DNA of 33,803 nt from Lachnospiraceae bacterium (GTDB lineage Bacteria; Bacillota; Clostridia; Lachnospirales; Lachnospiraceae): contig JAFRVD010000018.1 in assembly GCA_017441825.1 (NCBI GenBank), positions 1 through 33,803 on the forward strand, in the 5' to 3' direction. Numbering within the stretch: position 1 is the first letter of the stretch; every line of letters begins with the position of its first letter. Positions 1 to 33,803 of the stretch are shown here, piece by piece. The translations under genes were made by a program, and so were the position numbers. The notes below the pieces were generated by a model. The model was not told the origin of the DNA. It saw nothing but the letters and a program-made list of their open reading frames with translations, and did not search any database.

Positions 1-56
1 GATCTATTTAATGTGGGTGCTGGCGCTGTGCGCGTATTGATTTAAAATAAGAACGG

Positions 57-85
57 CCGGGCTGCTGCGGCAGCCCGGTCTTTCT
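57..85. terminator. Intrinsic terminator, possibly bidirectional
   Basis: A perfect 9-bp GC-rich stem (57-65 with 70-78) has a 4-base loop and is followed on the plus strand by TCTTTCT. It would end a plus-strand gene lying left of the window. Two frames run from the left edge to nearby stops (38-40 and 43-45), and I cannot tell which is real. On the minus strand the hairpin lies just after the stop of the lipoprotein gene and is followed by a T-rich stretch, so it may serve both directions. Confidence 0.75.
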
Positions 86-1106
86 ATATGGATCCGAATC
101 CCGGCGTGGAAAGCCCGAAAATACTCCGTACAGCGTAAGTCAGCATTCCCCAGTTCGACAGGTCCCGGAAATTGAATCCGCTGTTTCCGTAATACTCCCT
201 GAAATTGACCAGCCTTTCCCCGGATTCCGTATGGCGATTCACCGTGCCCTGATACAGCCAGAAGTACGAGAAAAACCAGTCGATATCTTCCTGCTTCATC
301 TTTGTCATATCGACGAGCCCGCCGCTTTCATACAGCCATTCTCTGATCATTGCAGCCCGGTAGTCATCGCTGTTCGGGATCGGATATTCCTCAGGATACA
401 TCGGGAGCGTGATGTACGGGATCAGGTACGGCGCCTTGGACACGGAAAGCCCGGACTCTTTCCAGCGGAACTCGTGAGGGTATTCGGTGTTTTCAAAATA
501 CTCCTCCGTGCGCTCCATCAGGATCTTCGTATCTTCATAGTTGTCTGTCAGGATCACATCGTTTTTCACGCGGAACGGGACATCGCCCACCCGGAAGACG
601 AACCAGCTTCCGTCTTCAAGGATGAAAGCGGTATCCTCTCCGTAACGTGCTTTGAGAACGTCTGCGGCTTCCTCCGCCGTGTTCATGCCGGTATATGAAC
701 CGGTATCAAAGGGCAGTCCGTGATGGGACGGTTCCCTTTGCTCCTTACCCGAAAGCAGCACGTCCGCGCCGTGCGGGTACCAGACTGTTTCGATCTCCCC
801 GTATCCGCCGTTATCATAAAGATCATCATCGAAGGTTTCCAGGACTTCTCCGTTATGGAGGAGCTGCACCCTGACCGTATGATAGGTAAGCGGGACCCCT
901 TTATCATAAACAACTACTTCGTATTCACCGTCCGGAGAAACGTCCTTCTGCCGGAAGGTGATCAATACTTCTTTGGAATAATAAAACGCAGGGAGGACCA
1001 GCTGGCAGCCTGAGAGAAGCATGGTGATCAGAATGGCTGTGAGAAGAATAAGTATATGCCTGCGGACGGAATGCCGGTTCCGGGATGGCGCATGGATGTG
1101 TTTCAT
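84..1106 (-). CDS. Putative lipoprotein of unknown function
   Basis: This predicted 340-residue secreted lipoprotein has a basic N-terminus, a hydrophobic segment at about residues 16-31 and a lipobox LLSGC with the acylated cysteine at position 34. I chose the ATG at 1106 because AAAGGA lies about 7 bases upstream; an in-frame ATG 24 bases earlier lacks such a site. After the anchor comes a beta-rich part with SPDGEYEVVVYDKG and a later W-x-P-HG-x-DV-x-LSGKE stretch. This recalls short 'SPDGKY' domains of Bacillota lipoproteins such as DUF5412, but the match is weak and I assign no function. The C-terminal half is rich in Tyr, Trp and Glu. The gene stands alone, with a hairpin at its 3' end and a candidate promoter about 160 bp upstream. 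Confidence 0.8.
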   Translation of the reverse strand: MKHIHAPSRNRHSVRRHILILLTAILITMLLSGCQLVLPAFYYSKEVLITFRQKDVSPDGEYEVVVYDKGVPLTYHTVRVQLLHNGEVLETFDDDLYDNGGYGEIETVWYPHGADVLLSGKEQREPSHHGLPFDTGSYTGMNTAEEAADVLKARYGEDTAFILEDGSWFVFRVGDVPFRVKNDVILTDNYEDTKILMERTEEYFENTEYPHEFRWKESGLSVSKAPYLIPYITLPMYPEEYPIPNSDDYRAAMIREWLYESGGLVDMTKMKQEDIDWFFSYFWLYQGTVNRHTESGERLVNFREYYGNSGFNFRDLSNWGMLTYAVRSIFGLSTPGFGSI

Positions 1107-1138
1107 GGTGTGGGATCCTTTCTTCAGCATGATGGTTG

Positions 1139-1183
1139 GGTTATTTCTTAGTCTGTTGGTGATTGGTTATTTCTTAGTCTGTT
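1139..1183. repeat. Two direct repeats in a 5' leader
   Basis: The 19-base sequence GGTTATTTCTTAGTCTGTT occurs at 1139-1157 and again at 1165-1183, identical in both copies with a 26-base period. The pair lies upstream of the minus-strand lipoprotein start, between it and its candidate promoter. It may be a local slippage duplication or a pair of binding sites in DNA or leader RNA. Confidence 0.8.
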
Positions 1184-1265
1184 TGACTCGTCATTATCTC
1201 AGCCTGATCGTGGCTGGTATTTCCTTCTGCATACTCATGGATATTGCATCCCTTGCTTCTTTTTT

Positions 1266-1274
1266 ATTATATCA
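1266..1274 (-). promoter_or_regulatory. Candidate extended -10 promoter for the lipoprotein gene
   Basis: On the minus strand this reads TGATATAAT, an extended -10 (TGnTATAAT). No good -35 hexamer lies 16-18 bases upstream, as expected for extended -10 promoters. Transcription would start near 1260 and give a leader of about 150 bases containing the direct repeats. Confidence 0.45.
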
Positions 1275-1324
1275 CTGCGACGAAGATTGTTCCAGCGCCG
1301 GGTCTGAATTTGCCTGTTTTTGTG

Positions 1325-1713
1325 TTACATAATAACAAGCTTTTTCGCCTGATATTCTTGAAACAAAATGAGCGGGTTGGCTCTATTACATGAAAATTTG
1401 CGGGTGTTATGGATTTATATTACATCAAAATCGAGATGAGCGGGTCATTTACATAACAAATTCTATTATAGCGGGATATTCTGTAAATTTGGGGCTGAAC
1501 ATTGGATGATGAATCAGGTGCGGTGAAGTATGGGCTCTGAAAGAAGCCGTCGTTTACATAAAATTAACTGATTGTGTTCGTCTTTTCTGTTTTTGTCAGG
1601 GGACACCCGAAAAACTTTCAAGAAAACAGGAGCTTACTTGCTTATTTTCATGTAATTGATGCAGGCTAAGGAGAGGTAAGAATAATTGAGTGAACATGAG
1701 AATATTCATGTAA
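1325..1713. repeat. Non-coding region with recurring TTACAT and GCGGG motifs
   Basis: This stretch carries no convincing gene. TTACAT occurs on the plus strand at 1325, 1386, 1420, 1449 and 1554, and in reverse orientation (ATGTAA) at 1650 and 1708, usually followed by an A-rich tail. GCGGG occurs at 1372, 1400, 1440 and 1471, interleaved with the middle TTACAT copies, so units of roughly 30-40 bases can be recognised. It could be a degenerate repeat array or a cluster of regulator sites. The function is unknown. Confidence 0.4.
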
Positions 1714-1758
1714 ATGCGCGGGGCGGCGCTGGACGGAGGAAATTGGCAAGAGGGTTTG

Positions 1759-1855
1759 CCCCCCTCATCAGTCAGGCCGGAGGCCTGACAGCTTCCCCCT
1801 CCGGGGGAAGCCTTTGCTAGCTTAGCCTTCCCCCGCCGGCGGATGAGGGGGAGGC
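1759..1855. repeat. Multi-hairpin palindromic repeat element
   Basis: Outer arms CCCCTCATC (1762-1770) and GATGAGGGG (1842-1850) are exact reverse complements. Inside are a hairpin with an 8-bp stem GTCAGGCC (1771-1789) and a second with an 8-bp stem CTTCCCCC (1792-1810), whose GGGGGAAG arm can also pair with CTTCCCCC at 1827-1834. This layout resembles the short interspersed palindromic repeats abundant in genomes of gut Clostridia. It contains no gene and may act as a terminator or a MITE-like element. Confidence 0.75.
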
Positions 1856-1867
1856 CTTGCTCAGCCC

Positions 1868-1896
1868 TTGATTTTCCCCTCTCAAAGTGATACGAT
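1868..1896 (+). promoter_or_regulatory. Candidate sigma-A promoter for the HAD phosphatase gene
   Basis: TTGATT (1868-1873) and TACGAT (1891-1896) are separated by 17 bases. Transcription would start near 1903, about 30 bases before the start codon. Confidence 0.5.
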
Positions 1897-1934
1897 ATTC
1901 TTTACTGTAACAGCACGCGAAGGAGGGCCGCCGC

Positions 1935-2588
1935 ATGTTTGAAAATATCCTTTTTGACCTGGACGGGACGCTGACCGACCCGGGGCTCGGGATCACGAAT
2001 TCGGTGATGCACGCGCTTAAAAAGCACGGGATCGAAGTTGCGGACAGGACCACGCTGTACCCGTTCATCGGGCCGCCGCTCAAAGACTCCTTCATGAAGT
2101 ATTTCGGGTTTTCCGAAGAAGACGCCGTGAAGGCCATTGATGAATACCGCGAATATTTCCGCCCGTACGGGCTCTTTGAAAACGAAGTCTACCAAGGAGT
2201 CCCGGAGATGCTGGCAAGCTTAAAGAACGCCGGGAAACAGCTCATTCTCGCGACGTCCAAGCCGGACGAATTCTCCATCAAAATCATGAAGCACTTCGGC
2301 CTGTACGACTATTTCAGCTTTTTCTCGTGCGCATCCATGAACGAGAAAAAGGTTGGGAAGCAGGAGATCATACAGTACGCGCTCGATGAGCTCGGCATCA
2401 AGGACAAATCGGCCTGCCTCATGGTGGGGGACCGGGAGCACGATATCCTGGGCGCGAAGGCCGTAGGCATTAAAAGCCTCGGCGTGCTGTACGGCTACGG
2501 CTCCCGTGAAGAGCTGGAAGCCGCCGGCGCAGACTATATTGCGGAAACGGTAGAAGACATAGTGAAATACGTTGTCTCTGAGGAATAA
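1935..2588 (+). CDS. HAD-superfamily phosphatase, phosphoglycolate phosphatase-like
   Basis: This 217-residue soluble hydrolase has all HAD motifs. Motif I is DLDGTLTD (nucleophile D8, acid/base D10); motif II is the TSK at 107-109; the conserved lysine is probably K142; motif III is GDREHD with D166 and D170. A helical cap lies between motifs I and II (about residues 16-90), as in subfamily IA enzymes such as Gph and PpaX. The length is typical. The start is set by AAGGAGG about 10 bases upstream. The natural substrate cannot be read from sequence: phosphoglycolate, pyrophosphate and various sugar or nucleotide phosphates are all possible in this family. It seems to be transcribed from its own promoter, 160 bp before the pepT operon. 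Confidence 0.9.
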   Translation: MFENILFDLDGTLTDPGLGITNSVMHALKKHGIEVADRTTLYPFIGPPLKDSFMKYFGFSEEDAVKAIDEYREYFRPYGLFENEVYQGVPEMLASLKNAGKQLILATSKPDEFSIKIMKHFGLYDYFSFFSCASMNEKKVGKQEIIQYALDELGIKDKSACLMVGDREHDILGAKAVGIKSLGVLYGYGSREELEAAGADYIAETVEDIVKYVVSEE

Positions 2589-2750
2589 CCGGAGAGATTA
2601 TATGTCATTACCGGTAACGTAAAGTACAGCATTTCCGGGTACGTTTCCACAGACACTATAAACCATTCCCAGTGACAAAGAATATCATCCCGGAAGCGTG
2701 ACCACTGAGAAAAATACACCACACCGGCCACTCCCGGAGAAAGAAGGACC

Positions 2751-3962
2751 ATGAGACCAGAAGAACGCCTTATGAAATATGTATCCTATGAAACCACCTC
2801 CCACGAGGATTCCGGGACACACCCGAGCTCCGAAAAGGAGCTCGTGCTTGCCCGCGCGCTTGTGGAAGAAATGAAGGAGCTCGGGGTCTCCAATGTGTAC
2901 CTCAGTGAGCAGGGCTATGTTTACGGATACCTTCCCGCCAGCGCCGGCTGCGAAGAGGAGCCGGTGATCGGCCTCATCGCCCACATGGATACGTCGGACG
3001 CGGTGTCCGGTGCGGACATCAGGCCCCGCGTGATCCACTATACTGGCGGGGACATCCCGCTTTCGGACACGGTTGTCACAAAGGCGTCCGTCTTTACAGG
3101 GCTTGAGCGCTACGTCGGACACGACCTGATCGTGACGGACGGGACGACGCTCTTAGGCGCCGATGACAAGGCCGGTGTCTCCGAGATCATGACCCTGTGC
3201 GAGCGCCTCCTTCAAAATCCTGCCATCCGGCACGGAAAGATCGCAGTCTGCTTCACGCCCGACGAAGAGATCGGCGAAGGCGTGGACTTCTTTGATACGG
3301 AGCGGTTCGGCGCGCAGTTCGCCTACACGGTGGACGGCGGAACCTTAGGCGAATACGAATACGAAAACTTCAATGCGGCTTCCGCAAAATTCACGATCCA
3401 CGGCGTGAGCGTCCACCCGGGCAGCTCCAAGAACAAAATGAAGAACGCGGTGCTTGTTGCTACCGAGCTCATCTCCATGTTCCCGCCCGCAGAGACCCCG
3501 TCCCACACGGAAGGGTACGAAGGCTTCTACCACGTGAACGGGATCTCCGGGAGCGAAGACGAAGCGAAGATCAGCATGATCATCCGGGACCACGACAGGG
3601 AGAAATTCGAGGCGCGGAAGCAGTTCGCGGAGCGCCTTGTGGCCTACCTGAACGACGTGTACGGAGAGGGGACCATAGAGCTCGCCCTCCGCGACAGCTA
3701 CTACAACATGAAGGAAATGGTGCTGCCGTACCCCGAGGTCCTCACGCGGATCGTCAAGGCGTTTGCAGCCTGCGGCATCGAAGCGAAGGCCACCCCCATC
3801 CGCGGCGGCACAGACGGCGCACGGCTCTCGTATATGGGCCTCCCGTGCCCGAACCTTTCGACCGGCGGGGAAAACTTCCACGGCGTCCATGAATTCGCGA
3901 GCATCGATGACATGAACAGAATGGTCGACGTCCTTCAGAAGATCGTGGAGGTGGAAGAGTGA
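2751..3962 (+). CDS. pepT: Peptidase T (tripeptide aminopeptidase)
   Basis: This 403-residue cytoplasmic zinc aminopeptidase of the M20B family removes the N-terminal residue from tripeptides. Metal and catalytic motifs are all visible: AHMDTSD (H78, D80), LGADDKAG (D138/D139), TPDEEIGEG with catalytic glutamate and metal ligand E172/E173, YTVDGG (D195), and GGENFHGVHEF near the C-terminus (H377/H380). A dimerisation domain is inserted between about residues 205 and 320. The length is normal for PepT. The ATG at 2751 has AAGGA just upstream. It is the first gene of a compact cluster: its stop codon overlaps the GTG start of the next gene. The 160 bp before it holds a 10-bp palindrome TTACCGGTAA (2608-2617) but no clear promoter. 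Confidence 0.95.
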   Translation: MRPEERLMKYVSYETTSHEDSGTHPSSEKELVLARALVEEMKELGVSNVYLSEQGYVYGYLPASAGCEEEPVIGLIAHMDTSDAVSGADIRPRVIHYTGGDIPLSDTVVTKASVFTGLERYVGHDLIVTDGTTLLGADDKAGVSEIMTLCERLLQNPAIRHGKIAVCFTPDEEIGEGVDFFDTERFGAQFAYTVDGGTLGEYEYENFNAASAKFTIHGVSVHPGSSKNKMKNAVLVATELISMFPPAETPSHTEGYEGFYHVNGISGSEDEAKISMIIRDHDREKFEARKQFAERLVAYLNDVYGEGTIELALRDSYYNMKEMVLPYPEVLTRIVKAFAACGIEAKATPIRGGTDGARLSYMGLPCPNLSTGGENFHGVHEFASIDDMNRMVDVLQKIVEVEE

Positions 3963-4816
3963 AAAAGTTCACCATTTTAGACGGCGCGACGGGCACCTGC
4001 CTCTGGGAAAAAGCAGAGAAGCGCGGCTTCCCGAAGGACCCGGTGTGGAAATACAATATCGACCATCCGGAGATCGTGGAGGAGCTCCAGCGCGAATACA
4101 TCGCCGCAGGCTCGGAAATCATCCAGACGAACACCTTCAGCGTGAACCGGCCGTCGCTTTTGCACTCCCCCGGGTATGACGTTTCCGAGGTGGTCCGCGC
4201 GGGCGTCCGCATCACGAAGAAGGCGGTAGAAGGCACGAACGCGAAGTGCAGCCTGGACGTAGGCCCGCTCCCCCTCATGCTGGAGCCTTACGGCGACATG
4301 GAAGAGGACGAGTGCCGGGAGATCTACGAGGAGATCTTTTCTGCCGGCATGGCGGAGCACCCGGACCTCATCTCTCTTGAGACCTTCACGGACGTCGAAA
4401 TGCTCCGGATCGCGGCGGAAGAAGCCAAAAAGTACGGCGTCCCGGTCATCTGCTCCATGACGTTCGAAAAGTCCGGGAAGACGATGTTCGGAAATACAGT
4501 GGAGGATGCGGTGGAAACGCTCACGCCCCTCGGGATCGACGGCATCGGCTTAAACTGTTCCTTAGGCCCGGACCTCGCGCTGCCCGTGATCCGCGAATTC
4601 TCAGAACGGACTAAGCTTCCGCTGTTCTTCAAGCCGAATGCCGGCATGCCGGTGATCCATGAAGACGGCAGCACGACGTACGACTACGATGCGGAGACCT
4701 TTGCGAAGGAGCTTGCGCCTGCGTTCGAGTACGTAAGCTACGCAGGCAGCTGCTGCGGCAGCAGCCCGGAGTATATTGCGGAGATCCGGAGATCTCTGGA
4801 GGCCCTGAATGAGTGA
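3959..4816 (+). CDS. Homocysteine S-methyltransferase family protein
   Basis: This 285-residue enzyme matches the homocysteine-binding barrel found at the N-terminus of MetH and in MmuM/BHMT proteins. The N-terminus has LDGATGT; the zinc-binding cysteines are C200 in GLNCSLGP and the pair C265-C266 in AGSCCGSSPEYI. It should bind homocysteine through zinc and methylate it with an unidentified donor. No cobalamin or folate domain is present, so either the other MetH modules are encoded elsewhere or the donor is S-methylmethionine or a similar compound. Translation starts at GTG inside the pepT stop (4-bp overlap GTGA), which suggests translational coupling. It overlaps the next gene by 8 bp. 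Confidence 0.88.
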   Translation: MKKFTILDGATGTCLWEKAEKRGFPKDPVWKYNIDHPEIVEELQREYIAAGSEIIQTNTFSVNRPSLLHSPGYDVSEVVRAGVRITKKAVEGTNAKCSLDVGPLPLMLEPYGDMEEDECREIYEEIFSAGMAEHPDLISLETFTDVEMLRIAAEEAKKYGVPVICSMTFEKSGKTMFGNTVEDAVETLTPLGIDGIGLNCSLGPDLALPVIREFSERTKLPLFFKPNAGMPVIHEDGSTTYDYDAETFAKELAPAFEYVSYAGSCCGSSPEYIAEIRRSLEALNE

Positions 4817-5747
4817 GAACCACGTACAGGAAAAGATCAGGAACGCGCCTCAGATCAACCGGAACCGGTGCATTCTTTCGGTCGTGTTTTCGGCTCTGAT
4901 CTGCATCTGCGTATTCCTTGGGATCGAAAACATCATGCTGGGTGAACCGACGGAGCTCATCCAGGAGGTCGGAGAAAAAAGCTTCCGGATGTTCACCGTG
5001 CTTTCCAACATGCTGATGGCCGCAGCGGCCGCCATGTGCATTCCCTTTGCGGTGGACGGGCTCAGGTACCGGAACTACCATCTGCCGCGCTGGGTCGTCT
5101 ACCTCCTGTATACGGCGACAGTGTGCGTGACCATCACGTTCGTAGTGGCGGGAGTAGCGCTGTCCTCGTTTGCGGGCTTTCGCTACATCATGATCTACCG
5201 GGAGGGCAAGTACCTGCATACCATCGTCCCGATAGCCGCGATCCTCCTGTTCCTCGTGATCAACACGGACCACACCATCCCGTTCCGGGTGACGTTCCTT
5301 TCACTTACGCCGATGTTCATTTACGCCGTGAACTATGTGATCCTTGCGTTCGTGATCGGTGAAGAGGCCGGCGGCTGGCGCGACCACTACCAGTTCAATA
5401 CGTACGTTCCGTGGTATCTGACCGCCGTGGTCATGTTTGCCCTGGCGTTCGGGATCGCCGTCCTGCTCCGGGTCGTCCACAACAGGATGCACGGGAAGCG
5501 GAAGGCGGACGCGGAAGCCTATTTCCGGGAGGCTCCGGAATTCGACAAACCGACCATTGAGGAGGCCATAGAGGCGCTTGCCGGATACGAGCGTGACCGC
5601 GATCTGGGCGGGGACCTCGCGGTCCCGAGGCGCATCGTCGACATCCTGGAAAAGAAATATGAGAGCGGGCTTTCACAGGCCGAGCTCCTGAAGATCTACC
5701 TTGAGACTTATCTGAATACTGAAAAGAAGGAGAACGAAAATGAGTGA
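4809..5747 (+). CDS. Pr6Pr/FAR-17a-like integral membrane protein
   Basis: This 312-residue protein has about six to seven predicted membrane segments (around residues 22-42, 60-80, 95-120, 135-155, 160-185 and 200-225) and a charged cytoplasmic C-terminal extension of some 80 residues. The FRMFTVLSNML signature in the second segment and GGWRDHYQF in the fifth loop resemble the Pr6Pr (FAR-17a/AIG1-like) family of Bacillota. A second member, without the tail, lies at 27545-28234 and shares FRYFTVDSNI and GGWNDFYAL. The biochemical function of this bacterial family is unknown to me. The start overlaps the methyltransferase gene by 8 bp and the end overlaps the Mrp ATPase gene by 8 bp, so it is part of one operon. 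Confidence 0.75.
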   Translation: MSENHVQEKIRNAPQINRNRCILSVVFSALICICVFLGIENIMLGEPTELIQEVGEKSFRMFTVLSNMLMAAAAAMCIPFAVDGLRYRNYHLPRWVVYLLYTATVCVTITFVVAGVALSSFAGFRYIMIYREGKYLHTIVPIAAILLFLVINTDHTIPFRVTFLSLTPMFIYAVNYVILAFVIGEEAGGWRDHYQFNTYVPWYLTAVVMFALAFGIAVLLRVVHNRMHGKRKADAEAYFREAPEFDKPTIEEAIEALAGYERDRDLGGDLAVPRRIVDILEKKYESGLSQAELLKIYLETYLNTEKKENENE

Positions 5748-6555
5748 AAATTGTGACCACAACTGTGCGAACTGCGCGGAAGCCTGTGCTGAGCGTTCGC
5801 CGGAAAGCTTCCTCGAGAAGACAAATGAGCTTTCCAACGTGAAAAAGGTCATCGGTGTGGTGAGCGGAAAGGGCGGCGTAGGCAAGTCGCTCGTGACGTC
5901 GCTTCTTGCGTCCGCCATGCAGAAGAAGGGCCTTCAGACGGCCATCCTGGACGCGGACGTGACCGGCCCGTCCATTCCGAAGATGTTCGGCATCCATGAA
6001 AAGGCGCTCGGCAATGAATTCGGCATCCTGCCCGCCCGCGCGGAAAACGGGACGCTCGTAATGTCCGTGAATATGATGCTGCCGAACGAAGAGGACCCGG
6101 TGGTGTGGCGCGGCCCCATCATCGCGGGAGTGGTGAAGCAGTTCTGGACCGAAGTCATCTGGAACGACGTGGATTACATGTTCGTCGATATGCCTCCGGG
6201 GACCGGAGACGTCCCGCTTACCGTGTTCCAGTCGATCCCGGTGGACGGCATCGTGGTGGTCACGAGCCCGCAGGAACTGGTCGGAATGATCGTCGGAAAG
6301 GCGGTCAGAATGGCTGAGATGATGAACATCCCGGTGCTGGGCCTTGTGGAAAACATGTCTTATTTCGAGTGCCCGGACTGCGGAAAGCGGCACGCGGTGT
6401 TCGGCGAAAGCCACATCGATGAGCTTGCGGAGAAGTTTGGCATCGACGTGGTCGCGAAGCTCCCGATCGATCCCGCGATCGCGAAGCATTCGGACGAGGG
6501 GACGATCTACGACGTGGAAGGTGCGGACCTCACGGGGATTTTGGACAGACTGTGA
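5740..6555 (+). CDS. Mrp/NBP35-family P-loop ATPase, Fe-S carrier
   Basis: This 271-residue cytosolic ATPase is of the Mrp/ApbC/NBP35 type, which binds an Fe-S cluster and delivers it to apoproteins. The N-terminus carries a cysteine cluster C5-x3-C9-x2-C12-x3-C16, as in NBP35 proteins. The deviant Walker A SGKGGVGKS spans 42-50, the Walker B-like DMPPGTGD spans 150-157, and the cluster-bridging CPDC is at C211/C214. A good ribosome binding site (AAGGAGA) precedes the ATG, which overlaps the preceding membrane protein gene by 8 bp. It is the last gene of the pepT cluster. No terminator is visible before the tRNA promoter, so readthrough into the tRNA is possible. Confidence 0.93.
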   Translation: MSENCDHNCANCAEACAERSPESFLEKTNELSNVKKVIGVVSGKGGVGKSLVTSLLASAMQKKGLQTAILDADVTGPSIPKMFGIHEKALGNEFGILPARAENGTLVMSVNMMLPNEEDPVVWRGPIIAGVVKQFWTEVIWNDVDYMFVDMPPGTGDVPLTVFQSIPVDGIVVVTSPQELVGMIVGKAVRMAEMMNIPVLGLVENMSYFECPDCGKRHAVFGESHIDELAEKFGIDVVAKLPIDPAIAKHSDEGTIYDVEGADLTGILDRL

Positions 6556-6562
6556 TTTCCGG

Positions 6563-6591
6563 TTGATATTTCCCGAACTTTCTGCTATACT
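6563..6591 (+). promoter_or_regulatory. Promoter of the tRNA-Ser gene
   Basis: TTGATA (6563-6568) and TATACT (6586-6591) are spaced by exactly 17 bases. The predicted start near 6598 is a few bases before the mature tRNA 5' end at 6604, as expected for a short tRNA leader. Confidence 0.75.
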
Positions 6592-6603
6592 GTTGCACGG
6601 TGC

Positions 6604-6691
6604 GGAGAGGTATCGAAGAGGTCATAACGAGCTGCACTCGAAATGCAGTAGCCGGGTAACTGGCTCGAGGGTTCGAATCCCTTCCTCTCCG
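6604..6691 (+). tRNA. tRNA-Ser, anticodon CGA
   Basis: An 88-base class II tRNA. The acceptor stem GGAGAGG (6604-6610) pairs with CCTCTCC (6684-6690), with G6691 as discriminator. The anticodon arm CTGCA-CTCGAAA-TGCAG presents CGA, which reads UCG serine codons. The long variable arm (GCCGGGTAACTGGC) is typical of tRNA-Ser. The T arm is AGGG-TTCGAAT-CCCT. The 3' CCA is not encoded. A run of T follows immediately (TCTTTTTT). Confidence 0.96.
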
Positions 6692-6709
6692 TCTTTTTTA
6701 ATTTAATTT

Positions 6710-6746
6710 GCCCGCGGGTCCCTCCAGGGGATGCCGCGGGCTTTTT
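6710..6746 (+). terminator. Intrinsic terminator after tRNA-Ser
   Basis: The 8-bp stem GCCCGCGG (6710-6717) pairs with CCGCGGGC (6734-6741) and is followed by TTTTT. Confidence 0.85.
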
Positions 6747-6756
6747 CGGCCTCATC

Positions 6757-6780
6757 CGGCGCCTCCGGCGCCGCCTTTTT
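6757..6780 (+). terminator. Second intrinsic terminator in tandem
   Basis: CGGCGCC (6757-6763), loop TCC, GGCGCCG (6767-6773), then CCTTTTT. It backs up the terminator ending at 6746. Confidence 0.75.
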
Positions 6781-6817
6781 AAATCCCGGGGAAGGCTTTG
6801 ACGGGGTCTATATTTTG

Positions 6818-6846
6818 TTGCAGTTTTTGTGTATCTGTGGTAAAAT
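6818..6846 (+). promoter_or_regulatory. Promoter of the degV-activase operon
   Basis: TTGCAG (6818-6823) and TAAAAT (6841-6846) have a 17-base spacer. The predicted start near 6853 gives a leader of about 55 bases before the ATG at 6909. Confidence 0.65.
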
Positions 6847-6908
6847 ATCATGGTGCGCGGCTCTTAGCCGCACAAGCTTATCACATAAACAAAGGAACAG
6901 ATACCGAT

Positions 6909-7757
6909 ATGAATAAACCCGTAATGGTCACTGCGGACAGCACCGTCGATCGCACACCCGAGCTTCTCAATCGCTTCAATATCCGCACCATCCCGCTCAC
7001 GATCTTCTTAGGGGAGGAAAGCTACTTAGACGGCCAGGGCCTGACCACGGAGGATATGTACAGGCGCTACCATGCGGACGGGACGCTCCCGAAGACGGCA
7101 GCGCCCGGCATCGCGGACATGTACGATTTCTTCAAGTCGTTTACGGACGAGGGCTACGAGGTCGTCCACCTGGACATAAGCGCGAAGCTTTCGAACATCA
7201 ATAACGTCGCGCGGCTTGCGGCTGAGGATCTTCAGGGCGTCCATGTGATCGACAGCATGATGCTCTCCACGGGCATCGGCCTTCTCGCGATCGAAGCGGC
7301 GGAGTGCCGCGACCGCGGAATGGGGGCGTCAGAGATCGAGGAGCACCTGAATGCGCTGAGAGAAAAGGTCAGCACGAGTTTCGTGCTCGACACGCTTGAA
7401 TTCCTGTGGAAGGGCGGCAGATGCTCCGGGCTTGCTGCATTAGGCGCGAACCTCATGAGGATCAAGCCGGCGCTTAAGCTGAAGGACGGGAATATCGTCG
7501 TCTTCAAGAAGTACCGCGGGAAGATGGAACACGTTTACCGCCAGTACGTTACGGAGCAGCTCACCGGAAAACGGGTACGCCCGGGCCACATCTTTATCAC
7601 GGAAGCGGGCGAGATCGAAGCTTCGGTCATCGAGGAACTCATGCAGCTCGCGAAGGACCTTTCCGGATGCCGCGAAGTGCACCACACACGGGCAGGCTGC
7701 ACGGTGTCTTCACACTGCGGGCCGGGAACTCTGGGCGTGCTGTTCATAGAGGAATGA
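6909..7757 (+). CDS. DegV-family fatty acid-binding protein (FakB-like)
   Basis: This 282-residue two-domain cytosolic protein is of the DegV family, whose FakB members bind a fatty acid and present it to the kinase FakA. The hallmark TADSTVD is at residues 8-14, followed by a middle segment VHLDISAKLSN and HVIDSMMLSTGIGLLAIEA, as in family members. The usual T-S-Q-P-S loop is replaced by LPKTAAPG, so this copy is somewhat divergent. The ATG at 6909 was chosen over upstream in-frame codons because it restores the usual length of about 280 residues, has AAAGGA upstream and lies after the promoter. It is followed after 19 bp by the activase gene and probably shares its transcript. No fakA partner is in the window. 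Confidence 0.9.
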   Translation: MNKPVMVTADSTVDRTPELLNRFNIRTIPLTIFLGEESYLDGQGLTTEDMYRRYHADGTLPKTAAPGIADMYDFFKSFTDEGYEVVHLDISAKLSNINNVARLAAEDLQGVHVIDSMMLSTGIGLLAIEAAECRDRGMGASEIEEHLNALREKVSTSFVLDTLEFLWKGGRCSGLAALGANLMRIKPALKLKDGNIVVFKKYRGKMEHVYRQYVTEQLTGKRVRPGHIFITEAGEIEASVIEELMQLAKDLSGCREVHHTRAGCTVSSHCGPGTLGVLFIEE

Positions 7758-7776
7758 CGATCGTTTTCGGAGGAAA

Positions 7777-10700
7777 ATGAAAGATTCAGTATACTATTCG
7801 GCCGGTATCGATATCGGCTCTACAACCGTAAAACTCTGCGTTCTTGATGGCGACGGGAAGCTCCTTTTCGGGGAATACCGCCGTCATCACGCGCATACGC
7901 AGGAAACGCTCGCGGATCTTCTTGCGGCCGCACGGGACCTTCTGGGACCGTGCGCGCTTCACGCGCATATCACTGGGTCGGGCTCTCTGGGGCTCAGCAA
8001 GGCCCTTGGCATCCCCTTCACCCAGGAAGTGGTGGCGGTGGCGGACGCGCTTGCAAAGTACCACCCGGAGACGGACGTGGCCATCGAATTAGGCGGCGAG
8101 GACGCGAAGATCATCTACTTTACGGGCGGCCTTGACGAACGCATGAACGGCGTTTGCGCGGGCGGAACAGGGTCGTTCATCGACCAGATGGCGGCGCTAT
8201 TAAAAACCGACGCGGAAGGCCTGAACGAAGCTGCGAAGGAGTACAGCCAGATCTATACCATCGCCGCGCGGTGCGGCGTGTTCGCAAAGACGGACATCCA
8301 GCCGCTCATCAACGAAGGGGCCTCCAAAGCGGACCTTGCGGCGTCCATTTTCCAGGCGGTGGTGAACCAGACCATTTCCGGACTCGCGTGCGGGAGACCC
8401 ATCCGCGGGACGGTGGCGTTTTTAGGCGGGCCGCTCCACTACCTGTCCGAGCTCAAGGCGGCGTTCATCCGGACGCTCGGGCTGTCTCCTTCGGAGATCG
8501 CGGACCCCGAAAACTCGCATCTCTTCGCGGCAATAGGTGCGGCCATGCAGGCGGGGGCGGAAGCATTTTCCGTGGATTCGCTCATCGAAAAGCTCCGGCA
8601 CGGGGTGCCGATGGAGCTCGAGATCAAGCGGCTCGATCCCTTATTCAGCAGCCGGGAAGAGTATGAAGCGTTCCGTATGCGCCACGGAAAAGCGTCCGTG
8701 CCGCGCGGAGAGCTCTCCGTATACCGTGGGAAGTGCTATCTCGGGATCGACGCAGGCTCGACCACTACCAAGCTGGCTCTTGTGGGCCGGGACGGCGAGC
8801 TTCTCTATTCGACCTACGCGAACAACCAGGGAAGCCCTGTCGAGGTCGCGCGGAAAGCCATGGCGGAGATCCGGGACGCGCTGCCGGAAGGCGCCGTGAT
8901 CGCGCGGGCCTGCTCCACGGGCTACGGCGAGGCGCTCATGAAGGCCGCGTTCCGGCTGGATGAAGGCGAAGTGGAGACTGTGGCGCACACAGCGGCCGCG
9001 GCGTTTTTTGAGCCTATGGTGGACTGCGTGCTGGACATCGGCGGGCAGGACATGAAATATATCAGGATCCGGAACCACACGGTGGATACGGTCATCCTGA
9101 ACGAAGCCTGCAGCTCGGGCTGCGGGTCGTTTATAGAGAATTTTGCGGTCTCGTTAGGGCTTACAGCCCCGGAGTTCGCGCAGGAGGCGCTGTTTGCGGA
9201 GCAGCCCATCGACCTCGGCACACGCTGCACGGTCTTCATGAATTCGAACGTGAAGCAGGCGCAGAAGGAAGGCGCGAAGGTCTCGGATATTTCCGCGGGT
9301 CTTGCGTATTCCGTGATCAAAAACGCGCTGTTCAAGGTCATCAAGCTTGCGGACGCGAAGCAGCTGGGCGCGCGTATTGTGGTGCAGGGCGGTACCTTCT
9401 ATAATGAGGCGGTGCTCCGGGCGTTCGAAAAGGTGGCCGGGACGGAAGTCGTCTGCCCGGACATCTCAGGCATCATGGGGGCGTTCGGCGCGGCGCTCAT
9501 CGCGCGCGAGCGGGACGACGGAAAGGCTTCCCAAATGAGGAGCTTCGACGAGATCGCCGCCCTTACGTATACGTCCCGCGCGGTCCGCTGCGGCGGCTGT
9601 GAAAACAACTGCATGCTGACGGTGAACACGTTTGACGACGGCTCGCGGTTTATATCCGGCAACCGGTGCGAGAAGAAGGTCTCAACGGTGAAAAGCGCCC
9701 GGAAAGGCGTGAACCTCGTCGAATACAAGAGAAAGCGCGTCTTCGGGTACCCGCCGCTTTCGGAAGAAAAGGCGGTGCGGGGGACCATCGGCATCCCGCG
9801 CGTTTTAAACATGTACGAAAACTACCCGTACTGGGCGGTCTTTTTCCGGGAGCTTGGCTTCAAGACGGTGCTTTCCCCGTTCAGTTCGCGGAGCATCTAC
9901 GAATCCGGCATGGAATCCATCCCGTCCGAGTCCGAGTGCTACCCGGCAAAGCTTGCCCACGGCCACGTCCAGTGGCTTTACGAGCACGGGATCACTACCG
10001 TATTCCACCCCTGTGTATTCTACGAATACCAGGAGACGCCGGGCACGGATAACCATTACAACTGCCCGATGGCGGCGTCGTATGCGGAAAATCTCAAAAA
10101 CAACGTGGAAGCGGTCACGTCCGGCAGGATGAAGTACCTCCGGCCGTTCATCGCCTTTACGAACGAAAAGACGGCGGAGGACCGGCTGGTGCGGTTCTGC
10201 CGGAAAGAGTGGAAGATCCCGGCGCAGGAAGTGCGGCGGGCGGCGCGGCTTGCGTGGGCGGAGATGCGGAAGACGAAGGAGGATATCCGGAACGAAGGAG
10301 CGCGCGTGCTTTCCGAAATGGAAGCGGAGGGCCGGCGGGGCATCGTCCTCGCGGGCAGGCCGTACCACATCGACCCGGAGATCAACCACGGCATCCCGGA
10401 GATGATCGCGAGTTACGGGCTTGACGTTTTCACGGAAGACAGCTTGCCGTATACGGACGAAGACAAGGAGCGGCCGCTCCGCGTGGTGGACCAGTGGGTC
10501 TTCCATTCGAGGCTCTATAACGCCGCGCAGTTCATCCGGAAGAGGGATGACCTCGAGATCATACAGCTGTTCTCATTCGGCTGCGGCCTGGACGCAGTGA
10601 CTACGGACCAGGTGCAGGAGATCCTGGAGAAGTCCGGAAAGCTCTATACGGTCATCAAGATCGATGAAGTCGGGAACCTTGGCGCGGCCAGGATCCGTGT

Positions 10701-12015
10701 GCGGAGCCTCATGGCAGCCATGGACATGAGAAAGCGCCGGGAGATCAGGCCGGATCCGAAGCCTGCGGCGTATAAACGGACCGAGTTCACGAAGAAGATG
10801 TACGACGAAGGATATACGATCCTCGCGCCGGCCATGAGTCCCATCCACTTCGACCTTCTGACGCCGGCGTTCCGGAAGCACGGGTACAGGCTCGAGATGC
10901 TGAACAACGCGACGCGCAGGGCGGTGGACTTAGGCCTCCAGTATGTGAACAACGATGCGTGCTATCCGTCCATCATTGTCACGGGACAGATGATGGAGGC
11001 GGTGCTTTCCGGACGGTACGACACGGATAAGCTTGCCCTCCTCATGTCGCAGACCGGCGGCTGCTGCCGGGCGAGCAATTACATCGCCTTCATCCGCCGG
11101 GCGCTTGAAAAGGCGGGGATGTCCCACATCCCGGTCATTTCCCTCAATGCAAACGGCATGGAGAAAAACGAGGGCTTTAAGCTCTCCATACCGCTCGTGC
11201 TCACGGCGTTCCGGGGGCTTCTTTTAGGAGACCTCCTGATGCGGTGCCTGTACCGGACGAGGCCGTATGAGGTCACGCCGGGCTCCGCGAACGCGCTGAA
11301 GGACAAGTGGACGAAGACGATCAGCGAATGCTTCCTTTCGGACGACCCCGAATTGAGCTATAAGGAGCTCTGCAGGGGGATCGTGTCGGAATTTGACGAG
11401 CTGCCGCTTTATGAGGACGTGAAGAAGCCGCGCGTGGGCATCGTCGGGGAGATCCTTGTAAAATACATGCCGCTCGCGAACAACCATCTGGTCGAGCTCC
11501 TTGAAAAGGAGGGGGCGGAAGCCGTGGTGCCGGACATGCTGGACTTCTTTGAGATGTCCGTGTTCGGGAAGGACTATCAGCATAAGTACCTCGGGAAGAA
11601 AGTGCTGGATTCCGTGATCGCGCACGCGGGGGTCGCGGCCATTGAAGGGCTCAGGATCCACGCGGCGGGAGCGCTCAAAAACAGTAAGCGGTTCGCGCCG
11701 CCCAGGCGGATCGACCGCATTGCGGAGCCGGTGAAGCCGTTCCTGTCGCTCGGGAACCAGTACGGCGAAGGGTGGTTTTTATGCGGGGAGATGGTGGAGC
11801 TTCTGGACGAGGGCGTCGATAACATCATCTGCATCCAGCCGTTCGCGTGCCTGCCGAACCATGTGATGGGGAAGGGAGTCATAAAGGCTCTGAAGGCGGC
11901 GTATCCGCAGGCTAATATTGCCGCGGTGGACTACGATCCCGGCGCGAGCGAGGTCAACCAGCTGAACAGGATCAAGCTGATGCTGACGGCGGCTGACAGG
12001 GCGGTCGGGAAGTGA
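7777..12015 (+). CDS. Large 2-hydroxyacyl-CoA dehydratase activase/DUF2229 fusion
   Basis: This 1412-residue protein fuses four parts. An N-terminal BadF/BcrA-type ASKHA ATPase (GIDIGSTTVK at 10-19) has cluster cysteines C127 in GVCAGGTGSF and C166 in RCGVFAKTD, at the same positions as in HgdC. A second ASKHA domain (LGIDAGSTTTK near 322, CSSGCGSFIENFA near 450) follows. A linker has CGGCENNC near 605, then a DUF2229 domain starts near 669 (IGIPRVLNMYENYPYW). The C-terminal HgdB-like part includes QTGGCCRASNY near 1092. Such giant proteins are common in Clostridia; they look like an ATP-driven electron activator fused to a dehydratase-like subunit, and their substrate is unknown. No separate dehydratase or CoA-transferase gene is nearby. 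The start is supported by GGAGG shortly before the ATG. Confidence 0.9.
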   Translation: MKDSVYYSAGIDIGSTTVKLCVLDGDGKLLFGEYRRHHAHTQETLADLLAAARDLLGPCALHAHITGSGSLGLSKALGIPFTQEVVAVADALAKYHPETDVAIELGGEDAKIIYFTGGLDERMNGVCAGGTGSFIDQMAALLKTDAEGLNEAAKEYSQIYTIAARCGVFAKTDIQPLINEGASKADLAASIFQAVVNQTISGLACGRPIRGTVAFLGGPLHYLSELKAAFIRTLGLSPSEIADPENSHLFAAIGAAMQAGAEAFSVDSLIEKLRHGVPMELEIKRLDPLFSSREEYEAFRMRHGKASVPRGELSVYRGKCYLGIDAGSTTTKLALVGRDGELLYSTYANNQGSPVEVARKAMAEIRDALPEGAVIARACSTGYGEALMKAAFRLDEGEVETVAHTAAAAFFEPMVDCVLDIGGQDMKYIRIRNHTVDTVILNEACSSGCGSFIENFAVSLGLTAPEFAQEALFAEQPIDLGTRCTVFMNSNVKQAQKEGAKVSDISAGLAYSVIKNALFKVIKLADAKQLGARIVVQGGTFYNEAVLRAFEKVAGTEVVCPDISGIMGAFGAALIARERDDGKASQMRSFDEIAALTYTSRAVRCGGCENNCMLTVNTFDDGSRFISGNRCEKKVSTVKSARKGVNLVEYKRKRVFGYPPLSEEKAVRGTIGIPRVLNMYENYPYWAVFFRELGFKTVLSPFSSRSIYESGMESIPSESECYPAKLAHGHVQWLYEHGITTVFHPCVFYEYQETPGTDNHYNCPMAASYAENLKNNVEAVTSGRMKYLRPFIAFTNEKTAEDRLVRFCRKEWKIPAQEVRRAARLAWAEMRKTKEDIRNEGARVLSEMEAEGRRGIVLAGRPYHIDPEINHGIPEMIASYGLDVFTEDSLPYTDEDKERPLRVVDQWVFHSRLYNAAQFIRKRDDLEIIQLFSFGCGLDAVTTDQVQEILEKSGKLYTVIKIDEVGNLGAARIRVRSLMAAMDMRKRREIRPDPKPAAYKRTEFTKKMYDEGYTILAPAMSPIHFDLLTPAFRKHGYRLEMLNNATRRAVDLGLQYVNNDACYPSIIVTGQMMEAVLSGRYDTDKLALLMSQTGGCCRASNYIAFIRRALEKAGMSHIPVISLNANGMEKNEGFKLSIPLVLTAFRGLLLGDLLMRCLYRTRPYEVTPGSANALKDKWTKTISECFLSDDPELSYKELCRGIVSEFDELPLYEDVKKPRVGIVGEILVKYMPLANNHLVELLEKEGAEAVVPDMLDFFEMSVFGKDYQHKYLGKKVLDSVIAHAGVAAIEGLRIHAAGALKNSKRFAPPRRIDRIAEPVKPFLSLGNQYGEGWFLCGEMVELLDEGVDNIICIQPFACLPNHVMGKGVIKALKAAYPQANIAAVDYDPGASEVNQLNRIKLMLTAADRAVGK

Positions 12016-12040
12016 TGCCGGCATAGGCCGAAGCGAAAAA

Positions 12041-12077
12041 ACAGACGGACAGAAGAGAAGTTCTTCTGTCCGTCTGT
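12041..12077 (-). terminator. Long hairpin terminator of the arsR-like gene
   Basis: A perfect 16-bp stem (12041-12056 with 12062-12077) has a 5-base loop. On its left the plus strand has an A tract, so minus-strand transcripts from the regulator gene end in a hairpin followed by U residues. It lies between two converging genes and may also stop plus-strand readthrough from the activase gene. Confidence 0.8.
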
Positions 12078-12155
12078 CTTCAGCACTGATCTGGCAGACT
12101 GTCATGCTTTCGCGGCAGGTATCGGCCGCTTCCGGATGCATGATCTGTAAATCTG

Positions 12156-12467
12156 TTATTTCGCGTTTTTCTTCAGTTCAGCCTTTTCAGCCTTGTCCGT
12201 AAGCAGGTTCTGCATAAGCTTTACTGCGCGGTCTCTCTTGGCCGGGTTCAGCTTGTAGTGTTTCCACTTCCCGACGTAGCGTCCCGTAACGAGCCCCGAG
12301 TCACATAATATCTTCATGTGAAACGCAAGAGTAGACTGGGGCAGCTTCATTTCCTTCAACAGAACACTTGCACAGGTTTCGCCGTCCTGAAGGATCTTGA
12401 TAATCTTCTGCCGTTTTTCATCGTATAGTGCCTTGGCGATGGCGGTAAGTTCCTCTGTATTAGTCAT
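12156..12467 (-). CDS. ArsR-family winged-helix transcriptional regulator
   Basis: This 103-residue DNA-binding protein has the ArsR/SmtB fold. Helix-turn-helix signatures are visible in DEKRQKIIKILQDG, ETCASVLLKEMKLPQSTLAFHMKIL (recognition helix around PQSTLAFHMK) and the wing GLVTGRYVGKWKHYKLN. I see no metal-binding ELCVCDL motif in the recognition region, so it may not sense metals in the classical way. I chose the internal ATG at 12467 because GAGGTG precedes it at proper distance; an in-frame start 33 bases upstream has no such site. It has its own strong promoter and is transcribed divergently from the antiporter gene, with about 420 bp between the two starts, which makes the antiporter a candidate target. 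Confidence 0.88.
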   Translation of the reverse strand: MTNTEELTAIAKALYDEKRQKIIKILQDGETCASVLLKEMKLPQSTLAFHMKILCDSGLVTGRYVGKWKHYKLNPAKRDRAVKLMQNLLTDKAEKAELKKNAK

Positions 12468-12500
12468 TGACTGCACCTCACATTGATTTAATCTTTCCAC

Positions 12501-12529
12501 ATTCTATCAGAATAATACCTGTTTGTCAA
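12501..12529 (-). promoter_or_regulatory. Strong sigma-A promoter of the arsR-like gene
   Basis: Read on the minus strand, TTGACA (12524-12529) and TAGAAT (12501-12506) have a 17-base spacer. A 5-3-5 inverted repeat ATTCT-ATC-AGAAT (12501-12513) covers the -10 region and could be an operator for autoregulation. Confidence 0.75.
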
Positions 12530-12886
12530 TAAAAATGTTCATTTAACATAATATTAATATTTTGAAGAAATTCGAATCCAAAGAACTGGTAAAAATCCAG
12601 TAAAATCAAGGATATTTAAGTAAAATATGAAGAAAAAGAATAATTAATACAAATTAATAAACTGTTAAACAAAACAAAAAAACGAATAGCAATTAGGAAA
12701 CTTACTGTTATTACTTGAAAAATTGGAAGGTACGGATTTCTCCGTTAATTGCGGGTTTTGCGGGGCTTCTTTTCATAAATACCACTGAATGGGTATTTTT
12801 CCGGCTTTTTTTTGGGTATTATTCCGTCTTGATTTCATGCAGTGAAAGGCATATAGTATTCGCGGCAAAGAGAAAAGGAGACGGGT
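12530..12886. other. AT-rich intergenic region
   Basis: About 360 bp of markedly AT-rich DNA separates the divergent regulator and antiporter genes. It contains repeated TAAAAT-like segments (near 12600-12630) and poly-A stretches. I find no convincing plus-strand promoter, RNA gene or protein gene in it. An open frame with a TTG start at 12715 is discounted because it runs into another frame of the antiporter gene. Confidence 0.5.
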
Positions 12887-14173
12887 ATGAGTACTTTATT
12901 ATCCATGACCATAGCACTGTTCTGCGGGCTGATGATGACGCGTGTCTTAAAGCGCTTCAGGCTGCCGGACGTGACTTCATATCTTATGGCGGGCGTCCTT
13001 GTGGGACCGTACGTTTTAGGGAGATCCGGTGTTCCGGGCCTCGGGTTCAGGAGCATGAGCGAGATCGACGTCCTCGGGAACGTCGCGAATGCGGCGCTCG
13101 GGTTCATCGCGTTCGCGATCGGCTCCGAGTTCCGGCTGTCCGAGCTTAAGGAGACGGGGAAGCAGGCCTTCGTTGTGGGTATCCTTCAGGGCATTGCGGC
13201 GATGGTCTTTGTGGACGCAGCGCTTATAGGCCTCCATTATCTGATCCCTGACAGGCTTTCGCTGCCTGCGGCCATCACTTTAGGAGCCATCGCAACGGCC
13301 ACGGCTCCCGCAGCCACGCTGATGGTGGTCCGCCAGTTTAAGGCGAAGGGCAAGGTCACCAGGATCCTGCTGCCCGTGGTCGCCCTGGACGATGCGGTCG
13401 GCCTCGTGTGCTTTGCCGCATCTTTCGGGATCGCGCAGGCTTTAAAGAGCGGGGAGGCGGATCTTCAGTCGATCATTCTGGAGCCCCTCATCGAGATCGT
13501 CATGTCGTGCCTTTTAGGCGCCGTCATGGGCTTTATCCTCACGGAGCTTGAGAAGCTGTTCCATTCGAACTCGAACCGTCTCAATCTGGTCATCTGCTTT
13601 GTTGTGCTGACCGTTGCGCTCAGCATGGTGAAGTTTACGCTCTTCGGCGTCGATTTCAGCTTCTCCACGCTCCTGGTCCTCATGATGCTGGGCACGGTAT
13701 TCTGCAATATCTGCCCGCTTTCGTTCGACCTCATGGAGCGTGCGGACAAGTGGACGTCGCCTTTGTTCGCCCTGTTCTTTGTGCTGTCCGGCGCAGAGCT
13801 CGAGCTTTCGGTCTTCGGGGACGTCCTGATCGTCCTCGTGGGCATTGTCTACATCCTGTTCCGTTCGGCCGGGAAGTTCCTGGGGACCAGGTGGTCTACA
13901 AAGCTCATGCACTGTGACCCGGAAGTGCAGAAGTACCTGGGCTGGACGCTCCTGCCGCAGGCCGGCGTCGCGCTCGGTATGTGCGTGACTGCCCAGGCCC
14001 TGGGTGCCGAGGGCAGCCTCATCCGGAACATCGTCCTGTTCTCCGTGCTTATCTACGAGCTCGTTGGCCCGATGCTCACAAAGTGGGCGCTTACGAAGTC
14101 CGGCGACATCATCCCGCCTGCAGCGGTGGACCGCCGCGAGGAAAAACTGAAGACGCTTGATGCGAAAGGATAA
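12887..14173 (+). CDS. Cation:proton antiporter (CPA/KefB-type membrane domain)
   Basis: This 428-residue polytopic membrane protein has about twelve predicted segments and fits the Na+/H+ exchanger-like domain of the CPA2 superfamily. Supporting features are RLPDVTSYLMAGVLVGPYVLG after the first helix, the conserved AITLGAIATATAPAATLMVV helix, and LDDAVGLVCFA, where the acidic pair in the middle of a helix is the usual ion-binding site. A TrkA-N nucleotide-binding domain, as on KefB/KefC, is absent. The start has AAGGAG at suitable distance. It is a single-gene unit ended by a strong terminator. The ion (Na+ or K+) cannot be decided from sequence. Confidence 0.88.
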   Translation: MSTLLSMTIALFCGLMMTRVLKRFRLPDVTSYLMAGVLVGPYVLGRSGVPGLGFRSMSEIDVLGNVANAALGFIAFAIGSEFRLSELKETGKQAFVVGILQGIAAMVFVDAALIGLHYLIPDRLSLPAAITLGAIATATAPAATLMVVRQFKAKGKVTRILLPVVALDDAVGLVCFAASFGIAQALKSGEADLQSIILEPLIEIVMSCLLGAVMGFILTELEKLFHSNSNRLNLVICFVVLTVALSMVKFTLFGVDFSFSTLLVLMMLGTVFCNICPLSFDLMERADKWTSPLFALFFVLSGAELELSVFGDVLIVLVGIVYILFRSAGKFLGTRWSTKLMHCDPEVQKYLGWTLLPQAGVALGMCVTAQALGAEGSLIRNIVLFSVLIYELVGPMLTKWALTKSGDIIPPAAVDRREEKLKTLDAKG

Positions 14174-14204
14174 ACCGTGGTTCGCATTGCACATGGGTTA
14201 TACG

Positions 14205-14234
14205 GGGCCGCCCCTTGAGGGGCGGCCCTTTTTT
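14205..14234 (+). terminator. Intrinsic terminator of the antiporter gene
   Basis: The 10-bp stem GGGCCGCCCC (14205-14214), loop TTGA and GGGGCGGCCC (14219-14228) are followed by TTTTTT. Confidence 0.95.
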
Positions 14235-14404
14235 GCCTCCGGTTGGACAAACCTGCATATTGCGGCAAAAAACCTCTGCATAAATCTTTAAAATATCTGT
14301 TATTGAAATATCTTGATATTTTCGAAAATGCCGCATATTTACGTGAACACGTGTTAATATCACTGAGAAAAAATAAATTTTGTGGAAAAAATACAGGAAA
14401 ACAC

Positions 14405-14433
14405 TTTACAAACCATGGATTTTTGGTTAATAT
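14405..14433 (+). promoter_or_regulatory. Candidate promoter of the lpl/ABC-2 operon
   Basis: TTTACA (14405-14410) and TAATAT (14428-14433) have a 17-base spacer, which puts the transcription start near 14440. The 170 bp upstream of it (14235-14404) is AT-rich and contains a CGTG-AA-CACG palindrome at 14343-14352 that could be an operator. I see no gene there. Confidence 0.55.
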
Positions 14434-14450
14434 ATCACTATTATAAAAGG

Positions 14451-14570
14451 GGACGTGAGAGAGACGTTCTGCAGACGTTCCGCACCTGAAAGTGCAAATT
14501 GCGAAAGCGGCGTGTGTCCGCACCGCAGAATGCTCCTCACAAAACCGGGGCGGGCCCCGGAAGTTTTTTA
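14451..14570 (+). promoter_or_regulatory. Structured leader RNA with attenuator terminator before lplB-like gene
   Basis: The leader can fold into a closing helix P1 of 8 bp (14465-14472 with 14525-14532, one G-U pair). P1 encloses small hairpins: GCAC-CTGAAA-GTGC (14482-14495), a GAAA-tetraloop stem, and GCGG/CCGC. A competing hairpin GGACGT (14451-14456) with ACGTTC (14464-14469) would destroy P1. Downstream, CCGGGG-CGGG-CCCCGG (14545-14560) followed by six T forms an intrinsic terminator ending only 19 bases before the start codon. CTCCT (14533-14537) is complementary to the AGGAG ribosome binding site (14576-14580). This is the layout of a riboswitch or other attenuator. I do not recognise a known class, and T-box consensus elements are absent. 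Confidence 0.55.
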
Positions 14571-14588
14571 CAAAAAGGAGAGTCTGGA

Positions 14589-15536
14589 ATGGACAGTAAT
14601 CAAATTCAAACCGCAAACCGCCTGAGAGCCAGGAAAAAGTGGTACAGCATCAAGCTCTTCCTCATCATTATTCCTTTCCTGGTACTGGTGTTCCTGTTTT
14701 CCTACTATCCGCTGTACGGCTGGAGATACGCGCTCTATGACTACCGGCCGCCGTACAAGCTGTCTGACTGCGAATTCGTGGGCTTCAAGTGGTTCACCAC
14801 GCTGTTCTCGAACGCGACCAAGCGGAAAGCCTTCCTGCAGGTCATGAAGAACACGTTCGTGATGTCCGGCCTGCACATCATCTTCAGCTGGATCCCCATG
14901 GCCTTTGCCATCCTGCTCAATGAGATCAAGCTGACTCCTTACAAGAAGGTCGTCCAGACCCTCACAACACTGCCGCACTTTATTTCATGGGTCCTTGTGT
15001 ACACGCTCGCGTACTCGCTCCTTTCGAACTCCGGCGCGGTGAATACGTTCGCCATCCAGAGCGGCTGGTATACGGAGCCGAAGCTGTTCCTGCAGGATTC
15101 AGAACACACGTACCTCTTTATGTGGCTCCTGGGCATCTGGAAGGGCACCGGCTGGTCAGCCATCATGTACATAGCGGCCATCGCCGGAATAGACTCGGAG
15201 CTTTATGACGCCGCGTACGTGGACGGCGCGAACCGGTTCCAGACCATGTGGCACATCACGGTCCCGAGCCTCCTGCCCACGTTCTTCGTCCTGCTCTTAC
15301 TTAACGTCGCAAGCTTCCTGAACAACGGCGTGGAGCAGTATTACGTGTTCCAGAATTCGTTCAACAAGGAAAAGATCCAGGTGCTGGACCTTTACGTCTA
15401 CAACCTGGGCCTTGGCGGACAGGGCGGATACTCAGTCGCGACCGCAATCTCCATCATGAAGTCGTTCGTCAGCCTGACGCTCCTGTTCTCCGTGAACTCG
15501 CTGTCCAAGCTGCTCCGCGGCGACAGCATCCTGTAA
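14589..15536 (+). CDS. LplB-type sugar ABC transporter permease
   Basis: This 315-residue inner-membrane permease has six predicted helices and belongs to the LplB/YteP branch of binding-protein-dependent sugar importers. The coupling EAA-like loop is visible as ELYDAAYVDGANRFQTMWHI followed by TVPSLLPT (around residues 202-230). The N-terminal cytosolic segment before YYPLYGWRYAL is typical. The ATG at 14589 was chosen because AAGGAG lies just upstream, after the leader terminator; the frame stays open further upstream only through the leader. It starts the operon that continues with the LplC-like partner 24 bp downstream. Confidence 0.9.
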   Translation: MDSNQIQTANRLRARKKWYSIKLFLIIIPFLVLVFLFSYYPLYGWRYALYDYRPPYKLSDCEFVGFKWFTTLFSNATKRKAFLQVMKNTFVMSGLHIIFSWIPMAFAILLNEIKLTPYKKVVQTLTTLPHFISWVLVYTLAYSLLSNSGAVNTFAIQSGWYTEPKLFLQDSEHTYLFMWLLGIWKGTGWSAIMYIAAIAGIDSELYDAAYVDGANRFQTMWHITVPSLLPTFFVLLLLNVASFLNNGVEQYYVFQNSFNKEKIQVLDLYVYNLGLGGQGGYSVATAISIMKSFVSLTLLFSVNSLSKLLRGDSIL

Positions 15537-15560
15537 GGCCAGAGAAAGGAGGGAATGAAA

Positions 15561-16496
15561 ATGGCGAATGATGATTTTCAGGGCAAGGTCGTTCAAAGCA
15601 AGAAAAGACCGCTTTCCTATATTTTATTTGATTCGTTCAACTACGTGCTTTTCGCACTGTTCACTCTGATCTGCGCTTATCCGTTCTATTACGTGATCAT
15701 CAACTCGATCTCCGCGAACGACATTTCCGCAAGAGGCGAGGTGCTGTGGTATCCGGTGGGGGTGCACTTCAGGAACTACGTTTCCGTGACGCAGCTGAAC
15801 GGCCTTCTCCGGTCCGCGGGCATCTCCGTCGCGAGAACCGTCATCGGTACGACCGGCACCTGCATGGGCTGCTCGTTCCTCGGATTCATGTTCACTCAGG
15901 AAAAGATGTGGCACCGGAAATTCTGGTACCGCTTTGTGGTCGCCACCATGTACTTCTCGGCCGGCATCATCCCGCACTATATCACGATGAAGACGCTGGG
16001 ACTTACGAATACGTTCTGGATCTATGTTGTACCCGCCATCGTGCAGCCGTACAACATCATCCTGATCAAGACGTATATTGAAAACACGCCCAAGGAGCTG
16101 CAGGAAGCGGCGGAGGTGGACGGTGCGGGCATCACAAAGGTGTTCTTCAGCATTATGCTGCCGCTCATCAAGCCGATCCTCGCGACCATCGCCATCTTCG
16201 CGGCCGTCGGACAGTGGAACGCTTTCCAGGATACGCTGATCTACATCACGGACTCGAAGCTGAATACGCTTCAGTTCACTCTGTACCAGTACATTAACCA
16301 GGCGGCGTCCCTTGCCCGAATGGTCGAGGCCAATAACGGCGACCTTTCTGTCTTAGGCAACTCGGCAGTACAGCAGACAGCTACCTCCGTCCGTATGACG
16401 GTCGCCGTGGTGGTTGTGCTGCCCATCCTGTTCGTGTACCCGATCTTCCAGCGCTTCTTCGTGAAGGGCATCATGATCGGCGCCGTGAAGGGTTGA
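15561..16496 (+). CDS. LplC-type sugar ABC transporter permease
   Basis: This 311-residue permease partners the preceding LplB-like protein. Typical features are the N-terminal YPFYYVIINSIS segment, periplasmic loop YPVGVHFRNYVSV, and the EAA loop ELQEAAEVDGAGITKVFFSI-MLPLIKP. The C-terminal FVKGIMIGAVKG ending is characteristic of LplC/YtcP proteins. Two ATGs are possible; the second (15561) lies 8 bases after GGAGG and is preferred to 15555, only 2 bases after it. Its stop overlaps the upstream open frame of the ABC-2 ATPase gene, so the two systems are transcriptionally joined. Confidence 0.9.
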   Translation: MANDDFQGKVVQSKKRPLSYILFDSFNYVLFALFTLICAYPFYYVIINSISANDISARGEVLWYPVGVHFRNYVSVTQLNGLLRSAGISVARTVIGTTGTCMGCSFLGFMFTQEKMWHRKFWYRFVVATMYFSAGIIPHYITMKTLGLTNTFWIYVVPAIVQPYNIILIKTYIENTPKELQEAAEVDGAGITKVFFSIMLPLIKPILATIAIFAAVGQWNAFQDTLIYITDSKLNTLQFTLYQYINQAASLARMVEANNGDLSVLGNSAVQQTATSVRMTVAVVVVLPILFVYPIFQRFFVKGIMIGAVKG

Positions 16497-16513
16497 CGCA
16501 GGGGGAGACGGAA

Positions 16514-17515
16514 TTGATAGAAGCACTGCACCTGACGAAGCAGTACGGAAGCCATACGGCGGTTTCGGACGTTTCGTTTACGGTAGAGGACAAAGGTGTA
16601 TACGGACTGCTGGGCCCGAACGGGGCCGGCAAGTCGACCATCATGAACATGATGACGGGCTGCCTTTCCGCAACGGAGGGGAGTGTCCGCATCAACGGCA
16701 ATGACATCGTGACAGAGGCCGCGGAAGCAAAGAGGCACATCGGCTATTTACCTGAAATCCCGCCGCTCTATCCGGACAGGACGCCTGAAGAGGCACTCGG
16801 TTTCATTGCCATGAATAAAGGCCTTTCGAAAGAAGCCGCAAAGGCACAGATCGAAAACGCCATGGAGGTGACCCGGATCACGGAAGTGTCCCGGCGGCTT
16901 TGCGGCAATCTGAGCAAAGGCTACAAGCAGCGCGTCGGTCTCGCGCAGGCAATGATCGGGGATCCCGACATTATCATCCTGGACGAGCCAACCGTTGGGC
17001 TGGACCCGCGCGAGATCGTGGAGATCCGCGGACTGATCAGAGAACTCGGAAAAGAGCGTATCGTGGTCTTTTCCAGCCATATCCTTTCAGAAGTGGAAGC
17101 CATCTGCCGGAAGATCCTTGTGATCTCCGGCGGGCGGCTCCTCGAATTCGATACGCCGGAGAGACTCGCAGAGAAGTACGCCGAGTCCACGGTAGTGGAC
17201 ATGACGGTGCTCGCACCGGAGACTGAAGCGCGGAAAATACTGGAAAAAACGGACCATGTGAACAAGCTGAAGATCAGGCCGCTCGGCAGCGAAAAATGCC
17301 GTATAACCTTCAATTCGAGCGCTACAGACCAGGATGAGATGTGCAGCCGCCTGTTCTTTTCGTTCAGCGACGCGAAGCGGCCCATAACGGAGCTTACCGT
17401 TCATCAGGCGTCTCTGGAAGACCTGTACATTGAAATGACAGACAATATCTCCAATGACCAGGGGGCGTCCGGAAGGCGTTCCGCGGTATCCGGGAAAGGA
17501 GGCGGCAGGAAATGA
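16514..17515 (+). CDS. ABC-2 system ATP-binding protein (GldA/NosF-like)
   Basis: This 333-residue ATPase is of the export/ABC-2 type, not the MsmX sugar-import type. Walker A GPNGAGKS is at 34-41, the signature LSKGYKQ (variant of LSGGQ) at 133-139, Walker B IIILDEP at 153-159 and the switch histidine H189 in FSSHILSEVE. A C-terminal domain of about 110 residues follows, as in GldA-like proteins. The TTG at 16514 is chosen because GGGGGAG lies 6 bases upstream; an earlier in-frame TTG at 16493 lacks a site. The gene begins 17 bp after the LplC stop and overlaps the next gene by 4 bp (ATGA). It should energise the membrane protein encoded next. Confidence 0.92.
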   Translation: MIEALHLTKQYGSHTAVSDVSFTVEDKGVYGLLGPNGAGKSTIMNMMTGCLSATEGSVRINGNDIVTEAAEAKRHIGYLPEIPPLYPDRTPEEALGFIAMNKGLSKEAAKAQIENAMEVTRITEVSRRLCGNLSKGYKQRVGLAQAMIGDPDIIILDEPTVGLDPREIVEIRGLIRELGKERIVVFSSHILSEVEAICRKILVISGGRLLEFDTPERLAEKYAESTVVDMTVLAPETEARKILEKTDHVNKLKIRPLGSEKCRITFNSSATDQDEMCSRLFFSFSDAKRPITELTVHQASLEDLYIEMTDNISNDQGASGRRSAVSGKGGGRK

Positions 17516-18378
17516 GATCCGTAGTGAAATATGAGCTGCTGTCTCATGTGACGAATATTCCGGCGTACGTCTTTGGCGCGTTCCTTCTCTTGTTTGCGGG
17601 AATCTATATGACTGTGAACAACCTGAAGGCGGGCAGCATGAACTTCGAATACGTGCTTTCGGGAATGTCCTTCATCTTCCTGATCGCCGTACCCATTCTG
17701 ACCATGAGGGTGCTTGCGGAAGAGAAGTCCCAGAAGACGGATGCGCTGCTTTATTCGCTTCCGGCTTCCATGACGAAGGTCGTTTTAGGGAAGTACGTCG
17801 CCATGCTGGTGGTGTTCGCGGTGCCGCTTGCCGTGATCAGCCTGTATCCTCTGATCCTCACCGCGTTCGGAAACGTTTATCTGAAGGTTTCCCTGAGCGC
17901 GCTGTTCGGGTTTTTCTGCCTGGGAGCAGCGCTTCTTGCGGTCGGGCTGTTTATTTCATCGCTTACGTCCAGCCAGGCAATTGCCGCAGGCGCGTGCTTT
18001 GTGGTCATGCTGGTGAATTACTATATGGCAAGCCTTTCGGGCTATGTGTCCTCGAAGCCGTACGCGTCGTTCATCGCGCTGTTCGTTCTCGTGCTTCTTG
18101 TGGCGGCGCTCTTTTACCTGCTGACCCGGAGCCTTGTGGTCTCAGGCGTTCTTGCCGGAGCCGCGGAGGCGGTGCTCGTCATCCTGTTTTTAGTAAAGAG
18201 CAGCCTGTTTGAAGGGCTGTTCGGCAAGCTGCTTACGAGTCTTTCGCTGTTCAAGCGGTACGATTCGTTTGTGGACGGCATGTTCGACCTTTCAGCCATC
18301 GTGTATTACGTGAGCGTCATCGTGTTCTTTCTGGCCCTCACCGTCCTTTCCATGGAGAAACAGAGGTGGGCGGAATGA
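17512..18378 (+). CDS. ABC-2 type permease (GldF-like)
   Basis: This 288-residue membrane protein has six predicted helices. The cytosolic RVLAEEKSQKTDALLYSLP segment (about residues 64-84) is the coupling region typical of GldF/NosY-like ABC-2 permeases. Its ATG overlaps the ATPase stop, and its stop overlaps the start of the GldG-like gene (ATGA again), so the three products are probably made in balanced amounts and form one complex. The substrate is unknown. Confidence 0.9.
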   Translation: MRSVVKYELLSHVTNIPAYVFGAFLLLFAGIYMTVNNLKAGSMNFEYVLSGMSFIFLIAVPILTMRVLAEEKSQKTDALLYSLPASMTKVVLGKYVAMLVVFAVPLAVISLYPLILTAFGNVYLKVSLSALFGFFCLGAALLAVGLFISSLTSSQAIAAGACFVVMLVNYYMASLSGYVSSKPYASFIALFVLVLLVAALFYLLTRSLVVSGVLAGAAEAVLVILFLVKSSLFEGLFGKLLTSLSLFKRYDSFVDGMFDLSAIVYYVSVIVFFLALTVLSMEKQRWAE

Positions 18379-19829
18379 GCAGGGGAGATACGGAAAAGAA
18401 GGCCGGGAGCCTTCATAACGGGAAGCTGAAAAGAAGCGTTCTTTCAGCCATCATTATCGCCGGGATCCTGCTTGTGCTGATCCTCGTGAACGTCCTGTTT
18501 GGGAAGATCAACGTACGGTACACGAAGTTTGACCTGACGCCTAACCAGATGTTCAACATCTCGGACCAGACGAAAGCCATCCTGGAAAATCTAAATAAGG
18601 ACGTGCACATTTACTGGATCGTGCAGTCGGACAAGGAGGACAGCACACTGGCGCTGCTCCTCGAACGGTACCGGTCCATTACGGACAGGGTCATCGTCGA
18701 AAAGGTGGATCCTGACAGGAATCCGACGCTCCTTGAAAAATATACAGCTTCACCGCAGAACAACAGTCTCGTGGTATTCAACGATGACAGGTACAGGTAT
18801 CTGGACGGGAACGCTATCTATGAATACGACTACTCGGAGTTCTATGTGGACGGTACGTCCGTCAACATCCGCTTTGCGGGTGAGACCGTATTGACCAGTG
18901 CGATCAACTTTGTGGACAAGGGAGTCACGTATCATATGTACGCCCTGTCCGGACACGGGGAAACGGACCTGCCGGAATCCTACGTTACGGCGGTCACTAA
19001 GGAGAACGTGGAATACGGGACGCTGTCTTTGAAGGACAGTGAGGTGCCGGAGGATGCTTCGCTCATCTTCATCAACATGCCGCTTTCAGATCTCACGGAT
19101 GAAGAACTTCAGAGGCTTCAGACGTATCTTGATCACGGCGGGAACCTGCTTCTCATCACGAGGCCGCCCAAGGGAGCGCGTCTTGCGAACCTGGACACGC
19201 TGATGGCCGGATTCTCCGTAAAGGCCTGCGACGGCACCGTGTTCGAGGATTCGGACCGGTACTTTACGATGGACCTCCAGTACATGCTGACGCCTGTGGC
19301 CGTCGCGCACACCATTACGGTGCCCATTTCGAGCGCGGAGCTGCAGCCGGTGTTTGCGGTCGCGCAGGGACTCCGGTTCCTGGGACAGATCCCGGAGAAC
19401 CTTTCCGTTGTGCCGCTTTATACGACGTCGGAGTACGCGTTTTCGAAGACCGACCTTTCGAACGTGCAGGGATATGTGTCCAAGGGAACGGAGGACATCG
19501 CCGGGCCGTTCTACCTCGCGATGGCTTTTGAAAAGGAAACGGAGAGCGAGATCACCCGCGCGGTGTGGATCTCTTCACAGTACTTTACGGACGAGTCCAT
19601 CAATGAAATGTGCTCCGGCGCGAACGAGGAGCTGTTCTTAAACTCCGTGGACTGGCTCTCCGGGCAGGATGAGAGCGTGATCGCGGTCCGTTCAAAGGCG
19701 CTTTCCGAGGACCACTTAAGGATCGACAGCCGGACGGCTACCGTACTCGGGATCCTGATCATCGGCCTCATTCCAATCGTTTACATGGGCGTGGGGATCC
19801 TGATCCGTATCCGGAGAAAACGTCGGTAG
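18375..19829 (+). CDS. GldG-like ABC auxiliary protein
   Basis: This 484-residue protein has one N-terminal membrane helix (about residues 21-43), a large extracytoplasmic domain starting KFDLTPNQMFNISDQTKAIL, and a C-terminal helix (about 457-478) before a basic tail. This matches GldG/DUF4350-type proteins that accompany GldA-GldF in gliding bacteria and similar ABC-2 systems in Clostridia. The LTxxxxFxLSxxT-like opening and the YALSGHGE motif are typical. The ATG at 18375 is preferred to a GTG 9 bases upstream because it gives the ATGA overlap with the permease gene and has GAGGTGG before it. What the complex moves or senses is unknown; its position inside a sugar-import operon is unusual. 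Confidence 0.88.
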   Translation: MSRGDTEKKAGSLHNGKLKRSVLSAIIIAGILLVLILVNVLFGKINVRYTKFDLTPNQMFNISDQTKAILENLNKDVHIYWIVQSDKEDSTLALLLERYRSITDRVIVEKVDPDRNPTLLEKYTASPQNNSLVVFNDDRYRYLDGNAIYEYDYSEFYVDGTSVNIRFAGETVLTSAINFVDKGVTYHMYALSGHGETDLPESYVTAVTKENVEYGTLSLKDSEVPEDASLIFINMPLSDLTDEELQRLQTYLDHGGNLLLITRPPKGARLANLDTLMAGFSVKACDGTVFEDSDRYFTMDLQYMLTPVAVAHTITVPISSAELQPVFAVAQGLRFLGQIPENLSVVPLYTTSEYAFSKTDLSNVQGYVSKGTEDIAGPFYLAMAFEKETESEITRAVWISSQYFTDESINEMCSGANEELFLNSVDWLSGQDESVIAVRSKALSEDHLRIDSRTATVLGILIIGLIPIVYMGVGILIRIRRKRR

Positions 19830-19856
19830 AGGAACGGCATAAATTTCAGGTATTTG

Positions 19857-19874
19857 CTGCGCAGCGCAGCGCAG
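19857..19874 (+). other. Short hairpin before the binding-protein gene
   Basis: CTGCGC-AGCGCA-GCGCAG forms a 6-bp stem with a 6-base loop 33 bases before the start of the LplA-like gene. Binding proteins are needed in excess over permeases; a 5' hairpin at this point could mark an mRNA processing or stabilising site. This is an inference. Confidence 0.4.
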
Positions 19875-19907
19875 TGGGTATAAAAAAATTCTTTTAGGAG
19901 GTAAGAA

Positions 19908-21680
19908 ATGTTCAAAAAACTGTTTGCACTTCTGCTTGCGGCAGTAATGGTGCTCAGCCTTGCGGCATGTAACGTGTCCGTGAATACCGGCACCAGCGAC
20001 AAGCCTGCTGAAGAAGAGCCGGCTAAGGAAGACGAAGCAGAAGCACCCGCGGCAGACACGGGCGAGATCAGCCACGATGAAGAGTACGTGGTTGAAATGT
20101 ACGACAGCTATGCAAACTACCAGGGCGAAATGACCGGCTGGTATGCAAGGATCCTTCAGGACAAGTTCAACCTGAAGATCAACATCATCTGCCCGAACGT
20201 AGCGGGTACCGGTGATCAGCTGTACACCACAAGGACTGCTGCCGGCAACCTCGGCGACCTGATCGTCCAGATCAAGTCCAGAATGATCGACTGCTACAAC
20301 GTCGGCCTTCTTGCCAGCATGTCTCCGTATCTTCCGAACTGCCCGAACCTGCTCAAGCTCGAGACCGCTTATGAAGCGTTCCGTGAGGCAATGGGCTCTG
20401 ACGAAGTCTACGCGATCCCCGGCTGGGTCTCCAACAACCCCGATGATCAGCCGTCCGGCCGCGGCGTGAACCTTGACAAGGGCACGAACGTCCGCTGGGA
20501 TGCTTACATCGCTCTGGGTGCTCCGGAGATCAACTCTCACGAAGAGCTCCTTGATCTTCTGATGAAGATGCAGGACGAGTTCCCCACCAACAAGAACGGC
20601 GACAAGTGCTACGCGCTTTCTCTGTTCCCCGACTGGGACGGCAACACCGTTCGTCCGGCACGTGAGTGGATGTGGACCTACGGCTACTATCCGACCGTCG
20701 GCTACCTTTGGATGAAGTATGACGGCTCTGAGATCGTCAACATGCTTGACGATGACAGCCTGTACTATCAGTACCTGAAGAAGTACAACGAAATGTACCG
20801 CGCAGGCTACATTGATCCGGACTCCGCTACGCAGACGTTTGAAGAGCTGGGTACGAAGGCTAAGGACGGCAGAACGTTCTTCTCCTGGTGGACCTACCTT
20901 GGAAACAACATGTGGAATGCCGGCTTCAATCCGGAGACCGACTACGGCTTCGGCCTTGTTCCGGTCAACGGCACGAGATATGCCATCAACGGCTACAACA
21001 AGTACGGCCAGAAGGACAATGCGTTCGCTATCGGCTCCGAAGCGAAGTATCCTGAGCGCCTGATGGAGTTCCTTGACTGGTACGGCTCTGAAGAAGGCAC
21101 CCTTCTGTTCAACAGCCAGGTTGAAGGCGTTACCTATGAACTGGTTGACGGACATCCCGTCCTGACCGAGTTCGGTCTGAGCACCGATCCCGACAGGCAG
21201 GCTCCGGAATCCATGGGCGGCGGCAACTGGACCGACGGCGGACAGAAGATCAACTATCCTCTGATCCACTCTGACGACGCGAACAGCCTGATCGGCGGCG
21301 AGCCCGTTACCACGACCCTGTGGCAGAGCGTTCTGAACAACGAGCGTAACGACTACTCCAACATGTGGGAAGAAATGTACGGCTACTATGCACCGCTGGA
21401 TTACCTGAAGAGCAAGGATCAGCTTGGTGTTGTGGTCGGCACGACCTATACCACGCCTGCAGACTCCACCGATATCGCGAACATCCGCGGCCAGCTTTCG
21501 CCCATCACGAAGGACTATGGCTGGAAGATGATCTATGCAGAGTCTGAGGAAGAATTCCAGAACCTCTGGGATCAGATGAAAGTCGAGATCGTTGACTACG
21601 GTTACGACGAGCTCGTCGAGTGGGATACGAAGGTGACCCAGGATTGGTGCGATTCCATCAAGGCAGTCCATGGCAAATAA
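19908..21680 (+). CDS. LplA-type extracellular sugar-binding lipoprotein
   Basis: This 590-residue substrate-binding lipoprotein belongs with the LplB/LplC-like permeases. It has a signal peptide with lipobox SLAAC (C21), an acidic Ala/Glu/Pro-rich linker (about residues 30-50) and then the two-lobed solute-binding fold. Tryptophan and tyrosine are abundant (AREWMWTYGYYP, FFSWWTYLGNNMW), as expected for stacking against sugar rings. LplA proteins are typically about 500-560 residues, so the size fits. A strong AGGAGG site precedes the ATG. Codon choice is more regular than in the neighbours, consistent with high expression. It is separated from the permeases by the three ABC-2 genes, and a strong terminator follows. 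The actual sugar is not predictable. Confidence 0.92.
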   Translation: MFKKLFALLLAAVMVLSLAACNVSVNTGTSDKPAEEEPAKEDEAEAPAADTGEISHDEEYVVEMYDSYANYQGEMTGWYARILQDKFNLKINIICPNVAGTGDQLYTTRTAAGNLGDLIVQIKSRMIDCYNVGLLASMSPYLPNCPNLLKLETAYEAFREAMGSDEVYAIPGWVSNNPDDQPSGRGVNLDKGTNVRWDAYIALGAPEINSHEELLDLLMKMQDEFPTNKNGDKCYALSLFPDWDGNTVRPAREWMWTYGYYPTVGYLWMKYDGSEIVNMLDDDSLYYQYLKKYNEMYRAGYIDPDSATQTFEELGTKAKDGRTFFSWWTYLGNNMWNAGFNPETDYGFGLVPVNGTRYAINGYNKYGQKDNAFAIGSEAKYPERLMEFLDWYGSEEGTLLFNSQVEGVTYELVDGHPVLTEFGLSTDPDRQAPESMGGGNWTDGGQKINYPLIHSDDANSLIGGEPVTTTLWQSVLNNERNDYSNMWEEMYGYYAPLDYLKSKDQLGVVVGTTYTTPADSTDIANIRGQLSPITKDYGWKMIYAESEEEFQNLWDQMKVEIVDYGYDELVEWDTKVTQDWCDSIKAVHGK

Positions 21681-21721
21681 GTAAGACCCGCTTGATCCTT
21701 AAGCTTAAATAAGCTGAAAAG

Positions 21722-21753
21722 GCCCGCGGCAGGGGAACCTGCCGCGGGCTTTT
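21722..21753 (+). terminator. Intrinsic terminator of the lpl operon
   Basis: A perfect 12-bp stem (21722-21733 with 21738-21749), GGAA loop, then TTTT. Confidence 0.95.
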
Positions 21754-21813
21754 CCAGTTGCTGACATGTTTATTTTTCCAGTATTTTCCCAGTGTCTTTT
21801 CTGACTTCTTTTC

Positions 21814-22023
21814 TTATTTCTTTCCCTGTTTCTTTTCTTCGAACCAGCCGTACAGATCCTTGTACACCGTTTCCCTGTCGAGCTCGTTCAGGATCTCGTG
21901 CCGGTCGCCCGGGTAGAGCTTCAGCGTGACGTCCGTCATGCCGATGCCATCGAGGTCCTCCTTCACCTGCGGACAGGCGTCTTTGCCGCCCACAGGGTCC
22001 CGTACAGGGAAAATGCCGGGCCG
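21814..22023 (-). pseudogene. C-terminal remnant of an alpha/beta hydrolase (lysophospholipase-like)
   Basis: On the minus strand about 70 codons match the C-terminal end of monoacylglycerol lipase/lysophospholipase-type alpha/beta hydrolases. They include the acid motif RDPVGG, then DVTLKLYPGDRHEILNE with the catalytic histidine, then DRETVYKDLYGWFEE. The nucleophile elbow (GxSxG) and the rest of the roughly 300-residue enzyme are missing. Upstream of the fragment the DNA turns AT-rich and contains the promoter of the next operon, so the 5' part was deleted or replaced. No ribosome binding site or start is apparent. I judge it a decayed gene. Confidence 0.75.
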
Positions 22024-22118
22024 CACCAACAGAAAAATACAAAAACCAGGTGAAACATACAACAAATAGGGAATAATTATGGTTTTTGTAGAATTATCAT
22101 AAAATTCCTGTATTTTGA

Positions 22119-22147
22119 TTGACGAATTTGTATAAATTGCGTATAAT
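22119..22147 (+). promoter_or_regulatory. Near-consensus sigma-A promoter of the second sugar importer
   Basis: TTGACG (22119-22124) and TATAAT (22142-22147) are separated by 17 bases. The start near 22154 gives a leader of about 115 bases, with no terminator hairpin in it, unlike the lpl leader. Confidence 0.85.
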
Positions 22148-22269
22148 AATAAATAACTATTCGGTACGGAAAAGGGAGCAGTGCACCTGCTGTCATGATG
22201 AGATCTAAAGGGTGTGAGTGAAGCCGCTGCGCTGAACCTGAAAACAGACTATGGGAAAGGAGATGGCTC

Positions 22270-23190
22270 TTGGAAAAAACCGGTAATCAGCGAGATGAAT
22301 CACGGCTGACCCGGAGAAGGAAATTCAAGGAAAACTACGGCGGCTACGCGTATATTGCGCCGTGGCTCATCGGGTTCCTCCTTCTTTCGGCCTGGCCGAT
22401 GATCTACTCATTCTACCTGTCGTTCACAAATTACAACATGTTCGGTTCACCCCAGTGGATCGGCACCAAAAACTACAAACAGATTTTTACGACTGACCTG
22501 AACTTCAAGAAGTCTCTCATGACTACCTTCAAGTTCGTCCTGATCGCGGTTCCCGCAAAGCTTGTTTTCGCCCTGTTCATTGCAAACCTTCTTAGCAAGG
22601 ACGTCAAGGGCATGAGCTTCTGGAGAACGATGGTATACCTGCCGTCGCTCATCGGCGGATCCGTAGCAGTCTCCATGGTATGGAAGAACATCTTCGGCCT
22701 GGACGGCTACGTCAACTCGATCATCGCATGGTTAGGCGGAGAGAAAGTGCCGTGGCTCGTCAGCACGAAGCTTGCGCTTCCCACCCTGATGCTGATGAAC
22801 GTCTGGCAGTTCGGCTCCAGTATGATCATCTTCCTGGCCGGCCTGAAGCAGATACCGAAGTCACTGTATGAATCGGCAAAGGTCGACGGGGCAGGCCCTG
22901 TCAGCTGCTTCTTCCACATTACAGTGCCCATGCTTTCGCCTGTGGTATTCTTCAACCTGGTCAACAGTATGATCACCGCGTTCCAGCAGTTCAATTCCGC
23001 TTATCTGGTCTCCAGCGGCGGTCCTGCGCATTCCACTTATCTGTACGCCCTGATGCTCTATGAAAAGGCCTTCAAGTCTTATCAGATGGGCTACGCTTCG
23101 GCGCTGGCGTGGATCCTTCTCGTGATCATCGCCGTCTTTACGGGAGTCAACTTCCTCGTGTCGAAGTACTGGGTCCATTACGATGATTAA
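22270..23190 (+). CDS. CUT1 sugar ABC transporter permease (MalF/UgpA-like)
   Basis: This 306-residue permease has six predicted helices. The N-terminus has the AYIAPWLIGFLLLSAWPMIY segment typical of UgpA/MsmF-type proteins; the EAA loop is SLYESAKVDGAG followed by FFHITVPMLSP (around residues 198-222). Translation starts at TTG 22270, 8 bases after AAAGGAGAT; a nearby ATG at 22263 is in another frame. It is the first gene of a three-gene operon whose order (permease, permease, binding protein) differs from the more usual binding protein first. Confidence 0.9.
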   Translation: MEKTGNQRDESRLTRRRKFKENYGGYAYIAPWLIGFLLLSAWPMIYSFYLSFTNYNMFGSPQWIGTKNYKQIFTTDLNFKKSLMTTFKFVLIAVPAKLVFALFIANLLSKDVKGMSFWRTMVYLPSLIGGSVAVSMVWKNIFGLDGYVNSIIAWLGGEKVPWLVSTKLALPTLMLMNVWQFGSSMIIFLAGLKQIPKSLYESAKVDGAGPVSCFFHITVPMLSPVVFFNLVNSMITAFQQFNSAYLVSSGGPAHSTYLYALMLYEKAFKSYQMGYASALAWILLVIIAVFTGVNFLVSKYWVHYDD

Positions 23191-23205
23191 GGGGGTGGAT
23201 AGAAG

Positions 23206-24039
23206 ATGAAAAAAGCTACAGTACGTAAGATCCTTACCCATGTCCTGCTGATCTTCATGTCCTCCCTGATGGTCTACCCCATTCTCTGGTGGTTCTTCGC
23301 GACGTTCAAATACACGAACGCCCTGTCGGACAAGGCTCTGTGGCCCAAGGAATGGACGCTCTACAACTACAGAGAGGGCTGGCATATCACCAGCGACTTA
23401 AGCTTCACAACATTTTACAAGAATTCACTGTTCATCTGCGTGATGAACGTGGTCGGCTCGATCATAAGCGCCGGGCTGGTAGCATACGGGTTTGGCCGCC
23501 TGAAATTCAAAGGCCGCAACGTCTGGTTCGCCATCGTACTGGTAACCATGATGCTTCCAAGTCAGGTCACAGTTATTTCTCAGTATATCTTCTACAATAA
23601 GCTGGGCCTGATCGACACCTACGTTCCGTTTATCCTGCCTCACTTCCTGGGCGGCGGCGCGTTCTTCATCTTCCTTCTGGTACAGTTCGTAAGAGGCGTG
23701 CCGAGAGAGCTGGATGAAGCGGCCAAGATCGACGGAGCCAACACATGGATGATCTATTGGAGGATCCTGTTCCCGCTGATGAAGCCGTCGTTCGTGACGG
23801 TCGGTATTTATTCCTTTATCTGGAGCTGGGATGATTTCTATTCCCAGATGCTTTACATCAACTCCCCAGAGAAATTTACCGTCAGCTTAGGCCTCCGGAT
23901 GTTCATCGACCAGGCGGACGTCAAGTGGGGGCCCCTTCTCGCGATGTCCATGCTTTCGATCGTTCCTTCGCTTCTGATCTTCTTCTTCAACCAGAAGGAG
24001 TTCGTAGAAGGCGTTGCGACGACCGGCCTGAAGGGATGA
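23206..24039 (+). CDS. CUT1 sugar ABC transporter permease (MalG/UgpE-like)
   Basis: This 277-residue permease has six helices and an EAA loop ELDEAAKIDGANTWMIYWRI-LFPLMKPS (around residues 166-192). The C-terminal FVEGVATTGLKG ending is typical of MalG/UgpE proteins. It follows the MalF-like gene after 15 bp with GGGGTGG as ribosome binding site. It should pair with that permease. Confidence 0.92.
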   Translation: MKKATVRKILTHVLLIFMSSLMVYPILWWFFATFKYTNALSDKALWPKEWTLYNYREGWHITSDLSFTTFYKNSLFICVMNVVGSIISAGLVAYGFGRLKFKGRNVWFAIVLVTMMLPSQVTVISQYIFYNKLGLIDTYVPFILPHFLGGGAFFIFLLVQFVRGVPRELDEAAKIDGANTWMIYWRILFPLMKPSFVTVGIYSFIWSWDDFYSQMLYINSPEKFTVSLGLRMFIDQADVKWGPLLAMSMLSIVPSLLIFFFNQKEFVEGVATTGLKG

Positions 24040-24077
24040 CGCAACTGTAGTTTCCACACAAGGAGGGTAAACATTTT

Positions 24078-25466
24078 ATGAAGAGAGTACTTGCGTTATT
24101 ACTCGCTGCGATGCTTCTCGTTTTCGCAGTCGGCTGCCAGAGCGGCGGCTCCACAACGCCGGATGCAAAGCCCGAAGAGTCCGAAAAGGAAGCGGAGCCC
24201 GCAGAAGAGCAGGAAGCAGAGCCTGAAGCTCCCGCAGATGAGGGCGAAGGCAGCGGCAATCCGGACGCTCCGGCCATGAAGTTCATGTGGTGGGGCAATG
24301 ATTCCCGTCACGAGGCGACCAAGAAGATGGTCGACCTCTACAATGAGACCTTCGGCGCGAATATTTCCTACGAGTTCATGGCGTGGGACGGCTTCTGGGA
24401 TAAGCTCCCCGTTCTGTCTGCATCGAACTCCATGCCCGACATCCTTCAGATGGACTCCGCTTTCATCCACACCTATGTGAATAACGGTGCCCTCATGGAT
24501 ATTACGGACAAGCTGGACCTGACCGACATCATGACACAGGAGCAGATCGATATCTATAAGATCGACGGCGTTCTGTACGGCGCGCCGGTCGGCACGAACG
24601 GCATGGGCTGCACGTATCTGAAGCCGGTTCTTGATGAATACGGCATCGATTATCCGTGGGCAGGCTGGACCTGGGACGAGTTCATCACCTGGGCGAAGGA
24701 CGCTGCTGAGAAGCTTCCCGACGGCATGTGGATCCAGGGCGATCCCCGTGCTTCCGGATATGAGAACCTTCAGAACTACGTAGAAGCAAACTACGGCTAC
24801 AAGATCCTCGGATTTGACGGTTCCTTCAACTTCAACAAGGAACACTTCATCGAGTACTTCACCCTGTGGCAGGAGCTTGCGGATGCAGGCGTTGTTCCTC
24901 CGGCAGAAGTATCCATGTCCTTCACGGACGGCGATGCGACCTCCGACGGCTGGATCAACAAGAAGGTCCTTCTCCGGTTCTCCAACATCGGCAACGTAGA
25001 TATGGAGGTTGCGCTTCTTCCTGATGAAGAGCAGACCACTGTAGGCGTTGCAAGCGCACCCGTTGGCGAGAACGGCGGCGGCTGGTATCAGTCCACCATG
25101 TTCTACTGCGTAGGCGCGAACTGCGAGCATCCGGACGAAGCAGTTGAGTTCATCAAGTGGATCGTTTCCGACATCGAAGCCGGCAAGATCCTTCAGACCG
25201 TACGCGGTATGCCCGTCAGCGAAGCTGTTTACGACGCGATCAAAGACGACATGACCGTTGGCCAGCGGCTTGCGAAGAGCCTTCAGGATGCAGTTGCTCC
25301 GTACGCTACCCCGTACTGGAACAACACCCCGAACGACTACGCTGACTGGGTCAATGAATTCAAGGCCTACGGCGAGTCCATCATGTTAGGTGAAATGGGC
25401 ATCGAAGAGGCTGCGGATCATCTGTATGAAGCCGGTATGGCGATCTACGAGTCTCTGAACAACTGA
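24078..25466 (+). CDS. CUT1 extracellular sugar-binding lipoprotein
   Basis: This 462-residue family 1 solute-binding protein has lipobox FAVGC (C20) and a long acidic linker rich in Glu, Pro and Ala (about residues 25-62). The mature fold opens with MKFMWWGNDSRHEATKKMVD, the usual first strand and helix of UgpB/MalE-like proteins, and contains YGAPVGTNGMGCTYLKPV and WTWDEFITWAKDAAEKLP. AAGGAGG lies upstream of the ATG. It ends the second importer operon; a hairpin follows. No ATPase is encoded in this operon, so a shared MsmX-type ATPase is expected elsewhere. Confidence 0.93.
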   Translation: MKRVLALLLAAMLLVFAVGCQSGGSTTPDAKPEESEKEAEPAEEQEAEPEAPADEGEGSGNPDAPAMKFMWWGNDSRHEATKKMVDLYNETFGANISYEFMAWDGFWDKLPVLSASNSMPDILQMDSAFIHTYVNNGALMDITDKLDLTDIMTQEQIDIYKIDGVLYGAPVGTNGMGCTYLKPVLDEYGIDYPWAGWTWDEFITWAKDAAEKLPDGMWIQGDPRASGYENLQNYVEANYGYKILGFDGSFNFNKEHFIEYFTLWQELADAGVVPPAEVSMSFTDGDATSDGWINKKVLLRFSNIGNVDMEVALLPDEEQTTVGVASAPVGENGGGWYQSTMFYCVGANCEHPDEAVEFIKWIVSDIEAGKILQTVRGMPVSEAVYDAIKDDMTVGQRLAKSLQDAVAPYATPYWNNTPNDYADWVNEFKAYGESIMLGEMGIEEAADHLYEAGMAIYESLNN

Positions 25467-25499
25467 TCACAGTAACAGGAGACGTACAGTAAATTCCCG

Positions 25500-25532
25500 G
25501 GGCGGCATGGCTGAAGACGCCATGCCGCCCTT
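25500..25532 (+). terminator. Hairpin terminator of the second importer operon
   Basis: The 12-bp stem GGGCGGCATGGC (25500-25511) pairs with GCCATGCCGCCC (25519-25530). Only two T follow (TTCCC), so termination may be partial. Confidence 0.7.
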
Positions 25533-25549
25533 CCCGTGAGGTTTATACT

Positions 25550-26116
25550 ATGGCACATAACTGTTTTAAAGGTAAGCTTGTGATGTTACGGGCGCAGCGT
25601 CCGGAGGACGTGGAGATCCTGAAGAAGATGGACCTGGACCGGAATACGGACAGCGACAGGTGCGACGACTGCATCAAGCTTCCGCGGCCCGCGTGGAAGC
25701 TCGAAGAGGGCTTTAAGGAGCGGCTCGAACGGGAGAGTGAGCCTGAGAACTACCGGTTCATGATTGACACGCTGGATGGAGTCACCGTGGGCTCCATCAA
25801 CGCACACGACGTGGACTTCCGGATGGGAACCTTCAGCTACGGGCTTGGGGTCTATGAGGAGTACCGGCATCACGGCTACGCGTCCGAAGCGGTCATCCTC
25901 ATGATGCGCTATTACTTCAACGAACTTCGGATGCACAAGTGCAACGTGGCGGTCTACGAGTTCAACGAAGCGTCCATCGGCCTCCATGAGCATCTGGGCT
26001 TTGTCCGCGAGGGCGTGGTCCGGGAGACCTACTATACGGACGGCCGTTACTGCGACGATATCCTGTTCGGCATGACAAGGGACGAATTTACGGAGAGATA
26101 TGGGCAGATTCTTTGA
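25550..26116 (+). CDS. GNAT-family N-acetyltransferase (RimJ/RimL-like)
   Basis: This 188-residue acyltransferase uses acetyl-CoA. The fold is visible as the N-terminal LVMLRAQRPEDVEILKKM, the strand GVTVGSINAHDVDF, the acetyl-CoA-binding loop YRHHGYASEAV (about residues 105-115), and the C-terminal NEASIGLHEHLGFVREGVVRE. This is the RimJ/RimL/SpeG-type arrangement; the acceptor (protein N-terminus, polyamine or small molecule) is unknown. A cysteine-containing segment RCDDCIKLPRPAW (about 37-49) sits in the usual substrate-contact region. The stop codon lies 17 bp inside the following gene, so the two are likely coupled. Confidence 0.88.
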   Translation: MAHNCFKGKLVMLRAQRPEDVEILKKMDLDRNTDSDRCDDCIKLPRPAWKLEEGFKERLERESEPENYRFMIDTLDGVTVGSINAHDVDFRMGTFSYGLGVYEEYRHHGYASEAVILMMRYYFNELRMHKCNVAVYEFNEASIGLHEHLGFVREGVVRETYYTDGRYCDDILFGMTRDEFTERYGQIL

Positions 26117-26762
26117 CGTGAACAACAGCGTCTGGAGCTTTGTCGGCAAGATCTTTGACGCGTTCGTGCTCCACCTTATGTGGGTCCTTTGCTGTCTCCC
26201 CGTGGTGACGGCAGGGCCTTCAACGGCTGCCCTCTATTATGCGCTTATAAAGGACGTCCGGGACGAGGAAGGCCATTACGTCCGCGCCTTCTTTAAGTCT
26301 TTCCGGACGAATCTCCGGCAGGGGATGATCATAGGGGTCCCGGATACCGCGCTGGGCGTGCTCTTCTTCTTTATGGTGCGGTTCTACCTGTTCCTTCCCG
26401 GCGATGCCGTAGGCAGCCCCGCCGCAAACTACCTGGTGCTCCTCCCCGTGATCCCGTACATTTTCCTGAACCGGTACCTGTTTCCGTACCTCGGGATCTT
26501 TTCAGACACCGTCCCGAACCTCGTGAAGGGCTCTTTTTACATGATGATGCGGAACTTCGGGAAAACACTCGTCATGTCGACCCTGACCGTCGGTTTTTAT
26601 TTTCTGGTCGTCTATTTTGAACTGTGGCCGATCCTGATCTTTGGATACGGGATCCCTGCGTATTTCAATTCCTGGCTGTTGTCTAAGGCGTTTGATCCAC
26701 TGATCAGGCGGATCCGGCAGAAAGAGGAAGAGAAGATGGGAACGGAGGCGGAAGGCTTATGA
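26100..26762 (+). CDS. YesL-family (DUF624) membrane protein
   Basis: This 220-residue protein has about five predicted helices and begins with the family signature FFDVNNSVWSFVGKIFDAFVLHLMWVLCCLPVVTAGPSTAALYY. YesL/DUF624 proteins commonly sit beside LplABC-type carbohydrate transport genes in Bacillota; their role is not established, though transport regulation has been suggested. Here it lies downstream of both importer operons. The start overlaps the acetyltransferase gene by 17 bp and the stop overlaps the lipoprotein gene by 4 bp. Confidence 0.88.
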   Translation: MGRFFDVNNSVWSFVGKIFDAFVLHLMWVLCCLPVVTAGPSTAALYYALIKDVRDEEGHYVRAFFKSFRTNLRQGMIIGVPDTALGVLFFFMVRFYLFLPGDAVGSPAANYLVLLPVIPYIFLNRYLFPYLGIFSDTVPNLVKGSFYMMMRNFGKTLVMSTLTVGFYFLVVYFELWPILIFGYGIPAYFNSWLLSKAFDPLIRRIRQKEEEKMGTEAEGL

Positions 26763-27415
26763 AACGGATCGTTTTGACTCTGCTCACGCTGATGCTGCTT
26801 TTCGGGACCGCCGGCTGCCTCGGTGCGAGCGCTTCAAAAAGGAAGGATCTTAAGGAGCTTGACCTTTCCACTCTCTTTTCAGAAGAAGAGGGCTATCATT
26901 TTGAAAATATTCGCTGGTGGATGACCGAAGAGGAGATCCAGGAAGCCACGGACAAGGCGCTCACCTCAGTGGGCGGCTACGGCGCGGACGGGATCGCAGT
27001 GTATAACGCAGACGGCCTCGGGATCCGCATCCTGGACCGTGTATGCGACGGCGCCACCGCAGCCTTTGACGAAAACGGCCTCTGCTACATGGTCTCGTTC
27101 ATCTTTCAGGACAGTAAATACGCGACGAGCCCTGTGACGCTCAAGAATCTGTCATCTCAGTATTACGAAAGGCTCACGGAAGCGTTCGGAGAACCCGACG
27201 AGGTACTTTCGGACAGCGGCGTTACGGGGAATGCCACATATCAATATAAAGAATATTACTGGAGATACACGACTCCGGACGGGAAGGTCACGGAACTGCA
27301 GTGGGCGAAGTCCTACGTCGTAGACGAAAACGACCCGGCGCTCATTACGCTGGGAGTGATCTGCCTTACGGATCTTCTAACGGATGAAGCGGCATCGTCT
27401 TCCGGCGTTCGCTGA
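26759..27415 (+). CDS. Lipoprotein of unknown function
   Basis: This 218-residue predicted lipoprotein has a short signal peptide with lipobox GTAGC (C20). The mature part starts with a charged segment, then a putative alpha/beta region ENIRWWMTEEEIQEAT, FDENGLCYMVSFIF and YYERLTEAFGEPDE. The pattern 'region of match-like start, helix, GEP' resembles small secreted domains that measure or bind ligands, but I recognise no family. The ATGA overlap with the YesL-like gene indicates translational coupling, so it may act with that membrane protein. Confidence 0.8.
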   Translation: MKRIVLTLLTLMLLFGTAGCLGASASKRKDLKELDLSTLFSEEEGYHFENIRWWMTEEEIQEATDKALTSVGGYGADGIAVYNADGLGIRILDRVCDGATAAFDENGLCYMVSFIFQDSKYATSPVTLKNLSSQYYERLTEAFGEPDEVLSDSGVTGNATYQYKEYYWRYTTPDGKVTELQWAKSYVVDENDPALITLGVICLTDLLTDEAASSSGVR

Positions 27416-27471
27416 ATAAAAGGGAACGCAAACTCCGGCGGATTCCTGTAGACTGGAAAACGAAAAAATGA

Positions 27472-27512
27472 TAAGATACAAGGGTCAGAATATTTCTGGC
27501 CCTTGTATCTTA
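27472..27512. terminator. Long hairpin, probable terminator
   Basis: A 19-bp stem with one G-U pair (27472-27490 with 27494-27512) and a 3-base loop. No T run follows on the plus strand, while an A run precedes it. It probably marks the end of the acetyltransferase-YesL-lipoprotein transcript or an RNA-stabilising element before the next gene. Confidence 0.65.
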
Positions 27513-27544
27513 CTGTAGAGAAAAACGATCCGGGAGGGCCGTTC

Positions 27545-28234
27545 ATGGCAAAAAAGAAAACAACGAAAAAGGCGGCGGGCGGACCGGGAAAGACACAGCT
27601 CGCGCTGTCGCTCATACTGAACGTCCTGATCTTCGCGTTTACAGCGTATTCGGTGTTCCTGTGCTTTTACAACGCGGATTCCGGACAGCTCACGGCAGAC
27701 GGGCTCAAGGCCTTCCGCTACTTCACTGTGGATTCGAACATCGTCTGCGCGCTGGCGGCGCTTGCCGTCGTTATTGCGGACGTCAGGCTCCTTTCAGGGA
27801 ACGGCGGACAGCTGCCCAAATGGGTGCTCCTTTTCAAGTTTGTCGGGACGGTAGGCGTTACGCTTACGATGCTGACCTGTATCCTCTATCTTTCAAAGAT
27901 GACGGGCGGCTTCGGAAACCTGATCCGCGGGAAGGAGCTGTTCATGCACCTTCTGACGCCGGTCCTCGCGATCGTCTCTTATGTGCTTTTTGAACACGGA
28001 GCACCGCTGAAGCTCTGGACCATTTTCCTGCCGTGCGTGCCTATTGCCGCGTATGGGGCCGTGTATTTCTACATGGTGCTTTCGGTACCCAAGGACCGCG
28101 GCGGCTGGAATGATTTCTACGCGCTCGCGCGGAACAGGAACTGGGTCGTTCCCGTACTCGTTATGGCGGCAGCCATTGTCCTGATCAGTCTTGTTCTGTG
28201 GGGACTGAACCGGATGTTCCGGCCCAGAAAGTGA
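27545..28234 (+). CDS. Pr6Pr/FAR-17a-like integral membrane protein
   Basis: This 229-residue protein starts with a lysine-rich tail and has six predicted helices. FRYFTVDSNIVCALAAL, the WVLLFKFVGTVGVTLTML helix, FMHLLTPVLAIVSYVLFE and GGWNDFYAL are typical of Pr6Pr family proteins, and it is the closest relative in the window of the protein at 4809-5747. It lacks that protein's C-terminal extension. The start at 27545 is preferred because GGGAGGG lies upstream; the frame is open earlier only across the hairpin. A small basic protein gene follows after 8 bp. Confidence 0.8.
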   Translation: MAKKKTTKKAAGGPGKTQLALSLILNVLIFAFTAYSVFLCFYNADSGQLTADGLKAFRYFTVDSNIVCALAALAVVIADVRLLSGNGGQLPKWVLLFKFVGTVGVTLTMLTCILYLSKMTGGFGNLIRGKELFMHLLTPVLAIVSYVLFEHGAPLKLWTIFLPCVPIAAYGAVYFYMVLSVPKDRGGWNDFYALARNRNWVVPVLVMAAAIVLISLVLWGLNRMFRPRK

Positions 28235-28242
28235 GGGTTTTG

Positions 28243-28521
28243 ATGAGACGTAAGAAACCGAGCAAAAAAGAACAAAAACGGCTCAATAAGATCAATAAAC
28301 TGATTGAACTGAATAAAGAAAAAACAGCAAAAGAGCGCCACAACAACTCCCGGATCGTGAAGCTTTCACGGAACGTACGGCGGGTGAAGCGCGGCGCTAA
28401 GGTCTTTAAATTTGTAAAGGAGAAGGTCGTGCCGGTCCTGCTCATCGCCTTTGCGGCGGTGGCCTATAAGGTCTTCGGCGTCGAGATCCCCAAGGAGAAG
28501 AAGCGGAAGGGTAAGAAATGA
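28243..28521 (+). CDS. Small basic protein with one membrane segment
   Basis: This 92-residue protein is extremely rich in Lys and Arg. A probable coiled-coil helix (about residues 5-35) is followed by a basic stretch and a single hydrophobic segment VVPVLLIAFAAVAYKVFGV (about 62-80), then a Lys-rich end. I do not recognise a family. GAGGG lies 5 bases before the ATG, and the gene begins 8 bp after the Pr6Pr-like gene, suggesting co-expression. The basic cytosolic part could bind nucleic acid or acidic phospholipid; that is only inference. Its stop is 4 bp from the convergent coaX stop. Confidence 0.7.
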   Translation: MRRKKPSKKEQKRLNKINKLIELNKEKTAKERHNNSRIVKLSRNVRRVKRGAKVFKFVKEKVVPVLLIAFAAVAYKVFGVEIPKEKKRKGKK

Positions 28522-28525
28522 TCCC

Positions 28526-29308
28526 TTACCTGTTTCGGAGACAGATGCTCCATAAGCCTTTCATGAGAAGGCCCGGGTCCCATGTGACGGTGTGCGTAAG
28601 GAACGGCGTGATGAACGGGCTGCAGCCTCCGGTCGCGAAGATCCGGCAGGGGACTCCGGCCTCCCGCTCCATTTCCGTGATGATCCGGTCCAGCATGCCC
28701 GCAGTCCCGTAGATGATGCCGCTCCGCATGGCGTCCACCGTATTCGTGCCGATGGCGCGCTCCGGCGCGTCCAGCCCGATGTCCGGGAGCGCCGACGTAG
28801 TTTCGGAAAGCGAATTTAAGGACGTCCGGACGCCGGAGCAGATGGTCACTCCCCGGAGGGCCCTGGGCCCCCCGCGGTATCCGTCCACCATGGAGATGAC
28901 GGTCGCGGTGCCCATGTCGATATCGATGACAGGCCCATCGGCAGTGAGGAGCGCGCCGGCCGCATCGCACAGGATGTCCGTGCCGACCTCGTACGGGTCG
29001 TAGGTGTCTATGGTAAAGTCCAGGTCAAGCCCGGCGTTCACCCGGATCACGGAAAGGTCGAGAAGCTGCGAAAGCGCTTCCGTGAGCTGCCCCGTGACCT
29101 GCGGCACCACGCTCGAAAGCGCGCAGGCCGTGATGGCTGTATCTTCTATGTGGTGAAGCTTCAGGATGGTCCGGATGGTGACCGCGTATTCCACGGCTGT
29201 CCGGGTGCGGTCCGTGTGGATCCTTTCGAGGAACAGAGGCTCCGGATGGGTCTCTTCATGGATCGAGAAGCAGATGTTGCTGTTGCCTGCGTCAACGGTC
29301 AGGATCAT
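28526..29308 (-). CDS. coaX: Type III pantothenate kinase homologue, copy 1
   Basis: This 260-residue ASKHA-fold enzyme should phosphorylate pantothenate, the first step of coenzyme A synthesis. The ATP-phosphate motif DAGNSN (6-11), the catalytic-Asp motif as GTD (109-111), DMGTAT (131-136), YRGG (144-147), the IGTNTVDAMRSGIIYG segment (186-201) and ATGG (225-228) are kept. The normally conserved loop xxPG after YRGG reads ICSG (156-159) and contains a small insertion, so part of the pantothenate site is altered. The start overlaps the stop of copy 2 by 4 bp, which implies coupled translation of both copies and possibly a mixed dimer. No terminator is apparent before the convergent gene. Confidence 0.88.
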   Translation of the reverse strand: MILTVDAGNSNICFSIHEETHPEPLFLERIHTDRTRTAVEYAVTIRTILKLHHIEDTAITACALSSVVPQVTGQLTEALSQLLDLSVIRVNAGLDLDFTIDTYDPYEVGTDILCDAAGALLTADGPVIDIDMGTATVISMVDGYRGGPRALRGVTICSGVRTSLNSLSETTSALPDIGLDAPERAIGTNTVDAMRSGIIYGTAGMLDRIITEMEREAGVPCRIFATGGCSPFITPFLTHTVTWDPGLLMKGLWSICLRNR

Positions 29309-30081
29309 CGGCGGCCTCCTTTCTCGTGATAATAAAGGCGGGAGAGGCCTTTTAAGGCCAGAAATTCGTCTTCGATGACCTCATGGGTGAGATATGGAAG
29401 GATGCGCTTTGCGTGCCTCCCGGTCGCGACGTGGGTCGTCTTCATGCCGAGCTCGTCCTCGCAGAGGTCGATGATCCGGTCCGCCATTCCGGCGTTTCCG
29501 AAGGTGAGGCCCCCGGTCAGCGATTCCTGCGAATTTTTGCCGAGCGTCGTGAGGACGGTCCCGGGTGCGGTATTCGGGATCTGAGAGGTGTTTCCGAGAA
29601 GCGCATTGAGTGCGCTGTGCACGCCGGGCAGGATCACGCCTCCCCGGTACGCGCCTTCCGGCCCGATCACGCCTAACGTGGTGGCTGTGCCGAAATCGAT
29701 GAAAATGAGCGGAGGAGGCGCAAGGAGAAGCGCGCCTGCGGCGTCCGCGAGGAGATTGGCGCCCAGGTTCTCCGGCTGGTCGATCCAGATGGGCACGAGG
29801 TCCTGCCGGTCCGCCCGAACGACGTATGGGGCTGACCCGAACACGCGCCGGACCGATGCGGAAATGACGGACGTGAGCGCCGGAACGACGCTCGAAAGGA
29901 CGCAGCCCTCGACCTCCGAGATCTCCGTCTTCCGGACTGCAAAGGTCTGGAGAAGGTCTACGGCGTATTCGAGGTCCGTCTTCTTAAGGTTCGTACTGAT
30001 CCGCTCCAGGAAGATCTCCCGGTCCCGGTCCATGCAGCCGATGCTGATATAACTGTTTGTGACGTCGAGTGTTGCGATCAT
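29305..30081 (-). CDS. Type III pantothenate kinase homologue, copy 2 (degenerate ATP site)
   Basis: This 258-residue CoaX paralogue is divergent from copy 1. It keeps DFGTATT (129-135) and the canonical YRGGVILPG (145-153). However, the first phosphate motif reads DVTNSY (6-11; the glycine and second asparagine are lost), the catalytic GAD motif reads GAN (107-109), and the TGG near the C-terminus reads TGR (220-222). These are the residues copy 1 retains. It may be an inactive partner, a regulatory subunit or one half of a heterodimer. AAAGGAG precedes the ATG, and a promoter lies 30 bp upstream. It is first in the two-gene operon. Confidence 0.85.
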   Translation of the reverse strand: MIATLDVTNSYISIGCMDRDREIFLERISTNLKKTDLEYAVDLLQTFAVRKTEISEVEGCVLSSVVPALTSVISASVRRVFGSAPYVVRADRQDLVPIWIDQPENLGANLLADAAGALLLAPPPLIFIDFGTATTLGVIGPEGAYRGGVILPGVHSALNALLGNTSQIPNTAPGTVLTTLGKNSQESLTGGLTFGNAGMADRIIDLCEDELGMKTTHVATGRHAKRILPYLTHEVIEDEFLALKGLSRLYYHEKGGRR

Positions 30082-30109
30082 GCGGCGCTCCTTTCAAAGA
30101 TTAAGGTTA

Positions 30110-30138
30110 ATTATACTGATTGAAGGAGAGATTGACAA
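30110..30138 (-). promoter_or_regulatory. Promoter of the coaX pair
   Basis: On the minus strand TTGTCA (30133-30138) and TATAAT (30110-30115) have a 17-base spacer. Transcription would start near 30103, about 22 bases before the ATG of copy 2. The remaining 70 bp to the next plus-strand gene contains an imperfect inverted repeat (30139-30167) but no clear plus-strand promoter. Confidence 0.8.
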
Positions 30139-30210
30139 GGCTTTTCTCCCGGAGTGCAGGAGAAGCCTGTATATTTTCAGAAGAAGCAAAGTCGGTAAGG
30201 AGGTCGTGCT

Positions 30211-31053
30211 TTGGAAAAGATGGAAAAGAATGATTATACGGATCCCGCGTGCCCGTTCGATTTTTCACAGTACACCGGGGGGCCGAAGGAATCGGTGCCT
30301 GTAAGAAGGGTCCTTGAAAAGGAGGACGGCCTTCTGGCCGTCAATGACTACGAAGGGGCGGAGCGCCATCTCCGGTACTGGATACAGGAGGCGGAGGCGC
30401 TTCACGACAGCCGCGGCAGGTTCACTCTGATGAACGAGCTCATGGGCGTCCTCCGGAAGTCCGGAAAGAAGGACGAGGCGATCCGGGCGGCTTACGATAC
30501 GATGGAGCTCGCGAAAGAACCGGACGTGATGGGCGACCCGGTGGGCGTTGCCACGTGCTTTATCAACGCGGGGACGGTGCTGACGTTTGCGGAAAAGCCG
30601 AAGGACGCCGTGCCGCTCTTTGAGATGGCCTGCGGGATCTATGAAAAGGTGCTTCCCGAGGACGATTCGCGGCTTGGCGGCCTTTACAACAACATGGCGC
30701 TGTCACGGACGGACATCGGCGAATACAACGGCGCGATGCGGGACTTCCAGAAGGCACTTTCTGTAATGGGAAAGCAGGAGCAGGGCGAACGGGAGCAGGC
30801 TGTTACGTGGCTGAACATCGCGGATCTTTATGAGCTCCGCGACGGAAACGTGGGTGCGGATGAGATCGACCGGTGTGTGTCCGAAGCGGAAATGTGCCTG
30901 GAGTCGAAAAAGCTTCTGCACGACGCGGACTACGCCTTTGTTCTTGAGAAATGCGCGCCTGTGTTCGACTACTACGGCCATTTCTACTATGCGGAAGTGT
31001 GCCGTACGAGAGCCGCCGCGATCCGCGCGGAATACGCGAAGAAGGACTCTTGA
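30211..31053 (+). CDS. Tetratricopeptide repeat protein
   Basis: This 280-residue soluble protein is made mostly of helix pairs. TPR-type repeats can be seen at about 35-60, 63-90, 100-140 and 145-200, for example NYNEG-like DYEGAERHLRYWI, AGTVLTFAEKPKDAVPLFEMACGIYEK and NNMALSRTDIGEYNGAMRDFQKAL. Such proteins are protein-interaction scaffolds. TTG is used as start, 7 bases after AAGGAGG; an ATG three codons later is too far from it. The gene ends 1 bp before the DUF4037-protein start, so the pair is coupled and probably works together. Confidence 0.85.
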   Translation: MEKMEKNDYTDPACPFDFSQYTGGPKESVPVRRVLEKEDGLLAVNDYEGAERHLRYWIQEAEALHDSRGRFTLMNELMGVLRKSGKKDEAIRAAYDTMELAKEPDVMGDPVGVATCFINAGTVLTFAEKPKDAVPLFEMACGIYEKVLPEDDSRLGGLYNNMALSRTDIGEYNGAMRDFQKALSVMGKQEQGEREQAVTWLNIADLYELRDGNVGADEIDRCVSEAEMCLESKKLLHDADYAFVLEKCAPVFDYYGHFYYAEVCRTRAAAIRAEYAKKDS

Positions 31054-31054
31054 G

Positions 31055-31957
31055 ATGAACGGACTTGCGCTTTCCCGGGACTTTTACGAGGAATACGGGA
31101 AGCCGCTCCTTACGGAACGCTTTCCGGAGCTTCTCGACAGGATCTCCGTGGGACTTTTAGGCGCGGGATCGGAGGTTCTCGGGTATGACGATGCGCTTTC
31201 CGAGGACCACGATTTCACGCCGGACTTCTGTATCTTCCTGCCCGGCGAGGACGTGATTTCGCGCCGTGAGGCCTTTCTTCTGGAGCGAGGCTACAATTCC
31301 CTTCCGAAGGAGTACAAAGGTGTGAAAAGGGCTGTTTTGAGCCCTGCAGGGGGTGCCCGGAGAGGTGTGCTCCGCCTGTCCGATTTCCTCACGGAGAAGC
31401 TCGGCGTTCCTGACGGGGAGCTCACTATAGAGCAATGGCTTCAGATCCCTTCCCAGTACCTTTTGGAAGTCACTGGCGGAGAGCTTTTTTATGACGGATC
31501 CGGCGAATTTTCCGCGATCCGGGAGAAGCTTGCCTGTTACCCTGAGGACGTTCGGAAGAAGCGGCTTGCAGGCCACCTCGTCATGATGGCGCAGGCGGGG
31601 ACGTACAACGTCTTCCGCTGCCTCGCCCATAAGGAGCCCGCCGCGGCCCAGCTTGCGGTCACGGAATTTGTCACGGAAGCGCTCGAATCGTTCTTCCTTC
31701 TTGAGAACCGGTACCTTCCCTATTACAAGTGGAGGTTCCGCGCGCTCCGGGATACGGGATACCGGGACGCGGAGCCGGAGCTTTCGGACCTCTTAAACGG
31801 AGGCGCTTTCCGGTATACGGAGGAAGAGCTTAAGGCGCGGATACAGCATATATTTGAGCGGATCACGGACGAGGACCCGGGGAAATACGCCTACGGAATC
31901 AACGACAGCATCCGGGACCCGTATATAAGAAACCTTCACATTCTGTACTGTGTCTGA
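31055..31957 (+). CDS. DUF4037 nucleotidyltransferase-like protein
   Basis: This 300-residue protein has the nucleotidyltransferase-fold signature GAGSEVLGYDDALSEDHDF (36-54): a Gly-Ser pair followed by SEDHD, where D51 and D53 are candidate metal ligands. This is the layout of DUF4037 proteins. A helical C-terminal part includes the KLACYPEDVRKKRLAGHL and KWRFRALRD segments, which recall aminoglycoside- and MNT-type nucleotidyltransferases. Substrate and partner are unknown. The ATG at 31055 lies 1 bp after the TPR gene stop; AAGGA is at suitable distance. The stop codon lies inside a perfect 17-bp tandem duplication. Confidence 0.82.
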   Translation: MNGLALSRDFYEEYGKPLLTERFPELLDRISVGLLGAGSEVLGYDDALSEDHDFTPDFCIFLPGEDVISRREAFLLERGYNSLPKEYKGVKRAVLSPAGGARRGVLRLSDFLTEKLGVPDGELTIEQWLQIPSQYLLEVTGGELFYDGSGEFSAIREKLACYPEDVRKKRLAGHLVMMAQAGTYNVFRCLAHKEPAAAQLAVTEFVTEALESFFLLENRYLPYYKWRFRALRDTGYRDAEPELSDLLNGGAFRYTEEELKARIQHIFERITDEDPGKYAYGINDSIRDPYIRNLHILYCV

Positions 31958-31974
31958 TTCTGTACTGTGTCTGA
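31941..31974. repeat. 17-bp tandem duplication across the stop codon
   Basis: TTCTGTACTGTGTCTGA is present at 31941-31957 and again at 31958-31974, with no mismatch and no gap. The first copy contains the stop codon of the DUF4037 gene. As 17 is not a multiple of three, the second copy would shift frame if read through. It looks like a recent slippage duplication. Confidence 0.95.
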
Positions 31975-32031
31975 CACGAAAAGGGCAGAAGGCCGTCCCG
32001 GGACCCGGGCGGCCGGAGAAAAGAGGCATAT

Positions 32032-32724
32032 ATGATCATTAACGGCTTTCAGAAGCTGACGCTCCTGGACTTTCCGGGGCATACGGCATGCACACTGTTT
32101 ACGGGCGGCTGCAACCTGCGCTGCCCGTTCTGTCACAATGCGCTACTCGTGACGGAGACGGAAGACCTCGATACTTACCCGGAGGAGGAGATCCTCGCTT
32201 TCTTAAAGAAGCGGCAGGGCATCCTGGACGGCGTGGCCATTACCGGCGGCGAGCCGCTCCTTCAGAAGGACATCCGCGCGTTCATTGAAAAGGTGCGGGA
32301 CTTAGGCTACGCCGTGAAGCTCGACACGAACGGGACGTTCCCCGGGGCGCTCCGCGAGCTCATCGGCGCGGGACTCATCGACTACGCCGCCGTCGATATT
32401 AAGAATTCGAAGGAGAAGTACGGGCTGACAGTGGGCGTCCCCGGAGTCAGGCTTGCCCCCATAGAGGAGACCGTCGCGCTTCTTCTCCATGGACGGATCC
32501 CATACGAATTCCGTACAACGGTCGTCCGGGAATTCCACACGAAGGAGGATATCGAAAGGATCGGCGAGTGGATCCGCGGAGCGGAGAAATATGTGCTTCA
32601 GCACTTTGAGGACAGCGGAAACCTCATCGGAAAAAATATGCACCCGGTTTCGAAGGAAGAAATGCTCGAAATGCGGGACATTGCAAAGAACTACGTTCAG
32701 ACTGCAGAAGTTCGCGGGATTTGA
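32032..32724 (+). CDS. nrdG: Anaerobic ribonucleotide reductase-activating radical SAM protein
   Basis: This 230-residue radical SAM enzyme generates the glycyl radical on NrdD. The cluster motif is C27-x3-C31-x2-C34 in GGCNLRCPFCHN; ITGGEPLL (SAM-binding GGE) and KLDTNGTFP follow. The length fits the longer class of NrdG-like activators in Clostridia and archaea (short E. coli NrdG is about 155 residues). It lies upstream of nrdD, opposite to the usual nrdD-nrdG order, and nrdD has its own promoter. An imperfect hairpin with a T tract (32726-32760) may end this transcript. Confidence 0.88.
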   Translation: MIINGFQKLTLLDFPGHTACTLFTGGCNLRCPFCHNALLVTETEDLDTYPEEEILAFLKKRQGILDGVAITGGEPLLQKDIRAFIEKVRDLGYAVKLDTNGTFPGALRELIGAGLIDYAAVDIKNSKEKYGLTVGVPGVRLAPIEETVALLLHGRIPYEFRTTVVREFHTKEDIERIGEWIRGAEKYVLQHFEDSGNLIGKNMHPVSKEEMLEMRDIAKNYVQTAEVRGI

Positions 32725-32760
32725 GTGCGGAAAAATAGATAAACATCTCTCTTTTTGCAT

Positions 32761-32807
32761 CCACAACATCTTGTGTTTGGTTCTTGACAAGACACCAAAT
32801 GTGCGGT
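32761..32807 (+). promoter_or_regulatory. Paired NrdR-box-like operator sites
   Basis: The NrdR consensus is acaCwAtATaTwGtgt. The 16 bases at 32761-32776 match it at about 13 positions, and those at 32792-32807 match at about 10. The two sites are 15 bp apart, the spacing known for tandem NrdR boxes on one DNA face. Box 2 abuts the -10 and the spacer includes the -35, so binding would block the promoter. The nrdR gene itself is not in the window. Confidence 0.65.
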
Positions 32808-32812
32808 ATATT
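32784..32812 (+). promoter_or_regulatory. Sigma-A promoter of nrdD
   Basis: TTGACA (32784-32789) and TATATT (32807-32812) have a 17-base spacer; the start near 32819 gives a leader of about 54 bases. Confidence 0.85.
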
Positions 32813-32872
32813 AATCAAGTACGTTGAGAAAACTGCCTTTACGGCACGCAATAAAAAGAGGGAGAAAACACC

Positions 32873-33803
32873 ATGTATCAGGTAATCAAGAGAGACGGGA
32901 AAGTAGTCGATTTCAATCTGACTAAGATCTGCGACGCCATCGTCAAGGCGTTTGACGCGTGCGAGATCCAGTCCCATCCGGACATCATCGATTTCCTCGG
33001 CCTGAAAGTTACGGCGGACTTCCAGTCCAAGATCAAGGACGATACTATCACCGTGGAGGAGATCCAGGACAGCGTGGAATCCGTCCTGATCCGCGCGGGC
33101 TACGATGAAGTCGCGAAGGCATACATCCTCTATCGTAAGCAGCGGGAGAAATTCCGCAACCTGTCCTCTACGCTTCTTGATTACAAGGACGTAGTGGACA
33201 ACTATCTGAAGATCAACGACTGGCGCGTAAAGGAAAACTCCACCGTCACGTATTCCGTGGGCGGACTGATCCTTTCGAACTCCGGCGCCATTACGGCCAA
33301 CTACTGGCTGTCCGAGGTCTACGACGAAGAGATCGGCAACGCGCACAGGAACGCGGACATCCACATCCACGACCTGTCCATGCTGACGGGCTACTGTGCC
33401 GGCTGGTCCTTAAAGCAGCTCATCCAGGAAGGCCTGGGCGGCGTTCCCGGGAAGATCACGTCTTCTCCGGCGGGCCACCTTTCCACGCTGTGCAACCAGA
33501 TGGTCAACTTCCTCGGCATCATGCAGAACGAGTGGGCAGGCGCACAGGCGTTCTCAAGCTTTGACACGTACCTTGCGCCGTTCGTCAAGGTGGACAACCT
33601 TTCCTACAAGGAAGTCAAGCAGTGCATCCAGTCCTTCGTATACGGCGTGAACACGCCGTCCCGCTGGGGCACGCAGTCTCCGTTTACGAACATTACCCTG
33701 GACTGGACCGTCCCGGCCGACCTTGCCGAACTCAACTGCATCGTGGGCGGCAAAGAGCTGGACTTCAAGTACAAGGACTGCAAGCGTGAGATGGACATGG
33801 TCA
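32873..33803 (+). CDS. nrdD: Anaerobic ribonucleoside-triphosphate reductase, N-terminal part
   Basis: The first 310 codons of class III ribonucleotide reductase are present; the gene runs off the right edge, so the glycyl-radical site is outside. The N-terminus is an ATP-cone allosteric domain (VIKRDGKVVDFNLTKICDAIVKAF, to about residue 95). The NrdD core then starts with SNSGAITANYWLSEVY and DIHIHDLSMLTGYCAGWSLKQLI. The catalytic cysteine is probably the one in TGYCAGW or in a nearby conserved loop; this cannot be settled here. GAGGGAG precedes the ATG by about 10 bases. It is regulated through the paired NrdR-like sites upstream. Confidence 0.95.
   Translation, partial: MYQVIKRDGKVVDFNLTKICDAIVKAFDACEIQSHPDIIDFLGLKVTADFQSKIKDDTITVEEIQDSVESVLIRAGYDEVAKAYILYRKQREKFRNLSSTLLDYKDVVDNYLKINDWRVKENSTVTYSVGGLILSNSGAITANYWLSEVYDEEIGNAHRNADIHIHDLSMLTGYCAGWSLKQLIQEGLGGVPGKITSSPAGHLSTLCNQMVNFLGIMQNEWAGAQAFSSFDTYLAPFVKVDNLSYKEVKQCIQSFVYGVNTPSRWGTQSPFTNITLDWTVPADLAELNCIVGGKELDFKYKDCKREMDMV

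Follow-up and report, generated by a model that had tools for sequence, protein, structure and literature searches.

Tandem coaX paralogues in Lachnospiraceae as a candidate heteromeric type III pantothenate kinase

The accessible part of PMC8366970 describes pantothenate kinase (PanK) structures of each of the three types as homodimeric, and presents the characterised PanKs as homodimers until the type II heteromer of apicomplexans. The PanK1/PanK2 complexes of that group are there called the first heteromeric PanKs in nature. A first-pass annotation of the DNA studied here had invoked this type II precedent, correctly according to the same source, and knew of no counterpart of type III (CoaX). 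Among the papers listed by full-text searches of PMC, a body with subscription papers mostly outside it, no title or abstract opening reports a heteromeric type III PanK or a tandem coaX pair. We describe one such pair in a 33,803-nucleotide stretch of Lachnospiraceae DNA (the window), an entire contig (G000:C80) from an 82% complete assembly. Its two genes may well form a bicistronic unit for a heteromeric kinase of the CoaX fold, with the first product as a selected pseudokinase subunit; judging from sequence comparison, we give this reading an even chance.

Two overlapping coaX genes and their products

Both genes are encoded on the minus strand. PU, which comes first in the unit, occupies 29305..30081 and encodes a degenerate CoaX-family protein of 258 aa, and PD, the second, occupies 28526..29308 and encodes a CoaX-family protein of 260 aa with complete catalytic columns; each assignment draws on the ORF, PF03309, motifs and AlphaFold2. 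The start of PD lies over the stop of PU in an ATGA overlap (29305..29308, minus strand). Both frames are open, full-length CoaX-family genes, and their PF03309 scores of 150.9 bits (PD) and 144.7 bits (PU) stand against a cut-off of 24.7, in agreement with the original description of two CoaX-type genes overlapping by ATGA, in which PU was called copy 2 and PD copy 1. Chance or sequencing error as the source of the pair was rejected, as both frames are open and the pair of another genome, G010, is 75 and 77% identical.

Direct reading of the minus strand places Shine-Dalgarno-like motifs 5′ of each gene, AAAGGAG for PU (30088..30094) and AAGGAGG for PD (29315..29321). Upstream of PU is a sigma-70-like promoter match at 11/12 positions (30110..30138, minus strand); because this sole match in 28200-30400 compares with 0.7 expected, it is weak evidence for a promoter. 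The flanking genes are on the opposite strand, with no evident CoA role seen: one side has genes for a TPR protein and a DUF4037 protein, the other has two genes whose products lack a Pfam match. Elsewhere in the window, all on the plus strand, are a tRNA gene (6604-6691), nothing else in the window reaching an Rfam gathering score; a gene for a CoA-enzyme-activase-like protein of 1412 residues with BcrAD_BadFG and DUF2229 domains (7777-12015); and an ABC transporter with a solute-binding protein and two inner-membrane components, after which come genes for a GNAT acetyltransferase and a DUF624 protein (22270-25466).

Among solved structures, the top sequence matches of PU and of PD are CoaX, and the crystal structures nearest to their AlphaFold2 models (mean pLDDT 90.4 for PU and 94.3 for PD) are CoaX as well. 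PD combines the PF03309 match, the CoaX fold and the catalytic columns of a type III pantothenate kinase. PU has the family match and the fold, but lacks the catalytic Asp of GxD and the glycine of TGG.

Motif asymmetry and conservation in the genus set

Motif reading covered 188 distinct CoaX frames and then an enlarged set. The catalytic columns of CoaX are DxGN, GxD, DxGTA and TGG. In the window, PD reads DAGNSN, GTD, DMGTATV, ICSG and ATGG, and PU reads DVTNSY, GAN, DFGTATT, GGVILPG and ATGR, with DVTN where DxGN is usual and ATGR where ATGG is usual; motif alignment confirms the earlier readings for both copies. Their generality was examined in a genus set of 15 genomes, the window's own included; those of its members that appear in the named collection are assemblies of uncultured Lachnospiraceae or Clostridiales. 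PU has lost the GxD Asp in 9/9 cases, whereas PD keeps it in 11/11; the final Gly of ATGG is gone from 8/8 readable PU and kept in 11/11 PD, the PU of G002 being left out of the latter count because an N run makes the position unreadable. Given these losses, PU is not classed as an active CoaX. The phosphate-loop Gly, also listed at first among the losses of copy 2, is in fact variable (4 G, 3 A and 2 T across the 9 PU). Similarly, the ICSG loop of altered length ascribed to copy 1 is present in the window, but its Ser and 4-residue insert occur there alone among the 11 PD, with P at the xPG position in 6/11 and A in 4/11.

Over 12 catalytic columns, tandem PD (n = 9) are intact in 108/108 cells and PU in 66/96. 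Tandem PD are also the most diverged group at other conserved columns (250/351 cells), and it is the intactness of the 12 columns despite divergence elsewhere that makes PD the catalytic candidate. Its departures outside these columns are the xPG proline, the last residue of DxGTATT (V in 11/11) and the GPGxKTGL segment, which is lost in PU as well. Since the catalytic core of PD is complete, the losses are not truly complementary, and the first-pass annotation was too strong on this point. All four core residues are kept in 117/117 comparison CoaX, a set that consists of the best-scoring loci of two family samples and the best 80 of 90 loci from a PU-query scan and, being drawn from best-scoring loci, favours intact copies. 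The Fisher p of 4.5e-10 for the asymmetry ignores relatedness and includes 2 lone PD among its 18 second genes, and is given no weight here. Loss of the GADR Arg was rejected as a sign of decay, as this Arg is found in only 39/143 non-tandem CoaX.

The PU-PD tandem pair is present in 9/15 genus-set genomes, with its order and its overlap or near overlap kept: among the 8 pairs whose coordinates can be read, 7 have ATGA and one has TGATG. Genomic surroundings of the pair are partly common to the genus genomes. PU form one clade in the tree and PD another; derivation of PU and PD from one local duplication is not supported, there being no join between them in either tree. PD occurs alone in 2/15 genomes (L098 in G005 and L099 in G008), with Ser in place of the DxGTAT Asp; CoaBC is present in each of these genomes, and so is a further CoaX that looks intact.

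Further CoaX genes lie elsewhere in 9/15 genus-set genomes, 5 of them with the pair, and look intact in 8/9. The exception is the further CoaX (L011) of G006, which reads GN and TGH and has therefore lost the GxD Asp and the ATGG Gly; in this genome (85% complete), which also has the PU-PD pair, a CoaX with both residues was not found outside the pair. Only the pair was seen in G000, the genome of the window, and in G002, G007 and G010 (73-84% complete for the four), where absence of a further CoaX may reflect incompleteness; in G001 and G014 (54-59% complete) neither pair, lone PD nor further CoaX was seen. The possibility of another pantothenate kinase in the same genome, raised at the outset, is thus borne out, as a further CoaX, in many relatives, and such a gene was not seen in the incomplete assembly of the window. 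Because so many genus-set genomes carry a further CoaX, the pair of the window may represent an additional or altered isozyme, which we consider about as likely as its being the main pantothenate kinase.

PU is under purifying selection. Its frame is full-length in 8/9 genomes, the ninth (G002) being broken by the N run, and pairwise dN/dS (NG86) is 0.10-0.25 for PU (5 comparisons), 0.10-0.15 for PD (5) and 0.08-0.20 for further CoaX (2), at dS values of 0.86-1.63, which are near saturation. PU is not pseudogene-like at such ratios, and the relaxed selection on copy 2 that had been named as telling against the heteromer was not seen. We accordingly find it very improbable that PU is a functionless duplicate drifting to a pseudogene. 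Drift would account for its several lost motifs, its absence from G005 and G008, where PD stands alone, and a dN/dS a little above that of PD in most comparisons, but sits poorly with the full-length frames and low ratios, with two losses that are the same across the genus, with a confident AlphaFold2 fold model, and with the same one-sided loss in the other tandem pairs described below. The C-terminal helix, presumably the dimer interface in CoaX, is not specially preserved in PU (31/40 conserved cells vs 243/314 at other conserved columns).

Recurrence of one-sided loss in other tandem pairs

Outside the genus, at least 8 tandem coaX loci are present among the matches listed, including those of Cuneatibacter sp. 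NSJ-177, C. caecimuris, Ca. Pseudolachnospira avium and 5 others; one scan behind these loci ran with PU as the query, and its counts refer to the best 80 of 90 loci. In their first genes (T1), the ATGG Gly is lost in 8/8 and the GxD Asp in 2/8. Their second genes (T2) keep the GxD Asp in 8/8 and the ATGG Gly in 7/7 readable cases, one T2 being truncated where its contig stops; the catalytic columns of T2 are intact in 84/84 cells. Taking all readable tandem pairs within and outside the genus, the ATGG Gly is lost in 16/16 first genes and kept in 16/16 second genes. The pair therefore extends well beyond the window, and a paralogous gene pair, as would be expected of a heteromeric PanK, is encoded and kept together both in the genus and at these other loci. 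Natural fusion was rejected: 7 stretches chosen for long frames (L265-L269, L274, L275) each have one CoaX domain.

In a tree made without the motif columns, two of three non-genus sets group as local duplications of their own (SH-aLRT 92 and 98), the placement of the third is not settled by the tree, and the ATGG state requires at least 11 changes. These trees, which came from quick searches with 39 of the 117 comparison rows, suggest that tandem pairs arose by at least two separate duplications.

The 8 non-genus tandem genomes yielded no other CoaX, bar a fragment in the genome that has L124; it spans the piece that the cut second gene of L124 lacks, and fits a gene split by the contig end. 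In the Cuneatibacter genomes, the pair is the only CoaX found. Type I PanK was not found above cut-off in the 3 non-genus tandem genomes examined. coaBC adjoins 7/8 non-genus pairs, on the same strand and after the pair in 3 (L157, L159 and L168); the pair of G297 sits close to the start of its contig, with coaBC on a different one. Proximity of coaBC to CoaX is usual (51 of the best 80 of 90 loci). Outside the genus, the tandem pair is probably the cell's pantothenate kinase.

Tandem pairs are rare, with 3 among 394 sampled non-genus family genomes (G260, G297 and G323). Two-copy genomes were chosen from family samples at E 1e-3 and E 1e-40, and for genomes only in the E 1e-40 sample weaker second copies would be missed. 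Of the 42 non-genus family genomes with two CoaX matches, 3 are tandem, 3 have a fragment or a sub-cut-off second match, and 36 have dispersed copies. Exactly one copy lacks the ATGG Gly in 10 of these 36, and in none is it lost from both. Every loss of this Gly seen here is thus accompanied by an intact copy; such losses mark all readable tandem pairs and roughly one in four dispersed pairs. Two dispersed CoaX, L229 (G216) and L230 (G274), are without the first-motif Asp, the DxGTAT Asp and the ATGG Gly, with coaBC on the same contig stretch and the other CoaX of each genome intact; these may be pseudokinases that are not part of a tandem pair.

Repeated one-sided loss in tandem pairs, including those in which the pair is the only CoaX found and stands with coaBC, is the strongest support for a heteromer, and favours it. 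That one gene is catalytic and the other a degenerate but selected partner is well supported, and to this extent the proposal of a catalytic and a supporting subunit stands. The obligate heterodimer of the first-pass annotation does not follow, because the catalytic columns of PD are complete; as those of T2 are complete too, a homodimer of the second-gene product could work alone. Weighing against a heteromer of either kind are the two genomes that keep PD without PU, the further CoaX in the genus set, the unremarkable conservation of the C-terminal helix of PU, the restriction of one-sided loss to a minority of dispersed pairs, and the rarity of tandem pairs.

PD (or T2) might instead be a conventional CoaX-type kinase that works as a homodimer, with PU (or T1) a separate regulatory pseudoenzyme rather than a kinase subunit. 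The complete catalytic columns of the second genes agree with this, as does the CoaX of Mycobacterium tuberculosis, which the accessible part of PMC7770189 reports as inactive, yet for which, going by PDB titles, homohexamer and Dop-complex structures have been solved. We rate this arrangement as rather unlikely, since an overlapping order kept in the genus and in other tandem pairs is a better fit to subunits than to unlinked roles, and the same residue is lost each time in the first gene. In the heteromeric kinase that we prefer, PD is predicted to carry the working ATP and catalytic site. PU would keep the fold as a selected pseudokinase without the catalytic Asp and ATGG glycine, and would form the other half of the dimer, in a stabilising or allosteric role or by completing a substrate pocket across the interface. 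We infer a physical complex, kinase activity, and pantothenate as the substrate.

CoA pathway, substrate and known systems

CoaBC is present in 3/15 genus-set genomes (G005, G008 and G009), there beside a further CoaX, and was not found in the 9 pair-bearing genomes, most of these assemblies being incomplete; a CoaB domain search agrees, and 14/14 controls were matched in each search. CoaD has a match in 15/15 genomes, above cut-off in 14, and in 8/9 of those bearing the pair, with a weak match only in G010. No type I PanK was found above cut-off in the 15 genomes, with weak sub-cut-off matches in 7; a type II search of 16 genomes gave no match, and its controls gave none either.

A pantetheine shunt, ascribed to a side activity of pantothenate kinases, is proposed for genomes without CoaBC in the accessible part of PMC6593275. 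The pair could on this precedent be a CoaX-derived kinase of another substrate, with pantetheine as the best guess, in a lineage without CoaBC; the missing CoaBC, the retained CoaD, the lack of a type I PanK match above cut-off and the GPGxKTGL segment gone from PU and PD would all be in keeping with it. However, CoaB is missing in 10/25 single-CoaX family genomes and present in 33/35 dispersed two-copy genomes examined, so that the pair and CoaBC loss may co-occur by plain descent. Moreover, 5 pair-bearing genomes also have a further CoaX, the genomes concerned are mostly incomplete assemblies, and CoaX is described as not accepting pantetheine in the accessible parts of PMC11487621 and PMC12570885. 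We regard another substrate as improbable, and pantetheine in that role as speculative. CoaX without a CoaB domain was found in G017, G018, G026, G029, G031, G036, G038, G061, G086 and G087, most of them 98-100% complete.

The two ideas can be combined in a two-subunit CoaX-derived kinase, one subunit active and one a pseudokinase, that phosphorylates pantetheine and closes the CoA pathway without CoaBC. This we hold to be slightly more doubtful still; if true, it would be the first heteromer among enzymes of the type III fold, and at the same time a kinase dedicated to the shunt. If the heteromeric kinase with a pseudo-subunit is correct, repeated type III origins with the first gene degenerate each time would amount to a natural experiment in the passage from homodimer to heteromer, and annotation of each gene as a pantothenate kinase would be misleading.

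Compared with CoaX itself (PF03309; B. anthracis 2h3g, T. maritima 3bf3), the locus shares family and fold, and PD has all 12 tested catalytic columns; it differs in having two overlapping paralogues, one of them, PU, without the catalytic Asp and the ATGG Gly. M. tuberculosis CoaX (9b78, 9cku) resembles PU as a CoaX described as inactive and still retained (PMC7770189, accessible part), but is not part of a tandem coaX pair, and the PDB title gives a structure with Dop. The pantetheine shunt of CoaBC-less bacteria has a likeness in the genus set, where CoaBC was not found in 12/15 genomes and CoaX and CoaD are represented; the shunt is ascribed to PanK side activity in what is accessible of PMC6593275, whereas its tie to this pair is a guess. 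The apicomplexan PanK1/PanK2 complex is likewise built of two paralogues that keep and lack different active-site residues and are proposed to make one complete site (PMC8366970, accessible part). It differs in being type II and eukaryotic, in losses described as complementary where here the PD columns are complete, and in a complex that is demonstrated there and proposed here.
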